Source: Amycolatopsis coloradensis (GTDB lineage: Bacteria > Actinomycetota > Actinomycetes > Mycobacteriales > Pseudonocardiaceae). Taken from it: 64,000 bases of DNA. The position numbers and the translations under genes are program-made. The stretch is taken from positions 56,849 to 120,848 of the forward strand of contig NZ_MQUQ01000014.1 in assembly GCF_001953865.1 (NCBI RefSeq). Reading direction: 5' to 3'. This document shows, in pieces, positions 1 through 64,000 of this stretch (positions within the stretch are counted from its first letter, which is position 1; each line of letters starts with the position of its first letter). The notes under the pieces were generated by a model. That model searched no databases. It was not told the origin of the DNA and saw nothing but the letters and a program-made list of their open reading frames with translations.

Positions 1-276
1 GGCCGCCGTCCACGACGGACGGCGGCCTTTGCGGGTATCGCCATAAAGGGTGAACTGGCTTACGACAAGTAGGGGAGCGCCGGTGGTGGCACACGACTCC
101 TCGTCACGAAGTATGCGTGCTTCGTGCAGTTTGCGTGCCATCGTGGCCGCCTTCGTCACGTCGTCGTCGACGTGAATTCCCAGCAGTACCAGCAAACCCG
201 GTTCGCCGATGGCACCCGTCACCTCGTCGCCGACGGTCACGCTCGCTTCCGTGACCCGCGTCACCACCGCCCGCAT
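1..276 (-). CDS. dtd: D-aminoacyl-tRNA deacylase, N-terminal part (cut by window edge)
   Basis: The first 92 codons of a D-aminoacyl-tRNA deacylase, which hydrolyses D-amino acids from mischarged tRNA in the cytoplasm. The reverse strand reads [15 protein letters not shown] at the start, LLVLLGIH near residue 28, and the family's active-site motif SQFTLYGD at residues 73-80, followed by KGRRPSW. The family is about 140-150 residues, so the C-terminal third, with the second (Gly-Pro) active-site loop, lies outside the window. The ATG (276-274) overlaps the TGA of the upstream methyltransferase gene by one base (TGATG), so the two are probably translationally coupled. The family call is firm from the motif. 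Confidence 0.93.
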
Positions 277-1772
277 CAGACGGCGGGCAGCAGCATGCCG
301 TGCCGGACCAGTTCGCGGACGACGGGCAGCGCGGCGGCGGCCAGTTCCTCCGGTTCGAGGCCCCGCGCGGCCGCCAGGAGCACGATCAGGTCTTCCAGCG
401 GCAGAGCGCCCTGGCAGCCGGCGAGCAGCCGGGTCGCCAGTTCGTCGACTTCGTGCGACCACCCCGGGCCGTCGGTGCGATGCAGCCGCTGGACGGTCGT
501 TGCCCAGCCCTCCACACCCGGCTCCGCGACGCTCTCCAGAAGGACGCTTTCCGGGACGCGGAATCGGACATCCAGTAACGAATCCCCGTTCGTGCGCAGC
601 CACTCCACCCGGTCCAGCCAGTTCGCCGCCTCGGCGCCCAGCGGGTCGTCGTAGGCCTGGCGAAGGTCCTCGCACACGATCGTCGGCGTCCGGCCCGAGG
701 CGTGGCGGAGGGTGACGAAGCCGAAACCGATGCCCTGGACGTCGTTCTCGGCGAACCAGTCGAGCCAGGCGCCGGATTTCGCCCGGCCCTCGGGGGAGCG
801 GGGGTCGATACCCGCGTCGCGCAGCCACGTGCCGACGTACAGGCCCGGATCCGCGATGTCGCGCTGCACGAACCAGGCGTCGGTCTCGGCGGGCAGCCAG
901 CGGGTCACCCGATCGCCCCAGTCCTCGCCCTCGACGTGCAGCCAGGACGCGAGGAGGTGGCCGGTGCCACCGTCTTCGAGGAACCCGGGCAGCTGCCGCA
1001 CCACGAGCGCGCTGGCGTCGTCGCCGGCCAGACCGGAGTCGCGGTAGGTGTAGTCCACCCGGGGCGGGCCGACCACGAACGGCGGATTGCAGACGATCTG
1101 GTCGAACCGGCGCCGCGCGACCGGCGCGAACCATTCGCCCCGTACGAGTTCGACGTCCAATTCGTTGAGCCGGAAGGTGGCCGCGGCGAGCGCCAGCGCG
1201 CGGGCCGAGACATCGGTGGCGGTGACCTTCTTCGCGTGACGGGTGGCGTGCAGCGCCTGGACGCCGTTGCCGGTGCCGAGGTCGAGGAGACTGCCGACCT
1301 CGCGGCGGCTGGTCGCTCGGATCAGGCTGAGCGACGCGTGCCCGACGCCGAGGACGTGGTCCTCGGGCACGGTCTGGCCGAGGATGTCCGCGTCCAGGTC
1401 CGCAACGACCCACCATGAGCCGTTGTCGTCGCCGTGCGGGCGGACGTCGAGACCGGCCCGGTAGCCGTCGGCGGCGGGGACGAGCAGCGTCGCGGCGACC
1501 GCGTCATCGATCGGCAGTGGCGCGAATGCGGCCTCGACGTCCTTCTCCGGTTCGGTCGAGCCCAGCAGGAACAGCCGGATCAGCGTGCCGAGTTCGCCGG
1601 AATCGCGGGTCGCGCGATGGGCCGGTTCGGGTTCGCCGCGGCCGAGGGCGGCGTGCGCGGAACCGAGCACGTCGACCACGCCGTCGGCGTCGTATCCAGT
1701 CCGGCGGAAGGCGTCCCGCAGCCTGGCGCAGACGTCGTCGGACAGGTCGGGGAGGGCCGCTTGTGTGCTCAC
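276..1772 (-). CDS. Class I SAM-dependent methyltransferase, 498 aa
   Basis: Predicted methyltransferase of the N5-glutamine/rRNA small-methyltransferase type, probably acting on RNA or protein; the substrate is not known from sequence. About 150 N-terminal residues precede the Rossmann domain. Motif I is DLGTGNG (164-170) and the catalytic-type NPPF lies within CNPPFV (228-233), typical of enzymes that methylate a planar amide or exocyclic amine. A C-terminal region of about 200 residues has no motif I recognise. The GTG at 1772 was chosen because the reading frame upstream runs antisense into the amidohydrolase gene. The stop overlaps the dtd start. The gene is transcribed divergently from the M20 gene at 1845. 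Confidence 0.85.
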
Positions 1773-1824
1773 GGTGGGTGATTGTGCCGGAGGAGGTGTG
1801 ATCGGGCTTCTGCTCACGGTGGGT
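1766..1824. promoter_or_regulatory. 14-bp direct repeat in a divergent promoter region
   Basis: TGCTCACGGTGGGT occurs at 1766-1779 and again at 1811-1824. The first copy contains the methyltransferase start codon; the second runs into TAATACT (1824-1830), a good -10 candidate for the M20 gene whose GTG is at 1845. Paired sites between divergent genes suggest a regulator-binding site, but no regulator is identified. A recent short duplication is the alternative. Confidence 0.35.
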
Positions 1825-1844
1825 AATACTGTCAGGATGAGGTC

Positions 1845-3110
1845 GTGAGCCTTGAAAGTGTCCTGGCACCGCTGCGAGCGGCGCTGCCCGGATTGGAAGA
1901 CCTGTACACCGACCTCCACCGGCATCCGGAGCTGTCGTTCGCCGAAACCCGCACCGCCGCCGAACTGGCCCGGCGACTGGAGGCCGACGGCTACGAGGTG
2001 CACACCGGCATCGGGCGCACCGGCGTCCTGGGCGTGCTTCGCAACGGGCCCGGCCCGAAGGTGATGCTGCGCGCCGACATCGACGCGCTGCCGGTCGAGG
2101 AGAAGACCGGCCTGCCCTACGCGAGCACCGCGCGTGGTGTCGACGCCGAAGGCCGCGACGTGCCGGTGATGCACGCCTGTGGCCACGACATGCACGCCAC
2201 CTGGCTCTCCGGCGCAGCCTCCCTGCTGGCGTCCGGGCGCGAGCACTGGTCCGGCACGCTGATGGTCGTCTTCCAGCCGGGGGAGGAGGCAGGGGACGGC
2301 GCGGTCGGGATGGTCCGTGACGGCGTTTTCGAGCCCGCCGGCAAACCCGACGTCGTGCTCGGCCAGCATGTCGTGCCCGGTCCGGCGGGCTGGGTGCTGA
2401 CCAGGCCCGGCGTGATCATGGCCGCCACCGACGCGCTCCGCGTCACGCTGCACGGCCGGGGCGGGCACGGCTCGCGCCCCGAGACCACGGTGGATCCCGC
2501 GGTGCTCGCCGCGTCCGTGGTGCTCAAGCTCCAGACCGTCGTTTCGCGGGAGATCCCGGCGACCGAGTCGGCCGTGGTGACCGTCGGGTCGCTGCACGTC
2601 GGCACCGCGCACAACATCATCGCCGACCACGCGGTCCTCGAGATCAACATCCGGTCGTTCGACCAGGCGGTGCGGGAGAAGGTCGTCGCGGCGGTCGAGC
2701 GGATCGTCAACGGCGAGGCGGCGACCGCGGGCGCGCCGAAGGCGCCGGAGATCGAGCGCATCGGCGCCTTCCCGGTCACCGAGAACGACGAGAAGGCCAC
2801 CGAAGGTCTCGCCGCCGCTTTCCGTGACCACTTCGGTGAGGGCCGGGTCATGCCCGCGCCGCTGGTCACCGGGAGCGAGGACTTCAGCGAGTTCGGCCGC
2901 GCCGCCGGGGTGCCGTCGGTGTTCTGGCTGGTCGGCGGGCTGGACGAGGGCCAGGTGCTCTCCGCGATGACCGGCGGCCGGTTCGAACAGGACATCCCGT
3001 CGAACCACTCGCCGCTCTTCGCGCCGATCCCGCATCCGACGCTTTCGGCGGGCGTGGAGGCGCTCGTGGTCGCGGCCTTGCACCGGCTCACCCACCCGGG
3101 TGTCAAATGA
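1845..3110 (+). CDS. M20D-family amidohydrolase/peptidase
   Basis: Cytoplasmic zinc-dependent amidohydrolase of the M20D group (hippurate hydrolase, IAA-amino acid hydrolase, N-acetyl-amino acid deacetylase relatives). It has the metal-binding motif HACGHD (110-115), preceded by the RADIDALP segment (76-83), and QPGEE (144-148) carrying the catalytic glutamate. The 421 residues match the usual size, with the dimerisation domain inserted in the middle. The exact acyl-amino acid substrate cannot be told from sequence. It starts with GTG at 1845, with AGGATGAGG just upstream, and its stop overlaps the ATG of the next gene (ATGA at 3107-3110), so the two form an operon. Confidence 0.9.
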   Translation: MSLESVLAPLRAALPGLEDLYTDLHRHPELSFAETRTAAELARRLEADGYEVHTGIGRTGVLGVLRNGPGPKVMLRADIDALPVEEKTGLPYASTARGVDAEGRDVPVMHACGHDMHATWLSGAASLLASGREHWSGTLMVVFQPGEEAGDGAVGMVRDGVFEPAGKPDVVLGQHVVPGPAGWVLTRPGVIMAATDALRVTLHGRGGHGSRPETTVDPAVLAASVVLKLQTVVSREIPATESAVVTVGSLHVGTAHNIIADHAVLEINIRSFDQAVREKVVAAVERIVNGEAATAGAPKAPEIERIGAFPVTENDEKATEGLAAAFRDHFGEGRVMPAPLVTGSEDFSEFGRAAGVPSVFWLVGGLDEGQVLSAMTGGRFEQDIPSNHSPLFAPIPHPTLSAGVEALVVAALHRLTHPGVK

Positions 3111-3481
3111 GCCCGGCGAGTGGGAGCATGGAAGCCGGAGGTGGTGCTGTGAACGCGCCCGCCCACGGTCCCGAACCGAGGGAACCCGCTCCGGTGCTGA
3201 TCACCGAAGCCGCCCCGTCCTACGAAGAGCAACTCGCCAAGCGGAAGCGGAAGTACATCATCATGATGTCGTTCCGCATCCCGTGTCTCATCCTCGCCGG
3301 GATCTTCTACGAGACCTGGTGGCTCGCGCTGGCGCTGATCGCGATCTCGATCCCGCTGCCCTGGATCGCCGTCCTGGTGGCCAACGACCGGCCGCCGCGC
3401 AAGAGCGAGACGGTCAACCGTTTCCAGGCCGAACCGACCCGTATCGAGGGCGGCAACCATCGAGTCATCGACGGCGGCTGA
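3107..3481 (+). CDS. DUF3099 membrane protein
   Basis: Small actinobacterial membrane protein of unknown function, 124 residues. A hydrophilic N-terminal region with Pro/Glu-rich sequence is followed by a basic patch (KRKRKY) and two adjacent hydrophobic segments (about residues 51-66 and 69-87), then a polar tail. The basic patch before the first helix suggests the N terminus is inside. The ATG at 3107 overlaps the upstream stop; a GTG at 3149 is an alternative that would remove 14 residues. A compound palindrome follows 12 nt after the stop. Confidence 0.8.
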   Translation: MSPASGSMEAGGGAVNAPAHGPEPREPAPVLITEAAPSYEEQLAKRKRKYIIMMSFRIPCLILAGIFYETWWLALALIAISIPLPWIAVLVANDRPPRKSETVNRFQAEPTRIEGGNHRVIDGG

Positions 3482-3493
3482 CGCGCTTCGCGT

Positions 3494-3550
3494 GTGTTAT
3501 GAACGGACCGTTTATAACAAAATCCGTTATGAACGGTCCGTTCATAACAC
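3494..3550. repeat. Compound palindrome, family A copy 1 (likely bidirectional terminator)
   Basis: Two 26-nt halves (3494-3519 and 3525-3550) around AAATC pair over almost their whole length. Each half is itself a near palindrome centred on GAACGGACCGTT or GAACGGTCCGTT. It fills the gap between the convergent DUF3099 and psuK genes. Related copies lie at 35215-35270 and 40425-40481, also between convergent genes. A transcription terminator working in both directions is the simplest role. Confidence 0.75.
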
Positions 3551-3555
3551 CTGCG

Positions 3556-4437
3556 CTACGGCTGAGGCCCGACCTTCGCGACCGCGCGGGCACCCAGCCG
3601 GGTACCGGCCCGAAGAACCTCGACGGTGGACTCGCCGCGCAGCCACGCCGCGAGCACACCGGCGTCGAAGGCGTCCCCGGCGCCGGTGGAGTCGATGCAG
3701 TCGACGGGTTGCGACGGCACCGAGGTGATGGTGCCGCCCGCGTCGATCCAGCTGGCGCCGCCGAGCCCCGCGGTGACCACGACCTCGCCCACGTAGTCCA
3801 GCAGTTCCGTCGCCGCCTCCGGATCACTCGACCCGGTCAGCGCGACGAGTTCGCTCGTGTTCGGCATCAGCAGGTCGACGCCGCGCACGTCGTCGAGGAA
3901 GGCCGCCGGGTCGGTGATCAGCGTCGCCGCCTGCGGATCGACCGACGTCGTCAGCCCGGCCTTCTTCGCCGCCGCTAGCGCGGCGAGCGCCGCGGGCCGC
4001 GACGACGGCTGCAGCAAGACGTAGCCCGACAGGTGCAGGTGACTTGCTCCGGTCAGCGCCTCCTCGGTGATGTCGGAGGGACTGAACCGGGAGTTCGCGC
4101 CGCGGTCGGCGAGCATGCTCCGCTCACCGGCGCCGTCGACGAGCACCACGACGCAGAACGTCGGTTCGTCGGGGTCCACCGCGAATTCGCAGCGGACGCC
4201 CGCCGCTTCCAGCTCGCTCTTCACCATGCGGCCGCCGGAATCGTCGCCGATCCGGGCGATCAGCGTGGTCTCCGCGTCCTCGGCGCGCAGCCAGAGCGCG
4301 GTGTTCGCCCCCGCGCCGCCGCTGGTGAAGTGGACCTTCGCGCGGATGTCGCCGCCGTGCGGGATGGGGCCCTCGTGCCGCGCGACCACGTCGAGGCCGA
4401 CGTCGCCGACGACGACGATGCCGCTGCTCCCGCTCAT
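3556..4437 (-). CDS. psuK: PfkB-family kinase, probable pseudouridine kinase
   Basis: Ribokinase-fold sugar/nucleoside kinase, 293 residues. The N terminus has VVVGDVGLDVVAR, then the substrate-site SGGAGANTA motif (about 39-47). The C-terminal PfkB signature is DSTGAGDAFDAG, with the catalytic Asp in GAGD. Its ATG overlaps the stop of psuG by 4 nt (ATGA at 4434-4437), and that linkage is the reason for calling pseudouridine the substrate: kinase plus glycosidase convert pseudouridine to uracil and ribose 5-phosphate. By sequence alone it could be another ribokinase-family enzyme. It is the last gene of the psuG-psuK operon. Confidence 0.8.
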   Translation of the reverse strand: MSGSSGIVVVGDVGLDVVARHEGPIPHGGDIRAKVHFTSGGAGANTALWLRAEDAETTLIARIGDDSGGRMVKSELEAAGVRCEFAVDPDEPTFCVVVLVDGAGERSMLADRGANSRFSPSDITEEALTGASHLHLSGYVLLQPSSRPAALAALAAAKKAGLTTSVDPQAATLITDPAAFLDDVRGVDLLMPNTSELVALTGSSDPEAATELLDYVGEVVVTAGLGGASWIDAGGTITSVPSQPVDCIDSTGAGDAFDAGVLAAWLRGESTVEVLRAGTRLGARAVAKVGPQP

Positions 4438-5351
4438 GCCGCGTTCCCGGCGAGCGCGACGGCGACCTCGGTGGCCAGTTCCGCGTTGGACAGCACCAGT
4501 GCCTCGTTCGCGTCGAGGCTCACGCCGCCGCTGGCGGTGTGGAAGTGCTCCAGCAGCACCGGTGTCACGTCCTTGCCGTGCACTCCTCGCGACCGCAGGA
4601 GTTCGAGCCCCTCGGCCAGCAAGCGGTCGTGCAGCTCTCTGTCCATTTCGGACGCTTCCGGAATCGGGTTCGCCAGCAGTACCCCGGAATCGGCGTGCGC
4701 GCGATGCGCGGCGATGACCGCGGCGGCCCGCGCGGCGTCGTCGACCCGCCACGGCACCTCGAATCCGGACGAGCGGAGGTAGAACGCGGGGAACTCGCTG
4801 GTGCGGTAGCCCAGCACGGGCACCGAGTTGGTCTCCAGCACCTCGAGGGTCGCCGCGATGTCGAGCACCGATTTCACACCGGAGCAGACGACCGTGGTCG
4901 GTACCTTCGCGAGCACGCCCAGATCCGCCGAGACGTCCCAGCTCCGTGCCGCGCCCTGGTGCACGCCGCCGAGGCCACCGGTGGCGAACATGCCGATCCC
5001 GGCCGCGGCGGCGAGCGCCGCGGTGCTCGCGACCGTCGTCGCCCCGGACCGGCCGAGGCCGACGGCCGGGCCGAGGTCGCGCAGGGAGAGCTTGTCCAGG
5101 TCGGCGCCGGGCGCGCAGACGCGCTCCAGCTGCTCGCCGGTGAGCCCGACCAAGGGGACGCCGTCGAGCACGGCGATCGTCGCGGGGACGGCGCCGCCGA
5201 CCCGGACGGCCTTTTCCAGCCGCCGGGCGACGTCGAGGTTGCGGCCGGGCGGGAGACCGTGGGAGAGGATGGTGCTCTCCAGCGCGACGACGGGATCACC
5301 GGCGGCGAGGGCGGAGGCGACCTCTTCGTGAAGGGACAGTTGCGGAGTCAC
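4434..5351 (-). CDS. psuG: Pseudouridine-5'-phosphate glycosidase
   Basis: Cleaves the C-C glycosidic bond of pseudouridine 5'-phosphate to give uracil and ribose 5-phosphate, for salvage of modified RNA nucleosides. The 305-residue length is normal for PsuG/YeiN/IndA. Diagnostic segments are VALESTILSHGLP near residues 23-35, the FATGGLGGVHQGA segment, VVCSGVKSVLDI and LANPIPE, the manganese/phosphate-site regions of the family. It lies upstream of and overlaps psuK. The GTG at 5351 lies 9 nt after the stop of the HD-domain gene, so the run may extend upstream to that gene. Confidence 0.93.
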   Translation of the reverse strand: MTPQLSLHEEVASALAAGDPVVALESTILSHGLPPGRNLDVARRLEKAVRVGGAVPATIAVLDGVPLVGLTGEQLERVCAPGADLDKLSLRDLGPAVGLGRSGATTVASTAALAAAAGIGMFATGGLGGVHQGAARSWDVSADLGVLAKVPTTVVCSGVKSVLDIAATLEVLETNSVPVLGYRTSEFPAFYLRSSGFEVPWRVDDAARAAAVIAAHRAHADSGVLLANPIPEASEMDRELHDRLLAEGLELLRSRGVHGKDVTPVLLEHFHTASGGVSLDANEALVLSNAELATEVAVALAGNAA

Positions 5352-5360
5352 GAACGAACA

Positions 5361-6005
5361 TCATCGGTGATGTGGGTCCGCGTCACGCCATCGGGTCAGT
5401 TCGTTCGCGAGGTTCTCCCGCGCCTTGCCCTCCCAGCGTGCCCGAGCGATGTCGCTGCGGTACAACCGCGGCCGGGCCAGCAGGTTCTCCAGCACGGCCA
5501 CCCGCCCCGCACGCCAGTCTTCGTCGGAGTAGATCGAGTACTCCGCCCGGACACCGGCCGCGTAGTCCTCGTACACCTCGGGTTTGGCGCCGAGAATCGC
5601 GAGGTCGGTGTCGAGCACTGCGGTGGCGAGGAGGTCTTCCCCCGGCGCGGAGTGCTCGATCGTGGCGAGGACGAGTTCCTCCGCGCGGGTGATGTCGGCG
5701 TCGGGGACCCCGGCGTTGGTGAGCTCGTCGCGGGTCCAAGCCGCGCTGGCCCGTTCGTCGTCGCCGGGACGGGCGTCGTAGACGACGTCGTGCGCCCAGG
5801 CGGCGACGGCGACGATCGCCCGGTGCCGGGCACTCAGGCCGAGCGCGACGGCGAGGTCGCCGCTGTCGTGGGCGACGGCGGTGACGTGCCGGAGATCGTG
5901 ATAGTGGCGGTGCGGCTCGGCGTAGCGGGTCTCGAGGTCGTTCCACGCGACCGCGGCGACCTGGTGATCGCCGCCGAGCCGCGTGATCGCGGGCAGCCAG
6001 TCCAT
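5361..6005 (-). CDS. Predicted HD-superfamily phosphohydrolase
   Basis: 214-residue protein resembling the predicted metal-dependent HD phosphohydrolases. The metal-binding pattern appears as RHYHDLRHV near residues 34-42 and WAHDVVYD near 71-78; a later LDTDLAILG supplies the likely final Asp. The substrate is unknown, with nucleotides usual for the superfamily. The ATG (6005-6003) overlaps the TGA of the spo0M gene by one base, indicating coupling to it. Confidence 0.8.
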   Translation of the reverse strand: MDWLPAITRLGGDHQVAAVAWNDLETRYAEPHRHYHDLRHVTAVAHDSGDLAVALGLSARHRAIVAVAAWAHDVVYDARPGDDERASAAWTRDELTNAGVPDADITRAEELVLATIEHSAPGEDLLATAVLDTDLAILGAKPEVYEDYAAGVRAEYSIYSDEDWRAGRVAVLENLLARPRLYRSDIARARWEGKARENLANELTRWRDADPHHR

Positions 6006-6811
6006 CAGTCGAAGATTCCGCGCGACTTGGCCACCTCGTGCAGCCATCCCTCGAGCTGTGGCTCCCACTTGACCCGGTCCAGCGCCCCGTGGTCGACCTT
6101 GAACAGGCCGAGGAACTCCTGCCCGCGCCCGCCGAACCCGCCGCTCTTGGACACCCGGACCCGTTTGGTCACCTCCAGCACGACCTGCGTCTCCGCCGCC
6201 GAGGACAGGAAGGTGACCGCCACCGAGGTGAAGACGTTCGCGAACCGCGGCGAGGGGGTGAAGCGGATCTCCTGGAAGAACGGGAGCTGCTGGGTCGCGC
6301 CGTTGATCCGGCCGCGTTCGAGCACGGCCTCGCGGAAGACGAAGCCGATCCGGCTGAAGGCGTCCAGTATCCGTTTCTGCGCGGGCAGCGGCTCGATCGC
6401 GGCGGCGTCGACGTCGGCCGGGTCGGTGACGGAGTTCGCGATGTCGAGGCTGGTCTGCAGGCCGACGGCCATGCCGTGCAGTGGGTTGCCGAAGACACTG
6501 GAGATCGGCGTCTCCCATGGCAGGGCGACCTCGAACGGGATGCGGATCTGCCGGCCGGGCGTGACGCGTTCGCGGCCGGCCAGCTGCTGGGTGCCGAATT
6601 CGAGGTCCTCGAACTTGGGGCTGTGCTCGTCCGGCGCCTGGACGCGGGCGAGCAGCTTCACCGAGAGACCGTTGATCTCTTGATCGACTTCGCCGCCGAG
6701 CAGCAGGACCTCGCCCCGCAGAGGGCGGCCGGGGGAGACCGAACGGTCGAGCAGCCGGGCGTCGATCTTGGCTCCGCCCGAACCGAATGTCGCGAGCACC
6801 TTCTGGAACAT
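6005..6811 (-). CDS. spo0M: Spo0M-family protein
   Basis: 268-residue protein of the SpoOM/Spo0M family, predicted to have an arrestin-like beta-sandwich fold; named for a sporulation-control protein of Bacillus, but of unknown role in actinobacteria. The N terminus MFQKVLATFGSGGAKID and the segment PLRGEVLLLGGEVDQEI are typical, as is the IPFEVALPWETPIS stretch. The ATG at 6811 was chosen over an in-frame upstream extension that runs antisense through the DUF3039 gene. Divergent from DUF3039 (start 6869). The first gene of the apparent spo0M-HD(-psuG-psuK) run. Confidence 0.85.
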   Translation of the reverse strand: MFQKVLATFGSGGAKIDARLLDRSVSPGRPLRGEVLLLGGEVDQEINGLSVKLLARVQAPDEHSPKFEDLEFGTQQLAGRERVTPGRQIRIPFEVALPWETPISSVFGNPLHGMAVGLQTSLDIANSVTDPADVDAAAIEPLPAQKRILDAFSRIGFVFREAVLERGRINGATQQLPFFQEIRFTPSPRFANVFTSVAVTFLSSAAETQVVLEVTKRVRVSKSGGFGGRGQEFLGLFKVDHGALDRVKWEPQLEGWLHEVAKSRGIFD

Positions 6812-6868
6812 GGCCGAGATCCTGCCAGGTCCCCGGTGTGCGCAGGAGTTTTGGGGCATTATGGAGGG

Positions 6869-7111
6869 GTGAGTACACAGACCCTTCCGAAGCCGGATAC
6901 CCGTCCCGAGGGCACCGACGGCACCGACGACGACGCGCCGAAGATGTTCCACTACGTGCGCAAGAACAAGATCGCCGAAAGCGCGGTCATGGGCACGCAC
7001 GTGGTGGCGCTGTGCGGCGAGGTCTTCCCGGTGACGAAGTCGGCGAAGCCCGGTTCGCCGGTTTGCCCGGACTGCAAGAAGATCTACGAAGGTCTCAAGC
7101 CGGGCGACTGA
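6869..7111 (+). CDS. DUF3039 small zinc-ribbon-like protein
   Basis: 80-residue conserved actinobacterial protein of unknown function. After an acidic low-complexity start (TDGTDDDAP) comes the conserved FHYVRKNKIAESAVMGTHVVALCGE segment, split here only for description, and CPDC near residue 67; C50 and the CxxC pair could form a metal site. The start is GTG at 6869 with GGAGG in the preceding bases (6863-6867). Longer upstream reading frames are antisense to spo0M. Intergenic bases 7121-7141 hold a weak GTCCGGT/ACCGGAC hairpin that could terminate it. Confidence 0.85.
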   Translation: MSTQTLPKPDTRPEGTDGTDDDAPKMFHYVRKNKIAESAVMGTHVVALCGEVFPVTKSAKPGSPVCPDCKKIYEGLKPGD

Positions 7112-7235
7112 CACCTGGCCGTCCGGTGTCCGAAACCGGACAAGATCTGAAAATCCTTCACATGGTGGCTGTCCGTCCCGGTGATCGCTGGTAATCAGTA
7201 CCCGCCAGCGAAAACCCCGCCGGGACGGAGCCTTC

Positions 7236-8072
7236 ATGCGTAGAACCGGGATCGTGCTCGCCATCGCCGCGTTGGTCGCGGTGTTCTCACCAGCCGCCGC
7301 CCAGGCCGTGACAGGCTGGACCACGGTCGGTTCGGACAACGCCCGCCCGCTCGACGAGGGCCAGGGTCTGGCCACCATCGAACGGCCGTCCGGGACCGTC
7401 TACCGCTACACCGGGATCACGACCGTTCCGGTCGACCTGTCCTCGAAGGGCTGGGGTCATGTCGGCGACCCGGGTTCGGCGCAAGGCTGGTACGTCGAGC
7501 CGTACCAGCGCGACGACAGGGGCGCGAAGCTCTTCCGCGTCGAGTCGCCGAACGGGACCTGGGCGAACTACACGCATACGCTGGAATCGTGGGAAGCGAA
7601 CAACAACTCGTTCGCCGCCGTGACCCCCGACGCGCGCTGGATGGTGGCCGGCGAGTGGGGCACGATGGACCGGCTGCTCGTGCACCCGATGCCTGGCGTC
7701 GCGCATACGAACCCGTCGGCGAACCTGCCGTATTCGTCCGCGATCCGGCTCGACCGGCCGGTGCGGGACATCCAGGGCTGCGACTTCGTCACCGCGACGC
7801 GGCTGCTGTGCTCCTCCGACGACCCCGAGGGCTCGCTGTTCGGGACGACCAAACCGCTGCTCCAGGTGGATCTCTCCGGTGCGCTTTCCGGTTCGGACGT
7901 CACCGGCCGGGTGACGTCGCTCGGGCAGCTGCCCCTGAAGAGCACCTGTAGCGGGAACTTCGAAACCGAAGGCGTCGACGTCGCCGCCGACGGGACCCTG
8001 CGGGTCGTGGTCCTGTCGCCTTCGTGGTGCGTGGCCTTCGACAGCAAGACCTGGCGGTTCCGGAAGGCGTGA
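7236..8072 (+). CDS. Secreted hypothetical protein
   Basis: 278 residues with a clear Sec signal peptide (MRRTGIVLAIAALVAVFSP..., likely cleavage after AAAQA at about residue 24). The mature part is rich in Trp, Tyr, Asp and Gly with short repeated beta-strand-like patterns and four cysteines in the C-terminal half, suggesting disulfide bonds outside the cell. I do not recognise the family; the strand-rich look could fit a beta-propeller fragment. ATG at 7236 has GGACGGAG upstream. Monocistronic, ending just before a hairpin at 8078. Confidence 0.75.
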   Translation: MRRTGIVLAIAALVAVFSPAAAQAVTGWTTVGSDNARPLDEGQGLATIERPSGTVYRYTGITTVPVDLSSKGWGHVGDPGSAQGWYVEPYQRDDRGAKLFRVESPNGTWANYTHTLESWEANNNSFAAVTPDARWMVAGEWGTMDRLLVHPMPGVAHTNPSANLPYSSAIRLDRPVRDIQGCDFVTATRLLCSSDDPEGSLFGTTKPLLQVDLSGALSGSDVTGRVTSLGQLPLKSTCSGNFETEGVDVAADGTLRVVVLSPSWCVAFDSKTWRFRKA

Positions 8073-8077
8073 GCGAT

Positions 8078-8130
8078 GTCGCGAAAGCCACTTTCGGGAC
8101 GTCAGATGTCCCGAAAGTGGCTTTCGCGAC
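8078..8130. terminator. 23-bp perfect hairpin, family B copy 1
   Basis: Arms 8078-8100 and 8108-8130 pair perfectly around a 7-nt loop; the stem contains GCGAAAGCCACTTTCGGGAC. It starts 5 nt after the stop of the secreted-protein gene and stands between convergent genes. A near-identical hairpin lies at 53616-53674. No U-run follows, so it may act as an I-shaped terminator or as a repeat element. Confidence 0.7.
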
Positions 8131-8318
8131 GTGTGGAGCGAGAGTCCACAGCGGACTGTCGCTGGTGAGCCCCCTGCGACTCCAGATGCAGATGTGACTT
8201 CCCGAGCCCCCCGCGGACGCAATGAAGGGGGCCTTCACATACTTGAGGCCGGTTCCCGCGCATTTGGTCGGCTGAATGCGAAAGGCACGCCGGCGCCCGA
8301 CAGGGCCCGGCGTGCCGC
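8131..8318. other. Non-coding gap with half of an AAGGGGGCCTTCA repeat
   Basis: No supported gene. Positions about 8223-8245 contain GAAGGGGGCCTTCAC followed by ATACTT, matching one arm of the large hairpin at 54066-54130 (GAAGGGGGCCTTCACGTACTT). At 8286-8320 there is a GC-rich imperfect hairpin (GGCACGCCGG...CCGGCGTGCC) just beyond the stop of the RND gene, a plausible terminator for it. Confidence 0.5.
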
Positions 8319-11300
8319 TCACCCACCCCCGGGTCTACGAAGTCGCTCCGGCGTCAGCGTTTCGGAGGCCGGGGCCTGTGAGGAACGTGACCGCCGAGCG
8401 TCCTTCTTCGCGCGGCGCTTCTCTTTCCTGGTCTCGACCATCGTGTACAGCGTCGGCACCAGGATCAGCGTCAGCAGAGTCGAGCTGACCAACCCGCCGA
8501 TCACCACGATCGCCAGCGGCTGCCCGATGAACCCGCCCTGGCCGGTGAGGCCGAGCGCCATCGGGATCAGCGCGAAGATGGTCGCCGCCGCGGTCATCAG
8601 GATCGGCCGCAGCCGCCGCCTGCCGCCTTCGACCACCGCGTCGGCGACGCTCATCCCCGAAGCCCGGTACTGGTTGATCAGGTCGATCAGCACGATCGCG
8701 TTGGTCACCACGATGCCGACGAGCATCAGCATGCCGATCAGCGCGGGCAGGCCGAGCGCGGTCCCGGTGGCCAGCAGCAGCCCGATCGCACCGGTCGCCG
8801 CGAACGGGATCGACACCAGCAGGATCAGCGGCTGGAGCAGGCTGCGGAACGTCGCCACCATGATCAGGTACACGATCGCGACCGCGGCCAGCAGCGCGAG
8901 GAACAGGTTCCCGAACGCCTCCTGCTGGTCCTCGCTGACCCCGCCGAGCTTGTACGCCGCGCCACCGCTGAACGTCAGACCGTCCAATTCGGACTGAATG
9001 GCCTTGGTGGTCGCGGCGAGGTCCGCGCCGGTGTTCTTGGCGGTGACCGTGGTGCTCAGCTCGCCCGAGGTGCGGTGCACCGCGGCCGGTCCGTCCACAG
9101 TGGACACGTTCGCGACGGTGTCCAGCCGGACGACGCCGGTGGCGCCCGGGATCGGCAGCGCCTTGATCGCGTCCACCGACACCGGGGCCGAGCCCGCGCG
9201 CAGCACGATGTCGGTGCGCTGCCCGTCCACCGGTAGCTGGGTCACCGTGCGGCCGGCGATGGCCTGGTTCGCGATCTGGCCGATCGTCGTCGCCGAAAGC
9301 CCGCTCGCGGCGGCCTTGGCGGCGTCGACCTCGACCTGCACACGCGGCGAGCCCTGCGCGAGGTCACTGGTCACCTCGGTCAGGTCCGGCACCCCGGACA
9401 GGGCCTGGCGGACCTGCTCGGCGGCGGGCTTCAGCGAGGCCTCGTCGGGAGCGGTGACGGTGATCGAGACCCCGTCGGAGTTGAAGCCACCGGCTTCGGC
9501 GCCGATCTTGACTTCGCCGAGTCCCGGCCCGCTCAGCTTGCCCCGCAAGCGATCCGAGAGCGCGTCGAGGTCGGTGTCCTTGGCGACGGTGGCCTGGATG
9601 TTGGTCGCCGTCCCGCCACCGCCGAAGAAGTTGCTTCCGCCGATGCTCACCTGGTAGGTCTCGACGTCGGGTTCGGCGGCGAGTGCCCGCTCCACCGCGC
9701 CGGCGGCCTTCTCCTTGGCTTCGGAACTCGTGCCGGGCGGCAGTTTCTGCGAAAGGCTCAGCGTCGTCGAGCCGGACTGGTCGAGGAAGTTCGTGTTCAG
9801 CTGCGACGCGAGCCCGACCGTGCCGCCGAAGATGATCAGCGCCAGCAGGACCACGGCGACGCGGCGCTGGGTGGCGAACCGGATCACCGGCACGTACCCG
9901 CGCTGGAGCAGCCCGCGGCGTTCCTTGTCTTCCGCGGCCTGCCGCGTGAGTTCGGCCTCGTGGTCGTTCGCCGGTGTCTTGGGCGGCTTGAGGAACCAGT
10001 ACGCGAGCACCGGCACGATCGTCAGTGAGACCAGCAGCGACGCCAGCAGCGCCACGGTGACCGTGATCGCGAACGGGGAGAACAGTTCACCGACGAATCC
10101 GCCGACGAAGGCGATCGGCAGGAACACCGCGACGGTGGTCAGCGTGGACGAGGTCACCGCCCCCGCCACCTCGCGCACGCCGTCGAGGACCGCGCGTTCC
10201 TTTTCCTCGCCGTACGCCAGATGTCGTTTGATGTTCTCCAGCACCACGATCGAGTCGTCGACCACCCGGCCGATCGCGATGGTGAGCGCGCCGAGGGTGA
10301 GCAGGTTCAGCGACAGATCACCGGTCCACAACGCCAAGAGCGCCACGACGACCGAAAGCGGGATCGACACCGCCGTCACGAGCGTGGACCGCAGCGACAT
10401 CAGGAACAACAGGATCACGAGGACCGCGAAAGCCAGCCCCAGCAGCCCTTCGGTGGTCAGCCCGCTGATCGCGTCCTTGACCGGGGTGCCCTGGTCGAAC
10501 ACGACGCTCATCTCGGCGCCGATCTTCTTCGACAGCCCGGGCAGCTTGTCCCGCACCGATTCCGAGATCGCGACCGCGTTCCCGTTCTCCACCATGGTGA
10601 TCGAGAGCCCGAGGCTCGGCTTGCCGTTGGTGCGCGTGATCGACGTCGGCGGCGCGAAGCCGGCCTGGACGTCCGCGACTTCACCGAGCTTCACCGGCTT
10701 GGGCGCCTGCGCACCGGGACGCGACGACGGCGAGGCCGACGGCGTCAGGTGGAGATCCTTGAACGTGTCCACTGTGATCGGTCCGCCGCCGACCTGGACG
10801 GTGAGCGTCTTGTCCCCTTCGGTGATCGTCCCGGCCGGGACGGCGGCACCGGCGGTCTGCAAGGTGGTGGCGATCGACGACGGGTCGACACCCGCCGCGG
10901 CCAGCTTCGCGTAGTCCAGCGCGATCGTGACCCGCGGCTGCCGCGCACCGGTCACCGTGACCTCGCGGACGCCGTCGATCTTGCGCAGTTCCGGCGCGAC
11001 CTCCCCGGTCAGCGCGGGCGCGAGCGCCTGCGGGTCGCCGGTGGTCCCGGCGGCGAGCAGCACGACCGGGAGGTCGTCGGTGGATCCCGCGGACACCGAC
11101 GGTTCGGTGTTCTGCGGCAGCCGCGCCTTGACCCCGTCCACCACGCGCTGGATCTGCCCGACGGCGGCGTCGATGTCCGTGCCGAATTCGAACCGCGCGG
11201 TGATCTGCGACAAGCCTTCGGACGACGTCGAGTTCAGCTCTTCGAGGCCCTTCAGGCCCTGCAAACCGCCCTCGAGCGGCTCGGTGACCTGGCGATCGAC

Positions 11301-11477
11301 CGCGTCCGGCGACGCGCCCGTGTACGGCGTGATGATCTGCGCCTGCGGGAATTGCAGTGAGGGGAACAGCTGCTGCTTGAGCTGAGGCAGCGCGAAGGCG
11401 CCGAAGCCGATGACCACCAGGGCGAGCAGCCCGATGAGACTTCGGTTGCGCAGGCTCAGTCTGGCCAGCGTGGACAT
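8319..11477 (-). CDS. RND-family efflux transporter (HAE1/AcrB type)
   Basis: 1052-residue inner-membrane proton-driven exporter of the hydrophobe/amphiphile efflux type, similar in plan to Bacillus SwrC. One N-terminal helix (about 13-31), a large extracytoplasmic domain starting with FPSLQFPQAQIITPYTGAS, helices 2-6 from about residue 340, the duplicated half beginning at the helix near 540 (VAVVLLALIIFGGT), a second large loop, and helices up to about 1020. The intramembrane GRVVDDSIVVLENI segment carries the paired acidic residues used for proton relay. No adaptor or outer-membrane channel gene adjoins, which is usual for RND proteins in Gram-positives. No TetR gene is adjacent. Confidence 0.92.
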   Translation of the reverse strand: MSTLARLSLRNRSLIGLLALVVIGFGAFALPQLKQQLFPSLQFPQAQIITPYTGASPDAVDRQVTEPLEGGLQGLKGLEELNSTSSEGLSQITARFEFGTDIDAAVGQIQRVVDGVKARLPQNTEPSVSAGSTDDLPVVLLAAGTTGDPQALAPALTGEVAPELRKIDGVREVTVTGARQPRVTIALDYAKLAAAGVDPSSIATTLQTAGAAVPAGTITEGDKTLTVQVGGGPITVDTFKDLHLTPSASPSSRPGAQAPKPVKLGEVADVQAGFAPPTSITRTNGKPSLGLSITMVENGNAVAISESVRDKLPGLSKKIGAEMSVVFDQGTPVKDAISGLTTEGLLGLAFAVLVILLFLMSLRSTLVTAVSIPLSVVVALLALWTGDLSLNLLTLGALTIAIGRVVDDSIVVLENIKRHLAYGEEKERAVLDGVREVAGAVTSSTLTTVAVFLPIAFVGGFVGELFSPFAITVTVALLASLLVSLTIVPVLAYWFLKPPKTPANDHEAELTRQAAEDKERRGLLQRGYVPVIRFATQRRVAVVLLALIIFGGTVGLASQLNTNFLDQSGSTTLSLSQKLPPGTSSEAKEKAAGAVERALAAEPDVETYQVSIGGSNFFGGGGTATNIQATVAKDTDLDALSDRLRGKLSGPGLGEVKIGAEAGGFNSDGVSITVTAPDEASLKPAAEQVRQALSGVPDLTEVTSDLAQGSPRVQVEVDAAKAAASGLSATTIGQIANQAIAGRTVTQLPVDGQRTDIVLRAGSAPVSVDAIKALPIPGATGVVRLDTVANVSTVDGPAAVHRTSGELSTTVTAKNTGADLAATTKAIQSELDGLTFSGGAAYKLGGVSEDQQEAFGNLFLALLAAVAIVYLIMVATFRSLLQPLILLVSIPFAATGAIGLLLATGTALGLPALIGMLMLVGIVVTNAIVLIDLINQYRASGMSVADAVVEGGRRRLRPILMTAAATIFALIPMALGLTGQGGFIGQPLAIVVIGGLVSSTLLTLILVPTLYTMVETRKEKRRAKKDARRSRSSQAPASETLTPERLRRPGGG

Positions 11478-11609
11478 GGCGGGATCCCCCAGGTAGTGCT
11501 CGGGAACGTGTGGATTACCGCGAGCCTTTCATGGCGGGGGGTGGACTGGATTCACACTACGGGTGGAATCGGGCTACGACTTCGGGATGAGGTTGTCCGC
11601 CATCCGGTG

Positions 11610-12734
11610 TCAACTTCGCCGTTCTGTCACCTGATCGGCGCCGCTGTGCGGTTCGTCGTTCACTGGCTGTTCCGAATCGTGTTCGGGCTCACTGTCGGCC
11701 GTTTCGCCGTCCGGACGGGGACGCCGCAGCGGGACGGTCGTCCGTTCCCACCGTTTGCGGCCCTCCTCGGCGCGGATCCGCTCGCTGGCCCGTTCCATCT
11801 CCAGCCGCCGCCATTTCCGGCGCTGGCGTTTGGTCGCCTTGGCGGGCCACAGTTCCTGGATCGCGCTGTTGAAGTAGGCGCCGCCGACCACCGCGAGGCC
11901 GATGAAGAACATCAGCAGCAGGAACGCGATCGGCGCGGCGAGCGCGCCGTAGGTGTAGCCGGTCTTGGTGATCCAGTTCAGGTAGATCCGCAGCCCGATG
12001 CTGGAGAGCAGGAACACGGCCATGGCGAGCATCGCGCCCGGCAGCCCGCGGTGCCACGGCAGCCTGCGCGGCAGGGACAGCTTGTACAGCGTCGTCAGCG
12101 CCAGCACGATCATCACGGCCAGCACCGGGTAGTACAGCGCGCCGACCCAGAACGACACCGTGCCGCGCCAGTCCGTGGGGAAGAACTGGGGGAGCAGGTC
12201 CGGCCCGATCGCCAGCAGCGGCAGCCCGACCACCAGGATGACCAGCCCGGCCAAGTAGAGCAGCAGCGCGAAGATCCGCTGCCAGACGTCGTTGCGGACG
12301 CCGTACTGGTCGTGCGCCACGGTGATCGCGTCGACGAACGACGACATCGCCGACGAACCCGCCCACAGTGAGATCAGGAAGCCGACGGAGACGATCTCGC
12401 CCTTGCCGACGAACAGGATGCTGTTGACCGTCGGCTCGATGATGTCGTGCACGGCGTTGTCACTGAAGATCGTCTTGCTGAAGGTGATGATCCGGTCGTG
12501 GACCGCGGTCACGACCTCCTGGCCGAACCAGTCGCCGACGAAGCCGAGGCAACCGAGGAGACCGAGCAGCAGCGGCGGCAGCGACAGTGTCTGCCAGAAC
12601 GCGGCTTCGGCGGCCTCGGAGAAGATGTTGCCTTCCCACGCCTTGTTGAGCGTGCGGCTGAGCAGGCGCAACGGGCCCCTGCGGACCTTCGCGACCTCGG
12701 CGGCCGGCTCGTTCCGGCCGTTCTCCTCGCTCAT
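11610..12734 (-). CDS. YihY/BrkB-family membrane protein
   Basis: 374-residue integral membrane protein of the YihY/virulence factor BrkB family (once mis-called RNase BN). The conserved core includes FWQTLSLPPLLLGLLG near residue 50, the WAGSSAMSSFVDAIT segment, and helices up to LMFFIGLAVVGGAYFN; the C-terminal ~70 residues are charged (RQRRKWRRLEMERASERIRAEE) and probably cytoplasmic coiled coil. ATG 12734 is preceded by GGAGGAGC; an upstream extension to 12779 lacks a ribosome site. Role unknown. Divergent from the helicase gene. Confidence 0.88.
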   Translation of the reverse strand: MSEENGRNEPAAEVAKVRRGPLRLLSRTLNKAWEGNIFSEAAEAAFWQTLSLPPLLLGLLGCLGFVGDWFGQEVVTAVHDRIITFSKTIFSDNAVHDIIEPTVNSILFVGKGEIVSVGFLISLWAGSSAMSSFVDAITVAHDQYGVRNDVWQRIFALLLYLAGLVILVVGLPLLAIGPDLLPQFFPTDWRGTVSFWVGALYYPVLAVMIVLALTTLYKLSLPRRLPWHRGLPGAMLAMAVFLLSSIGLRIYLNWITKTGYTYGALAAPIAFLLLMFFIGLAVVGGAYFNSAIQELWPAKATKRQRRKWRRLEMERASERIRAEEGRKRWERTTVPLRRPRPDGETADSEPEHDSEQPVNDEPHSGADQVTERRS

Positions 12735-12996
12735 GCAGCTCCTCCGCCAGCGCCGAGCGCCCTTGACGGGGTCCAGCATGGTCCATGTCCGGGCATTCGG
12801 CTCGCCGCCCCTGGGTTTTCAGGTGAGTAAACCGACAACGGGGGTGGCGCTTCCGGCGTTCCACGGAGGCGGCGGGTAGGCTCACTGGAGTGCCCTCACC
12901 TCAGGCGCCGGCGTCGCGGCCGGATACCAAAGTGGGGGTTTTCGCTTGTGGCAAGGCGATTGACCAGGGGTTTCGGTGAGGGAGGAGGGGAACCGC

Positions 12997-14751
12997 ATGG
13001 CGGAAACGGTTGAACGTGATCGAGGCGAGCTGGGCGCGCCTCCCGCGGCGAAGGACAGCACCGCCCGCCCGCTGCGTGCCTGGCAGCGCCGCGCGCTGAC
13101 GAAGTACCTGACGAAGAAACCGCAGGACTTCCTGGCCGTCGCGACGCCGGGCGCGGGCAAGACGGTGTTCGGGCTCCGGATCGCCGCCGAGCTGCTGAGC
13201 GACCGGACCATCGAGAAGATCACCATCGTCGCGCCGACGGAACACCTGAAGCACCAGTGGGCCGCTTCCGCGGCGGCCGCGGGGATCGCGATCGACTCGA
13301 ACTTCCGCAACGGCGCCGGTGCCACCTCGCGCGACTACCAAGGTGTCGCGGTGACCTACGCGCAGGTCGCGGCGCATCCGACGCTGCACCGTGTGCGCAC
13401 CGAGAACCGCAAGACGCTGGTCATCCTCGACGAGATCCACCACGGCGGTGACGCGAAGTCCTGGGGCGACGCGATCCGCGAGGCGTTCACGCCCGCCGTC
13501 CGCCGTCTCGCGCTGACCGGGACACCGTTCCGCAGTGACGACTCGCAGATCCCGTTCGTCACCTACGAACCCGACGGTTCGGGCTTCCAGCGCAGCAAAT
13601 CCGACCACTCCTACGGTTACGCCGACGCGCTCGCCGACGGCGTCGTCCGGCCGGTCGTCTTCCTCGCCTACTCCGGTGAGGCCTCCTGGCGCACGAGCGC
13701 GGGGGAGGAGTTCACCGCACGGCTCGGCGAGCCGCTGACCGCGGAGCAGAACGCGCGGGCCTGGCGCACCGCGCTCGATCCCGCCGGTGAATGGATCCCG
13801 TCGGTGCTCCAGGCCGCGGACACCCGCCTCGCGCAGTTGCGCGCCAACGGCATCCCGGACGCCGGTGGCCTGGTGATCGCCACCGACCAGGATTCCGCGC
13901 GTGCCTACGCCAAGATTTTGGAGCGCCTCTCCGGCCAGACCCCGACGGTCGTCCTCTCCGACGACCCCAAGGCGTCCGGGCGGATCAAGGAGTTCTCCGA
14001 CTCGACCGATCGCTGGCTGGTCGCGGTCCGGATGGTGTCCGAAGGCGTCGACGTCCCGCGGCTCGCGGTCGGCGTCTACGCCACGAGCGCGTCGACCCCG
14101 CTGTTCTTCGCGCAGGCCATCGGCCGGTACGTGCGATCGCGCAAACCCGGCGAGACGGCTTCGGTGTTCCTGCCGAGCGTGCCGGTGCTGCTGGAACTGG
14201 CCAGTGAGCTGGAGGCCCAGCGCGACCACGTCCTCGGCAAGCCGCACCGCGAGAAGGAGGGCTGGGAGGACGAACTCCTCGCCCAGGCCAACCGCACCGA
14301 GGACGAGCCGGGCGAGGAGGAGAAGGCGTTCACCTCGCTGGGTGCCTCCGCCGAGCTCGACCAGGTCATCTACGACGGCAACTCCTTCGGCACCGCGGTG
14401 TTCTCCGGTTCCGACGAGGAGCAGGAGTACCTCGGCCTGCCGGGGCTGCTGGAACCGGACCAGGTCCGCGCCCTGCTGCGGAAGCGGCAGGAAGAGCAGC
14501 TTTCGGACGAGAAGCGGCGCAAGCCCAAGGCCGAGCAGGAGGCGCCGGTCGTGCGGCCGCAGTCGGTGAGCGAACGGCTCGGCGCGCTGCGCAAGGAGCT
14601 GAACGCCCTGGTGGGCGTGCACCACCACCGGACGAGGAAGCCGCACGGCGCGATCCACAACGAACTGCGCCGGATCTGCGGCGGACCGCCGACCGCGATG
14701 GCGACGGTCGAACAGCTCGAAGAGCGGATCGTCACCCTCCGCACCTGGTAG
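12997..14751 (+). CDS. DEAD/DEAH-type (DEIH) superfamily 2 helicase
   Basis: 584-residue ATP-dependent nucleic acid helicase/translocase. Q-like entry RPLRAWQRRAL, Walker A PGAGKT (51-56), Walker B/box II DEIHHG (145-150), motif III LTGTPFR (about 166-172), and C-terminal motifs SEGVDVPRLAV and QAIGRYVRSR. The tail after about residue 480 is charged and predicted helical (DQVRALLRKRQEEQLSDEKRR). Relatives occur widely in actinobacteria without a fixed role; DNA repair and phage defence are both possible. The ATG at 12997 follows a strong GGAGGAGGGG (12981-12990); an in-frame GTG at 12976 is less likely. Confidence 0.9.
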   Translation: MAETVERDRGELGAPPAAKDSTARPLRAWQRRALTKYLTKKPQDFLAVATPGAGKTVFGLRIAAELLSDRTIEKITIVAPTEHLKHQWAASAAAAGIAIDSNFRNGAGATSRDYQGVAVTYAQVAAHPTLHRVRTENRKTLVILDEIHHGGDAKSWGDAIREAFTPAVRRLALTGTPFRSDDSQIPFVTYEPDGSGFQRSKSDHSYGYADALADGVVRPVVFLAYSGEASWRTSAGEEFTARLGEPLTAEQNARAWRTALDPAGEWIPSVLQAADTRLAQLRANGIPDAGGLVIATDQDSARAYAKILERLSGQTPTVVLSDDPKASGRIKEFSDSTDRWLVAVRMVSEGVDVPRLAVGVYATSASTPLFFAQAIGRYVRSRKPGETASVFLPSVPVLLELASELEAQRDHVLGKPHREKEGWEDELLAQANRTEDEPGEEEKAFTSLGASAELDQVIYDGNSFGTAVFSGSDEEQEYLGLPGLLEPDQVRALLRKRQEEQLSDEKRRKPKAEQEAPVVRPQSVSERLGALRKELNALVGVHHHRTRKPHGAIHNELRRICGGPPTAMATVEQLEERIVTLRTW

Positions 14752-14836
14752 CGCCCTCGTAAGCGCTATGAAAGGTCCTTTCATGGCATTGGGCACGGGG
14801 AGCGGCGTCGTGAGTATCTGAGGCACTGACTGCCTG
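14752..14836. repeat. Gap with a short ATGAAAGG palindrome
   Basis: ATGAAAGG (14768-14775) and CCTTTCAT (14777-14784) form a perfect palindrome 16 nt after the helicase stop. Its bases resemble the inner part of the family A palindrome at 40425-40481, so it may be a reduced relative and could terminate the helicase transcript. No gene is supported here. Confidence 0.45.
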
Positions 14837-14999
14837 CTCGGACGACACACGTGCTCGGATGGACGATGCACGTGTTTGGACGGACGACACACGTGATCGG
14901 ACGGACGGCAGGCGTGTCGTCCACTCAGTCACGCGCGTCGTCCGTTGGATCACGCGTGTCGTCCACCCAAGCACGCGTGTCGTCCACCTAAGCACGCGA
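14837..14999. repeat. Array of 21-bp units in head-to-head orientation
   Basis: Four units of one orientation end at 14853, 14874, 14895 and 14916, each ending in CACGTG or GGCGTG after GGACGACACA-like sequence. From 14909 the inverse unit (form CACGCGTGTCGTCCACC) repeats at 14909, 14930, 14951 and 14972, with a partial copy at 14993. The spacing is exactly 21 bp throughout, two helical turns. The two halves are inverted copies, so long hairpins are possible. Reading frames through it give seven-residue peptide repeats but have no start signal worth calling. A shorter relative is at 46746-46796. Confidence 0.8.
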
Positions 15000-15192
15000 C
15001 ACCGCCGGTTCGGTCAGCGAACGCCCCGGTCAGCGCGCCACTGCCGCTGCTGCCGTCACACCGCGTGAGTGGTGGCGGTCACACTGTCAGCGGACCTAGA
15101 CTGCGTACGCCTTGCTACGGCCACGTTGCCAAACCGTGTCCATTTGATGAGGCTTAATCGATCCAGCCGTCTTCCGCGAAACCCTTTCGGCG

Positions 15193-15219
15193 GCATATGT
15201 TGTCGCCCACAACATATGC
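15193..15219. promoter_or_regulatory. Probable operator upstream of xylF
   Basis: Perfect inverted repeat GCATATGTTGT (15193-15203), spacer CGCCC, ACAACATATGC (15209-15219), 62 nt upstream of the xylF ATG. It is AT-rich against the local background, and its placement suits a repressor site downstream of the promoter. The ROK regulator encoded at the end of this cluster is the natural candidate to bind it; this pairing is inferred. Confidence 0.65.
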
Positions 15220-15281
15220 GCGATGGTGCGATCGGTCCGCCTGGATCGCCGCCCGCGAGCAAGATTCGGAAAGGTTCGAGG

Positions 15282-16415
15282 ATGCGCAGCAGAACCCTTA
15301 CCCTCCTCGCCGCGACGGTGGGCGCCGGCCTGGTGCTCTCCGCCTGTGGCGCCAACTCCGCCGACTCGGGCAGCGGCAACTCCTCGCAGTCCGCCCCCGC
15401 CCCCGGCGGTGCCGCCGCCGGTGGCAAGGTCGGCGTCATCCTGCCGGAGACCGCGACCTCCGCGCGCTGGGAGTCCTTCGACAAGCCGTTCCTGACCAAG
15501 GCGCTCAAGGACGCGGGCTTCGACGCCGACGTCCAGAACGCCCAGGGCGACGTCCAGAAGTTCACCACGCTCGCCGACGGCATGATCGCGCAGAACGTCA
15601 AGGTCCTGATCATCGCCGCCATCAACGGCGAGGTCGGCTCGGCGGTCGCCAAGAAGGCACAGGCCGCGGGTATCCCGACGATCGACTACGACCGCCTGAA
15701 CCTCGGCGGCAGCTCCGACTACTACGTCTCGTTCGACAACGAGAAGGTCGGCCAGCTCCAGGGCCAGGGCCTCGCCGACGCGCTGAAGGACAAGAAGGGC
15801 GCCGAGGTCGTCATGATCGAGGGTGCCCCGACCGACAACAACGCGACGTTGTTCGCCAACGGTCAGAAGTCCGTCCTGCAGCCGAAATTCGCCAGCAACG
15901 ACCTCAAGCTCGTCCGCGAACAGGCCATCGACAACTGGGACAACCAGAAGGGTGGCCAGACCTTCGAGCAGATCCTGACCGACAACAAGGGCAAGGTCGA
16001 CGGCGTCGTCGCCGCGAACGACGGTCTCGCGGGCGCGGTCATTACCGTGCTGAAGAAGAACGGCCTCAACGGCAAGGTCCCGGTCACCGGCCAGGACGCC
16101 ACCGCGGACGGCCTCATGGCCATCCTGCGCGGCGACCAGTACATGACCGTCTTCAAGCCGATCAAGGAAGAGGCCGAGGCCGCGGCGAAGCTCGCCGTCC
16201 TGCTGGCCAAGGGTGACAAGGCGGGCGCCGACGCGCTGGCCACCGGCAAGGCGAAGGACCCGAAGGGCAACCGCGAGGTCAAGTCCGTGCTCCTCGAGCC
16301 GAAGCTGACCACCAAGGACGGTGTCAAGGAGGTCGTGACGCAGGGCTACGTCAAAGCGGCCGAGATCTGCGGCGGCGACCTGGCCGCGGCGTGCACGCAG
16401 CTCGGTATCTCCTGA
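15282..16415 (+). CDS. xylF: Xylose-type sugar ABC transporter substrate-binding lipoprotein
   Basis: 377-residue periplasmic-binding-protein-fold lipoprotein that captures a monosaccharide, probably D-xylose, outside the membrane. The signal peptide ends in the lipobox LSAC with C22 as the lipid-anchored residue, followed by a Ser/Gly/Pro-rich linker. The mature domain starts KVGVILPETATSARWESFD, typical of XylF/ChvE-type proteins, and contains DNNATLFANGQ and VVAANDGLAGAVI, the ligand-site segments. The ATG at 15282 follows TCGAGG. First gene of xylFGH-ROK, behind an inverted-repeat operator. Confidence 0.9.
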   Translation: MRSRTLTLLAATVGAGLVLSACGANSADSGSGNSSQSAPAPGGAAAGGKVGVILPETATSARWESFDKPFLTKALKDAGFDADVQNAQGDVQKFTTLADGMIAQNVKVLIIAAINGEVGSAVAKKAQAAGIPTIDYDRLNLGGSSDYYVSFDNEKVGQLQGQGLADALKDKKGAEVVMIEGAPTDNNATLFANGQKSVLQPKFASNDLKLVREQAIDNWDNQKGGQTFEQILTDNKGKVDGVVAANDGLAGAVITVLKKNGLNGKVPVTGQDATADGLMAILRGDQYMTVFKPIKEEAEAAAKLAVLLAKGDKAGADALATGKAKDPKGNREVKSVLLEPKLTTKDGVKEVVTQGYVKAAEICGGDLAAACTQLGIS

Positions 16416-16503
16416 CCCGTTAATCCAGACGACCGGGCCGGGGTGTGCTCGCCAGACAGCGCGCCCCGGTCCGGTTCCCAGCCGGGAGAATTCGAGAACC
16501 CCC

Positions 16504-17277
16504 ATGAGTGAACCCATCCTCGAACTGAAGCAGCTGAACAAGAGCTTCGGACCGGTCCACGTTCTCCACGACGTGGACTTCAACGTGCGTGCCGGTGAGG
16601 TCACCGCGCTGGTCGGCGACAACGGTGCGGGTAAGTCCACGCTGGTCAAGTCGATCGCCGGGATCCACGGCTACGACTCGGGCACGGTGAAGTTCCAGGG
16701 CGAGCCGGTGCACATCCACGGCCCGCGCGACGCCGCGGATCTGGGCATCGAGGTCGTCTACCAGGACCTCGCGCTGGCGGAGAACCTCGACATCGTGCAG
16801 AACATGTTCCTCGGCCGGGAACGCGGCAGCAAATGGCTGCTCGACGAGGCCAGCATGGAGAAGGCGGCCCGCGAGACGCTCGCCTCGCTTTCGGTCCGCA
16901 CCGTGAAATCCGTCCGCACGCCGGTTTCGGCCCTCTCGGGCGGGCAGCGGCAGACCGTCGCGATCGCCAAGTCCGTGCTGTGGGACTCGAAGGTCGTCCT
17001 GCTCGACGAGCCGACCGCCGCACTCGGTGTCGCGCAGACCCGTCAGGTGCTCGACCTCGTCCGCCGCCTCGCGGAACAGGGCCTCGGGGTGGTGCTGATC
17101 AGCCACAACATGGCCGACGTCTTCGAGGTCGCCGACCGGATCGCGGTGCTCTACCTCGGCCGTCTCGTCGCCGAGGTGCACACCAAGGACGTGACCCACG
17201 GCCAGGTCGTGGAACTGATCACCGCCGGCCGCTCCGGCGACCTCGGCCTTGCCCGCCCCGAAGCCGTCGTACTGTGA
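16504..17277 (+). CDS. xylG: Sugar ABC transporter ATP-binding protein (single domain)
   Basis: 257-residue ATPase with one nucleotide-binding domain: Walker A GDNGAGKS (38-45), signature LSGGQ (144-148), Walker B VVLLDEP (164-170) and the switch His in LISHN. E. coli XylG and RbsA carry two such domains; this half-size form is found in actinobacterial and Frc-type transporters and presumably works as a homodimer. The substrate is inferred from its neighbours. It ends inside the start region of the permease gene, so translation is coupled. Confidence 0.9.
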   Translation: MSEPILELKQLNKSFGPVHVLHDVDFNVRAGEVTALVGDNGAGKSTLVKSIAGIHGYDSGTVKFQGEPVHIHGPRDAADLGIEVVYQDLALAENLDIVQNMFLGRERGSKWLLDEASMEKAARETLASLSVRTVKSVRTPVSALSGGQRQTVAIAKSVLWDSKVVLLDEPTAALGVAQTRQVLDLVRRLAEQGLGVVLISHNMADVFEVADRIAVLYLGRLVAEVHTKDVTHGQVVELITAGRSGDLGLARPEAVVL

Positions 17278-17294
17278 GTGAGAAAGAACCGGAA

Positions 17295-18755
17295 ATGACT
17301 GAGACTCCCGCAAAGCCCGCCTCGCCGGAGGGGGGCAAGCCGGCGGCCGCCGCGCTCAACCCGTCGGCGGCCATCACGGACTTCGGCATCGACACGACAT
17401 CGATGTCAACGGGCGAGGCGATCGGCGACTACTTCTCCCGGCTCAAGGCGGGGCAGCTGGGTTCGCTCCCGGCGCTGCTCGGCCTGTTCGTCCTGGTGAT
17501 CGTGTTCGCCTCGCTGTCGGACACCTTCCTGACGATGAACAACATCGCGAACCTGATGGCGCAGGGCGCCGGCAAGGCGATCATCGCGATGGGCATCGTG
17601 TTCGTCCTGCTGCTCGGCGAGATCGACCTGTCCGCGGGTACCGCGTCCGGGGTCACCGCCGCCGTCCTCGCGATGCACTACGTGCGTGACGGAAACCTGT
17701 TGGGCGGGATGGGGAACGGCGTGTTCATCGCCTTCCTCGTCGTGCTCGCGATCGCCGCGCTGCTGGGCGTGATCCTGCGGATCTGGGCCGGTGTCGGCTT
17801 CGCCGTGCTCGCCATCGCGCTGGTGCTGTCCGGAGCGGCGGCCAACCCGTGGATCGAGATCGTGCTCGCGATCAGCGTCGGTGGCGCGATCGGTGTCCTC
17901 ACCGGCTTCCTGGTCTCGAAGATCGGCATGCCCTCGTTCGTCGTGACGCTGGCGCTTTTCCTTGCCTGGCAAGGTGTCATCCTCCAGTTCATCGGTGAGG
18001 GCGGCACCCTCGGCATCAGCACCTCGGACGTGCTGTTCAAGGTCGCCAACGGCAATCTGTCCACAGTGGGCAGTTGGATCCTGTTCGTGATCGCCGCCGG
18101 TGGGTTCGCCGCGGTGTCCTTGGGGCAGCACTTCTCGCGGCTCAAACGGGGCCTGGTGACCCAGCCGACGCCGATGGTGCTGCTCAAGGTCGGCGCGATC
18201 GCGGTCGTCGCGGCCATCGCGACGTACCTGCTCACGATCAACCGCGCGCCCAACCCGAACATCGTGATCTCCGGTGTCCCGTACGTCGTGCCGATCGTGC
18301 TCGCGCTGCTGGTGCTCGGCACCTACGTGCTCAACCGCACGCAGTACGGCCGCCACATCTACGCCGTCGGTGGCAACCGGGAAGCGGCCCGCCGTGCCGG
18401 TATCAACGTCGAGAAGATCCGCGCTTCGGTGTTCGTCATCTGCTCGGCAGTGGCGGCGATCGGCGCGATCGTCTACTCGTCGAAGGTCGGTTCGGTCGAC
18501 CCGCAGGCCGGTGGCCTGAACACACTGCTGTTCGCGGTCGGCGCCGCCGTCATCGGTGGTACTTCGCTGTTCGGCGGCAAGGGCCGGGTCGTCGACGCGG
18601 TGATCGGTGGTCTCGTGCTGGCGGTCGTGGAGAACGCGCTGGGCCTGCTCAAGCAGTCGGCGGCGGTGGTCAACATCGTCACCGGTTTGGTGCTGCTTCT
18701 CGCGGCCACGGTGGACGCGCTGTCCCGGCGCCGCGCGGCTGCGTCGCCACGCTGA
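17295..18755 (+). CDS. xylH: Sugar ABC transporter permease
   Basis: Inner-membrane permease of the XylH/RbsC type, 486 residues from ATG 17295 (493 if GTG 17274, which overlaps the xylG stop, is used; both lack a strong ribosome site). About 50 polar residues precede the first helix (LPALLGLFVLVIVFASL). The family motif around GIVFVLLLGEIDLSAGT is present, and at the C-terminal side VGGNREAARRAGIN, the EAA-like loop that contacts the ATPase. About ten hydrophobic segments follow the XylH plan. Third gene of the operon. Confidence 0.9.
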   Translation: MTETPAKPASPEGGKPAAAALNPSAAITDFGIDTTSMSTGEAIGDYFSRLKAGQLGSLPALLGLFVLVIVFASLSDTFLTMNNIANLMAQGAGKAIIAMGIVFVLLLGEIDLSAGTASGVTAAVLAMHYVRDGNLLGGMGNGVFIAFLVVLAIAALLGVILRIWAGVGFAVLAIALVLSGAAANPWIEIVLAISVGGAIGVLTGFLVSKIGMPSFVVTLALFLAWQGVILQFIGEGGTLGISTSDVLFKVANGNLSTVGSWILFVIAAGGFAAVSLGQHFSRLKRGLVTQPTPMVLLKVGAIAVVAAIATYLLTINRAPNPNIVISGVPYVVPIVLALLVLGTYVLNRTQYGRHIYAVGGNREAARRAGINVEKIRASVFVICSAVAAIGAIVYSSKVGSVDPQAGGLNTLLFAVGAAVIGGTSLFGGKGRVVDAVIGGLVLAVVENALGLLKQSAAVVNIVTGLVLLLAATVDALSRRRAAASPR

Positions 18756-18766
18756 GTCCGCATGGA

Positions 18767-19948
18767 ATGATGAAGCCCGTGACCAGCACACCCGTTGCAC
18801 GACCAGACGAGGTGCGCAGGCACAACCGCACGACCTTGCTCCGGTTGCTGCACGTCAGCGGCCCGAGCACCAGGGCGACCCTGGCCACCGAGCTGGGGCT
18901 CAACCGCAGCACCATCAAGACCCTCGTCGACGGGCTCGCGGAAGCGGGCGTCGTCGAGGAGAGGGTCCCCAGGCCGGGACGAGGGGCGGGCCGCCCCTCG
19001 CTCCTGGTCCTGCCGCAGCCGCACGCGGCGGTGGTGCTCGCGGTCGACCTCCAGGTCGAGCACGTGGCCATCGCGCTGGTGGGGTTCGGCGGCCAGATCC
19101 TGGGGCGCAACAGCTGGAATCTCCACGGCCGGACGCGGGAGGCCGACGAGGTGATCACGCACGTGATCGAGTCGACCACCGTGCTGGCGGGCGACCTCGA
19201 TGTGCAGCCGATCGCCGCGGGGGTGTCCGTGCCCGGCGTGGTCCGCCGGATGGACGGGCACGTCCACGAGGCGCCCAACCTGCGCTGGACCGACGTGGCG
19301 CTCGGGGAACGGCTCGGCGGTGTGCTGCGCATCCCGATCCTCGTCGGCAACGACGCCGAACTCGGCGCCATCGCCGAACACCTGCGTGGTGCCGCGCGGG
19401 GTTCGTCCGACGCCGTGTACGTCTCCGCCGATGTCGGTGTCGGGGGAGGGATCATCGCGGACGGCTCCGCGCTGCGCGGTGGCGCCGGCTACGTAGGTGA
19501 GATCGGCCATATGGCGATCCGGCCCGGCGGCCGTCCCTGCTACTGCGGGTCCAGCGGCTGCTGGGAGACCGAGGTCGGCGAGGCGGCCCTGTGCCGCGCG
19601 CTCGACCTGCCCGAGGACACTCCGCGTGGGGCGATCCTGGTCGAACTGCGCGAACTGGGCCGAGACCCGCATGCGGCCGCTGAGCGGCTCTCGGAGTTCG
19701 CGGAATGGCTGACGCTGGGCCTGGTGAATGTGGTCAACCTGCTCGGCCCGCAGCTGGTCGTGCTCGGCGACCTGCTCACCGTGCTGCCCGATTCGGTCGT
19801 GCGGTCGGTGGCGGCCGAGGTCCGGCGGCGGAGCCTGGTCAGCCGGGCGGTCGGCGGGACGCAGATCGTGAGTTCGGCGCTGGGCGCGGACGTCAAGCTG
19901 CTGGGCGCGGCCGAAGCCGCCTTCGAAATGATCCTGGACACCGTCTAG
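18767..19948 (+). CDS. ROK-family transcriptional repressor
   Basis: 393-residue DNA-binding member of the ROK family, as in xylose repressors. A winged helix-turn-helix lies at about 36-64 (TRATLATELGLNRSTIKTL), followed by the sugar-kinase-like domain. The zinc site is complete: EIGH (245-248) with Cys258, Cys260 and Cys265 in CYCGSSGC. The gene follows the permease after 11 nt, so it is co-transcribed and probably feeds back on the operon through the palindrome at 15193. ATG 18767 is the first of two adjacent ATGs; GTG 18779 is another option. Effector sugar unknown, xylose likely. Confidence 0.9.
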   Translation: MMKPVTSTPVARPDEVRRHNRTTLLRLLHVSGPSTRATLATELGLNRSTIKTLVDGLAEAGVVEERVPRPGRGAGRPSLLVLPQPHAAVVLAVDLQVEHVAIALVGFGGQILGRNSWNLHGRTREADEVITHVIESTTVLAGDLDVQPIAAGVSVPGVVRRMDGHVHEAPNLRWTDVALGERLGGVLRIPILVGNDAELGAIAEHLRGAARGSSDAVYVSADVGVGGGIIADGSALRGGAGYVGEIGHMAIRPGGRPCYCGSSGCWETEVGEAALCRALDLPEDTPRGAILVELRELGRDPHAAAERLSEFAEWLTLGLVNVVNLLGPQLVVLGDLLTVLPDSVVRSVAAEVRRRSLVSRAVGGTQIVSSALGADVKLLGAAEAAFEMILDTV

Positions 19949-19975
19949 GACCCGTGAGCGATTGGGGTTGTCTTC

Positions 19976-20001
19976 ACCGCAAGTAGTCCTCTACTTGCGG
20001 T
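19976..20001. terminator. Hairpin, family C copy 1
   Basis: ACCGCAAGTAG (19976-19986), loop TCCT, CTACTTGCGGT (19991-20001), perfect 11-bp stem, between the convergent ROK and TetR genes. The core CGCAAGTAG-N4-CTACTTGCG recurs at 46827-46848. The rest of the 19949-20156 gap holds nothing else I can support. Confidence 0.65.
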
Positions 20002-20156
20002 GGGGGCAGGGAGGCGCGGGTGAGCGAGAGGGTCTGGCTGTCTTGAAGGTGGCCTCCAGGACAGCCACGACTCGCGTGCCCGATGTTCTCCGTGGCACGT
20101 GAACGAACCCGGCAACCCCGTCCTATCCGCCGTAGGTACCTGAACCGCTGTTGGCT

Positions 20157-20765
20157 CTAACGATTCGAATTGCTCACGAGACCCGACAGCAGGGCCACCA
20201 GAGCGGCCAGGGCCTTCTCCTTCGCCGCTTCGGGGTCTTCGGCGTGCGCGATCATCAGCGCCGCCTCCGCGCAGGCGCTCAGCACCAGTTGCGCCAGCTC
20301 CGGGATCGGCGCCTCGATCAGCAGCCCGTCCGCCGCGGCGGCCTCCAGGATCTCCGTGATCAGGCCCAGCCCGTACCGATTCTCCAGTTCGCGCCATTCC
20401 TGCCAGCCGAGGACGGAGACGGCGTCCGTGAGCGCGATCCGCACCACCTCGGGCCGCAGGCACAGGTCCAGGAACCGGCTCAGCACGCCGAGCGCCCCCG
20501 ACCACGGATCGGCCGTCGACCGCAGGACGGCCTTGAGATCGTCGGTGAGCTCCGTTTCGATCTGCTCGATCACGGCGCGGAACAGCCCTTGTTTGTCCCC
20601 GAAGTGGTGGTACAGCGCGCCGCGGGTGACGCCCGCCGCCCGGACGATCTCGTCGGCGGGCACGGCGGCGTAACCCTGTTCGGCGAACAGCGTCCGCGCC
20701 GCCGTGATCAACGCGGTCTGCGTCGATCGCGATCGTTCGGTCTGGCTACGTCGTGGCGTGGGCAC
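20157..20765 (-). CDS. TetR-family transcriptional regulator (AcrR-like)
   Basis: 202-residue repressor. The N-terminal helix-turn-helix is standard: ARTLFAEQGYAAVPADEIVRAAGVTRGALYHHFGDKQGLF, described here in parts, with the recognition helix TRGALYHHF at about 47-55 as in AcrR. The C-terminal ligand domain is unassigned. It overlaps the 3' end of the alpha/beta hydrolase gene by 20 nt and is transcribed from the same promoter, so it probably represses its own operon through the site at 21605-21625. Confidence 0.9.
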   Translation of the reverse strand: MPTPRRSQTERSRSTQTALITAARTLFAEQGYAAVPADEIVRAAGVTRGALYHHFGDKQGLFRAVIEQIETELTDDLKAVLRSTADPWSGALGVLSRFLDLCLRPEVVRIALTDAVSVLGWQEWRELENRYGLGLITEILEAAAADGLLIEAPIPELAQLVLSACAEAALMIAHAEDPEAAKEKALAALVALLSGLVSNSNR

Positions 20766-21597
20766 GCAGGAATTCCACCATCACGGCGCTCAGCCGCTCC
20801 GGCTGGTCCTCCGGCACGAAGGCGTAGGAGTCCTCGATCGTCTTCAGTTCGGCGTTCGGAAGGACCTTGGCGAGCTTCTCGCCCAGCCACAGCGGGAAGT
20901 GCCTGTCTTCGGGCGCCCAGGCCAGCAGCACGGGCTTCTCGAAGGCGGGCAGCCGCTCGGCGGCGGTCAGGGTGTACCGGTTGTCGATTCCGGCGAGGAA
21001 CCGCGCGAGGTCTTCGCGGATCGCCCGGTCCCGGCGGCTGGGCAGCAGGTACGCGTCGAGGATGTGGCCGGGGACCGGGTGTTTGGCCAGCCAGAGGAAG
21101 TCCGTCGTCTTCAGCAGCCATCGCCAGCGCAAGGCCTGGATCATCGGCCAGGTGCCGCCGGGGATCCGCGCCAGCGGGCTGAGCGGCGAGAACATCGGCG
21201 GCAGGAAGCGCTCGAAGGAATCCGACGGGGTCAGCACGACCCGGCCCACCCGCTCCGGACTCGTGATCATGAGCAGCTGGGTGAGCGCGCCGCCGGTGTC
21301 GTTGGCGACCACGGTGACGTCGGTCAGGTCGAGTACCTCCAGGAACCGCGCGATGAGCGCGGCGACCCCGGGCGGGCTCAGGTCGGCATCGGGGACCGGG
21401 ATCTCGTGCGAGCCCAGCGGCCAGTCCGGCGTCAGGCAGCGGAATCCCGCTTCGGCGACGGAAGGGGCCACGTTCCGCCAGAGCAGGCCGTTGGTCAGGA
21501 GACCGTGCACGAAGACCACGGGAGGGCCTTCGCCGCGGTCGCGATAGCGGATACGGGCGTCACCGAGGTCCACCTCGCAGAATTCGCTGATGGGCAT
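20746..21597 (-). CDS. Alpha/beta hydrolase
   Basis: 283-residue hydrolase of the haloalkane dehalogenase/epoxide hydrolase branch. VVFVHGLLTNGLLWRNV carries the HG oxyanion motif near residues 27-34. The nucleophile elbow is VVANDTGGALT, so the nucleophile is Asp rather than Ser, which points to dehalogenase/epoxide-hydrolase-like chemistry. The acid/His part is APEDRHFPLW. The ATG at 21597 was chosen because TATGTT ends 7 nt upstream, giving a leaderless transcript; ATG 21612 would lie inside the operator. Operon with the TetR gene. Confidence 0.85.
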   Translation of the reverse strand: MPISEFCEVDLGDARIRYRDRGEGPPVVFVHGLLTNGLLWRNVAPSVAEAGFRCLTPDWPLGSHEIPVPDADLSPPGVAALIARFLEVLDLTDVTVVANDTGGALTQLLMITSPERVGRVVLTPSDSFERFLPPMFSPLSPLARIPGGTWPMIQALRWRWLLKTTDFLWLAKHPVPGHILDAYLLPSRRDRAIREDLARFLAGIDNRYTLTAAERLPAFEKPVLLAWAPEDRHFPLWLGEKLAKVLPNAELKTIEDSYAFVPEDQPERLSAVMVEFLRAHATT

Positions 21598-21604
21598 AAC
21601 GACA

Positions 21605-21625
21605 ACATACATGCTGTCTGTATGT
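21605..21625. promoter_or_regulatory. TetR/AcrR-type operator overlapping the -10 box
   Basis: ACATACA (21605-21611) and TGTATGT (21619-21625) are exact inverted arms with a 7-nt spacer. This is very close to the E. coli AcrR operator, whose arms are the same with an 8-nt spacer (from memory). On the minus strand it overlaps TATGTT, the probable -10 of the hydrolase-TetR operon, so bound repressor would block the promoter. Confidence 0.7.
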
Positions 21626-21701
21626 ATTCGCCGGGCGAAAACAGGGCGGCCGGCGTGCTCCATGGGGAGCAGCCGGCCGCCGGGTGGTCGTGGACTGGTG
21701 G

Positions 21702-21881
21702 CTACCGCTGAATGTCCGCGGACATTTCCTTGAGCTTCGTTTCGTGTGCGCGGGCGTGGTGACCACAGAAGAGCAACTCGCCACCGGTGCTGAGAATGGC
21801 TCGAACCTGGGCTGCAGCTCCACACCGGTCGCATCGGTCGGCAGCGGTCAGTTCGGGGCGGGTGAGCGTCGGTGAAGTCAT
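21702..21881 (-). CDS. DUF7455-type small Cys/His protein
   Basis: 59-residue protein of a family common in actinobacteria, often near the principal sigma factor gene. Sequence features are ADRCDRCGAAAQVR and LFCGHHARAH, giving a CxxC...CxHH set able to bind zinc. The role is unknown. Start ATG 21881 is preceded by a strong GGAGGGAGA, which decides against the longer frame to 22052. A single gene between the hydrolase operon and the EamA gene. Confidence 0.85.
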   Translation of the reverse strand: MTSPTLTRPELTAADRCDRCGAAAQVRAILSTGGELLFCGHHARAHETKLKEMSADIQR

Positions 21882-22145
21882 TGGAGTCTCCCTCCGTCCC
21901 GGCACCGGTGACCCGGTGCCATCGATCCAGCTACGACCACTTCGGCACTGATGCCGGCAACGTTCGTTCCCGGCCCCGCCGTGTTCGTGCTTCCACTCTT
22001 CCAGACGTTTGGCGGCCCGCAAGTGTTCCCGTGCGGGTGTCTCATTTGTCACTGGTAATTACCTCGTATGTCGTAGCGTAATCACGCAACGTGGGAGACG
22101 ACTCCCCGCCGGACCGCCTTTTCCCACGTCAGGCACCATGCGGGG

Positions 22146-23015
22146 GTGGGTATCGCAGTCGTCCGGAACCGGTTCGCGGGCGTGCCGCCGCCGGTCTTGT
22201 TCGTTCTCAGCGGAATTTCGATGTACGCCGGCGCGGCCGTCGCCATAGGTCTCTTTTCGGTCGCCTCACCCGCCGGGGTGGCCTGGCTCCGCTGTCTCGG
22301 CGCCGCCGTTGTCCTCCTGGCGTGGCGCAGGCCACCTCGTTCGGCGTGGACCGGGCGCGCGTTCCTGCTCGCCGGGGTCTTCGGGATCGTCACCGCCGGG
22401 ATGAACGTGCTCTTCTACGAAGCGATCGCCCGGTTGCCACTGGGCACGGCGGTCGCGCTCGAGTTCGCCGGGCCCGTGCTGGTCGCGGCGTTCGGTTCAC
22501 GCACCCGCCGTGACGTCTTCGCGTTGCTGCTGGTGGTGGCGGGTGTCGTGGCCATCGCGGACGTCCGCCTCGAAGGCAGCCTGCTCGGCGTGCTCTTCGC
22601 GCTGGGGGCGGCGGTCGCCGGGGCCGGGTACATCCTGCTCGGGAAGCGGGTCGCGGTCGGCGGGAACGGGATCGACGGGCTGGCCGTCGGGTTCGCCGTC
22701 GGCACCTTCGTGCTGTCGCCGCTGGCGTTCGGCACCGGCGCGGTGTGGGGTTCACCACGTCTGCTGGTGCTGAGCGTAGGTGTGGGTGTGCTCGCGACCG
22801 TCGTGCCGTACGCGCTCGACCAGGTGGTGCTCCGCAAGGCCGGGCAGGCGCGGTTCGCCGTGCTGCTCGCGTTGCTGCCGGTCACGGCCGGGGTGATCGG
22901 CCTTCTCTGGCTCAAGCAGGTCCCGGCCCTGCCCGAGGCGCTCGGCACGCTGGCCGTCGTCGCCGGGGTGGCGCTGCGGTCGCCGGGGAAACGTGATGAC
23001 TCGGCGCCCCTCTGA
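22146..23015 (+). CDS. EamA-family (DMT) transporter, RhtA-like
   Basis: 289-residue integral membrane transporter with ten predicted helices in two EamA repeats, as in the threonine/homoserine exporter RhtA. PLGTAVALEFAGPVLVAA (around residues 96-113) is the conserved helix of the first repeat, and a matching VPYALDQVVLRKAGQARFAVL occurs in the second. Exports of amino acids or small metabolites are typical. Start GTG 22146. Followed after 46 nt by a GNAT gene. Confidence 0.88.
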   Translation: MGIAVVRNRFAGVPPPVLFVLSGISMYAGAAVAIGLFSVASPAGVAWLRCLGAAVVLLAWRRPPRSAWTGRAFLLAGVFGIVTAGMNVLFYEAIARLPLGTAVALEFAGPVLVAAFGSRTRRDVFALLLVVAGVVAIADVRLEGSLLGVLFALGAAVAGAGYILLGKRVAVGGNGIDGLAVGFAVGTFVLSPLAFGTGAVWGSPRLLVLSVGVGVLATVVPYALDQVVLRKAGQARFAVLLALLPVTAGVIGLLWLKQVPALPEALGTLAVVAGVALRSPGKRDDSAPL

Positions 23016-23061
23016 GCGCGATACTGACCAGCCTGTAGCGCTACCAGCACCGGGAGGACAC

Positions 23062-23478
23062 GTGGCCGACATCCGGCGGGCCAGCACCGTCGAGGAGGTC
23101 GTCGCCGCCGAGCACCTGTTCGACGGCCCCGCACAGCGGACAGCCTCCGAAAAGTTCCTCGCGGGGGAGGAGAACCACCTGCTGATCGCCTACGAGGACG
23201 GTCACCCGGCGGGGATGATCACCGGCACCGAGGTGACGCATCCGGACAAGGGCACCGAGATGTTCCTCAACGAACTCGACGTCAGTCCGGACTACCAGCG
23301 GCGCGGTATCGGCCGTGACCTGGTCGACGCACTGGCCGGGATCGCGCGGGAGCGCGGCTGCCGGGGGATGTGGGTCGGGGTCGAAACGGACAACGAAGCC
23401 GCGTTGGCGACCTACGCTTCGGCAGGGGCGGCGAACGAAGGGCCGTTCATCATGCAATCGTGGGTCTTCGAAGACTGA
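23062..23478 (+). CDS. GNAT N-acetyltransferase
   Basis: 138-residue acetyl-CoA-dependent acyltransferase of the GNAT fold, with motif A LDVSPDYQRRGIGRDLVDAL (the RRGIGR pyrophosphate loop near residues 82-87) and a C-terminal ETDNEAALATYASAGA motif B. The layout resembles the aminoglycoside 3-N-acetyltransferase-like/RimI branch; the substrate is unknown. GTG 23062 has GGGAGGA 4 nt upstream; the longer frame from 22993 overlaps the EamA gene. Its TGA overlaps the next ATG (TGATG). Confidence 0.88.
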   Translation: MADIRRASTVEEVVAAEHLFDGPAQRTASEKFLAGEENHLLIAYEDGHPAGMITGTEVTHPDKGTEMFLNELDVSPDYQRRGIGRDLVDALAGIARERGCRGMWVGVETDNEAALATYASAGAANEGPFIMQSWVFED

Positions 23479-24146
23479 TGTCCTCCGGAATCGACGGCGA
23501 CCGGATCGGCCTGTCCGGTCGCCGCTGGCTACCCGGCGGAGAGCATCTCGTCGCCGTCGCGCGGGCCGAACTCCCGCAGAAGGACGGCCTCGCCGGACCC
23601 TTCGCGGCGCTGGCCGCCCTGCGCGCCGCGGGGTTCGGCGTCACCGACCAGGACGAGGTCGCGGCATCGGCGGGCACCACTCCGGACGGCCTGTCGCGGG
23701 CGATCGTGGCCTTGTCGGGTGGACGTCTCGCCGCGGTGCCCGCCGCCGGGAACTGGGCGCCGCAGTCGTTGTTCATGCTCCTCGCCGCGTTGTGGCAGCT
23801 GCCGCGGGTGGCGTTGATCGCGGAGGTCGACCCGGCCGAATTCGGCGCGCACGACACCCCGCCGCGAGCACTGCTCGACTACCTCGACACGGGTGTCCCG
23901 CCGCTGTGGTCGTCCCGCTGGCGTCCGGCGGCCCGGCACTCGGTACTGGTGACCGGGATGCGGATCGGCGCCGAAGGGACTCTGGTGTCCATTATGGACG
24001 GTTATCCGTCCTTGGGGGACAACGGCTTGCACGACCAGCCGGTGGAATGGGTGGCCGCGGCGCTGCACCGGATGCTGATCGTGGTGGACGACGGCGACAC
24101 CGAGGCCGCCGTCGCCGCGATCACGACGGCGGGTCTGTGGAGCTGA
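23478..24146 (+). CDS. Hypothetical protein, 222 aa
   Basis: Not recognised. No signal peptide or membrane helix. It starts MSSGIDGDRIGLSGRRWLPGG and is rich in Ala, Leu and Trp; segments such as HDTPPRALLDYLDTGVPP and SVLVTGMRIGAEGTLVSIMDGYPSLG suggest an alternating alpha/beta fold that ends in alternating helices. Coupled to the GNAT gene by TGATG, so it may share a pathway with it. Its 3' end overlaps the convergent amino acid permease gene by 26 nt. Confidence 0.75.
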   Translation: MSSGIDGDRIGLSGRRWLPGGEHLVAVARAELPQKDGLAGPFAALAALRAAGFGVTDQDEVAASAGTTPDGLSRAIVALSGGRLAAVPAAGNWAPQSLFMLLAALWQLPRVALIAEVDPAEFGAHDTPPRALLDYLDTGVPPLWSSRWRPAARHSVLVTGMRIGAEGTLVSIMDGYPSLGDNGLHDQPVEWVAAALHRMLIVVDDGDTEAAVAAITTAGLWS

Positions 24147-25578
24147 GGCCGTCCTTCGCGAAACGGGAGTTCCTGCGCCCGTGGAAGACGTAGATCAGCA
24201 GGCCCAGCAGCAGCCACGCGGCGAACCGCAGCCAGGTCATCACGTCGAGGTTGAGCATCAGGTAGAAGCACGCCAGCGCCGCCACGACGGGCAGGTAGGG
24301 CGAGAACGGCACGGTGAACGGGCGCTTCAGATCCGGGCGGCGTTTCCGCAGCACCGGGACGGCCACCGCGACGATGATCATCGCCGACAGCGCGCCGATG
24401 CTGACCATGTCGGCGAGTTCGGAGATCGGCACGAACGCGGCCAGCGCCGCGATCAGCACCGCACCGGCGATGGTCATCCGGTGCGGGGTGCCCCAGCGCG
24501 GATGCGCCGTGCCGAACTTCTCCGGCAGCAGGCCGTCGCGGCCCATCGCGAACCCGATCCGGCCGATCGTCACCAGTTCCACCATCATCACCGACGTCAG
24601 CCCGGTGACCGCGCCGAGTGAGATCAGCGCGCCGACCCAGTGCTGTCCGACCCGGTCGAAGGCGTCGGCGAGCGGGGCGCCCGTGTCGATCTCGGTGAAC
24701 GGCACCATCCCGGTCAGCACCAGCGAGACCCCGATGTAGAGCAGGGCGCAGACCCCGAGCGCGCCGAGGATGCCGACCCGCAAATCGCGTTCGGGGCGCA
24801 CGGTCTCCTCGCCGAGGTTGGCGAGCGCCTCGAAACCGGTGTAGGCGAAGAAGACGACCGCGGCCGCGGTCACCATTCCCGCGATGCCGTAGACGGACTG
24901 TTCGAGTCCGAGCGCGGCTTGCACGATCGGCTGGTGCAGTGTCCCCGCCGTCTCCGTCGGCGGCTGGGACGGCGGGATGAACGGGGTGAGGTTCTCGCCG
25001 CGGACGTAGAACACGCCGACCGCGAGGATCAGCACGCAGACCGCGACCTTGACCAGCACGAGGAGATTCGTCACCCGCGCCGACTCCTTGATCCCGACGA
25101 CGGCGATCACGGTCAGCACGGCGATGATCACGACCGCGCCGATGTTCACTTTCGCGTCTTCACCGAACCAGTCGGGGGAGAGCCCCATCAGGTTCGCGAG
25201 GTAACCGGACCAGCCGCGGGACACGACGGCCGCGCCGAGGGCGAACTCGAGCAGCAGGTCCCAGCCGATGATCCAGGCGAACGTTTCGCCGAGGGTGGCG
25301 AAGGCGTAGGTGTAGGCGCTTCCGGCCGTCGGCACGCTGGAGGCGAGTTCGGCGTAGCAGAGGGCGGCCATCCCGGCCACGACGGCGCCGAGCACGAACG
25401 AGAGGGTGACCGAGGGGCCGGCATGGGATTTCGCCTCGACACCGGCGAGGGTGAAGATCCCGGTGCCGATGATGATGCCGACCCCGAAGCCGATCAGGTC
25501 GCGCCCGTGCAGGCGGCGCTTCAGCTCCCCCGAATCCTGTCGCTTCAGGACCTCGTCCACGTCCAGTGTTCGCCGCAT
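24121..25578 (-). CDS. APC-family amino acid permease (CAT/YhdG type)
   Basis: 485-residue cationic amino acid transporter-like permease with about 12-13 helices. Diagnostic segments: DLIGFGVGIIIGTGIFTLAG (substrate-binding unwound helix 1, near residues 27-46), SFVLGAVVAGMAALCYAELASSVPTAGSAY, FFAYTGFEALANLGEE (helix 6), and C-terminal RRPDLKRPF. Substrate probably an amino acid; not resolvable further. Not in an operon. Confidence 0.9.
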   Translation of the reverse strand: MRRTLDVDEVLKRQDSGELKRRLHGRDLIGFGVGIIIGTGIFTLAGVEAKSHAGPSVTLSFVLGAVVAGMAALCYAELASSVPTAGSAYTYAFATLGETFAWIIGWDLLLEFALGAAVVSRGWSGYLANLMGLSPDWFGEDAKVNIGAVVIIAVLTVIAVVGIKESARVTNLLVLVKVAVCVLILAVGVFYVRGENLTPFIPPSQPPTETAGTLHQPIVQAALGLEQSVYGIAGMVTAAAVVFFAYTGFEALANLGEETVRPERDLRVGILGALGVCALLYIGVSLVLTGMVPFTEIDTGAPLADAFDRVGQHWVGALISLGAVTGLTSVMMVELVTIGRIGFAMGRDGLLPEKFGTAHPRWGTPHRMTIAGAVLIAALAAFVPISELADMVSIGALSAMIIVAVAVPVLRKRRPDLKRPFTVPFSPYLPVVAALACFYLMLNLDVMTWLRFAAWLLLGLLIYVFHGRRNSRFAKDGLSSTDPPS

Positions 25579-25626
25579 GGAGGGTCACGCTAGAAGATCG
25601 CCGTCCACCCCGCAGATCGGTGGGGA

Positions 25627-26289
25627 TCAGTCCTCCAGGACGACGCCGTTCTCCTGCGCGAGGATCGCCGCCTGCACCCGCGACCGCAGCTCCAGCTTCG
25701 TCAGCACCCGCGACACGTGCGTCTTCACCGTGGTCTCGCCGATGTGCAGCCGCGTGCCGATCTGCGCGTTGGACAGGCCGCCGCCGAGGCACGCCAGCAC
25801 GTCACGCTCGCGTTCGGTCAGGTCGTCGAGTCCGTCGGGGACGAGGGACGGCTCGCGGGTCCCCGCGGCGAACGCGGCGATCAGCTTCCGCGTGACCTGC
25901 GGGGCGAGCACGCCTTCACCCGCCGCGACCAGCTTCACCGCCTCGATCAGCCGCGACGCCTCCACCGACTTCAGCAGGAACCCGGCCGCGCCCGCCCGCA
26001 GCGCGGCGTGGACGTACTCGTCGAGATCGAAGGTGGTCAGGACGAGGACCTCACACAGCCCTTCGGCGGTCAGTTCCCGGGTGGCCGCGATGCCGTCGAC
26101 GCCGGGCATCCGGACGTCCATCAGCACGACGTCCGGCTTCAGCGCCTTCGCCTGGCGGACGGCGGTGGCGCCGTCGGCGGCCTCGCCGACCACCTCGACG
26201 CCCTCGGCGTTGCCGAGGATCATCATCAACCCGGCACGGATCGCGCCGTGGTCGTCGGCGACCAGCACTTTGATGTTCTCGTCGCTCAA
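25627..26289 (-). CDS. NarL/LuxR-family response regulator
   Basis: 220-residue two-component regulator. Receiver domain 1-120 with acidic pocket D12-D13, phospho-acceptor D58 in VVLMDVRMPG, T86 in LVLTTF and K107 in LLKSV. A LuxR-type helix-turn-helix lies at about 155-215 (LTERERDVLACL, SNAQIGTRLHIGETTVKTHVSRVL). Its ATG overlaps the stop of the sensor kinase by 4 nt (26286-26289). Target genes are unknown; the neighbouring membrane proteins are possible. Confidence 0.95.
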   Translation of the reverse strand: MSDENIKVLVADDHGAIRAGLMMILGNAEGVEVVGEAADGATAVRQAKALKPDVVLMDVRMPGVDGIAATRELTAEGLCEVLVLTTFDLDEYVHAALRAGAAGFLLKSVEASRLIEAVKLVAAGEGVLAPQVTRKLIAAFAAGTREPSLVPDGLDDLTERERDVLACLGGGLSNAQIGTRLHIGETTVKTHVSRVLTKLELRSRVQAAILAQENGVVLED

Positions 26290-27485
26290 GACCCCTCCAG
26301 AGGAAGTTCGGCACGGACCAGCCAGCCACCGCCGGACGGCCCGGCGGTGAGAGTGCCGCCCACCGCGGCGGCGCGTTCCCGCATGTTCAGCAGGCCGAGT
26401 CCGGTCCCGCCGTCGTCACCCGAGCCGGAGCCGGGGCGGAGATCATTGCGCACTTCGACGGTGAGTATGCCGCCGTGCGCACGGATGTCGAGCAGCGCCC
26501 GCCCGCCCGCGGCGTGCTTGGCCGCGTTGGTGAGCGCTTCCTGGGCGATCCGGTACGCGGTCAGATCCACCGCGGCCGGCAGGGCGGGGGACTGGTCCAC
26601 CACGGAACCGATCTCGACCTCCAGCCCGCTGGCGCGCGCCGATTCGACCAGTTTGGACAGTTCGGCCAGCCGGGCCGGTGCGGTCGGTTCGATCTCGGCG
26701 TTCCCCGTCGAAGCATCCGCGCGCAGCAGCCCGATCATCGCGCGCATCTCCTCCAGCGCGCTCACACTGTTCTCCCGCACCGATTCCAGGACCTTCCTGG
26801 ACAGTTTCGGGTCGGCGGTGGACATCGACAACGCGGCCTCGGACTGGATCGCGATCGCCGAAAGATGCCCGGCGATGACGTCGTGCAGATCCCGCGCCAT
26901 CTTCGAGCGTTCCCCCGCCACGGCCGCCTTCCGGTCCAGCCTGCCGATCTTGGCCAGCTGGACCGCGTTCGCCCGTTCGCTGTCGGCGATGTCCCGCTGC
27001 TGCCGCACGTTCGCCGCCCACCACACCGGGGTGACCAGGAACGGCAGCAGCGCGAAAGCGGCGAGGATCGCCGTCCGCCACTGCGCCGAGAAGACGAGCG
27101 CGAGGCAGACCACCCCGAGCGTCCCGATCGCGGCGACGCCGATCATCAGCCTGCTGGTGCGCCGCGAACCGTAGAGCGTCGTCGCGTAGAGGAAGTCGGT
27201 GAAGACGACCAGGATCGGGAGGGAGGGACCGAACGCGATGTCCACGGCGAGCACGACCAGCGCGCACAGCAGCGCCAGCGGGACCTTGCGGCGCAGCATT
27301 TCCAGCGCGCACAGCACGGTCAGTTCGGTCAGCCGGATCCACAGTGGAGTGTCGTCCTTGCCGCTGAGCAGCACCTGCATCCCGCTGACATAGACCAGCA
27401 CGCCGACGACCCAGGTGCCGAAGGCGATGACGAGGTCCTGTTTCCATTCGGCGAGGTGGTTCAGGCGCGGGACGAGCGTGGGCAC
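26286..27485 (-). CDS. NarL-type sensor histidine kinase
   Basis: 399-residue membrane sensor kinase. Four to five hydrophobic helices fill residues 18-150 with almost no extracellular loop, as in intramembrane-sensing kinases. The HisKA_3 motif MARDLHDVIAGHL places the phosphorylated His at 201. The ATPase has QEALTNAAKHA (N box) and GGTGLGLLNMRERAAAVGG (G box). GTG 27485 has GGGATGGAC upstream; GTG 27503 is possible. Upstream of and overlapping its response regulator. Confidence 0.92.
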   Translation of the reverse strand: MPTLVPRLNHLAEWKQDLVIAFGTWVVGVLVYVSGMQVLLSGKDDTPLWIRLTELTVLCALEMLRRKVPLALLCALVVLAVDIAFGPSLPILVVFTDFLYATTLYGSRRTSRLMIGVAAIGTLGVVCLALVFSAQWRTAILAAFALLPFLVTPVWWAANVRQQRDIADSERANAVQLAKIGRLDRKAAVAGERSKMARDLHDVIAGHLSAIAIQSEAALSMSTADPKLSRKVLESVRENSVSALEEMRAMIGLLRADASTGNAEIEPTAPARLAELSKLVESARASGLEVEIGSVVDQSPALPAAVDLTAYRIAQEALTNAAKHAAGGRALLDIRAHGGILTVEVRNDLRPGSGSGDDGGTGLGLLNMRERAAAVGGTLTAGPSGGGWLVRAELPLEGS

Positions 27486-27594
27486 CCGTCCATCCCAGCA
27501 CACCGAGGTGCGCGACGGGGTCCTACTAACTGATGACGGTGATCTCGTGCCGTAAGCCGACGCGCGGGCCGGTTCGCTGAGCGAGGCTTACCCC

Positions 27595-28182
27595 GTGAAC
27601 AAGATCCTGGACTTCATCGCGGAAAACCCGATGGCGGCGGTGATCGCCGGCGGGGAGATCGGCTTCTGGGTCGCCATCGTCGCCGGCCTGGTGGCCCGCT
27701 ACCTGCTCAAGCTGAAGCGGACGAGCGTCGTGCTTCTGCTCCTGACCCCGGTGATCGACCTCGTCGTGCTGGCCGCGACGGTCATCGACCTGCAAAACGG
27801 TGCGAAGGCGAACTTCGTGCACGGCCTCGCCGCGGTGTACCTGGGCTTCAGTGTGGTGTTCGGGCACTCGATGATCAAATGGGCCGACGTGCGCTTCGCC
27901 CACCGGTTCGCCGGCGGGCCGCCACCGCCGCCCAAGCCTGCCGGCCGGGCGAGGACGCGTGCCGAATGGCGTGACTGGTTCAAATGCGTGCTGGCCTGCG
28001 GGCTCGCCGCGGGGGTGCTGCTCCTGCTGATCGCCATGGTCGGTGACACCGAGCAGGTCGACCAGTTGTGGGGCTGGCTGCCGAGGCTGGGGGTCGTGAC
28101 GGCCATCTGGTTCGCCACCGGACCGCTGTGGCAGGAGCTGTCCCCCAAGGACGACCGGATCGAGGAGAGGGCGGGACGATGA
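27595..28182 (+). CDS. Hypothetical integral membrane protein
   Basis: 195 residues with about five hydrophobic segments (17-37, 44-64, 74-92, 128-147, 161-176) and a Pro-rich basic loop GPPPPPKPAGRARTR near residue 110. The family is not recognised. It begins with GTG at 27595 and is divergent from the two-component system across 109 nt, so it could be a target or partner. Its last codons overlap the ATG of the next small gene (ATGA), forming a two-gene operon. Confidence 0.75.
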   Translation: MNKILDFIAENPMAAVIAGGEIGFWVAIVAGLVARYLLKLKRTSVVLLLLTPVIDLVVLAATVIDLQNGAKANFVHGLAAVYLGFSVVFGHSMIKWADVRFAHRFAGGPPPPPKPAGRARTRAEWRDWFKCVLACGLAAGVLLLLIAMVGDTEQVDQLWGWLPRLGVVTAIWFATGPLWQELSPKDDRIEERAGR

Positions 28183-28388
28183 TCGAACTACTGGGAATCC
28201 TGCTGCTGGTGCAGGGCGGGGGCGGGCTGATCAACCGGTTGCTGGGCAGCGGCAACCCGAGCTGGTTCGTCCAGCTCCACCTGCTCCCGCCGGGTATGCA
28301 CGTGGTGGCGAGCGCGCTGATGGTGGCCGCGGGCGTGGCGGTGCTGTTCTCCGAACGCGCTCGCAAGCAACGCCGCCGGTCAGAGTGA
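28179..28388 (+). CDS. Small hypothetical membrane protein, 69 aa
   Basis: Two hydrophobic segments (2-20 and 41-58) separated by a polar loop, ending in the basic tail SERARKQRRRSE, so both ends face the cytoplasm. Family not recognised. Coupled by ATGA overlap to the upstream membrane gene, which supports it being real. Its 3' end overlaps the convergent 28380 gene by 9 nt. Confidence 0.7.
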   Translation: MIELLGILLLVQGGGGLINRLLGSGNPSWFVQLHLLPPGMHVVASALMVAAGVAVLFSERARKQRRRSE

Positions 28389-29612
28389 CACGATCACCTG
28401 CATGACCCCGAGGACGATGGTGACGACCGTCAGCACGACGGTCACCACGGTGAGCCGCGTGACCCGCGCGCTCACCGTGTTCTCGTAGGAGTACCGGGTC
28501 TCCTCGTCCATCGCCTCGGCCTGGCGGTCGAGCTGGGCGATGATCCGCTCCACGCCCATGCTGGTGACCAGGCGGCGCTCCAGCGAGTCGACTTCGGGCG
28601 GGAGCACCGAATGCAGCATTTCGAGGATGTCGTCGAGCGAGCTGCGCAGCAGCCGGGTGCGGCTCGCCGACTTCTTCCGCTCCGCCAGCGCCCGGATCTC
28701 CCGCTGGGCGTTGCGCAGCCACTGGTCGGCCAGCGCCATCCGGATCAGGACCCGTTCGAGGATGAAGAGCATCCCGTGGTCGAGCCCGCCGACGTCGCTG
28801 TCGATGCCGAAGTACGGCTCGGCCGCGCCGAACGGGCCGCGCATCAGCTCGTCCTGTTGCTCGACGTAGTCGGAATCCTTGCTGTTGAGGCAGACGATCC
28901 CGCCCGCCATCGTGTAGGCGGAGACGAAGGAACGCGTGCCCCACGACGGGCCGAGCGCTTCCCCGGCGACCTCGCGGGGCACGAACCGCCAGCCCTCGTC
29001 GCCGGTCGCCATCCCGTAGAACGGACGGGGATCGGCGGCGACCCGCTGGACGGGCGGATGCCCGTCGTGGGACCGCAGTTCGACGCACCAGCCCTTGCGG
29101 CCGAGCCCTTCGGACAGCCCGCAGCCCTTGGTCAGATCCTCGAAGATGTGGGTGACGGCCTTGAGGAGCGAGGGGAAGGACTTCTCGCCGTAGCCGCCGT
29201 GCAGCCCGCTCTCCCCGTTCGCCGCCTCGCGGCCCTGAAGGCTTTGCAGGACGGCGATGGCGAGATCGAATTCGGCGGCGGGCCTGCCTGCCTCCGGTCC
29301 GGAGATCGTGGTGGCGAGGACCAGCGTCATCGCGTGATAGGCCGGATGCCAGGTGACGATGAGCTCGCACGGCAGGCTGACGGCGCCGACGCGGATCGAC
29401 AACCGGGAACCACCGGAGCGTTTGCGCAGCACACGGCGTCGTGGCGGCGTCGTGTAGCTGGCGAGGAAATTCTCCGCCGCCGCCCATTCCTCGCCGAGTT
29501 TTCCGTCGAGGTGGGCCAGCAGGCCGCGATCCCGGCCGCCGTCCAGTACCTTCTCCGCCTCCCGCTCGGTCAAGGGGACCGCCCAGGCGAAGGTGAGGAG
29601 AACCGCGGTCAT
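28380..29612 (-). CDS. Unknown protein with C-terminal membrane anchor, 410 aa
   Basis: Not recognised. A mostly soluble 340-residue region without signal peptide is followed by a charged helical part (RNAQREIRALAERKKSASR, about 310-330; EVDSLERRLVTSMGVERIIAQL; QAEAMDEETRYSYENTVSARVTRL) and a single C-terminal helix (LTVVTVVLTVVTIVLGVMQVIVSL), so most of the protein hangs in the cytoplasm from a tail anchor. It overlaps by 4 nt the stop of the methyltransferase gene upstream (ATGA at 29609-29612), which implies a joint function. No catalytic motif was seen. Confidence 0.75.
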   Translation of the reverse strand: MTAVLLTFAWAVPLTEREAEKVLDGGRDRGLLAHLDGKLGEEWAAAENFLASYTTPPRRRVLRKRSGGSRLSIRVGAVSLPCELIVTWHPAYHAMTLVLATTISGPEAGRPAAEFDLAIAVLQSLQGREAANGESGLHGGYGEKSFPSLLKAVTHIFEDLTKGCGLSEGLGRKGWCVELRSHDGHPPVQRVAADPRPFYGMATGDEGWRFVPREVAGEALGPSWGTRSFVSAYTMAGGIVCLNSKDSDYVEQQDELMRGPFGAAEPYFGIDSDVGGLDHGMLFILERVLIRMALADQWLRNAQREIRALAERKKSASRTRLLRSSLDDILEMLHSVLPPEVDSLERRLVTSMGVERIIAQLDRQAEAMDEETRYSYENTVSARVTRLTVVTVVLTVVTIVLGVMQVIVSL

Positions 29613-30409
29613 GCGGCGGCGCGGCGCAGCAGGGTGACCAGGTCCCGGCCGAGGTGACGCCGCAGCGGACCGGAGGCGTTGACCAGTTCGTCGCGGTCGA
29701 TGTGCTCGTCGGCGGGGCCGAGATCGTCGAGGACGTGGTACGTCCACTCCCACTCGGTTCGCCAGCCCGCTTCGGTGGCTTCGGCGGCGACCTCCAGCGG
29801 GTCGAGGTACCGGACCGGGAGCGCCTGGCCACCACCGCCTCGCAGCGCTTTGTCGAACACCTCGCGCGATACGCGGCGGGAGCGGATTTCGGTGCCGTCT
29901 TCGACGCTGTCGAGACTGAACGCGCCTTGCCCGATCGGTGACCGGCTGTAGGCCAGCACCAGCGTGCCGCCGGGCGCGGTGATCCCGGCCAGCCGCCGCA
30001 GGATCGGCGCGACGTCGGGGGTCGGCACGTGCTGGATGACGTGACTGCACATGACGAGGTCGTACGGGCCACCGTCGAGTCCGGTGATCGGCGAGACGGT
30101 GAACGAGCACTCGGTGTCCTCGATGACGGTCTCGCTTGCCTTGGCCAGCCTGTCCCGGTCAGGATCCGCGGCGGTGACGTCGGCCGAGAACCGGGCGAGC
30201 CAGGGGAGGAGGCGCCCTTCCCCGCAGCCGGCGTCGAGTGCCTTGACCCTCTCGCGCGGGCCGAGGACGGCGGTGAGCTGTTCGGCGACCTTCGCGAGCG
30301 CGCGGTCTTCGCTGGCCGCCCAGTAGCCGTCGTAGGGTTCGTGCCGTCGGATGAACGTCCCGGTGACGTGGTCGCCGGTGTCCGGATAGCGGTAGCTCTC
30401 GGTCAGCAC
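29609..30409 (-). CDS. Class I SAM-dependent methyltransferase
   Basis: 266-residue methyltransferase of the UbiE/small-molecule type. Motif I is LDAGCGEGRLLPWLA (57-71), an Asp of ADPDRDRL ends strand 2, and LVMCSHVIQHVP is the post-I catalytic-side motif. The SAM-binding fold is complete but the substrate is unknown. Starts with GTG (30409). Coupled to the tail-anchored unknown protein at 28380, which might recruit or receive the modification. Confidence 0.88.
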   Translation of the reverse strand: MLTESYRYPDTGDHVTGTFIRRHEPYDGYWAASEDRALAKVAEQLTAVLGPRERVKALDAGCGEGRLLPWLARFSADVTAADPDRDRLAKASETVIEDTECSFTVSPITGLDGGPYDLVMCSHVIQHVPTPDVAPILRRLAGITAPGGTLVLAYSRSPIGQGAFSLDSVEDGTEIRSRRVSREVFDKALRGGGGQALPVRYLDPLEVAAEATEAGWRTEWEWTYHVLDDLGPADEHIDRDELVNASGPLRRHLGRDLVTLLRRAAA

Positions 30410-30586
30410 AGTCGCGAATATAGCCGGATTCGCGGGTTTCTCCGGCCTCCCGCGCGGGATTACCCATGAGTGACGGCCACCGGGCCTGTCGCGCTGTACA
30501 CGAGGGATCCCTGGCTGAGCGCGGACTTTTCGTGTCCTGACGCGGTTTGTATCGAAAGTATGCGCGGGGCCGGGAGGCTCGCGGGT

Positions 30587-31786
30587 ATGAAGAGGCTGGG
30601 ACTTCTCGCTTCACTGCTGCTGGTGTTCGCGCTCATCCCCGGGGCCGCCTCCGCCGCGGCCGCCTTCCCGAAGATGGACGCGGCCACGGTCGACGGCTTC
30701 CGCTGGACCTCCGGTACGACCTTCGGCACCTATGGCGCCCGGATCGCCGCGCTGGAGAGAAAACTCCCGCCACGCGGCGTGGCGGAGATCCTGTCGTCGG
30801 CCAACCGCAAGGCCCGTCCGCTGTGCCACGGCACGTATCTCGCGGCGGCGCTGAAACCGGCCGGATTCTGCTGGGAGGACGCCAACGACGACAAGACCAA
30901 CGACTGGATCCCGCAGGGACTGACCGGTTCCGGCGACGCCGACGCGGCGACCGGGAAGGTCGGCGGCAAACGGGTCGTGGCGACGTCCTGGCACACCCCC
31001 GGCGACACCATGGTCCGGCTGTCCTTTGTGGACGCGACCGGCCTCGGCTACCGGCACGTGCTGCTCGTCGAGCCGACGTCCGACGACGACTTCGCCGTCG
31101 TGCAAGGACATGGGCACGGAATGACCTGGATCGGGAACCGGCTGTTCGTCGCGACGACCGGGGGAGTGGTGCGGGTCTTCGACACGACGCGCTTCTGGAA
31201 GGTCGACGACAGTTCCGGTGTCGTCGGGAAGGGCGCGGACGGCAAGTACCACGCGGCGTTCTACGACTACGCGATGCCGCAGATCGGCGCGTTCTGGTAT
31301 CCCGGCGGCGGGACCTGCACCAACGCGCCCGGGCCGCGTCCGTGTCTCTCGACGATGTCCTTCGACCACGGTGACGGCTCGATCGTGACCTCGGAACACG
31401 TGCCCAACGCCTCCGGCAGCCGGGTGCTGCGGTGGCCGTTCGACCGCGCGACCGGTCTGCCCAAGCTGTCCGCCGACGGGACCGTGCACGCGAAGGAAGG
31501 GTTCGTGTCGCCGGTGTGGGGCATGCAGGGAGCGGTGGCGCGCAACGGATACTTCGTGATGACCGGCGTCTGCCCCGAGTACGCCGGCGTGGCGGGCGAC
31601 CATCCGTCGTGCCTGCACGGCGGGGTCGGCGGCACGTCGACGTCGCGGCTGAGCGGCAAGGCCCCGGTGAACTCGCAGAACCTGTCGTACTGGCCTGCGA
31701 CGGGGGAACTCTGGCTGATGAACGAACAACTCCGGGAACGCGTGACCGTGCACGTCCCCTGGACCACCCTGACCGGCCGCCCCTGA
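30587..31786 (+). CDS. Secreted hypothetical protein, 399 aa
   Basis: Signal peptide MKRLGLLASLLLVFALIPGAASA, likely cut near residue 23-25. The mature part has about six Cys, many Gly/Trp and blocks such as GHGHGMTWIGNRLFVATTGG and VRVFDTTRFWKV that look like beta-propeller strands; no family is recognised. ATG 30587 has GGGAGG 9 nt upstream, deciding it against longer in-frame starts. Monocistronic; it ends 8 nt before a long hairpin and faces sigA. Confidence 0.8.
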   Translation: MKRLGLLASLLLVFALIPGAASAAAAFPKMDAATVDGFRWTSGTTFGTYGARIAALERKLPPRGVAEILSSANRKARPLCHGTYLAAALKPAGFCWEDANDDKTNDWIPQGLTGSGDADAATGKVGGKRVVATSWHTPGDTMVRLSFVDATGLGYRHVLLVEPTSDDDFAVVQGHGHGMTWIGNRLFVATTGGVVRVFDTTRFWKVDDSSGVVGKGADGKYHAAFYDYAMPQIGAFWYPGGGTCTNAPGPRPCLSTMSFDHGDGSIVTSEHVPNASGSRVLRWPFDRATGLPKLSADGTVHAKEGFVSPVWGMQGAVARNGYFVMTGVCPEYAGVAGDHPSCLHGGVGGTSTSRLSGKAPVNSQNLSYWPATGELWLMNEQLRERVTVHVPWTTLTGRP

Positions 31787-31794
31787 CACCGCAA

Positions 31795-31849
31795 TTCGTC
31801 CTCTAGTTGCGGTAGTTCGTGTTGCCAACTACCGCAACTAGAGGACGAA
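31795..31849. repeat. 23-bp perfect hairpin, family D copy 1
   Basis: Arms 31795-31817 and 31827-31849, loop of 9 nt; the stem contains CTCTAGTTGCGGTAG. It sits between the convergent secreted-protein and sigA genes. The 64-nt stretch 31791-31854 recurs at 57873-57936 with only three differences, one in the flank and two in the loop, none in the stem. Confidence 0.75.
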
Positions 31850-31852
31850 ACG

Positions 31853-31895
31853 CGAAAGACCCCGTCACCCCAAGCGTGGGTGACGGGGTCTTTCG
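31853..31895 (-). terminator. sigA terminator
   Basis: Perfect 18-bp stem CGAAAGACCCCGTCACCC (31853-31870) with its complement at 31878-31895 and a 7-nt loop, 13 nt after the sigA stop on the minus strand. High GC stem and short T-rich flank (CGTTTCG) suit intrinsic termination. Confidence 0.75.
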
Positions 31896-31908
31896 TGAGC
31901 CCTGGGAC

Positions 31909-33309
31909 CTAGTCCAGGTAGTCGCGCAGCACCTGCGAACGCGACGGGTGACGCAGCTTCGACATCGTCTTCGACTCGATCTGCCGGATGCGCTCACGGG
32001 TCACCCCGTACACCTGGCCGATCTCGTCGAGCGTGCGCGGCTGGCCGTCGGTGAGGCCGAACCGCAGCCGCACCACCCCCGCCTCACGCTCGGACAGCGT
32101 CTGCAGCACCGACTGGAGCTGGTCCTGCAGCAGCGTGAACGACACCGCGTCGACCGCGACGACGGCCTCGGAGTCCTCGATGAAGTCACCGAGCTGCGAG
32201 TCGCCCTCGTCGCCGATGGTCTGGTCGAGCGAGATCGGCTCGCGGGCGTACTGCTGGATCTCGAGGACCTTCTCCGGGGAGATGTCCATTTCCTTCGCGA
32301 GCTCTTCGGGGGTGGGCTCGCGACCGAGGTCCTGCAACAGTTCGCGCTGTATACGGCCGAGCTTGTTGATGACCTCGACCATGTGCACCGGGATACGGAT
32401 GGTGCGGGCCTGGTCGGCCATCGCGCGGGTGATCGCCTGACGGATCCACCAGGTGGCGTACGTGGAGAACTTGTAGCCCTTGGTGTAGTCGAACTTCTCG
32501 ACCGCGCGGATCAGACCGAGGTTGCCCTCCTGGATCAGGTCCAGGAACGCCATGCCGCGGCCCGTGTAGCGCTTGGCCAGCGAGACCACGAGCCGGAGGT
32601 TCGCCTCCAGGAGGTGGTTCTTCGCCCGCTCACCGTCACGCACGATCCACTTGAGGTCGCGCCGCATCTGGGTGACGAGTTTCTCGCCCTCCTCTTCGGC
32701 GTTGCGGACGCGCTCGGCGGCGTAGAGCCCGGCCTCGATGCGCTTGGCGAGCTCCACCTCCTCCTCGGCGTTCAGCAGGGCGACCTTGCCGATCTGCTTG
32801 AGGTACGCGCGGACCGAGTCGGCCGAAGCGGTGAGCTCGGCGTCCTTGCGGGCCTGGCGCAGCGCCTCGGACTCCTCCTCGTCCCAGACGAAGTCCGGGT
32901 TGTCGGAGGTCTTCCCGGCGTTCTTGTCGGTCGACGTGCGGCGCCCGCGGGGGGGCGTCTCTTCGACGTCCTCCTCGGACTCCGCGTCCTCTTCCGTCTC
33001 CTCGGTCACCGTCGCGTCGACGACGTCCACCTCGACCTCTTCGAGGTCGGACAGATCCGGGGTTTCGAGGTCGGCTTCGTCGAGCTCGCCCGGACCGTCT
33101 TCCGGTTCGCCGTCTTCGGTCTTGGCACCCTTGGTGGTGGGTTTCTTGGCCGGAGCCTTCTTCGCCGGGGCCTTCTTCGCGCCTGCCGCCTTGGCGGCGG
33201 TCTTGCGCGCCGCGGGCTTCGCCGCGTCGGTGGCTGCCTCGTCGGCCGGCTCGCCGGCTGCGGTCGCTGTCTTCGTCCCGCTTCGGGTTGCGGTTCTTGC
33301 GGCTGCCAC
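31909..33309 (-). CDS. sigA: Principal RNA polymerase sigma factor (SigA/HrdB)
   Basis: 466-residue group 1 sigma factor. The first ~140 residues are Ala/Lys-rich then acidic ([19 protein letters not shown]), as in actinobacterial principal sigmas. Region 1.2 is [16 protein letters not shown]; region 2 spans [27 protein letters not shown] through [19 protein letters not shown]; region 3 [14 protein letters not shown]; region 4 has [17 protein letters not shown] and the recognition helix [23 protein letters not shown] 33309 follows AAAGGG. In the core block shared with M. tuberculosis (sigA-ppgK-suhB). Confidence 0.97.
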
Positions 33310-33442
33310 TTACGCCCTTTCGCAGCGGTCGAACATGACGAGCCGAGGCGTGATGGTCTCGGCTGCCTCAAACTTCGGGGAACACCCCTCGGCCTGCGGT
33401 TTCCCTCGTTTTCGTTGGCACCGCCGCCGTGGGCCGTGTTCC

Positions 33443-33448
33443 ATTGTA
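33443..33448 (-). promoter_or_regulatory. Probable sigA promoter -10 box
   Basis: On the minus strand TACAAT at 33448-33443, with GCGACG 17 nt upstream as a weak -35. It would give a leader of about 130 nt before the GTG at 33309. The hexamer is a near-consensus -10 in a GC-rich gap that otherwise holds only the ppgK terminator. Confidence 0.5.
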
Positions 33449-33521
33449 ACGACGATACGTGACAGCGTCGCGGCGCGGACCACCACCCGGCGGGCGCGAC
33501 ACGCCGTCCGACCCGCCGAAG

Positions 33522-33544
33522 TGACATCCGCGGCGCGGATGTCA
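33522..33544 (-). terminator. ppgK terminator hairpin
   Basis: TGACATCCGC (33522-33531), loop GGC, GCGGATGTCA (33535-33544), a perfect 10-bp stem 12 nt after the ppgK stop codon on the minus strand. It separates ppgK from the sigA promoter. No clear T-run follows. Confidence 0.6.
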
Positions 33545-33555
33545 GCACGGGCGCG

Positions 33556-34341
33556 TCAGTGCTCGATGCCCTCCGCGGCGGCGGCCGCCGCGCCGACGAT
33601 GCCCGCGTTGTTCTGCAGGGAAGCGACGAGCACCGGCGTGCGGATGTCCAGCAGCGGGACCCATTTGTGCGACTTCTTGCTGACCCCGCCGCCGACGATG
33701 AACAGATCCGGCCAGATCAGGTTTTCGAGCACGGAGAGATACCTGTTCACCCGTTCCGCCCATTCGGGATAGGACAGTTCCTCGTTGTCCTTCACCGACG
33801 CCGCGGCCTTCTTCTCCGCGTCGAAACCGTCGACCTCGATGTGACCGAACTCCGTGTTGGGCACGAGCTTGCCGTCCTGGAAGACCGCGCTGCCGATACC
33901 GGTGCCGAAGGTCAGCAGCGCCGTCACGCCGCGCCGCGCGATCGGGTCGCCCCAGCGGATCTCGGCCATGCCCGCGGCGTCGGCGTCGTTGAGCATCGCG
34001 ATGTCGTCCACCCCGCGGCCGAGCCGCTTGGCGAACAGCGCGTCGGCGTCGGTGCCGATCCATTTACGGTCGATGTTGGCGGCGGTGTGCGCGACACCCT
34101 TCTTGACCACCGCGGGCAGGGTGACCCCGACGGGCCCGTCCCAGCCCGCCTGGCCGGTGATCTCCGCGACCACGTCCGCCACCGCCTCCGGCGTCGACGG
34201 CTTCGGCGTGTCGATGCGGATCCGGTCGCCGATCAGCTGCCCCTCCGCCAAATCGACCAGCGCGCCCTTGATCCCGCTGCCGCCGATGTCGATACCGAAA
34301 CCTCGGGTCGCCTCCACCACGGACGTGGTCCCTTCTCGCAC
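33556..34341 (-). CDS. ppgK: Polyphosphate glucokinase
   Basis: 261-residue ROK-fold kinase that phosphorylates glucose with inorganic polyphosphate (and ATP). [16 protein letters not shown] (about 15-30) is the phosphate-binding motif, [11 protein letters not shown] holds the catalytic Asp, and [26 protein letters not shown] is the ROK core; the [13 protein letters not shown] tail is typical of PpgK. GTG start at 34341. Divergent from suhB; same arrangement as M. tuberculosis Rv2702/Rv2701c. Confidence 0.95.
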
Positions 34342-34384
34342 GATTCAGAAGCCTGCCTCGGAGACTTTAACCGGATGTGGTGAC

Positions 34385-35203
34385 ATGGCGGACGTGGGAG
34401 TTGACGAGACGTTGCTGAAAAGTGTCGCCGAGCGTGTCGCGGGCGAGGCCGCCGAACTGGTCCACGAGGCCTGGACCGGGATGAACGGAGGCCGCGAGGT
34501 GCGGGTGGACACCAAGTCCGCCGACACCGACGTGGTGACCGCGGTGGACCACGAGTCGGAACGGCTGGTGCGCGCGCGGCTGGCCGAACTGCGCCCGGAC
34601 GACGCCGTGCTCGGCGAGGAGGGCGGCGGGAGCGCCGGTGACGGGGTGACCTGGGTGGTCGACCCGATCGACGGAACGGTGAACTTCCTCTACGGCCTGC
34701 CGTGGTTCGCCGTGTCGGTGGCCGCGCAGGTGGCCGGGGTGTCGGTGGCGGGCGCCGTCATCGAGCCGGTCAGCGGCCGCCGCTGGAGCGCCGCCCGCGG
34801 ACAGGGCGCTTTCCTCGACGGACGGCCGCTTTCGGTCAACGCCCCTTCCCGGCTGGATCTGACGCTCGTCGGCACCGGATTCGCCTACAAGGTCGAACGG
34901 CGCACGAAGCAGGCGCGATTCGTCGCCGAACTGGCGACGCGGGTGCGGGACGTCCGGCGCAACGGGGCCGCCTCATTGGACCTGTGCGCGGTCGCGGCGG
35001 GCTGGCTCGACGCCTACGTCGAACACGGTCTCGGGCAGTGGGACTGGGCCGCGGGGGCGCTCATCGCCGCCGAGGCGGGCGCCCTGGTGTCCCTTCCGGG
35101 GGAAGACGCCGAGCTGGGTCCGGACGCGACGTTCGCGGTGGCGCCGTCGATCGCGACGCCGTTGCGGCAGGCGCTCATCGACTCGGGTGCGGGCGGGATC
35201 TGA
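34385..35203 (+). CDS. suhB: Inositol monophosphatase family protein
   Basis: 272-residue Mg2+-dependent phosphatase for myo-inositol 1-phosphate, supplying inositol for phosphatidylinositol and mycothiol. GEEGG (77-81), DPIDGTVNF (93-101) and the C-terminal [18 protein letters not shown] are the metal- and substrate-site motifs. It could also act on related phosphates. ATG 34385; divergent from ppgK with 43 nt between starts. Ends before a family A palindrome. Confidence 0.93.
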
Positions 35204-35214
35204 GGGTTTCCGGA

Positions 35215-35270
35215 TGTTATGAACGGACCGTTTATAACAAATTCTGTTATGAACGGTCCGTTCATAACAC
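35215..35270. repeat. Compound palindrome, family A copy 2
   Basis: Halves 35215-35239 and 35245-35269 pair around AATTC with one G-T pair; each half is also palindromic. It lies between the convergent suhB and cei genes, 11 nt from each stop. Nearly identical to the copy at 3494-3550 (only the central bases and one flank differ). Confidence 0.75.
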
Positions 35271-35281
35271 GCGTGACAGCC

Positions 35282-35962
35282 TCAACAGGGTGTTTCGCGG
35301 GCGGCCTTCAGCAGCGCCTGGTCGATCACCGGGGCGCCACCGGCCGACTGCTCACCGCCGCCGCTGCCCTGCTGCGCCTTCGACCATTGCGTGAGCTGGT
35401 CGAGAACCTCGCGTGCTTCCGCCTTCGGGCGGATGTCGCCGAACAGGGTGCCGGTGGTGAGCGTGACCGAAGCGTCCTTGCGGTTGTCCTTGAGCAGTTC
35501 GGCGCACGGGACCACCAGGCTCAGCGTGCGGGCCGCGGCCGCGCCGTTCTCGCCGAAGCGGATCTGACCGCGGCACTTGGCTTCGACGTTTTCGTACGCC
35601 GGGTCGGCGGCGGGCTCGAGTGCCTGGGAGAAGCCCAGTTCCTTGAGCGTGCTGGTGGCGATGCCGCCCTGGCCGCGGACCTGGGAGCCGTTGAGTACCT
35701 GGACGGCGACCTTGTCCGGCGGGACCGGCGCGCGGTCGTCCAGTCCGTCGTGTGCCAGCTGCGTGTAGGTGACCCCCGGCTGCGGAACGGGTGGCGGATC
35801 GCAGCGGACCTTGGCGTCGACGTCCGAGCCGCTCGCCACGACGTTCACCCAGACGATCACCGCGCCGAGCGCCAGCACCCCGATCACGATGAGCGCGGGC
35901 AGCGGCTTGTGCTTGCGGTACGGACTCGTCCCGCGGTCCCCGATGCCGTTCCCCGACGCCAC
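35282..35962 (-). CDS. cei: Cell envelope integrity protein Cei (LytR C-terminal domain)
   Basis: 226 residues. A polar N-terminal segment ending in YRKHKPLP leads into a membrane helix (ALIVIGVLALGAVIVWVNVV, 22-42); the rest is outside and contains a LytR_C-type domain, with VAVQVLNGSQVRGQGGIATSTLKELGF (about 85-111). Four cysteines lie in the external part. M. tuberculosis Rv2700 (Cei) has the same position next to suhB and maintains envelope integrity. GTG start after GGGAAGGGA. The C-terminal half carries a Gly/Ser-rich tail. Confidence 0.88.
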   Translation of the reverse strand: MASGNGIGDRGTSPYRKHKPLPALIVIGVLALGAVIVWVNVVASGSDVDAKVRCDPPPVPQPGVTYTQLAHDGLDDRAPVPPDKVAVQVLNGSQVRGQGGIATSTLKELGFSQALEPAADPAYENVEAKCRGQIRFGENGAAAARTLSLVVPCAELLKDNRKDASVTLTTGTLFGDIRPKAEAREVLDQLTQWSKAQQGSGGGEQSAGGAPVIDQALLKAARETPC

Positions 35963-36415
35963 CTGCCAGTCCCTTCCCCAAAGCCCGGATCCCCGGACGG
36001 TGCGTTATCTCACCATCGTGTCCGATCAGCCTATGCGTTGCGGCGGAGGTGATCGGCGCGGGCCTCCGGATAGCACCACGGGACAGCCACTCCGGGCAAG
36101 CGGCCGGGCCCGTGGGGTGAGGTTCCCGACGCAGGGGCAACCCATTCGGGCGGCAGGCGTCTTTCAGACCAGGTTCCCCCTGTTGGGTGACGTAATCGCG
36201 GCAATGTCTGACTCGTTGCAGAGCCGGTATCGGCGTGAGCTACCCTTCGCGGGCTCAGGCGGCAGTAAGAGGCGCAAAAGAGAGACCTCGCTCACTGCCC
36301 AGCCGGGCACAAACAGGGGCGCTGGGACGTTAACCAGCGGCACGAAGGACTCACGAGCCGCGCGCTCGCGGGTCCGGGCCATCTGACATCGAAGCATCGC
36401 AGGGGTGAGGGACAA
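35963..36415. other. 453-nt non-coding stretch upstream of the DUF4193 gene
   Basis: Divergent region between cei and the DUF4193 gene, unusually long for this compact block. No open frame here is convincing. It has lower-GC parts and several short inverted repeats (for example GCCGGGC/GCCCGGC-type pairs) but no clear single element. A long 5' leader, a small RNA or unrecognised upstream promoters are possible; nothing specific can be supported. Confidence 0.4.
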
Positions 36416-36724
36416 ATGGCGACCGACTACGACGCTCCGCGCCGCAGCGAAGCCGACGAGCTGGCCGAAGACTCGTTGGAAGAGCTCAAGGCACGGCGCA
36501 ATGAAAACCAGTCCGGCGTCGTGGACGTCGACGAGGACGCGACCGCCGAGAACTTCGAACTGCCGGGCGCGGACCTCTCCGGACTTTCCGGCGAGGACCT
36601 GACCGTGAAGGTCGTGCCCAAGCAGGCCGACGAGTTCACCTGCTCCGTCTGCTTCCTGGTGCATCACCGCAGCAGGCTGGCGGAGGAGAGTGGCGGACGG
36701 CTCATCTGCCGCGACTGCGCCTGA
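36416..36724 (+). CDS. DUF4193 protein
   Basis: 102-residue conserved actinobacterial protein (M. tuberculosis Rv2699c). Acidic, with DYDAPRRSEADELAEDSLEELKARR near the start, split here for description, and VVDVDEDATAENFELPGADLSG in the middle. C-terminal CxxC pairs in TCSVCFLVHHRSRL and ICRDCA form a likely zinc ribbon. Function unknown. Start ATG 36416 with GTGAGGG upstream. Its tight conservation suggests a core role. Confidence 0.9.
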   Translation: MATDYDAPRRSEADELAEDSLEELKARRNENQSGVVDVDEDATAENFELPGADLSGLSGEDLTVKVVPKQADEFTCSVCFLVHHRSRLAEESGGRLICRDCA

Positions 36725-36778
36725 GCCTACGGGCACAGGGGACGGCGCGACAGGGGTTTCGGGGTTCTAAACAGGAAT

Positions 36779-36808
36779 AAGGGGGTCGGCCGCGAGGCCG
36801 GCCCCCTT
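36779..36808. terminator. Bidirectional intrinsic terminator
   Basis: AAGGGGGTCGGCC (36779-36791) and GGCCGGCCCCCTT (36796-36808) form a 13-bp stem with one G-T pair and GCGA loop, followed by TTCCTTT on the plus strand and by a T-rich stretch on the minus strand. It lies between the convergent DUF4193 and DUF3093 genes, and is the most classical terminator of the window. Confidence 0.85.
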
Positions 36809-36827
36809 TCCTTTGCCTGAAACCCGC

Positions 36828-37322
36828 TCAGGCCATCGAAGCGGGCTGGCGGAGCAGCGCGGCCACCTTCTCCGGATGCCGGGTGCTGAACAGCCAGTAC
36901 GGCGTCGGGTCGTCGGGATCGGTGAGCCAGACCCGCACGACCGGGCCGACCCAGCCCCGGTGCAGCACGAAGGCCGCCGGATCGGCGTCGCGGCCGAGGG
37001 CCTTCCGCTTGTCTTCCTTGCCGATGACCTCGACATCTCCCGCGAACTTCAGCGGCAGGTGCGCGTCGCGGAGCCACAGTTCGGGCTCGGCGCCACCGGT
37101 CACCCGGACGCGGGACCGGCCCAGCGAGATCATCAGCGCGATCACCGCGGGGATCAGCACCACGTACGGCAGCCAGCCGCGGAGCCCGGGATAACCCATG
37201 TCGATCTCCGCCGCCAGCAGCCCGCCGCCCAGCAGCGGCAGCGGCCACCCCCACCACGGGACGTAGAGCCGCTCTGCATGCTTGCCGGCGCCGCCTTCGG
37301 CCGTGTTCACGCTTTCACCCAC
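36828..37322 (-). CDS. DUF3093 membrane protein
   Basis: 164-residue protein of the DUF3093 family (M. tuberculosis Rv2698). [23 protein letters not shown] and [20 protein letters not shown] form two helices near residues 20-65; the rest is a soluble C-terminal domain containing [32 protein letters not shown], split here only for description. Function unknown. GTG 37322 chosen; GTG 37310 is an equally plausible start four codons later. Divergent from dut across 24 nt. Confidence 0.85.
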
Positions 37323-37346
37323 GCCTTCAGGGTAGTCTCGCCGCCC

Positions 37347-37829
37347 GTGTCCACCGTTCAGGTACTGCTTTCCCGGATCGACCCTTCGGTCCCTCTTCCC
37401 GCCTACGCGCGCCCCGGCGACGCCGGGGCCGACCTCGTCACCACCTCGGATCTCGTCCTCGCGCCCGGTGAACGCGGCGTGGTCGGAACGGGTGTCGCGA
37501 TCGCCCTGCCGCCCGGGTACGCGGGCTTCGTCCACCCTCGTTCGGGTCTCGCGGCCCGCGTCGGCCTCTCGGTCGTCAACACGCCTGGCACGATCGACTC
37601 CGGGTACCGCGGTGAGATCCGCGTCTGCCTGATCAACCATGATCTTACCGAGAAGGTCGTGCTCACCCGCGGCGACCGGATCGCGCAGCTGGTCGTGCAA
37701 CGGGTCGAACAGGCCGAGTTCGTCGAGGTCGCCGAACTCGAGTCGTCCGAGCGCGGCGAGGGAGGGTATGGCTCCACCGGCGGACACGCCACACTGGGAG
37801 CCGGAGCCAGGGAAGGAACGGAGAACTAG
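37347..37829 (+). CDS. dut: dUTPase
   Basis: 160-residue deoxyuridine 5'-triphosphate nucleotidohydrolase, trimeric, converting dUTP to dUMP and pyrophosphate. All five motifs are present: [12 protein letters not shown] (I), PRSGLA (II, about 67-72), [14 protein letters not shown] (III), GDRIAQLV (IV) and [12 protein letters not shown] (V). GTG start at 37347 given by homology at [12 protein letters not shown]. Its TAG overlaps the GTG of DUF3710 by one base. M. tuberculosis Rv2697c occupies the same place. Confidence 0.96.
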
Positions 37830-38479
37830 TGGGGATTTTCGGACGCAAGCGCGAGGCCAAGCCCAGCGGACGGCACGCCGCGCCCGAGGTCGAGGACCGC
37901 CCCGGCGACGACGCCGACGAACTCGGGCCGCAGCTGTCGGAAACCTCCGACGGTCCCTTCGACGTCGAAGACGCGCCCGAGGACGGCATCCCGAGGATCG
38001 ACCTCGGTTCGGTGAAGGTGCCGGTGCCCGACGGCTCCCAGGTCCAGGTCGAGATGGACCCGGAGACCGGCGGCGTCCGGGCGGTGCACGTCGTCACCGA
38101 GCAGGGCCAGATCACCGTCAGCGGCTACGCGGCGCCGCGGTCCGGCGGCCTGTGGAAGGACGTCAGCACCGAACTCACCGAGCAGCTGCGCGCCGACGGC
38201 GCCAAGGTTTCGGTCGGCATGGGGGAGTGGGGACTGGAGCTGTCCGCGATCATCGGCGACGTCGCGCTGCGGTTCGTCGGGGTCGACGGTCCGCGCTGGA
38301 TGCTCCGCGGCGTCATCGCCGGTCCGCAGTCGGAGGCGTCGCAGGCACCCGCGGTGCTGCGCGAGATCGTGCGGCACACCATCGTCGACCGCGGTGACGC
38401 GCCGATGCCGGTCCGCACCCCGCTGACCATCACGCTGCCCGACGCCGTCGCGCAGCACATCGCGGAACAGCAGAGCTAA
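37829..38479 (+). CDS. DUF3710 protein
   Basis: 216-residue conserved actinobacterial protein of unknown function (M. tuberculosis Rv2696c). It begins [16 protein letters not shown], is acidic up to about residue 60, then has a beta-rich core (VPVPDGSQVQVEMDPETGGVRAVHV, MGEWGLELSAIIGDVALRFVGVDG and RWMLRGVIAG). No catalytic motif is visible. Coupled to dut by stop/start overlap (TAGTG). Its stop overlaps the convergent hydrolase gene by 4 nt. Confidence 0.88.
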   Translation: MGIFGRKREAKPSGRHAAPEVEDRPGDDADELGPQLSETSDGPFDVEDAPEDGIPRIDLGSVKVPVPDGSQVQVEMDPETGGVRAVHVVTEQGQITVSGYAAPRSGGLWKDVSTELTEQLRADGAKVSVGMGEWGLELSAIIGDVALRFVGVDGPRWMLRGVIAGPQSEASQAPAVLREIVRHTIVDRGDAPMPVRTPLTITLPDAVAQHIAEQQS

Positions 38480-39183
38480 CGAGCCTTCAGCCAGGCCAGC
38501 ACGGTCGCCCGGCCCAGTGCTTCCCGGTCCGCGCCGAGTGCGGTGAGTGTCGACTCGCCGACCTCGGCGCGCGGCAGGGCGTCCGCCCACGCGCGGGCGA
38601 CCTCCACCGGATGGATCGGGTCGTCCACGCACGCACCGATTCCCGCCGGCACGTCGAGGCCTTCGAGTTCCTCGATCGCCGGGGCGGAATGGGACGCCGC
38701 CGTCCGCAGGCTCGCCGCCAGTCCGGCGCCGTGCCGCCGCCACGCGCGGCCGAGTTCCGCCGAAAGCCACTCCGGGACGCCGTCGGAGGATTTCGCGAGC
38801 GCGCCGCCGACCCCGTTTTCGGCCACCAGATCCGCTGACAGCCGTGCGGCGAGCGATGCGGGTGCTTGCCCGGCAGGGCCGTTCCAGGCCGGGAGCGCGG
38901 CCAGCAGGCCGGTGCAGCGGCCCGGATTGCGCACCGCCCACTCCGCGGAGAGATGCGCGCCGAACGAGATGCCGCCGACGAGCAGCGGACCGTGCTCGCC
39001 GGAGAGCCGGTCCAGCTCCGCGAGATAGCCGTCCGCGAGCCGGTCTCCCGGCGGTGGCGGCGGGGCGAGCAACCGGATGCCGAGCGCCCGCAGCGGACCG
39101 GAGAACACGCTGCGCACGAACACTTCGTCGGACCCGGTGCCGGGGAGTACGACCGCCGTCGTAGGCGGAATAGCGGAGGTCAC
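38476..39183 (-). CDS. Alpha/beta hydrolase (Rv2695-like)
   Basis: 235-residue alpha/beta hydrolase-fold protein. Nucleophile elbow GGISFGAHLS with Ser at about 80; the N-terminal VVLPGTGSDEVFVRSVF and a C-terminal VPAGIGACVDDPIHPVEVARAWADALP carry the likely Asp (in DDP) and His (in IHP) regions. Substrate unknown. GTG 39183 follows GGGAGA; the longer frame to 39297 is unlikely as it runs into the divergent OB-fold promoter. Same position and orientation as Rv2695. Confidence 0.82.
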   Translation of the reverse strand: MTSAIPPTTAVVLPGTGSDEVFVRSVFSGPLRALGIRLLAPPPPPGDRLADGYLAELDRLSGEHGPLLVGGISFGAHLSAEWAVRNPGRCTGLLAALPAWNGPAGQAPASLAARLSADLVAENGVGGALAKSSDGVPEWLSAELGRAWRRHGAGLAASLRTAASHSAPAIEELEGLDVPAGIGACVDDPIHPVEVARAWADALPRAEVGESTLTALGADREALGRATVLAWLKAR

Positions 39184-39286
39184 GTTGCGATCTTCTCCCA
39201 AAGCGGTTTCCCTGGCTTGAGCACAGTTACGCTGGATTACGCACGGGCCGTTCGAGTCGGGGGCCCCGGAGCACAGGAGCACCGTT

Positions 39287-39667
39287 ATGTCCGCCAAAGA
39301 CGGCGGCTACTTCAGCCGGTTGGTTCGCAAGCTGACCAGCGACGTCGAGGATCTCGACGCCGACGACCTGTCCGAAAAATCCGAGGCCGGCGGCGCGCAG
39401 CGTGCCTGCGACTGCCGGTCGGGTCAAGAGGTGACGGTGCTCGGCAGACTCCGCAGCGTGGAGCTCTGCCCGACCAACGAGGCCGCGACACTGCAGGCCG
39501 AGCTGTTCGACGGCACGCAGGGTGTGACGCTAATCTGGCTCGGACGCCGCCGGATCCCCGGAATCGAACCCGGGCGAACCATCAAGGTGCGCGGCCGGAT
39601 GGCCGAACGTGATGGTCAGAAGGTGCTGTACAACCCCTATTACGAACTTCAGAGCCCTGTGAGTTGA
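39287..39667 (+). CDS. OB-fold nucleic acid-binding protein
   Basis: 126-residue protein with a central OB fold (about 48-120: VTVLGRLRSVELCPTNEAATLQAELFDGTQGVTLIWLGRR, described in parts, then IPGIEPGRTIKVRGRMAERDG), as in single-strand DNA-binding and tRNA-anticodon domains. M. tuberculosis Rv2694c is the counterpart. It starts at ATG 39287 with AGGAGCACC upstream and is followed by DUF3159 after 9 nt, forming an operon. Function unknown. Confidence 0.9.
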   Translation: MSAKDGGYFSRLVRKLTSDVEDLDADDLSEKSEAGGAQRACDCRSGQEVTVLGRLRSVELCPTNEAATLQAELFDGTQGVTLIWLGRRRIPGIEPGRTIKVRGRMAERDGQKVLYNPYYELQSPVS

Positions 39668-39676
39668 TCCCCTATC

Positions 39677-40405
39677 GTGACTGAACCCGCCGGCGGCGAG
39701 CAGAAGAACGACGACAAGAAGCCTCAGCCCACCCTCCTGGAACAGATGGGTGGGCTGTCAGGACTGTTCTATTCCTCGCTGCCGGTCATCGTGTTCGTGA
39801 TCGCGAACGCGATCTTCGGGCTCACGGTGGGCATCTGGGCCGCCGTCGGCAGCGCGGTGGCCATCACGGTGCTGCGCGTCGTGCGCAAGGAGCCGCTGCA
39901 ACCCGCCATCTCCGGGTTCTTCGGAGTGGCGATCGCGGCGTTCATCGCCTACCGGACCGGGTCGGCCAAGGGCTTCTTCCTGTTCGGCATCTGGACGAGC
40001 CTGGTCTACTTCGGGGTCTTCATGCTCTCCATCGTCGTGCGCTGGCCGCTCGCCGGCGTGGTGTGGAACGCGCTCAACGGCAGCGGCCACGCCTGGCGCA
40101 AGGACAAGAAGTCGCTGATCTCCTACTCGATCGCGACCGGTGCGATGGCGCTGATCTTCGGCGCCCGGTTCATCGTGCAGCGCTGGCTCTACGACGAGGA
40201 CTACACCGGCTGGCTGGCCTTCGCGAAGATCGCGATGGGGTACCCGCTGTACGCGCTCGGTCTACTCGCCGTCGTCTGGGCGGTGCGGCGGTCGGAGAAG
40301 CATCTCAAGGCGCGGGCCGAAGAGACGCCGCGCGAAGAGACCGACGCCGAGGTCGAGGCCCGCCTGCGGGAGAAGTACGCCCAAGCGCCGGTCGTGGAGA
40401 AGTAG
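39677..40405 (+). CDS. DUF3159 membrane protein
   Basis: 242-residue integral membrane protein (M. tuberculosis Rv2693c). A polar head (GGEQKNDDKKPQPTLLEQMGGLSG) is followed by about six helices between residues 30 and 205 (LPVIVFVIANAIFGLTVGIWA, VFMLSIVVRWPLAGVVWNAL and others), then a charged tail (KHLKARAEETPREETDAEVEARLREKY). Starts with GTG. Function unknown; it resembles the VanZ/intracellular septation-type permeases in plan. In an operon with the OB-fold gene. Confidence 0.88.
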   Translation: MTEPAGGEQKNDDKKPQPTLLEQMGGLSGLFYSSLPVIVFVIANAIFGLTVGIWAAVGSAVAITVLRVVRKEPLQPAISGFFGVAIAAFIAYRTGSAKGFFLFGIWTSLVYFGVFMLSIVVRWPLAGVVWNALNGSGHAWRKDKKSLISYSIATGAMALIFGARFIVQRWLYDEDYTGWLAFAKIAMGYPLYALGLLAVVWAVRRSEKHLKARAEETPREETDAEVEARLREKYAQAPVVEK

Positions 40406-40424
40406 CCGCTCTCTCAAGCCCCCC

Positions 40425-40481
40425 GTGTTATGAACGGACCTTTCATAACAGGATTTGTTATGAAAGGTCCGTTCATAACAC
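40425..40481. repeat. Compound palindrome, family A copy 3
   Basis: Halves 40425-40450 and 40456-40481 pair perfectly over 26 bp around GGATT. Relative to the copies at 3494 and 35215, G-C has become T-A at the pair 40441/40465, a compensatory change that keeps the long stem while it breaks the short inner palindromes. Between the convergent DUF3159 and TrkA genes. Confidence 0.78.
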
Positions 40482-40505
40482 GCGCTGGGGTCGTGACAGT
40501 ACCGT

Positions 40506-41162
40506 TCAGTAACCCAGCGCGGTCCGGATCTCCGGCTCCACGTCCGACGTCGCCACGAACAGCAGCTCGTCGCCCGGCTCCAGCGGGTCCTCCGGCTGCG
40601 GCACGATCACCCGGTCACCACGCAGGATCGTCACCAGCGCCGCGTCACGCGGCAGGTTGATCTCGCTGACCGCCTTGCCCGCCAGCGGGGTCTCCTCCGG
40701 CAGGGTGAGTTCGACCAGGTTCGCCTGACTCTGCCGGAACGTCATCAGCCGCACCAGGTCACCGACGCTCACCGCCTCTTCGACCATCGCCGCGAGCATC
40801 CGCGGGGTCGACACGGCGACATCGACACCCCAGGCGTCGTTGAACAGCCATTCGTTGGCCGGGTTGTTCACCCGTGCCACCACCCGGCGCACCGCGAACT
40901 CGGTCTTCGCCAGCAGCGACACCACGAGGTTCGCCTTGTCGTCGCCGGTCGCGGCGATCACGACGTCGCACTCCTCGATGCCGGACTCCTCGAGGATCGA
41001 CACCTCGCACGCGTCGCCGAGCACCCAGTCCGCCTGCTCGACGGTGTGCGGCTCGAACTGGTCGGCCTCGCGCTCGATGAGCATCACCTGGTGGCGCCCG
41101 TCGATCAGCTCCGCGGCGATCGACCGGCCCACCGCGCCGGCCCCGGCAATCGCGACCCGCAT
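40506..41162 (-). CDS. ceoC: TrkA/Ktr-type RCK-domain potassium regulator
   Basis: 218-residue peripheral regulator of potassium uptake, NAD(H)-binding RCK_N plus RCK_C. RVAIAGAGAVGRSIAAELI is the GxGxxG nucleotide site, LIERE holds the adenosine-binding acidic residue; a C-terminal RCK_C half begins near 130 (VEEAVSVGDLVRL) and contains ETPLAGKAVSEI. Its ATG overlaps the TGA of ceoB by one base. M. tuberculosis ceoC (Rv2692) has the same position; it resembles cytoplasmic TrkA halves. Confidence 0.92.
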   Translation of the reverse strand: MRVAIAGAGAVGRSIAAELIDGRHQVMLIEREADQFEPHTVEQADWVLGDACEVSILEESGIEECDVVIAATGDDKANLVVSLLAKTEFAVRRVVARVNNPANEWLFNDAWGVDVAVSTPRMLAAMVEEAVSVGDLVRLMTFRQSQANLVELTLPEETPLAGKAVSEINLPRDAALVTILRGDRVIVPQPEDPLEPGDELLFVATSDVEPEIRTALGY

Positions 41163-41827
41163 CAGTTCTCCTCTTCCGGTTCGCGAGCGGCGACCGTGGT
41201 CACGTCGCTGACGGTGCCCGATTTCGCGGCGACGTACACGACGTCGTCGGCCTGGATCACGGCCTTGGTGTCGGGCAGCACCGCGGTGCCGAACCGCATG
41301 ATGAACGCGACCCGCGCGCCGGTGGTGTCCTGCAGATCGCGCACGCTGTGCCCGACCCACCCCTCGTGCAGCGGGAGTTGCAGGAGCGCCACGCTGCCGG
41401 ACGGGTCGCGCCACTCCGAGGCGACGCCGTCGGGAAGCAGGGTGCGCAGGAACCGGTCGGTCGTCCACGGCACGGTCGCCACTGTCGGGATGCCGAGCCG
41501 TTCGTAGACCGCCGCGCGCTTGTGGTCGTAGATCCTGGCGACGACCTTGTCGATGCCGAAGTTCTCCCTCGCCACCCGCGCCGAGATGATGTTGGAGTTG
41601 TCGCCGCTGGAGACCGCCGCGAAAGCACCCGCGCGTTCGATCCCGGCCTCGATCAGCACCTGGCGGTCGAATCCGACGCCGACCACCTGCTGACCGTGGA
41701 AATCACTGCCGAGCCGCCGGAACGCCTGCTGGGTCTTGTCGATGATGGCGACGTCGTGCCCGAGCCGCTCCAGCGCCGCGGCCAGGGATGCGCCGACCCG
41801 GCCGCATCCCATGATCACCACGTGCAC
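41162..41827 (-). CDS. ceoB: TrkA/Ktr-type RCK-domain potassium regulator
   Basis: 221-residue RCK protein: HVVIMGCGRVGASLAAAL (nucleotide motif), VAIIDKT (acidic end of strand 2), GDNSNIISARVARENFG and a C-terminal domain with TGARVAFIMRFGTAVLPDTKAVIQADDVVYVA. GTG 41827. First gene of the ceoB-ceoC pair, divergent from the APC/KimA-like permease at 41981. Two adjacent RCK genes beside the permease suggest they gate it, as KtrA does for KtrB. Confidence 0.92.
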   Translation of the reverse strand: MHVVIMGCGRVGASLAAALERLGHDVAIIDKTQQAFRRLGSDFHGQQVVGVGFDRQVLIEAGIERAGAFAAVSSGDNSNIISARVARENFGIDKVVARIYDHKRAAVYERLGIPTVATVPWTTDRFLRTLLPDGVASEWRDPSGSVALLQLPLHEGWVGHSVRDLQDTTGARVAFIMRFGTAVLPDTKAVIQADDVVYVAAKSGTVSDVTTVAAREPEEEN

Positions 41828-41980
41828 GCACTGCCTCCTCTACTTCGCGGACGTTTCACCCGTCCGCAGGTACCCAGACACACCAGCGCCGAACCTACCG
41901 TGCGCACCGCTCAGTACTCCACCTTCCTCCCCGCCGCCACCCTCAACGGAGACGCTGCGCGTCACAGCTAGTCTTCCCGG

Positions 41981-44014
41981 GTGTCGAAGTTCCCGACCGT
42001 ATTGAAGCGGCTCGTCCTCGGACGTCCATTCCGGAGTGACCGCCTCTCGCATACGCTCCTGCCGAAGCGCATCGCGCTGCCGATTTTCGCGTCCGACGCG
42101 TTGTCGAGCGTCGCCTACGCGCCTGAGGAAATCTTTCTGACGCTCAGCGTCGCCGGCTTGTCCGCGTACGCGTTCGCGCCCTGGATCGGGGTCGCCGTCG
42201 CGGTCGTCATGCTGGTCGTCGTCGCGTCCTACCGGCAAAACGTGCACGCCTATCCCAGCGGCGGCGGTGACTACGAGGTCGCCAACACCAACCTTGGCGG
42301 CAAATTCGGGCTTACCGTGGCCAGCGCGCTGCTGGTCGACTACGTGCTCACGGTGGCGGTGTCGACGTCGTCCGGGGTGGCGAACATCGGCTCGGCGGTG
42401 CCGTGGGTGGCGCAGCACAAGGTGATCGCCGCGGTCGTCATCGTGGTCGTGCTGACCGCGTTGAATCTGCGCGGAGTTCGCGAATCGGGCAAAACCTTCG
42501 CGATTCCGACCTACGGGTTCATCATCGGCATCCTCGGCATGGTGATCTGGGGCCTGATCGAAGCGGCTTCCGGTGCCGACATGCGGGCCGAGAGCGCCGA
42601 TTTCGACCTGCACGAAGAAGCCTCTTTGACCGGTTTCGCGTTCTTCTTCCTGCTGCTGCGGACCTTCTCCTCCGGCGCGGCGGCGCTGACCGGGGTCGAG
42701 GCGATCAGCAACGGTGTCCCGGCGTTCCAGAAGCCGAAATCGAAGAACGCGGCGACCACCTTGCTGATGATGGGTGTGCTCGCGGTGACGATGCTGGTCG
42801 GCATCATCACGCTGGCGATCATCACCGACGTCAAATTCGCCGAGCACCCCGCGACGCAGCTCACCGGCGCTCCGGCGGGCTACGAGCAGAAGACGATCGT
42901 CGCGCAGATCGCGGCGGCGGTGTTCGCCGACTTCACGCCGGCGTTCTACTACATCTCCTTCGCCACCGGCATCATCCTGCTGCTGGCCGCGAACACCGCG
43001 TTCAACGGCTTCCCGGTGCTCGGCTCGATCCTCGCCCAGGACCGCTACCTTCCGCGTCAGCTGCACACCCGCGGTGACAGGCTGGCGTTCTCCAACGGCA
43101 TCCTGTTCCTCTCGGCCTTCGCGCTGGTGCTGATCATCGCGTTCGACGCCGAGGTCACGAAGCTCATCCAGCTTTACATCGTCGGGGTGTTCGTCTCCTT
43201 CACGATCAGCCAGGCCGGCATGATCCGGCACTGGAACCGCCTGCTGGCCAGGGAGACCGACCCGGCGGTGCGGCGGCGGATGCGGCGTTCGCAGACGGTC
43301 AACGCCGTCGGTCTCACCATGACCGGCACCGTGCTGATCATCGTGCTGATCACGAAGTTCCTGCTCGGCGCCTGGATCGCGATCGCGGCGATGGTGGCGA
43401 TCTACATCCTGATGACCGCGATCCGGAAGCATTACGACCGGGTCGCCGAGGAATTGCGCGAAATGGACCGGAAACCGGTCGTCCTGCCTTCGCGCAACCA
43501 CGCGATCGTCCTGATTTCGAAACTGCACCTGCCGACCCTGCGCGCGCTTTCCTACGCCAAGGCCGTGCGGCCCGATGTGCTCGAAGCCGTCACCGTGAAC
43601 GTCGACGACATGGAGACGCGCAAACTCGTCCAGGAATGGGACGACCACAATTTCAAGGTGCCGCTGAAGGTGATCGAGTCGCCGTATCGCGAGATCACGA
43701 AACCCGTGCTGGACTACGTGAAGCGCGTCCGCGGCGACAATCCGCGCAACGTGGTCACCGTGTTCATCCCGGAGTACGTCGTCGGGCACTGGTGGGAGCA
43801 GGTACTGCACAACCAGAGCGCGCTGCGGCTCAAGGGGCGCCTGCTGTTCCAGCCCGGCGTCATGGTGACCAGTGTGCCGTGGCAGCTCGAATCGTCGGAA
43901 AAGGCGATCAAACGCGACCGGAAGGCGCGTCCCGCGGCCGGTGACGTCCGGCGTGGATTCTCCCCCGTGGTCAAGCAGACCGAAAAGACGAAGGACAAGG
44001 AAAAATCAGAATGA
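41981..44014 (+). CDS. APC-superfamily permease, probable KimA-like potassium transporter
   Basis: 677-residue membrane protein with twelve predicted helices in the first ~470 residues and a soluble C-terminal domain (~480-650). KRIALPIFASDALSSVAYAPEEIF at residues 29-52 is the signature opening of KimA (YdaO)-type proteins, although annotation usually says amino acid permease. SGGGDYEVANTNLG and LTGVEAISNGVPAFQ mark helices 3 and 6. The C-terminal region (RNHAIVLISKLHLPTLRALSYAKAV) is UspA/nucleotide-binding-like. The tail is very basic. Counterpart of Rv2690c beside ceoB/ceoC, which supports potassium. Overlaps the methyltransferase start by 4 nt. Confidence 0.8.
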   Translation: MSKFPTVLKRLVLGRPFRSDRLSHTLLPKRIALPIFASDALSSVAYAPEEIFLTLSVAGLSAYAFAPWIGVAVAVVMLVVVASYRQNVHAYPSGGGDYEVANTNLGGKFGLTVASALLVDYVLTVAVSTSSGVANIGSAVPWVAQHKVIAAVVIVVVLTALNLRGVRESGKTFAIPTYGFIIGILGMVIWGLIEAASGADMRAESADFDLHEEASLTGFAFFFLLLRTFSSGAAALTGVEAISNGVPAFQKPKSKNAATTLLMMGVLAVTMLVGIITLAIITDVKFAEHPATQLTGAPAGYEQKTIVAQIAAAVFADFTPAFYYISFATGIILLLAANTAFNGFPVLGSILAQDRYLPRQLHTRGDRLAFSNGILFLSAFALVLIIAFDAEVTKLIQLYIVGVFVSFTISQAGMIRHWNRLLARETDPAVRRRMRRSQTVNAVGLTMTGTVLIIVLITKFLLGAWIAIAAMVAIYILMTAIRKHYDRVAEELREMDRKPVVLPSRNHAIVLISKLHLPTLRALSYAKAVRPDVLEAVTVNVDDMETRKLVQEWDDHNFKVPLKVIESPYREITKPVLDYVKRVRGDNPRNVVTVFIPEYVVGHWWEQVLHNQSALRLKGRLLFQPGVMVTSVPWQLESSEKAIKRDRKARPAAGDVRRGFSPVVKQTEKTKDKEKSE

Positions 44015-45216
44015 GTGTGGACGCGTCGACCGGTACGTGGCTCGGACGGACGATCGAGCTGGAGGTCGGCGCGGTGGCGCACGGCGGGCACTGCGTCGCG
44101 CGGGCGGAGGGGCGGGTCGTGTTCGTGCGGCACGCGCTGCCCGGCGAACGCGTCCTGGCCTCGGTCACCGAGGACAAGGGCGGCTCGTTCTGCCGCGCCG
44201 ACGCGATCGAGATCCTAGAGGAGTCACCGGAGCGGGTGAAGCCGCCGTGCCCGCTCGCGGCGCCGGGGGAGTGCGGCGGCTGCGACTGGCAGCACGCCAC
44301 CCCCGGGCACCAGCGTGAACTCAAGGCCGCCGTGGTCATGGAGCAGCTGAAGAGGATGGCCGGGATCGAGCGCGAGGTCGTCGTCGAAGCGCTGGAGGGC
44401 GGCTCGCTGGACTGGCGCAGCCGGGTCCGGCTCGTCGCGGGCAAGGACGGCCGCGCGGGTTTCCGGGCGCACCACAGTCACCGCGTGATCCCGATCGACG
44501 ACTGCCCGATCACCGTCCCCGGCGCGCTCGATGACGTCGTTTCGCGGAACTGGCGGCCCGGCAGCGAAATCGAGGTCACCAAGGACGGCGAGGGGCACGT
44601 GCATCTCCGTGACCTGTCGACGGTCCACGGGAAGACCAAGTCCCGGCAGCTGGCGGGCGGGCTCGCCGTCCAGCACGCGGCGGGCCGCGACTGGCGCCTG
44701 GACGCCCACGGTTTCTGGCAGGTCCACCCGGCCGCCGCGGACACCCTGGCCGCCGTCGTCGCCGAATGGGCCGAAGCCCCGCGCGACGGCGTGGCCTGGG
44801 ATCTGTACGCCGGTGTCGGCCTCTTCGCCTCCGTGCTCGCTTCGCAGGTCGGCCCGGGCGGGCGGGTCTTGGCCATTGAATCCGGCCGCCGCGCCGTGTC
44901 GGACGGTGAGGAGAACCTGGCCGACCTCCCCCAGGTCCGCTGGCGCTCCGGGCGCGTCGAGCATCTGCTGGCCGATGCCCCCAAACCCGTCGACGTCGTC
45001 GTCCTCGACCCGCCGCGCAAGGGCGCGGGCAAGGCCGTCGTCGAGTCGATCGTCGAGGGTTCGCCGGACCGGGTCGTCTACGTGGCGTGCGACCCGGCGG
45101 CACTGGCCCGCGACATCGCGCTGTTCGCGGAGCACGGGTATGGGCTCAGCGACCTGCGTGCTTTCGACGCTTTCCCGATGACACACCACGTCGAATGCGT
45201 TGCGTTGTTGCAATAA
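44011..45216 (+). CDS. TRAM-domain RNA (uracil-5)-methyltransferase, RumA/TrmA-like
   Basis: 401-residue SAM-dependent RNA methyltransferase. N-terminal TRAM domain (residues 10-70), iron-sulfur cluster cysteines C80, C88, C91 and C165 as in RumA, SAM motif DLYAGVGLFASVLA, then DPPRKG and the catalytic VACDPAALARD with the nucleophilic Cys. The target is probably a uridine in rRNA or tRNA; TRAM and Fe-S together favour rRNA. ATG 44011 overlaps the permease stop. Same position as Rv2689c. Confidence 0.93.
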   Translation: MSVDASTGTWLGRTIELEVGAVAHGGHCVARAEGRVVFVRHALPGERVLASVTEDKGGSFCRADAIEILEESPERVKPPCPLAAPGECGGCDWQHATPGHQRELKAAVVMEQLKRMAGIEREVVVEALEGGSLDWRSRVRLVAGKDGRAGFRAHHSHRVIPIDDCPITVPGALDDVVSRNWRPGSEIEVTKDGEGHVHLRDLSTVHGKTKSRQLAGGLAVQHAAGRDWRLDAHGFWQVHPAAADTLAAVVAEWAEAPRDGVAWDLYAGVGLFASVLASQVGPGGRVLAIESGRRAVSDGEENLADLPQVRWRSGRVEHLLADAPKPVDVVVLDPPRKGAGKAVVESIVEGSPDRVVYVACDPAALARDIALFAEHGYGLSDLRAFDAFPMTHHVECVALLQ

Positions 45217-45330
45217 CGGTGAATTCGTAGACCGTCGGAATGGCTGAGTCCCTTTTGACTTGTCCGGGTGCCGGGTGCTCGCTAACTTGAGTCTCGTTGT
45301 TTCCGAAAACGCGGAGAACGGGAACTCGCA

Positions 45331-45432
45331 GTGCGAATCACGAATTATTTGACGTCAGTTTGCGGCGATTGTGACGGTAAAGGCTGCGCCGGTTGCGACG
45401 GGCATGGCACGATCACCATCGTGGAGGACTGA
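45331..45432 (+). CDS. Small CxxCxGxG zinc-finger-like ORF, 33 aa
   Basis: GTG 45331 opens a 33-codon frame reading VRITNYLTSVCGDCDGKGC then AGCDGHGTITIVED, a double CxxCxGxG-type motif (C11, C14, C19, C22) as in the DnaJ zinc finger, in a protein of 33 residues. GGGA lies 8 nt upstream. The stop at 45432 is 4 nt before the GTG of the next gene, whose GGAGG ribosome site (45423-45427) lies inside this frame, so the two are coupled. Too short for routine gene finding; plausibly a real peptide. Confidence 0.6.
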   Translation: MRITNYLTSVCGDCDGKGCAGCDGHGTITIVED

Positions 45433-45436
45433 CCCA

Positions 45437-45793
45437 GTGCTCCCGTCAATGCTCCCTCCCGGGGTCACCGCGCAGGAAATCAGCTATCGGAACGGCCGGA
45501 AGCAGGTCATCTACACGGCGCCGTACCCGTCCGAAGGTCCGGTTCTCGTGCAGGACCTGCTGGGGCGGCAGGCGTGGGTGTTCATGTACGCCCACTTCGT
45601 CTTCACCTGGGCCGAAGGCGCGGTCCAGGTGCAGGTCAGTCACGGCACGTTGAGCGGGCCGAAGATGCCGCTGTGGCAAGGGGTCAGTATCCCCGGCTTC
45701 TGGTCTGGGCCCACATTGGCGAAATTCGGACGGGCGTGGGCGCTGGAGCAGATGTCCGGCAGGCGCGGTACTCCGGCCGTCATCACCGAGTGA
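45437..45793 (+). CDS. Hypothetical protein, 118 aa
   Basis: Not recognised. From GTG 45437 the protein is VLPSMLPPGVTAQEISYR with a strand-rich, aromatic middle (RQAWVFMYAHFVFTWAEGAVQVQVSHG). No signal peptide, membrane helix or catalytic motif. The start was set at 45437 by the GGAGG 9 nt upstream; ATG 45449 is the alternative. Coupled to the 33-aa CxxC ORF. Its 3' end overlaps the convergent GNAT gene by 11 nt. Confidence 0.7.
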   Translation: MLPSMLPPGVTAQEISYRNGRKQVIYTAPYPSEGPVLVQDLLGRQAWVFMYAHFVFTWAEGAVQVQVSHGTLSGPKMPLWQGVSIPGFWSGPTLAKFGRAWALEQMSGRRGTPAVITE

Positions 45794-46448
45794 TTCCGAG
45801 CACCGGCAGGCAGTCGTGGACGGCGACGAGTTCGATGTCGCCGCGCCGCCGCGCGGCCCACTGCTCGCGGGTCAGCCTCCATTGCTTGATCTCCGCCGGC
45901 TCACCGCGACGGGTGTCCCAGGAGACGCCGTTCGGCTCGTAACCCAGAGCTTGGGAGACGCGATTCGAGGCGTGATTGTCGAAGAAGGCGTCGCTGCCTG
46001 CTTCACTAGCTCCGAACCCGTCGAAAGCGAGATGCAGCACCGCCTGCCGCATTTCCTTGCCCAAACCGCTGCCCCGCAGATGCGGATCGAGCCAGGAGAA
46101 GGTGGTGACCGTTCCGAATGTGGCGAAGTCGGTGCCGATCAGATCCTGCATGCCCACCGGCTCGCCGTCGACGACCACGACGAAGTACAAACGCCAGTGG
46201 CTCGCGCTGACTCGGCCTCGGCCCAGCCACACCCCGCGTAGCCAGCGCCACTCGCGCTCCGGGCTGTCCTCGTAGAGGGAGGCCGGATCGTCGAAAGGCC
46301 AAGGAGGCTCCGTGACCACGCCCTTGCGGACCGTGGGGACCAAACGCTCCAGGAGTTCGTCCGTCGCGCCGAGTAAGGACAGCCGGGGTGTGTGCACCCG
46401 CACGTTTAACGGCGGATACGCGGACAAAGGCGAGGCTGTCGTCGGCAT
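45783..46448 (-). CDS. GNAT N-acetyltransferase
   Basis: 221-residue acetyltransferase of the RimJ/RimL type: TPRLSLLGATDELLERL opening, WRLYFVVVVDGEPVGMQDLIGTDFATFG strands, and DPHLRGSGLGKEMRQAVLHLAF (acetyl-CoA loop RGSGLG) plus NHASNRVSQALGYEPNGV (motif B). Substrate unknown; modification of protein N termini or antibiotics is usual for the subfamily. ATG at 46448. Single gene. Confidence 0.88.
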   Translation of the reverse strand: MPTTASPLSAYPPLNVRVHTPRLSLLGATDELLERLVPTVRKGVVTEPPWPFDDPASLYEDSPEREWRWLRGVWLGRGRVSASHWRLYFVVVVDGEPVGMQDLIGTDFATFGTVTTFSWLDPHLRGSGLGKEMRQAVLHLAFDGFGASEAGSDAFFDNHASNRVSQALGYEPNGVSWDTRRGEPAEIKQWRLTREQWAARRRGDIELVAVHDCLPVLGITR

Positions 46449-46637
46449 GGGCGCGACGATAGGGCTCGGCTCGCGGGGAGCGCATCACATATTTGGGGCC
46501 GAGGCGCCCGGCCGGCGATTCGGGTTCTCTTGAGGGGAAGTTGAATGTGGGGTGTCGGGGTCCCTGCGGGAGAGGGACGCTTCTCGGCGGCTGCCTGGCC
46601 GGTTGATTCCCCTATGTACGGTTGCTGCGGCAAAGGT
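46449..46637. other. Non-coding gap
   Basis: Between the GNAT start and a series of palindromes. It presumably holds the GNAT promoter. I see no supported gene and no clear repeat in it. Confidence 0.4.
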
Positions 46638-46686
46638 CGAGCGGGGAAGATTCAGGACGTTCAACGTCCTGAATCTTCCCCGCTCG
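46638..46686. repeat. 23-bp perfect hairpin with 3-nt loop
   Basis: CGAGCGGGGAAGATTCAGGA begins the left arm (46638-46660); the right arm (46664-46686) is its exact complement; loop TCA. The stem is far longer than needed for termination. It stands 179 nt after the GMC gene stop on the minus strand, so it may be an inserted repeat unit rather than that gene's terminator. Confidence 0.7.
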
Positions 46687-46745
46687 GCTGTGTGTGTGGG
46701 GGGGGCATGGGCAACGGTTCGAGACCGCGCCTGCGACAGGACTCT

Positions 46746-46796
46746 GCGACGTGTCGTCCGGCTGGACACGCGCGTCGTCCACCCAAGCACGCGAAA
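46746..46796. repeat. Partial copy of the 21-bp repeat array
   Basis: Two 21-bp units (46746-46766 and 46767-46787) and a partial third matching the right half of the array at 14909-14999, including ACGCGCGTCGTCCACCCAAG and the closing CACGCGA. No inverted left half is present here. Confidence 0.65.
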
Positions 46797-46825
46797 CGCC
46801 GCCTAGCGAGCCCTGGAGCACCAAA

Positions 46826-46849
46826 TCGCAAGTAGTCGACTACTTGCGA
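46826..46849. terminator. 24-nt perfect palindrome, family C copy 2
   Basis: TCGCAAGTAG, TCGA, CTACTTGCGA: identical core to the hairpin at 19976-20001 (CGCAAGTAG-N4-CTACTTGCG). It lies 16 nt after the GMC dehydrogenase stop codon on the minus strand and would serve as its terminator. Confidence 0.65.
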
Positions 46850-46864
46850 AGGGCAGGGCGGAAG

Positions 46865-48418
46865 TCAGGAGCGCGCGTCCTCCTTCAGCATGTCCGCGCA
46901 CCGTTCGCCGATCGCCATCGTCGTGATGCACGGGTTCACCGCGACCAGGAACGGCATCGCCGAACCGTCGGCGACCCGCAGGCCCTCGACCCCGCGCACC
47001 CGCAGCCGCGCGTCCAGCACGGCCGACGGGTCCCCGTCTCCGCCCATTTTCGCGGTGCAGGAAGGGTGATAGACGGTGTTGTGCGTCTTGCGCAGATAGT
47101 CGGCGATCTCGTCGTCGGTCTTGACGTCCTTGCCGGGCGCCAGTTCCTTGCCCGCCCATTCGTCGAGGGCGGGTTGTTCGGCGATCTTGCGCGCCAGTTT
47201 GATGCCGTAGGTCATCACGCGCATGTCGTGCTGATCGCTGAAGTACCGCGGGTCCACCTTCGGCTTGTCCCGGTAGTCACGGCTGCGCAGCCGCACGGTG
47301 CCGGTCGAACGGGACCGCGTGACGTTCGGCGTCAGGCAGAAACCGTTCTCGGTCGTCGGGTAGCCCTGCCGCAGGGTGTTCATGTCGAACGGCACGGAAC
47401 CGTAGTGGAACATCAGGTCCGGCCGGTCGAGGCCTTCTTCGGTGGTGGTGAAGATGCCGATTTCCCACCATTGCGTGGATTCCGTCACCATCGGCTGGAG
47501 CGCGTCCCACTGGATGACGCCTTCCGGGTGATCCTGAAGGTTCTCGCCGACGCCGGGGGAGTCCACGAGCACGTCGACACCGACCTCGCGCAGGTGAGAA
47601 GCGGGGCCGATGCCCGACAGCATCAGAAGCTTCGGGGTGTCGATGGCGCCGGAGGACAAGATGACCTCGCGCCGCGCCCGCAGCGGAACGCCGTGGATCA
47701 GGTCGTCGGCCAGGTATTCCGCGCCGGTGCAGCGTTTGCCGTCGAACAGCAGCCGCCGGACGCGGGCGCCGGTGATGATCTCCAGGTTCGGCCGCTTCCC
47801 GATGATCGGGTGCAGATAGGACACCGACGCCGACGAGCGGGTGCCGTCCTCGCGTGCGTTGATCTGGAACCAGTTCGCGCCGTGCGTCACGGTCTTGCCG
47901 GAGTTGAACTCGGTCCGCGGGATGCCCGCCTGCTCACACGCTCGCAGCAGCGCGACGCCGGTCGGGTCGTTCGGCGGCACCGAGCGGATGGTCACCGGGC
48001 CCGAGCGGCCGTGGTGGTCACCCGGGCCGTCATTGGTCTCAAGACGTTTGTACAGCGGGAAAATATCCTTGGCCGACCAGCCGGGCAGGCCGAGTGACGA
48101 CCATTCGTCGAGGTCTTCCGCCGGTGCCCAGAACGCGATGCACGAGTTGTGCGACGAGCAACCGCCGAGCACACGCGCACGGGCGTGGCGCAGGAAGGAG
48201 TTGCCGGATTCCTGCGGTTCGACCAGATAGTCCCAGTCGTACCCGGATTCGAGCAGCGCCATCCACTTCGTCAGTTCCAGCACCGCCGGGTCGTCCACAT
48301 CGGACGGTCCGGCTTCCAGGAGCGCCACGGTGACGTCCGGGTCTTCCGAGAGTCTCGCCGCGACCACCGAACCCGCCGTCCCGCCGCCGACGACGATGTA
48401 GTCGAACTCTCCGGTCAC
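46865..48418 (-). CDS. GMC oxidoreductase, choline dehydrogenase-like
   Basis: 517-residue FAD enzyme. DYIVVGGGTAGSVVAARLSE is the FAD-binding site (6-25), ARVLGGCSSHN the GMC signature 1, and SSGAIDTPKLLMLSGIGP signature 2; the active-site pair sits in YHPSCTAKMG and VNPCITTMAIGE. The likely substrate is choline or another amino alcohol given the aldehyde dehydrogenase and permease upstream. Its GTG overlaps the permease stop (48415-48418). If choline is the substrate, the product line is betaine aldehyde to glycine betaine. Confidence 0.88.
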   Translation of the reverse strand: MTGEFDYIVVGGGTAGSVVAARLSEDPDVTVALLEAGPSDVDDPAVLELTKWMALLESGYDWDYLVEPQESGNSFLRHARARVLGGCSSHNSCIAFWAPAEDLDEWSSLGLPGWSAKDIFPLYKRLETNDGPGDHHGRSGPVTIRSVPPNDPTGVALLRACEQAGIPRTEFNSGKTVTHGANWFQINAREDGTRSSASVSYLHPIIGKRPNLEIITGARVRRLLFDGKRCTGAEYLADDLIHGVPLRARREVILSSGAIDTPKLLMLSGIGPASHLREVGVDVLVDSPGVGENLQDHPEGVIQWDALQPMVTESTQWWEIGIFTTTEEGLDRPDLMFHYGSVPFDMNTLRQGYPTTENGFCLTPNVTRSRSTGTVRLRSRDYRDKPKVDPRYFSDQHDMRVMTYGIKLARKIAEQPALDEWAGKELAPGKDVKTDDEIADYLRKTHNTVYHPSCTAKMGGDGDPSAVLDARLRVRGVEGLRVADGSAMPFLVAVNPCITTMAIGERCADMLKEDARS

Positions 48419-49926
48419 TGTACTGCCTCCTCGGGAAGTGCTTCCGCGGCGTGATCGGCGAGGACGCCGCTCTTGTGCCGCAGGACGAACCAGTAATACG
48501 CGAAACCGACGATCGCCACCGCCCCGACGAACAGCACGGCCCCCCATTCGAGGTACCAGTGATACGGCTCGGTCGCGTTGTAGACCTCGCGCCGCGGCCA
48601 CGCCAGGTTCACCACGATCGCGCCGCCCCACAGCACGCCGAGGATGTTGACCGGCAGGCCCAGTTTGCCGAGGGAGAAGTACCGGGTGCCTTTCCCTTTC
48701 GGCGGGGGCCACTGCCCGCGCAGGCGCTTGACCAGCATCGGGATGGTGACCAGCAGGTACGCCAGGTAGATCATGATGATGCCGATGCTGGTGATCACCG
48801 TGAAGATCTGCGGCTGGCCGACGTTGACCACCAGGATCAGCACCGCGATGACCCCGGAGACGATCGCGGGGATCACCGGCGTCTTGGTCTTCGGTGACAC
48901 CCGTGCCAGATGCTTCCCGGCGGGCAGGTTGTTGTCCCGGCCCATCGCGAACATCATCCGGATCGACGCCGATTGCACGGCCAGGTTGCACACCGTGATG
49001 GCGATGACGACCGCCAGCAGGAAGATCGTGCCGAACGTGCTGCCGAGGACGTCGAGGACGATGAACTGGAGTCCGCCCGTGGCGATCTCGGGGTTGTTGA
49101 TGTCACCGACGGCCATCAGCGCCAGGATCAGGATCAGCCCGCCGATGACGAACGACGCGATCAGCGCGCGCAGGATCGCCTTGGGCGCGTTCTTGCGCGG
49201 ATCGTGCGATTCCTCGCCGAGCGAACTGGCCGTGTCGAAGCCGTACATGACGTAGGTCGACGCGAGCGAGGCGACCAGGAAGGCCCCGAAATAGCCCCAC
49301 GGCTGGTCGGCGCCGGTGTTGTTGGTCTGCATCACGACGTCGGGGCCGCGCGTGATGTTCACCGCGAGCGCGATGATCAGCAGCACCGCGGCGACCAGTT
49401 CGATGAACACCCCGGCGCTGTTGATCCGGGCCATCAGCTTGACGCCCCACGCGTTCACCAGCGTGGTGAACAGGATCAGGACGGTGCCGAGGATGACCGC
49501 GTTCACCGCGCTGTCGCCGGAGAACGAGAAGAACGACGAAATCTGGGGGAGCGTGATCTGGTACGCCAGCGCGACGGCGGCGATGCTGACGATCGACGCG
49601 GTCAGCATCATCCACCCGGCCATCCAGGCGACGTGCGGGCTGCCGAGCCGTTTCGACCAGTTGTAGATCGAGCCGGCGACCGGGTAGTGCGCGGCCAGTT
49701 CGGCGAACGACAGCGCGACCATGAGCTGGCCGACGAACACCATCGGCCATGACCACCAGTAGGCGGGCCCGCCGAAGCTGAAGCCGAAGTAGAACAGCTG
49801 GAAGGTGCCCGTCAGGATCGAGATGTAGCTGATTCCGGCGGCGAAGGTGTGGAAATTGCCGAGCGTTCTTTCGAGTTCCTGTTTGTAGCCGAAACCGGCG
49901 AGGCCGTCGTCGGAAGGATTACTCAT
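48415..49926 (-). CDS. APC-family amino acid/amine permease
   Basis: 503-residue permease with about 12 helices, resembling the eukaryotic BAT1/GABA-permease-like branch. Signature segments: RTLGNFHTFAAGISYISILTGTFQLFYFGFSF, PVAGSIYNWSKRLG, SFVIGGLILILALMAV and MYGFDTASSLGEESHDPRKNAPKAI. Substrate may be choline-derived, GABA or a polyamine. Sits between aldehyde dehydrogenase (gap 15 nt) and GMC dehydrogenase (4-nt overlap), clearly one operon. Confidence 0.88.
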   Translation of the reverse strand: MSNPSDDGLAGFGYKQELERTLGNFHTFAAGISYISILTGTFQLFYFGFSFGGPAYWWSWPMVFVGQLMVALSFAELAAHYPVAGSIYNWSKRLGSPHVAWMAGWMMLTASIVSIAAVALAYQITLPQISSFFSFSGDSAVNAVILGTVLILFTTLVNAWGVKLMARINSAGVFIELVAAVLLIIALAVNITRGPDVVMQTNNTGADQPWGYFGAFLVASLASTYVMYGFDTASSLGEESHDPRKNAPKAILRALIASFVIGGLILILALMAVGDINNPEIATGGLQFIVLDVLGSTFGTIFLLAVVIAITVCNLAVQSASIRMMFAMGRDNNLPAGKHLARVSPKTKTPVIPAIVSGVIAVLILVVNVGQPQIFTVITSIGIIMIYLAYLLVTIPMLVKRLRGQWPPPKGKGTRYFSLGKLGLPVNILGVLWGGAIVVNLAWPRREVYNATEPYHWYLEWGAVLFVGAVAIVGFAYYWFVLRHKSGVLADHAAEALPEEAVQ

Positions 49927-49941
49927 CGGCTTTTCCCGTCT

Positions 49942-51426
49942 TCAGTTGGACGCTGGCTCCCCTGAGAACCAGCGCTGTGGTTCGGGCCGAAGGTTCTGAT
50001 AGATGTGCTTGGCCTCCACGTACTCGGCCAGACCGGTCGGGCCCAGCTCGCGCCCGAAACCGGATTGCTTGTAGCCGCCCCATTCCGCCTGCGGCAGGTA
50101 CGGGTGGAAGTCGTTGATCCAGATCGTGCCGTGCCGCAGCCGGTTCGCGACCCGCTGCGCGCGCGAGGCGTCGGAGGTGAACACCGCGCCCGCGAGGCCG
50201 TAATGCGTGTCGTTGGCGATACGGACGGCGTCGTCCTCGTCGGTGAAGGTCTCGACGGTGAGCACCGGGCCGAACGATTCGTCGACGACGGCGCTGCTGC
50301 CCTGCTTCACGTGGTCGAGGATGGTCGGCAGGTAGTAGTGCCCCTTCGCCAGCTCACGATCGTCAGGGCGTTTGCCGCCGGTGCGCAGGACGGCGCCTTC
50401 TTCGAGCGCCGCGGCGACATAGCGTTCGATCTTCTCCAAATGGGCGGCCGAGATCAGCGGACCGGTTTCAGCCTTCGGGTCGAAAGGTCCACCCAGTCGG
50501 ATGAGTTCGGCGCGGCGGACGAGTTCGTCGACGAACCTGTCGTGCCACTCCTCTTGGACGATCAGCCGCGCGCCCGCCGAGCAGACCTGTCCGGAGTGCA
50601 GGAACACCGCGGTCAGCGCGTAGTCGACGGCGGTGTCGAAGTCCGAGTCGGCGAAGACGACGTTCGGGTTCTTGCCACCCAGTTCCAGCGCGACCTTCTT
50701 GACGGTCGCGGCGGCGGACGCGGCGATGATCTTCCCGGTCGCGAGCCCGCCGGTGAACGAGACGAGATCGACATCCGGATGCTCCGAAAGAGGCGCCCCG
50801 GCCTGCGCGCCCGCTCCGAGCACGAGGTTCGCGACGCCGCCCGGCAGGCCGGCCTCGGTCAGCAGCCTCATCAGCATGATGCAGGTGTGCGGCGTCAGCT
50901 CGCTGGGCTTGAGGACGAAGGTGTTGCCCGCGGCGAGGGCCGGGGCGACCTTCCAGATCGTCTGCAGGAGCGGGTAGTTCCATGGCGTGATCAGCCCGCA
51001 GACACCGACCGGTTCGTGCACGATCCGGCTGAACGCGTCCGGGTTGCCGGTGTCGACCACGCGGCCGGCGTCGTTGGCGGCGAGTTTGCCGAAGTAACGC
51101 AGGCACGCGGCGATGTCGGCCATGTCGTACTTGCTCTCGACCAGCCGTTTCCCGGTGTCGAGCGACTCGGCGCGGGCGAAGGCCTCGGTGTCGCGGTCGA
51201 GCAGGTCGGCGGCCTTGAGCAGCAGGTCACCGCGTTCGGGCGCCGGGGTGTTCGGCCAGGGCCCGGTTTCGAAGGCCTTCCGAGCGGCGGCGATGGCCGC
51301 TTCGGTGTCCTCGCGAGTGCCTTCGGCGACCTCCGCGACCAGCGATCCGTCCGCGGGACAGCGGATTTCCCGGCGACCACCGCCGACCGCGTCGACCCAT
51401 TCGCCACCGATGAAGAAATCCGCCAT
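49942..51426 (-). CDS. Aldehyde dehydrogenase, betaine-aldehyde type
   Basis: 494-residue NAD(P)-dependent aldehyde dehydrogenase. WNYPLLQTIWKVAPALAAGNTFVLKPSE is the cofactor site, FTGGLATGKII the Gly motif, LELGGKNPNVVF the catalytic Glu region and GQVCSAGARL the nucleophilic Cys. Together with the GMC gene it would oxidise an alcohol via aldehyde to the acid (choline to glycine betaine is the classic pair). ATG 51426 has GGAGGG upstream (a TTG one codon earlier is unlikely). Divergent from dxs across 218 nt. Confidence 0.9.
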   Translation of the reverse strand: MADFFIGGEWVDAVGGGRREIRCPADGSLVAEVAEGTREDTEAAIAAARKAFETGPWPNTPAPERGDLLLKAADLLDRDTEAFARAESLDTGKRLVESKYDMADIAACLRYFGKLAANDAGRVVDTGNPDAFSRIVHEPVGVCGLITPWNYPLLQTIWKVAPALAAGNTFVLKPSELTPHTCIMLMRLLTEAGLPGGVANLVLGAGAQAGAPLSEHPDVDLVSFTGGLATGKIIAASAAATVKKVALELGGKNPNVVFADSDFDTAVDYALTAVFLHSGQVCSAGARLIVQEEWHDRFVDELVRRAELIRLGGPFDPKAETGPLISAAHLEKIERYVAAALEEGAVLRTGGKRPDDRELAKGHYYLPTILDHVKQGSSAVVDESFGPVLTVETFTDEDDAVRIANDTHYGLAGAVFTSDASRAQRVANRLRHGTIWINDFHPYLPQAEWGGYKQSGFGRELGPTGLAEYVEAKHIYQNLRPEPQRWFSGEPASN

Positions 51427-51644
51427 CAAACCCTCCGAAACCGGCTCCTGCTCAACCGTCGATCAGCGATTATCGCGGCCACCCGACGTGACCGCTACTT
51501 GGCAAAAGAGACCATGTTCACACCTTCGGGTGCCGTGTGGTGATTTTCTGACATGTGACCCGTGACGCGGTGGACGGAAGGCTCTCAGGTGCCCTCCGTA
51601 GACTGGCCGGAACGGCGGAATGAGGAACCAGGCGAGGTGGGAGA

Positions 51645-53549
51645 GTGACGTTGCTCGAGTCCGTGCACGGACCGGCCGACTTGAAGCGGATGGACCAGGA
51701 ACAGCTCGGCGAGCTGGCCGCGGAGATCCGCGACTTCCTGGTCGAGAAGGTGCGGCTCGCCGGTGGTCACCTCGGCCCGAACCTGGGTGTGGTCGAACTG
51801 ACCATGGCGCTGCACCGGGTCTTCGACTCGCCGAACGACGCCATCGTGTGGGACGTGGGCCACCAGGCCTACGTGCACAAGATCGTCACCGGCAGGCACG
51901 ACGGCTTCGGCAAGCTGCGCCAGCTCGGTGGCCTCACCGGTTACCCGGCGCGCGCCGAGAGCGAGCACGACCTCGTCGAGAACAGCCACGCGTCGACGGC
52001 GTTGTCCTATGTGGATGGTCTGGCGAAGGCGTTCGAACTCGGCGGTGGTGGCAGGCACGCGATCGCCGTCGTCGGCGACGGAGCGCTGACCGGCGGCATG
52101 TGCTGGGAGGCGCTCAACAACATCGCCGCGAACCCGCGTCGTCCGGTCGTCATCGTCATCAACGACAACGGTCGCTCGTATTCGCCGACCATCGGCGGCG
52201 TCGCGGACCACCTGGCGTCGCTGCGGTTGAAGCCGGGTTACGAGCGGGTCCTGGACCGTGGCAAGGAACTTCTGCGGCACACGCCCTTCGTCGGCAAGCC
52301 GATCTACGCGGCGCTGCACGCGGCGAAGGCGGGGCTCAAGGACGCGCTGAGCCCGCAGATGATGTTCTCCGACCTCGGCCTCAAGTACCTCGGCCCGGTC
52401 GACGGGCACGATCTCGTGGCGCTGGAGAAGGCCTTTCAGAGCGCCCGCGACTTCGGTGGCGCGGTCATCGTGCACGTGGTCACCGAGAAGGGGCACGGTT
52501 ACGAGCCCGCGGTGACCAACCAGGCCGACCAGATGCACCAGACCGATCCGATCGACCCGGAGACCGGCCTGCCGCCGGTCAAGGGCCCGAGCTGGACCGG
52601 CGTCTTCGCCGACGAACTGGTCAAGATCGGCGCCGACCGCGACGACGTCGTCGCGATCACCGCGGCCATGCTGCGCTCGACCGGGCTGCACAAGTTCGCC
52701 GAGGCGTACCCGGACCGCTGGTACGACGTCGGGATCGCCGAGCAGCACGCGGTGACTTCGGCCGCCGGTCTCGCGATGGGCGGCAAGCATCCCGTCGTCG
52801 CGGTGTACTCGACCTTCCTGAACCGCGCGTTCGACCAGGTCCTGATGGACGTCGCGCTGCACCGCCAGCCGGTGACGCTGGTGCTCGACCGTGCCGGGAT
52901 CACCGGGCCGGACGGGCCGAGTCACCACGGGATGTGGGACCTTTCGCTGCTGGGCATGGTGCCGGGGATGAAGGTCGCCGCGCCGCGTGACGCCGGCACG
53001 CTGCGCGAAGAACTGCGCGAGGCCGTCGCGGTCGAGGACGGGCCGACGGCGCTGCGGTTCTCCAAGGGCGGCGTGATCGACTCGGTTCCTGCCGTCGAAC
53101 GGGTCGGCGTGGTGGACGTGCTGCGCAAGCCCTCCGGTGACGCCGACGTGCTGCTCGTCGCGGTGGGCGCTTTCGCGACACTCGGCCTCGCCGTCGCGGA
53201 CCGGCTGGCGGACCAGGGCATCGGCGTGACCGTGGTGGACCCGCGCTGGGTCGTTCCGGCGCCCGCCGAACTGGTCGCGCTGGCGGAGCAGCACAAGCTC
53301 GTCGTGACCGTCGAGGACAGCGGCCGTCACGGTGGTTTCGGTTCCGCGCTGGCCGCGCTGTTCCGCGACGCCGAATGCGATGTGCCGCTGCGGGATCTGG
53401 CTGTGCCGCAGGTGTTCCACGACCATGGGTCGCGTGAGGAGGTGCTGGCCCGCGTCGGGCTCACCGCGCAGGACGTCGCGCGGCGGGTCACCGAGTGGTC
53501 CGCGAACCTGGCGAGCCGGACTCCGGCGCCGGAGGACACGCACCGCTGA
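51645..53549 (+). CDS. dxs: 1-deoxy-D-xylulose-5-phosphate synthase
   Basis: 634-residue TPP enzyme that condenses pyruvate and glyceraldehyde 3-phosphate in the first step of the MEP isoprenoid route. TPP-binding motif is [16 protein letters not shown] (144-159) closing at NDNGRSY (173-179); [12 protein letters not shown] and the transketolase pyrimidine domain ([17 protein letters not shown]) are intact, with [18 protein letters not shown] start at 51645 after GGTGGGAGAG. In M. tuberculosis dxs1 (Rv2682c) is also downstream of the Rv2689c block. Confidence 0.96.
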
Positions 53550-53615
53550 TTCTGGACGCGGTTGATCACGGGTCCGCCGCGTGTCGTCCCTGCCGTCATG
53601 TGAGTCTGCGGCCGC

Positions 53616-53674
53616 AGTGTCGCGAAAGCCACTTTCGGGACACCAGGCGTCCCGGAAGTGGCTTTCGCGACACT
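53616..53674. terminator. 26-bp hairpin, family B copy 2
   Basis: Arms 53616-53641 and 53649-53674 pair with one G-T; loop of 7 nt. Core as in the 8078-8130 hairpin (GCGAAAGCCACTTTCGGGAC). It is 67 nt after the dxs stop and the first of four hairpins in the 704-nt gap between convergent dxs and the DJ-1 gene. Confidence 0.7.
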
Positions 53675-53739
53675 ACCCGGCCTCACTCGACACGAGGGGT
53701 CAGTCGGGTGGGGCCGTGAGCGAATCAGAGGGTGCCCGG

Positions 53740-53794
53740 TGTCCTGAAGGCCCCCTCCGAGACGTTAAGTGTCCTCAAGGGGACCTTCAGGACA
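53740..53794. repeat. Imperfect hairpin of the AAGG-GGCCTTC type
   Basis: TGTCCTGAAGGCCCCCT on the left pairs imperfectly with AAGGGGACCTTCAGGACA on the right (mismatches near the loop). Related in sequence to the larger hairpin at 54066-54130. Between this and 54066 there is further GC-rich, gene-free sequence with short versions of the same motif. Confidence 0.5.
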
Positions 53795-54065
53795 CAGAGA
53801 CAGACACCCTCGCGGTCCTTGTGAGTGGTGCGGACGGCTAGGGCTAAGGGGTCTTGGTTACCTACCGGCTTCTGGCTGCGGTCGTTCACGGGTTCGGACC
53901 GTCAAGGGCCCCTTACCTACCTTCAAAGTAGTGATGGAGGCCTTCACTACCTTCGCGATCGCCACGGCCACCACTTTCGCCCCACCGGCACCAATGATCA
54001 CAGCGGCCGCGCGTGAAGGCCCCCTTCCCTCGGCTCAGCCGAAGAAATTCGACCCTCACACCTTG

Positions 54066-54130
54066 CCGAAGTACGTGAAGGCCCCCTTCCTTGCGCCTAG
54101 CGCAAGGAAGGGGGCCTTCACGTACTTCGG
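54066..54130. repeat. 31-bp perfect hairpin, family E
   Basis: Arms 54066-54096 and 54100-54130 are exact complements around CTA; the stem reads CGAAGTACGTGAAGGCCCCC at its base. Over 60 nt of perfect symmetry is longer than any other element here. One arm's AAGGGGGCCTTCAC matches 8223-8237. Confidence 0.75.
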
Positions 54131-54204
54131 GGTGACCAGGGCGTCGGTACCGAGTGGATCGGGGTGGTCGTGAGTGGCGATTCGGGTTAGAACACGAACG
54201 CCAC

Positions 54205-54239
54205 GGCCCGTTACTGGCAAAATCTGCCAGTAACGGGCC
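54205..54239 (-). terminator. Terminator hairpin of the DJ-1 gene
   Basis: GGCCCGTTACTGGCA (54205-54219) and its complement (54225-54239), loop AAATC, 15 bp. It is 14 nt after the stop codon of the DJ-1/PfpI gene on the minus strand. Confidence 0.7.
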
Positions 54240-54253
54240 TTTCACGTCACGCG

Positions 54254-54937
54254 CTAGGGGCGCCAGACAGTGCCCCGGCGCTCGTACTCCAACACGACCT
54301 CCGCCCGCTGAGCCGCCTGCGCGCCCAGGAACCGCTCCACGAGCCAGAGCGAAACCTCAAGCCCCGAAGTGATCCCGCCGCCGGTGATCAGGTCGCCATC
54401 GTCGACGACGCGCGCGTCGATCACCTTCGCGCCTTGAGCGGCCAGATCCGCCTTCGCGCCGCTGTGCGTCGTCGCGTTGCGGCCCTTGGTCAGGCCCGCC
54501 GCGGACAGCACCATCGTCCCGGTGCAGATCCCGACCGGCAGCGCCCGCGAAGTTTTCAGGCGCCGTAGGAAACCCTGATCGGCGTTGAGCCGGTGCACGC
54601 CCGGACCGTTCCGGTCCTTGTAGCCGCCGCCCGGCACCACGAGGATGTCGGCCTCGTCGGGTGACCAGCCGCGCGGGACGTCGACGGTGGTGCCGTAGGT
54701 GCAGCGCACGGGCCCGGGCCGCCTGGCTGTCACAAGCGAGGACTGAAGGGCGCCGCCGGTGAGTTTCCCGGCCAGCCCGAGTACTTCGACGGGCGCGATG
54801 AAGTCCTGTTCCTCCACGCCATCGAACATCAGGATCTGAACGCGCAAAGGTGACGCGGCCGTGGCGGCGGGCACGGTGACCCCGGCGGCGACGCCGGCGG
54901 ACAAGGCTGAAGCACGCAGAAAAGTTCGACGCTGCAA
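54254..54937 (-). CDS. DJ-1/PfpI-family protein with Tat-type signal
   Basis: 227 residues. The N terminus LQRRTFLRASALSAGVAAGV is a twin-arginine signal (RRTFLR), so the protein is exported folded. The DJ-1/PfpI glutamine-amidotransferase-like domain follows: VQILMFDGVEEQDFIAPVEVL, LVVPGGGYKDRNG and the nucleophile elbow VGICTGTMVLSAAG with its Cys. Close relatives include isonitrile hydratase and AraC-type regulators' ligand domains; role unknown. TTG start (54937) is unusual but has GGGAGG 6 nt upstream. Hairpin terminator at 54205. Confidence 0.85.
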   Translation of the reverse strand: MQRRTFLRASALSAGVAAGVTVPAATAASPLRVQILMFDGVEEQDFIAPVEVLGLAGKLTGGALQSSLVTARRPGPVRCTYGTTVDVPRGWSPDEADILVVPGGGYKDRNGPGVHRLNADQGFLRRLKTSRALPVGICTGTMVLSAAGLTKGRNATTHSGAKADLAAQGAKVIDARVVDDGDLITGGGITSGLEVSLWLVERFLGAQAAQRAEVVLEYERRGTVWRP

Positions 54938-54981
54938 GACGACCTCCCAGGTGTGTACCCAGTGGTCGCGCGAAAACCCGG

Positions 54982-55509
54982 TCAGGTTCCCGTGAGCCGG
55001 GCGACCGAGCGGACGACGAGGTCACGGGTCGCGGCGGCGGAGGTGAGGCCGAGGATCGACAGGTGCACGACGAGGCTCAGGAGTTCCTCGGCGTCGAAGT
55101 GGTCCGGCACCGACCCGGCGCGCTGGGCTTCCTTGATCGCGGCGACCTTGTCCGCGTACGCCCGTCGTTCGGCTTCCGGCATGGCGTCGAAGCCCTGCTC
55201 CAGCCGGAGCCAGCCGATGAGCCGCAGGACTTCGGGGTGCTCCAGGTAGCGGTCGAACAGGCGTCCCGCGTAACCGGGCAGATCGTCGGGGGTGATCGGG
55301 ACCGACTTGATCGCGAGATCCACCTGTTCCCGCACGACCATCTCGAAAAGGTATTCCTTGCTGCAGAAATAGGCGTAGATCAGCGCCTTGTTGGCACCGG
55401 CGTTCTTCGCGATGCGATCGACCCGCGCGCCCGCGATGCCGTACGTCGCGAACTCGCTCGTCGCCGCGTCCAGCAGTTTCCGCTTGGTCGCTTCCTTGTC
55501 CCGGACCAT
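54982..55509 (-). CDS. TetR-family transcriptional regulator
   Basis: 175 residues from ATG 55509. HTH region KRKLLDAATSEFATYGIAGARVDRIAKNAGANKALIYAYFCSKEYLFEMV, described in parts, is typical TetR, with recognition helix NKALIYAYF. The ligand domain is not identified. ATG 55509 was chosen because TAGACT ends 7 nt upstream, consistent with a leaderless start; ATG 55542 would put the left operator (55522-55537) inside the coding sequence. Divergent from the SDR gene, which it probably represses. Confidence 0.88.
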   Translation of the reverse strand: MVRDKEATKRKLLDAATSEFATYGIAGARVDRIAKNAGANKALIYAYFCSKEYLFEMVVREQVDLAIKSVPITPDDLPGYAGRLFDRYLEHPEVLRLIGWLRLEQGFDAMPEAERRAYADKVAAIKEAQRAGSVPDHFDAEELLSLVVHLSILGLTSAAATRDLVVRSVARLTGT

Positions 55510-55521
55510 ACGACCCAGTCT

Positions 55522-55589
55522 AACTAACTGGTTGGTTGACATCTAGTCAGGCGCCGTGGCAACCTGAGTTAGCAACCAACCGGTTAGTT
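55522..55589. promoter_or_regulatory. Paired TetR operators and SDR promoter
   Basis: AACTAACTGGTTGGTT (55522-55537) and AACCAACCGGTTAGTT (55574-55589) are inverted copies with one mismatch, 36 nt apart. TTGACA (55536-55541) is a consensus -35, with CAACCT (55560-55565) after 18 nt as a weak -10. The first site overlaps the -35 and the second follows the start point, so a dimeric repressor at both would silence the SDR gene, and the first also its own. Confidence 0.7.
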
Positions 55590-55601
55590 AGGGAGAGGGA
55601 T

Positions 55602-56417
55602 ATGAAGATCGCACTGGTCACGGGAGCTTCCGCGGGAATCGGTGAAGCCACGGCCCTCGCGCTGCGAGAAGCGGGCTACACGGTTTACGGTGCCGCGCGG
55701 CGCGTCGAGCGGATGGCGGGACTCGCCGAACGCGGCATCAAGATCCTCGAGATGGACGTCACCGACGACGCGTCGATGGTCGCCGGGATCGAGCGGATCA
55801 TCGAGGAGTCCGGCCGCATCGACGTCTTGGTCAACAACGCGGGCTACGGCTCGTACGGCGCCTTCGAGGACGTGCCGCTCTCGGAGGGGAAGTACCAGTT
55901 CGAGGTCAACGTCTTCGGTCTCGCGCGGCTGGTGCAGCTCTCTACCCCGCATATGCGTGCCCAGGGCTCGGGCAAGATCGTGAACATTTCGTCGATCGGC
56001 GGCAAGATTCACGAACCACTCGGCGGCTGGTACCACTCGACGAAGTTCGCCGTCGAAGGACTGAGTGATTCACTGCGGCTGGAACTGAAGCCGTTCGGGA
56101 TCGACGTCGTGGTGATCGAACCCGGCGCCATCAAAACCGAATGGGGTGGCATCGCCATCGAGAACCTCATGAAGACCTCGGGCGACACCGCCTACGCGCC
56201 GCAGGCCAAGGCGCTGGCGAAGTTCTTCGACCAGGCCGCGCGCGGTTCCCACCCGAAGGTGATCGCCGACGTCATCGTGAAGGCGGTTCGGGCCCGGCGC
56301 CCGAAGACCCGCTACGCCGCGGGGTTCGGGGCGAAACCGATCCTGCTCGTCCGCCGGGTGCTCCCGGATCGCGCCTTCGACGCGCTGTTCCTCGGGGCGC
56401 TGTGCCGGTTCGCCTAG
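55602..56417 (+). CDS. Short-chain dehydrogenase/reductase
   Basis: 271-residue classical SDR. Cofactor motif TGASAGIG (8-15), NNAGYG (NAG motif), catalytic Ser in NISSIGG, YHSTK (Tyr-x-x-x-Lys with Tyr about 148, Lys 152) and PGAIKTEWG after the active site. R at YGAARR suggests NADP preference. Often annotated oxidoreductase, and acts on unknown alcohol or ketone. ATG 55602 preceded by GGGAGAGGGA. Regulated by the divergent TetR. Its 3' end overlaps the NCS1 gene by 4 nt. Confidence 0.92.
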   Translation: MKIALVTGASAGIGEATALALREAGYTVYGAARRVERMAGLAERGIKILEMDVTDDASMVAGIERIIEESGRIDVLVNNAGYGSYGAFEDVPLSEGKYQFEVNVFGLARLVQLSTPHMRAQGSGKIVNISSIGGKIHEPLGGWYHSTKFAVEGLSDSLRLELKPFGIDVVVIEPGAIKTEWGGIAIENLMKTSGDTAYAPQAKALAKFFDQAARGSHPKVIADVIVKAVRARRPKTRYAAGFGAKPILLVRRVLPDRAFDALFLGALCRFA

Positions 56418-57856
56418 ACCGCGACAGCCGGTTCCGCGACGGGCTCCGTGTACGAGTAGACCTCCGGCGGTTCGGGGAAGAGCTTGACCAGCACCGGATA
56501 CGCGATCGCCGCCGTACACAGCGTCACCACCATGCTGATGTCCACGCCGCCCGCGATGTCCTTGAACGGGCCGGCGATCATCGGGGTGTTGGCGGTCAGC
56601 AGGCCCAGCGTCGTCGCCGGGATCCACGCGGCCATCGCACGCCAGTTCACGCCGCGGGTGAACCAGTAGCGGCCGCCCTTGCGGCCCTGGTTGAACACCT
56701 GGAGGTCGTCCGGGTCGTAGAACCCGCGCCGCAGCACGAATCCGATCATCATGATCACCATCCACGGCGACGTGCACAGCACGATCAGCGTGGCGAAGGC
56801 GTTGATGCTGGAGACCATGTCCAGCACGAAGTTGCCGACGAAGATGAACACGACACTGAGCGAGCCGATCAGCAGTGTCGCCTGGACCCGGCTCAGCTTC
56901 ACGAAGATCGAACTGAAGTCCAGGCCGGTCCCGTAGAGCGACGTCGTGCCGGTGGACAGCCCGCCGATCAGCGCGACCACGATCAGCGGGATCGCGTACC
57001 AGAGCGGGGAGATCGCGGTCAGGCCGGTGATGTAGTCGGCCGGATCCGCGACCAGGGTCGCGGTGGCGATGCCGAACCCGAACGGCAGCAACGTCGCCAC
57101 CTGCGCCAGGAACGGCGCGGCCAACAGGGAACGGCGGCTGTGGCGCGCGGGGATGTAGCGCGTCCAGTCGCCGAGGAAGGCGCCGAACGAGATCGGGTTC
57201 GCCATCGTGGTGAGCGCGGCCAGGATCCAGGTCGGCCAGAACTCCCCGAGGGCGTAGGCGCCGGTGCCGGCGAATCCGGGGTCGAACGTGCCGCCGTAGG
57301 CCACGACCCCGAGCAGCATGATCGCCGTGCCGAGGGTGACGGCGACCCGGTTCACCAGCAGCATGAACCGGTAGCCGTAGATGCACACCACCAGCGTGGC
57401 GATCGCGATGACGCCGTACGCGACGCCGCGGAGCACCTCACCGCCGTCGAAGCCGAAAAGCCGTTGTGCCGCACCGGCGACGGCGTCGCCGCTCACCCAG
57501 ACCGAGATGGCGAAGAAGGTGATCGCCGTCAGCAGGGAGAGGAAGGAGCCGACACAACGGCCGACGACGCCGAAGTGCGCGCCGGAGGAGACGGCGTTGT
57601 TGGTCCGGGTGAGCGGGCCGAACAACGACATCGGCGAGAGCACCAGCGCGCCGACGACGACGCCCGTCGCGGTGGCCGCGACCGCCGCCCAGAAGCTCAG
57701 GCCGAAGGCGATCGGGAGCGTCCCGAGGATGATGGTGGCGAAGGTGTTCGCGCCACCGAACGCCATCCGGAACAGGTCGCGGGGGCGCGACGTCTGTTCC
57801 TCCGGCGGGATCGGCGCGATGCCGTGCTGCTCGACTTCGGTGATCTTCTCACCCAT
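56414..57856 (-). CDS. NCS1-family purine/cytosine permease (CodB-like)
   Basis: 480-residue membrane permease with 12 helices, nucleobase:cation symporter-1 family. FRMAFGGANTFATIILGTLPIAFGLSFWAA is helix 1, NPISFGAFLGDWTRYIPA the family signature, and GLDFSSIFVKLSRVQATL the internal site. Substrates may be cytosine, allantoin or a guanidino compound, given its position at the end of the ureohydrolase operon. ATG 57856 has GGAGG 5 nt upstream. A family D hairpin lies between it and the upstream ALDH gene. Confidence 0.9.
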   Translation of the reverse strand: MGEKITEVEQHGIAPIPPEEQTSRPRDLFRMAFGGANTFATIILGTLPIAFGLSFWAAVAATATGVVVGALVLSPMSLFGPLTRTNNAVSSGAHFGVVGRCVGSFLSLLTAITFFAISVWVSGDAVAGAAQRLFGFDGGEVLRGVAYGVIAIATLVVCIYGYRFMLLVNRVAVTLGTAIMLLGVVAYGGTFDPGFAGTGAYALGEFWPTWILAALTTMANPISFGAFLGDWTRYIPARHSRRSLLAAPFLAQVATLLPFGFGIATATLVADPADYITGLTAISPLWYAIPLIVVALIGGLSTGTTSLYGTGLDFSSIFVKLSRVQATLLIGSLSVVFIFVGNFVLDMVSSINAFATLIVLCTSPWMVIMMIGFVLRRGFYDPDDLQVFNQGRKGGRYWFTRGVNWRAMAAWIPATTLGLLTANTPMIAGPFKDIAGGVDISMVVTLCTAAIAYPVLVKLFPEPPEVYSYTEPVAEPAVAV

Positions 57857-57877
57857 AGGGACCTCCAAATACGCAAC

Positions 57878-57930
57878 TCGTCCTCTAGTTGCGGTAGTTC
57901 GTGCCGCCAACTACCGCAACTAGAGGACGA
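57878..57930. repeat. 22-bp perfect hairpin, family D copy 2
   Basis: Arms 57878-57899 and 57909-57930, nine-nt loop. The 57873-57936 stretch matches 31791-31854 with three differences. Here the element is inside an operon, between two same-strand genes, so if it terminates it would reduce expression of the NCS1 permease relative to the upstream genes. Confidence 0.7.
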
Positions 57931-57937
57931 AACGCGG

Positions 57938-59344
57938 TCAGGCGAAGCGGGTCATGACGTGCTTGACGCGGGTGTACTCGGCGAAGGAGTAGGACGAGAG
58001 GTCCTTTCCGTGGCCGGAGTGCCCGAAACCGCCGTGGGGCATTTCCGCGACCAGCGGCCCGTGGGTGTTGACCCAGACGCAGCCGAAGTCGAGTTCGCCC
58101 GAGACGCGGGTCGCGCGTCCGAGGTCGTTGGTCCAGATCGACGACGCCAGCCCGTAGGGGACGCCGTTGGCAAGGCGCACCGCCTCGTCCTCGTCCACAA
58201 AGGACTGAACGGTGATGACCGGGCCGAAGATCTCCTCCTGAACGATCTCGTCGTCCTGCTTCAGACCCGAGATCACGGTGGGGGAGAAGAAGAACCCGCG
58301 GTCACCGGCGGGGACGCCGCCGGTCTCCACCCGGGCGTGGGACGGCAGCCGGTCGACGAGGCCGCGGACCCGGCCGAACTGCGCCTCGCTGTTGAGTGGG
58401 CCGAAGTCCCGGCCGGGCGCCTGCGCCGCGGCGGCCTTGGTCAGCTCCGCGACGAACTTGTCGTGGATCGCCGCGTCCACCAGCACCCGGCTGCCCGCGG
58501 TGCAGTCCTGCCCGGCGTTGTAGAACGCCGCGCCGACGATGCCTTCCGCCGTCTCGGCGAGGTTCACGTCGCCGAACACCAGCAGCGGCGCGTTCCCGCC
58601 GAGTTCCAGGTGCGTGCGCTTGAGGTCGGCCGCCGCGACGGTGGCGACGTCGATGCCCGCACGGGTCGAGCCGGTGATGGACACCATCTCGGTGATCGGG
58701 TGCTTCACCAGCGCGCGGCCGGTGTCGCGGTCGCCGCACAGCACGTTGAAGGCGCCCCGCGGCAGGAACTCCGCCGCGACCTTCGCCAGCAGCACGGCCG
58801 TCGACGGCGTGGTCTCCGCCGGCTTCAGCACGACGGTGTTGCCCGCCGCCAGCGCCGGGGCGATCTTCCAGACCCCCATCATCAGCGGGTAGTTCCACGG
58901 CGCGATCTGCGCGCAGACGCCGACCGGTTCGCGGCGGATCGCCGAGGAGTGCCCTGGCAGGTACTCGCCGGACGCGGTGCCTTCGAGCTGCCGTGCAGCA
59001 CCGGCGAAGAACCGCAGCGCGCTGACGCACTCCGGGATCTCCTCGTCCAGCACGACGGCCCGGATCTTGCCGGTCTCGCGGATTTCCAGCTCGGCGAACT
59101 CCTCCGCGCGGGCCTCGACGGCGTCGGCGATCTTCAGCAGCGCGAGCTGACGCTGGGCGGGTGTGCTCTTGCGCCACACCTCGAACGCCCGTTCGGCGGC
59201 CGCCAGCGCGGCGTCCACATCGGACTCTTCGGACAGGACGCTGGTGCCGAAGACGTCGCCGGTGGCGGGGTCCACCAGGTCGAGCGTCCGCGAGCCCGCC
59301 GCCGATACCTCGGCGCCGTCGATGAAGTTCAGGACCTGAGTCAT
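57938..59344 (-). CDS. Aldehyde dehydrogenase, probable 4-guanidinobutyraldehyde/aminobutyraldehyde type
   Basis: 468-residue NAD-dependent aldehyde dehydrogenase. WNYPLMMGVWKIAPALAAGNTVVLKPAE is the cofactor site, SITGSTRAGI the Gly motif, LELGGNAPLLV the catalytic Glu region and GQDCTAGSRV the nucleophilic Cys. Homology looks closest to gamma-aminobutyraldehyde dehydrogenases. Beside a TPP decarboxylase-like gene and a ureohydrolase it would act as KauB does, oxidising 4-guanidinobutyraldehyde to 4-guanidinobutyrate. Its ATG overlaps the upstream stop by 4 nt. Confidence 0.85.
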   Translation of the reverse strand: MTQVLNFIDGAEVSAAGSRTLDLVDPATGDVFGTSVLSEESDVDAALAAAERAFEVWRKSTPAQRQLALLKIADAVEARAEEFAELEIRETGKIRAVVLDEEIPECVSALRFFAGAARQLEGTASGEYLPGHSSAIRREPVGVCAQIAPWNYPLMMGVWKIAPALAAGNTVVLKPAETTPSTAVLLAKVAAEFLPRGAFNVLCGDRDTGRALVKHPITEMVSITGSTRAGIDVATVAAADLKRTHLELGGNAPLLVFGDVNLAETAEGIVGAAFYNAGQDCTAGSRVLVDAAIHDKFVAELTKAAAAQAPGRDFGPLNSEAQFGRVRGLVDRLPSHARVETGGVPAGDRGFFFSPTVISGLKQDDEIVQEEIFGPVITVQSFVDEDEAVRLANGVPYGLASSIWTNDLGRATRVSGELDFGCVWVNTHGPLVAEMPHGGFGHSGHGKDLSSYSFAEYTRVKHVMTRFA

Positions 59345-60996
59345 TTCTTCTCCAGGTGGGTCGGCTCGAACATCTTGAGCAGGGCGGGGACGACGACCAC
59401 CGACGGGCCCGGCGTGCCCAGCGCGTCGGCGAGATCCTTCCCGACGGTGTCCAAAGAGGACACGGTGGCGTGGACGCCGAAAGAGCGTGCCAGCGCGGCG
59501 AAATCGGGTCGCGCGAGTTCGGTGGCGGTGGACTGCCCGAAGGCGCCGGTCAGGTATTCGCGAAGGATGCCGTAGCCGCCATCGTCGATCACGAGCCACG
59601 TGACGTCCAGTTCGTGCTGGACCGCGGTGGCCAGTTCCGCGATGCCGTACATCGCGCCGCCGTCGCCGGACACCGCGAGCACCGGGCCACCGGTGGCGGC
59701 CGCGCCGCCGAGCGCGCCGGGCAGGCCGTAGCCGAGCCCGCCCGCGCCCTGCGCGGTGTGGATCGGCGCGCCATCGGGGTTCCACGCGGACCAGGCCCAG
59801 TAGGCCGCGATCGTCATGTCCCAGAACGTCTGCGTGCCTTCGGGTACCGCCGCGCGGATGTCGTCGATCAGCTTGCGTTCGGCTTCGAGTGGCTGGCCGT
59901 CGAGCCGTTCGCGCACCTTGGCCAGCAGGTCCGAGACAGCCGCTTCGGCGACGCCGTCCGGCTGCCGGAACGGTACCTGCTCCAGAACTCCTTGCAGGGC
60001 AAGCCGGACGTCGGCGTGGATGCCCAGCGCCGGGTAGTTCGACTCCAGCTTCCCGAGATCGGCCTCGACCTGGATCAGCCGGCCGCGCGGGGCGAATTCG
60101 CGGTAGTTGCTGGACAGCTCGCCGAGCCCGGAACCCAGCACCAGCAGGACATCCGCGGCCGAAAGGAACTCGGTGCTGTGCCAGTCCTCGAGCCAGGACT
60201 GCCCGGAAAGTTCGTGGTCCCAGCCGAAGACGCCCTTGCCGCCGAACGTCGACAGCACCGGGGCGCGCAAGGCCTCCGCGAGCGCCTTCAGCTCCGCTCG
60301 CGCGCCCGAGCGCAGTGCGCCGCCACCGGCGAGGATCACCGGATTCTTCGCCGCACCAAGGAGATTCGCGGCCTCGGTGACGAGTTCCGGCAAGGGCGCG
60401 AGCGGCGCGGGCCGAGCCGTCACCGAGGTGATCCGCGGCAGCTCCGCCGGCGCCAGCAGGATGTCCTGCGGGATTTCGACCCACACCGGGCCATACGGTG
60501 CGGTCGACGCGGACTCCCACGCCTCGCGCAACGCCGTCGGGAGCTGGCCGACGGTCCGCACCACGTGCACGGACTTCACCACGTCACGGAAACTGGCCTG
60601 CTGGTCGGGAAGTTCGTGCAGGTACCCGTGCCGTCCGCCGCCGAGCCCGGCGACCGGGATCTGGCTGGAGATGCCGAGCACCGGCACCGACGCGGCCCGG
60701 GATTCCTGCAGTGAAGCCAAAGTCAGCAGCGCGCCGGGACCGGTCGACACGATCATCGGGGTCACCGGGACCGGGCCCTCGGGGTCCGCCGCGAGCCGGG
60801 CGCGGGCGTGCCCGTCGGCCGCGAACGCCAGGTTGTTCTCCACCCGCGAGCTGATGACGCGCAGGTCGTCCGTGCGCCGCAGCGCTTCGAACAGGCCGAG
60901 CGCGTGCTGGCCGGGCAGGCCGAACACGGTGTCGGCGCCGAGCGCGCGGAGGGTTTCGACGACTACGTCGCCGCCTATCCGTTCTGCGTTGGTCAT
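59341..60996 (-). CDS. TPP-dependent decarboxylase/synthase, AruI-like
   Basis: 551-residue thiamine pyrophosphate enzyme of the acetolactate synthase/decarboxylase family. E53 in [18 protein letters not shown] is the catalytic Glu position, and the TPP/Mg motif is [17 protein letters not shown]. The family includes AruI, which decarboxylates 2-ketoarginine to 4-guanidinobutyraldehyde; the neighbouring ALDH and ureohydrolase are exactly the next enzymes. It may alternatively be an acetolactate-synthase-like enzyme of unknown substrate. Overlaps both neighbours by 4 nt (59341-59344 and 60993-60996). Confidence 0.82.
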
Positions 60997-61946
60997 TCGC
61001 CCTTCCCCAAGCTGAGCAGGCTCACCAGGTCGTAGGCGACGTGGGAAGCCGCGATGGCGGTGATCTCCGCGTGATCGTAAGCCGGGGCGAGTTCCACCAC
61101 ATCCGCCCCGACGAGGTTGCAGTCCCGCAGGCCACGCAGGATTTCCAGCAGTTCGCGGCTGGTCATGCCGCCCGCCTCGGGGGTGCCGGTGCCCGGCGCG
61201 TGCGCGGGGTCGAGCACGTCGATGTCGACCGAGATGTAGAGCGGGCGGCCGCCGATGCGCTGGCGCAGCGCGTCGACGGTCTCGGCGACCCCGCGGCGCA
61301 TGACGTCGCCGGAGGTGACGATGCCGAATCCGAGGCGGCGGTCCTCTTCCAGGTCCCGCTTGCCGTACAGCGGGCCGCGCGTGCCGACGTGGGACAGCGC
61401 TTCGGTGTCGAGGAGGCCTTCCTCGGACGCCCGCCGGAACGGGGTGCCGTGGGTGTACGGCTCGCCGAAGTAGGTGTCCCAGGTGTCGAGGTGCGCGTCG
61501 AAGTGCAGCAGCGCCACCGGCCCGTGCTTCTTCGCCGCCGCCCGCAGCAGCGGGAGTGCGATCGTGTGGTCGCCGCCGACGGTCACCAGCCGCGTCCCGC
61601 CCGCGGTCAGCGCTTCGGCCTCGTCTTGCAGGGTTTCGATCGCCTCCCCGATGTTGAACGGGTTGAGCGCGATGTCACCGGCGTCGACCACCTGCGTTTC
61701 GGCGAACGGGGAGACGTCGAGTTCCGGGTGGTACGGGCGAAGGAGCCTGCTGGCCTCACGGAGCGCCGCGGGACCGAACCGCGCGCCGGGACGGTAGGAC
61801 ACCCCGGCGTCGAACGGCACCCCGACGACGGCGACGTCGGCATGCTCGACCTGATCGATCCGCGGCAGCCTCGCGAAGGTCGCGAAACCGGCGAACCGGG
61901 GCACCCTCGAAGAGTCGACGGGTCCGATCGGGGTCTGCTCAGGCAC
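60993..61946 (-). CDS. Ureohydrolase (agmatinase/guanidinobutyrase)
   Basis: 317-residue manganese ureohydrolase. GGDHTIALP carries H127; [10 protein letters not shown] carries D150, H152 and D154; [19 protein letters not shown] carries D241 and D243, so all six metal ligands are present. It releases urea from agmatine, guanidinobutyrate or a similar compound. The neighbours favour 4-guanidinobutyrase (GbuA-like): 4-guanidinobutyrate to GABA and urea. GTG 61946 has GGAGA upstream. Second gene of the operon. Confidence 0.9.
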
Positions 61947-61967
61947 TGTGTCTCCTTCGGATGGTTT

Positions 61968-63419
61968 TCAGGACTTCGAAGCGGCGAGTTTCGCCTCTTC
62001 TTCTTCGGCGACCGCGCTGCCGTTCAGGCGACGGGTCCACACGGTGAGGATCTCGTCCGACGTCCGCGGGGTGAGGAAGCTGACCAGCAGGTACACCGCC
62101 AGGCTGGAGCCGAGTCCCCAGTAGATCGGGCTGTTGGCCTCGACGCCGTCCACGAACATGAACGTGACGACCACGACGGTGCCGACGACCATCGACGCGA
62201 GCGCGCCCTGCCGGGTGCCGCGTTTCCAGGCCAGCCCGCCGATGATCGCGACCAGCAGGCCGCCGACGAGGATGTCGTAGGCGATGGTCAGCGCGTTGAC
62301 CACGTCGTCCACGACCATGGCGATGCCGATCGCGGCGATGCCGAGGACCAAGGTCGTGACACGGTTCCTGGTGACCTCGTTGACGGCCTTCTTCAGTCCC
62401 AGCTTGGAAAGCAGGTCCGAGGTGCTCACCGTCGAGCAGGCGATGAGCGCGCCGCTCGCGGTCGACATCATCGCCGACAGCGCGGCCGCGAGCACCAGGC
62501 CGCGGACCCCGGCGGGCAGTTGGTCCTCGACGATGGTGGCGAACGCGTCCTGCGCGCTGGCCAGCGTCGGGTAGAGCGTCTTGGCCGCGGTGCCGATCAG
62601 CGCGCCGGCGAGGCCGTAGACCAGGCAGTAGACACCGGAGATGACGCCACCGCCGGTGGCGATGCCCGGGGTGCGGGCGGTGAACACGCGCTGCCAGATG
62701 TCCTGCCCGATCAGCAGGCCGAAGCTGTAGATGAGGAAGTAGGTGAAGATCGTGTCGCCGCCGATGGCGGTGAGTTCGAAGTAGCTCTCGTCCAGCCGCG
62801 CGGCCATCCCGTCGAAACCACCCGCCGAGACGATCGAGACCGGCAGCAGGATGAACAGGATGCCGATGGTCTTGACGACGAACTGGACGATGTCGGTCAG
62901 CGTGATCGACCACATGCCGCCGAGCACCGAGTAGAGCACCACGATCGAACCGCCGATGGCGATCCCGGCCCAGCTCGGGACGGTGAAGAGGACCTTGAAG
63001 ATGGTGGCGAACGCCAGCGTCGAGGTGACCGTCAGCATCAGCGTGTAGCCCCACATGACGACGCCGGAAATGGCGCTGGTGGAGCCGCCGTAGCGCAGGT
63101 CGAGCATCTCGCCGACGGTGTAGACGCGCAGCCTCACCAGCCGCCGTGCGAACAGCGTGTGCAGGACCAGGATGCCGACGCCGATCGCGATCACGAGCCA
63201 GGCGCCGGAGATACCGTAGGTGTAGCCGAGCTTCACCCCGCCGACCGTCGAAGCGCCGCCGAGGACGACCGCGGACATCGTGCCCGAGTACATGAACCAG
63301 CCGAGGCGGCGGCCCGCGACCAGGTAGTCGGACTTGGTCTTGGCGAGCCGCAGCCCGAACCAGCCGACGCCGATCATGCCCGCTATGTACAGCGCGATCA
63401 CCGCGTAGTCACCGGCCAC
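61968..63419 (-). CDS. Sodium:solute symporter (SSS family)
   Basis: 483-residue, 13-helix Na+-driven transporter. KSDYLVAGRRLGWFMYSGTMSAVVLGGASTVGG is helices 1-2 with the Na+ site, AGVRGLVLAAALSAMMSTASGALIACST the SSS signature. Substrate likely a guanidino compound or amino acid, judged by the operon. GTG 63419 is preceded by AAGGAGGACACC. First gene of the five-gene operon, divergent from the PucR gene. Confidence 0.92.
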   Translation of the reverse strand: MAGDYAVIALYIAGMIGVGWFGLRLAKTKSDYLVAGRRLGWFMYSGTMSAVVLGGASTVGGVKLGYTYGISGAWLVIAIGVGILVLHTLFARRLVRLRVYTVGEMLDLRYGGSTSAISGVVMWGYTLMLTVTSTLAFATIFKVLFTVPSWAGIAIGGSIVVLYSVLGGMWSITLTDIVQFVVKTIGILFILLPVSIVSAGGFDGMAARLDESYFELTAIGGDTIFTYFLIYSFGLLIGQDIWQRVFTARTPGIATGGGVISGVYCLVYGLAGALIGTAAKTLYPTLASAQDAFATIVEDQLPAGVRGLVLAAALSAMMSTASGALIACSTVSTSDLLSKLGLKKAVNEVTRNRVTTLVLGIAAIGIAMVVDDVVNALTIAYDILVGGLLVAIIGGLAWKRGTRQGALASMVVGTVVVVTFMFVDGVEANSPIYWGLGSSLAVYLLVSFLTPRTSDEILTVWTRRLNGSAVAEEEEAKLAASKS

Positions 63420-63492
63420 GGTGTCCTCCTTGCCTGGGGGCTGTTCGCTTCGTTCGGGTCACCGTAGGTTCGTTCGCTCCTTGAACGACATG

Positions 63493-63505
63493 GGATGATC
63501 CATCC
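63493..63505. promoter_or_regulatory. Short palindrome in the SSS-PucR divergent region
   Basis: GGATG-ATC-CATCC is a perfect small inverted repeat in the 111-nt gap between the divergent symporter and PucR genes. The region would hold both promoters; a PucR-binding site here is plausible but not proven. Confidence 0.35.
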
Positions 63506-63530
63506 AAAGTTGTGTACGAATGAGGATGAA

Positions 63531-64000
63531 ATGGCCCAAACCCGCGATCCGCTCGACTCAGATGTGAATGTCCCGTTACGGGCCGTGGTCGGCAACCCGG
63601 AACTGGCACTCGACCCGGTCGGGGAGACGCTGCGCCCCGGCGCGCTCGACGCCCCGGTGCGCTGGGCGCACGTTAGCGAACTCCGGGATCCCGCGCCGTA
63701 CCTGCTCGGGGCGGAGCTGCTGCTCACCGCCGGGGTGAACCTGCCGGTGGAGCCGTCCGAGATCGACCGCTACGTCCGGCGGCTGGCCGACAGCGGGATC
63801 TCCGCGCTGGGGTTCGGGCTCACCCCCGGCGCCCACGAAACGCTGCCGCCGCCGCTGCGGGCGGCGTGCGCCCGGCACGGCCTCCCGTTGCTGACCGTCC
63901 AGCCGAGGACGCCGTTCCTGGCGATCAGCCGGGCGGTGTCGGTCGCGCTGGCCGAGGCGGGACAGCGGGAACAGCGGCGGATCGCGGTCGCGCGCGAGGC
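63531..64000 (+). CDS. PucR-family transcriptional regulator, N-terminal part (cut by window edge)
   Basis: First 156 codons of a PucR-type regulator, from ATG 63531 (AGGA at 63523-63526). The PucR domain is visible as VRWAHVSELRDPAPYLLGAELLLTAGVNLP (about 43-72), then SALGFGLTPGAHETLPPPLRAACARHGLPLLTVQ, described in parts. The C-terminal helix-turn-helix (PucR_C) lies outside the window. Divergent from the guanidino operon, so it probably controls it; PucR-like proteins also answer to purines and GABA. Confidence 0.85.
   Translation, partial: MAQTRDPLDSDVNVPLRAVVGNPELALDPVGETLRPGALDAPVRWAHVSELRDPAPYLLGAELLLTAGVNLPVEPSEIDRYVRRLADSGISALGFGLTPGAHETLPPPLRAACARHGLPLLTVQPRTPFLAISRAVSVALAEAGQREQRRIAVARE

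Follow-up and report, generated by a model that had tools for sequence, protein, structure and literature searches.

The window considered here, a 64,000-nucleotide stretch of the 9.05 Mb genome of Amycolatopsis coloradensis (contig NZ_MQUQ01000014.1), contains between two longer genes a frame so short that one may ask whether it encodes a protein at all and, if so, with what that protein might act. The frame, here termed PEP, occupies positions 45331-45432 of the forward strand; as described in the original prediction, it runs for 33 codons from a GTG at 45331 to a TGA at 45430-45432, and its product, VRITNYLTSVCGDCDGKGCAGCDGHGTITIVED, carries two cysteine pairs with glycine spacing. These pairs, CGDC and CAGC, belong to two CxxCxGxG motifs that abut without an intervening loop, resulting in a C-x2-C-x4-C-x2-C peptide with a family core of about 30 residues, a length close to the lower limit of the usual gene callers. 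Upstream lies a gene for an RlmD/RumA-type 23S rRNA uracil-C5 methyltransferase (44011-45216, forward strand; TIGR00479 above its cut-off), and downstream, also on the forward strand, a gene with a GTG start for a protein of 118 residues (N118; 45437-45793). The GGAGG of N118 was correctly placed inside the PEP frame: it is found at 45423-45427, in the final codons V-E-D, nine nucleotides ahead of the N118 GTG at 45437, and four nucleotides separate the PEP stop from that GTG. A convergent GNAT acetyltransferase gene on the reverse strand (45783-46448), whose end overlaps that of N118, lies outside this module. PEP found no Pfam family up to an E-value of 10, nothing significant in NCBIfam (a weak Pus10 match, E 0.13) and five weak matches in PHROGs, the best of which (E 0.028) is to a family of unknown function; N118 found nothing in PHROGs, and PADLOC nothing for either. 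The structure model of PEP, built without metal, is poor (pLDDT 58).

Among 390 genomes of the family Pseudonocardiaceae, PEP and N118 are found together in 33, PEP only in six, N118 only in 14 and neither in 337, a co-occurrence with a Fisher P of 1e-30 that is uncorrected for kinship. The PEP profile matched 51 of the 390 at E <= 0.01, of which 39 were accepted, and N118 was found in 47 (a first search had found it in 16 of 60 genomes), the genome of the window being counted in the 51, the 47 and the 16. Of the N118-only genomes, one (L127) has a broken PEP and another (L142) a weak partial match (E 0.02) that lacks the four-cysteine frame. At the level of the order 10 of 397 genomes, own included, were positive, all within the family, and at the level of the class only the own genome of 345, for PEP and for N118 alike; both searches score the best first-look candidates only and may miss weak relatives. 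In a pattern scan of named species the 22 N118 loci belonged to Amycolatopsis, Streptoalloteichus, Longimycelium, Sciscionella or a Pseudonocardiales MAG, the latter three genera being assigned to Pseudonocardiaceae by NCBI. A mobile or phage origin was also looked for and was left unsupported by the plasmid, phage and viral-contig searches: an N118 relative (L062) matched none of the 72,556 plasmid and none of the 50,697 phage records, the peptide of the same locus matched no plasmid and had weak, short matches in six phage records (best E 0.2), and the viral contigs gave no confirmed match for PEP or N118. Sixty regions were read, 55 with N118 and five with PEP only; 18 of the 55 adjoin rlmD, and the RlmD C-terminus was found upstream in all 19 rlmD-linked loci.

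Examination of codon-level variation across these loci reveals that the frame evolves as a protein. In the 15 rlmD-linked copies of PEP, window included, pS is 0.39, pN 0.036 and pN/pS 0.09; leaving out the decaying copy L124, the values for the remaining 14 are 0.37, 0.023 and 0.06, and the variable sites over 27 codons number 4, 2 and 19 at codon positions 1, 2 and 3, respectively (hypergeometric P 1e-7). Furthermore, over 27 residues neither L113 nor L125 differs in protein sequence from the window's PEP, even though their genes show 10 and 14 synonymous differences, respectively, which indicates that the peptide is constrained in the window's own lineage too. Of the two genes PEP is the slower to evolve in this set of 14 genomes (pN/pS 0.06, versus 0.20 for N118), and in the four rlmD-linked genomes without PEP the constraint on N118 is similar (0.22), suggesting that N118 does not need PEP there. 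The cysteine pattern, which offers four candidate metal ligands, is intact in 42 of the 45 peptides compared, that of the window among them, a count that leans high because the peptides were collected with a profile rich in those cysteines, and from which the broken PEP of L127 had been removed beforehand; a cysteine has been lost in L124, L136 and L159. The original prediction had named unconserved cysteine codons, or frameshifts in relatives, as grounds for its rejection, and apart from these three copies and L127 both the codons and the frame have been maintained. In a 20-row sample the residues following the cysteine block are conserved equally to the cysteines themselves, with G22, T25 and I26 invariant and I24 and D29 nearly so. 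PEP is thus no chance ORF. Protein-level selection and the conserved cysteines support the earlier view of a stand-alone four-cysteine micro-protein, and we consider it almost certain that PEP is a translated, selected protein.

The cysteine-rich domain of DnaJ consists of four CxxCxGxG repeats that bind two zinc ions. PEP has two such motifs, one zinc site at most and no J domain, and thus falls outside the DnaJ/Hsp40 family; its DnaJ-likeness, remarked on from the outset, holds as a resemblance of motif but not as family kinship, for which a Pfam match is missing. Among sequences of solved structures the nearest to PEP lies in PheRS alpha (2rhq), a stretch with cysteine spacing equal to that of PEP (E 0.008, a weak match), but there the motif sits within a large enzyme whereas PEP is free-standing; the literature searched yielded no report of zinc at this motif of the Staphylococcus haemolyticus enzyme. 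BSD2 likewise shares CxxCxGxG motifs with PEP, the profile match being weak (E 0.88). A further parallel is anti-TRAP (RtpA) of Bacillus, which the accessible text of PMC2896485 describes as a protein of 53 residues with two zinc-binding CXXCXGXG motifs that requires zinc for its oligomers and its function and works by binding a regulator. Anti-TRAP and PEP are alike in having two CxxCxGxG motifs, but PEP is only about 30 residues long, its motifs abut without a loop and the C-terminal part is missing. The NCBIfam RtpA model scores a PEP relative (L062) at 15.3 bits (E 0.017) against a cut-off of 65, leaving it outside that family, and no RtpA match is among those reported for the window's PEP. 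Free-standing proteins of comparable size are also found in Haloferax, where, according to the part of PMC10716476 available, HVO_0758 and HVO_2753 have fewer than 70 residues and two C(P)XCG motifs, HVO_0758 has been shown to be a zinc finger that needs all four cysteines for folding, and most of 16 gene deletions of archaeal C(P)XCG micro-proteins gave phenotypes. These proteins are archaeal and have C(P)XCG in place of CxxCxGxG.

Given this motif, zinc binding by PEP is very probable, an iron-sulphur cluster being the alternative. A related reading makes PEP a redox or metal sensor, in which the cysteines would hold an iron-sulphur cluster or a labile zinc, and oxidation or loss of the metal would alter contact with N118 or a regulator. 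Four nearly invariant cysteines within a very short chain would suit such a sensor, and cysteine-based regulators are common in actinobacteria, but a structural zinc site is favoured by the spacing of the CxxCxGxG motifs and by the similarity, weak as it is, to PheRS alpha and BSD2, and we regard the sensor as unlikely, though it is the best of the rival explanations considered here.

The downstream gene had been called unknown, and N118 indeed matches no family in Pfam or NCBIfam. Its structure model is confident (pLDDT 89.6) and predicts seven β-strands followed by a C-terminal helix. The best match among sequences of solved structures has an E-value of 1.4, Foldseek found nothing for the model in PDB or BFVD at E <= 0.001, and VIA-align gave a Z of at most 3.7 and no convincing relative; the missing structural match is no proof of a new fold. 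A terminator-like site (45574-45595) lies inside the gene. In a tree of N118 the 19 rlmD-linked rows group together (SH-aLRT 98, by a quick method); this tree is unrooted and therefore does not distinguish loss of the regulator described below in the rlmD-linked lineage from its gain elsewhere. In six regulator-linked loci of Amycolatopsis (L123, L127, L130, L134, L136 and L138) an ATG for N118 lies within PEP, or within what is left of it, but in a different frame; it is preceded by GGAAG or AAGGG and is retained in L127 despite the broken PEP. A TTG start for N118 in this clade was considered and dropped, all six loci having that ATG in frame with N118.

Contextual analysis of the 37 N118 loci away from rlmD links the pair to a family of regulators. 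In 22 of them a gene for an XRE-DUF5753 protein of the Scr1/WhiJ type lies no more than 2.2 kb from N118, in 18 cases on the same strand, and the other 15 have no such gene in range; within the same distance DUF6879 is found in 19, S64, a protein of 64-72 residues, in 15, and DUF397 in two. The parts of this cassette were recognised through their similarity to example proteins, and a Pfam check placed two XRE examples in PF13560/PF19054 and two DUF6879 examples in PF21806, above cut-off, while finding no match for the S64, N118 and PEP examples. The S64 copies at L061:2296-2490 and L069:1381-1575, each with two cysteines, match no Pfam or NCBIfam family. A full order on one strand of S64, at least one copy of DUF6879, XRE-DUF5753, PEP and N118 is seen in 10 loci, including L127 with its broken PEP. 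Among seven further DUF6879 regions, six hold S64, DUF6879 and XRE genes and none was found to hold PEP or N118; as groups of this kind exist without the pair, PEP-N118 appears to be an add-on to a broader cassette. In such groups lacking the pair (L177-L182) the genes that follow XRE-DUF5753 differ by locus, as judged by eye. Elsewhere, at L147 and L153, frames resembling NUDIX hydrolases (by eye) precede PEP, and these PEP-N118 copies come without an XRE gene.

The window itself has no XRE-DUF5753 gene next door, nor do the 18 rlmD-linked relatives over a distance of roughly 4.5 kb, contig ends permitting. Its genome contains nine DUF5753 sites, none on the contig of the window, and no match to DUF6879, which the same search finds in four of eight listed genomes. 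These observations suggest that the PEP-N118 of the window is an orphan relative of the module and, along with the 15 non-rlmD loci and the 18 rlmD-linked relatives that have no XRE-DUF5753 gene in range, indicate that the pair can persist without XRE-DUF5753 and DUF6879. The original prediction had seen the gene pair but missed its link to XRE-DUF5753 and DUF6879. It had also proposed translational coupling of PEP to the 118-residue gene, and in the window's lineage this is well founded, the GGAGG being present at the PEP end in 13 of 14 rlmD-linked relatives with PEP as well as in the window. As a general rule it fails: PEP lies downstream of N118 in four loci and occurs without N118 in five regions (six genomes), 14 genomes have N118 only, and PEP and N118 seem to overlap in six loci. 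The five solo regions (L166-L170) come from a single genus and hold similar copies, and the gene downstream varies between genomes.

Small partner genes beside XRE-DUF5753 regulators are known from Streptomyces. According to the accessible sections of PMC10364602, these include Scr1-Scr2 and the WhiJ and BldB-like pairs, S. coelicolor has 15 XRE-DUF5753 regulators with DUF397 partners, and pairs of this kind influence both antibiotic production and development. The PEP-N118 loci are comparable in the proximity of XRE-DUF5753 to the majority of the non-rlmD copies noted above. In contrast, neither N118 nor PEP matches Pfam as a DUF397 partner would: N118 is longer than the DUF397 proteins in the available text of PMC10364602 and has seven predicted strands, DUF397 being described, in the available portion of PMC7159879, as four strands and a helix. 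The cassette differs from the DUF397 pairs also in containing DUF6879, S64 and a four-cysteine peptide. In light of these connections PEP, which is usually beside N118 and often near the regulator, probably belongs to a gene-control module as a small partner that binds zinc. We give about even chances to the full reading that it is an unannotated zinc-knuckle micro-protein which serves as partner or cargo of XRE-DUF5753 cassettes and has been orphaned in the window's lineage, and the narrower claim that it works in partnership with N118, the XRE-DUF5753 regulator or both could equally go either way.

A toxin-antitoxin pair, in which one of the two small proteins PEP and N118 would be toxic and the other, or the XRE protein, would neutralise it, appears somewhat less probable than the sensor. 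A role of this kind was proposed earlier for XRE-DUF397 pairs (PMC10364602 and PMC7159879, in the parts of each available), and small adjacent genes, sometimes overlapping, near an XRE gene and patchy in distribution (N118 being found in only 47 of the 390 genomes) would fit it. Yet the six genomes with PEP only and the 14 with N118 only are hard to square with a toxin that depends on a single antitoxin, in 15 genomes the rlmD-linked pair has stayed at one site with no XRE gene beside it, and mobility has no support in the plasmid and viral-contig searches or in the weak, short phage matches. Moreover, Scr1/Scr2, an XRE-DUF397 pair, regulates antibiotic production and is not toxin-antitoxin-like in its behaviour, going by the extracts of PMC10364602.

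Among the rlmD-linked copies the GTG start of PEP is peculiar to the window. The ATG of the relatives aligns three codons inside the window's frame, at 45340-45342 on the forward strand, where the window has ACG, suggesting that GTG 45331 is a replacement start. The claim that this GTG has a plausible ribosome site can be upheld in part: the codon is usable, but the site, GGGA at 45320-45323, seven nucleotides ahead, is weak and the relatives start at ATG. With a GTG and no strong ribosome site, translation in the window could be poor. Further upstream is a promoter-like element, TTGTCC-17-TAACTT (45260-45288, forward strand), which with a spacer of 17 or 18 is present in 16 of the 19 rlmD-linked loci, window included, and is absent elsewhere in the regions of the 18 relatives; a stricter sigma-70 scan reported no site ahead of PEP, and it is by its conservation that we call the element promoter-like. 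The leader between it and PEP differs in length and content between species.

In regulator-linked loci the start signals are of another kind. A TAnnnT stands 6-8 nucleotides before the start (tested range 4-10) in nine of 13 regulator-linked PEPs ahead of N118, as compared to one of 21 other PEPs and 69 of 3428 same-strand ATGs of those regions; L127 and L154 are left out of this count, and the regulator of L155 and L159 is on the opposite strand. Four of the 13 have no TAnnnT in range, and three of these four (L134, L136 and L138) are also without a Shine-Dalgarno-like pattern. In all five solo copies TAnnnT lies exactly 6 nucleotides before the ATG, and each of the four PEPs downstream of N118 (L140, L141, L144 and L146) has its own GGAGG or GGGAG. 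The start signals of PEP, as predicted from these motifs, are thus leaderless-type or Shine-Dalgarno depending on context. In Streptomyces and mycobacteria roughly 20 to 25% of genes have leaderless messages, according to the accessible text of a review (PMC9031893). Together with selection as a separate protein, an own start signal is found for the PEP family, that of the window being weak. REARRANGEMENTS speak for PEP being a protein.

The same signals bear on whether PEP is merely a leader peptide that sets the translation of N118, for example as a cysteine-responsive attenuator, which we consider very improbable. The polycysteine leaderless short ORFs of mycobacteria, which code for cysteine ahead of an operon, are reportedly attenuators of this type. 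PEP is reminiscent of them in its four cysteine codons, in often looking leaderless and in lying mostly close ahead of N118, whose ribosome site it holds in the window's lineage; it differs from them in being conserved as a protein, reordered and found solo. The reversed and solo copies in particular, in which PEP is not upstream of a gene that it could regulate, largely refute the leader as a general role. In addition, the residues past the cysteine block are conserved like the cysteines (20-row sample), the cysteine codons are non-consecutive, N118 belongs to no family, cysteine-related or other, and the length ahead of PEP varies between species. What speaks most for a leader is that the last eight PEP codons (45406-45429) show synonymous variation at one of eight, versus 18 of 19 earlier codons, in the 14 rlmD-linked copies, on account of which part of PEP may have a second, nucleotide-level role; the N118 ribosome site accounts only for the very end of this stretch, and codon bias may be responsible for the rest. 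Finally, that the frame arose by chance in an untranslated leader and was kept only for the N118 ribosome site, which its 3' end does hold in the rlmD-linked copies, is refuted by codon-level selection (the third-position pattern and pN/pS), by the conservation of solo and reversed copies and by start signals fitted to context, and has practically no likelihood.

Together, PEP is under protein-level selection, is linked to N118 and to regulators and has start signals that fit each context, and from this we infer its translation, zinc binding, contact partner and regulatory role, the weights given above to translation, zinc and partnership being matters of judgement. We propose that the two abutting CxxC knuckles of the approximately 30-residue PEP would bind one zinc ion and that its conserved I-T-I tail would form a short strand. 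As a pair, PEP and N118 would serve actinobacterial XRE-DUF5753 cassettes, in which DUF6879 and S64 are also found, as partner or cargo. In the full cassette PEP, lying past the regulator gene, would be the first gene of a separate transcript that is often leaderless, and zinc would keep PEP folded for contact with N118 and/or the regulator, much as anti-TRAP contacts TRAP. In the window's lineage the regulator half would be missing, with PEP-N118 placed behind rlmD and the conserved promoter-like element and the N118 ribosome site lying within PEP. As a bolder and decidedly more tentative extension, PEP-N118 might be effectors of a new type for Scr1/WhiJ-type regulators, in place of DUF397, with the leaderless knuckle switching N118 or the regulator as zinc or the redox state changes.

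Small zinc fingers that stand alone are already known as a kind, as are partners of XRE-DUF5753 regulators. What appears to be new here, judging by the database searches, is the PEP and N118 families, for which searches of Pfam, NCBIfam, PHROGs and PADLOC gave nothing significant; a literature search of partial coverage, from which unpublished status does not follow, found nothing on the PEP family or on DUF6879. If the proposal is true, PEP with its roughly 30 residues would be among the smallest free-standing metal-binding proteins, and N118 would be a new all-β-plus-helix protein. In the rlmD-linked copies it is the 30-residue PEP that is the more constrained gene of the pair. For the XRE-DUF5753 regulators, the two genes would provide a second candidate set of partners, one member of which is a four-cysteine micro-protein.
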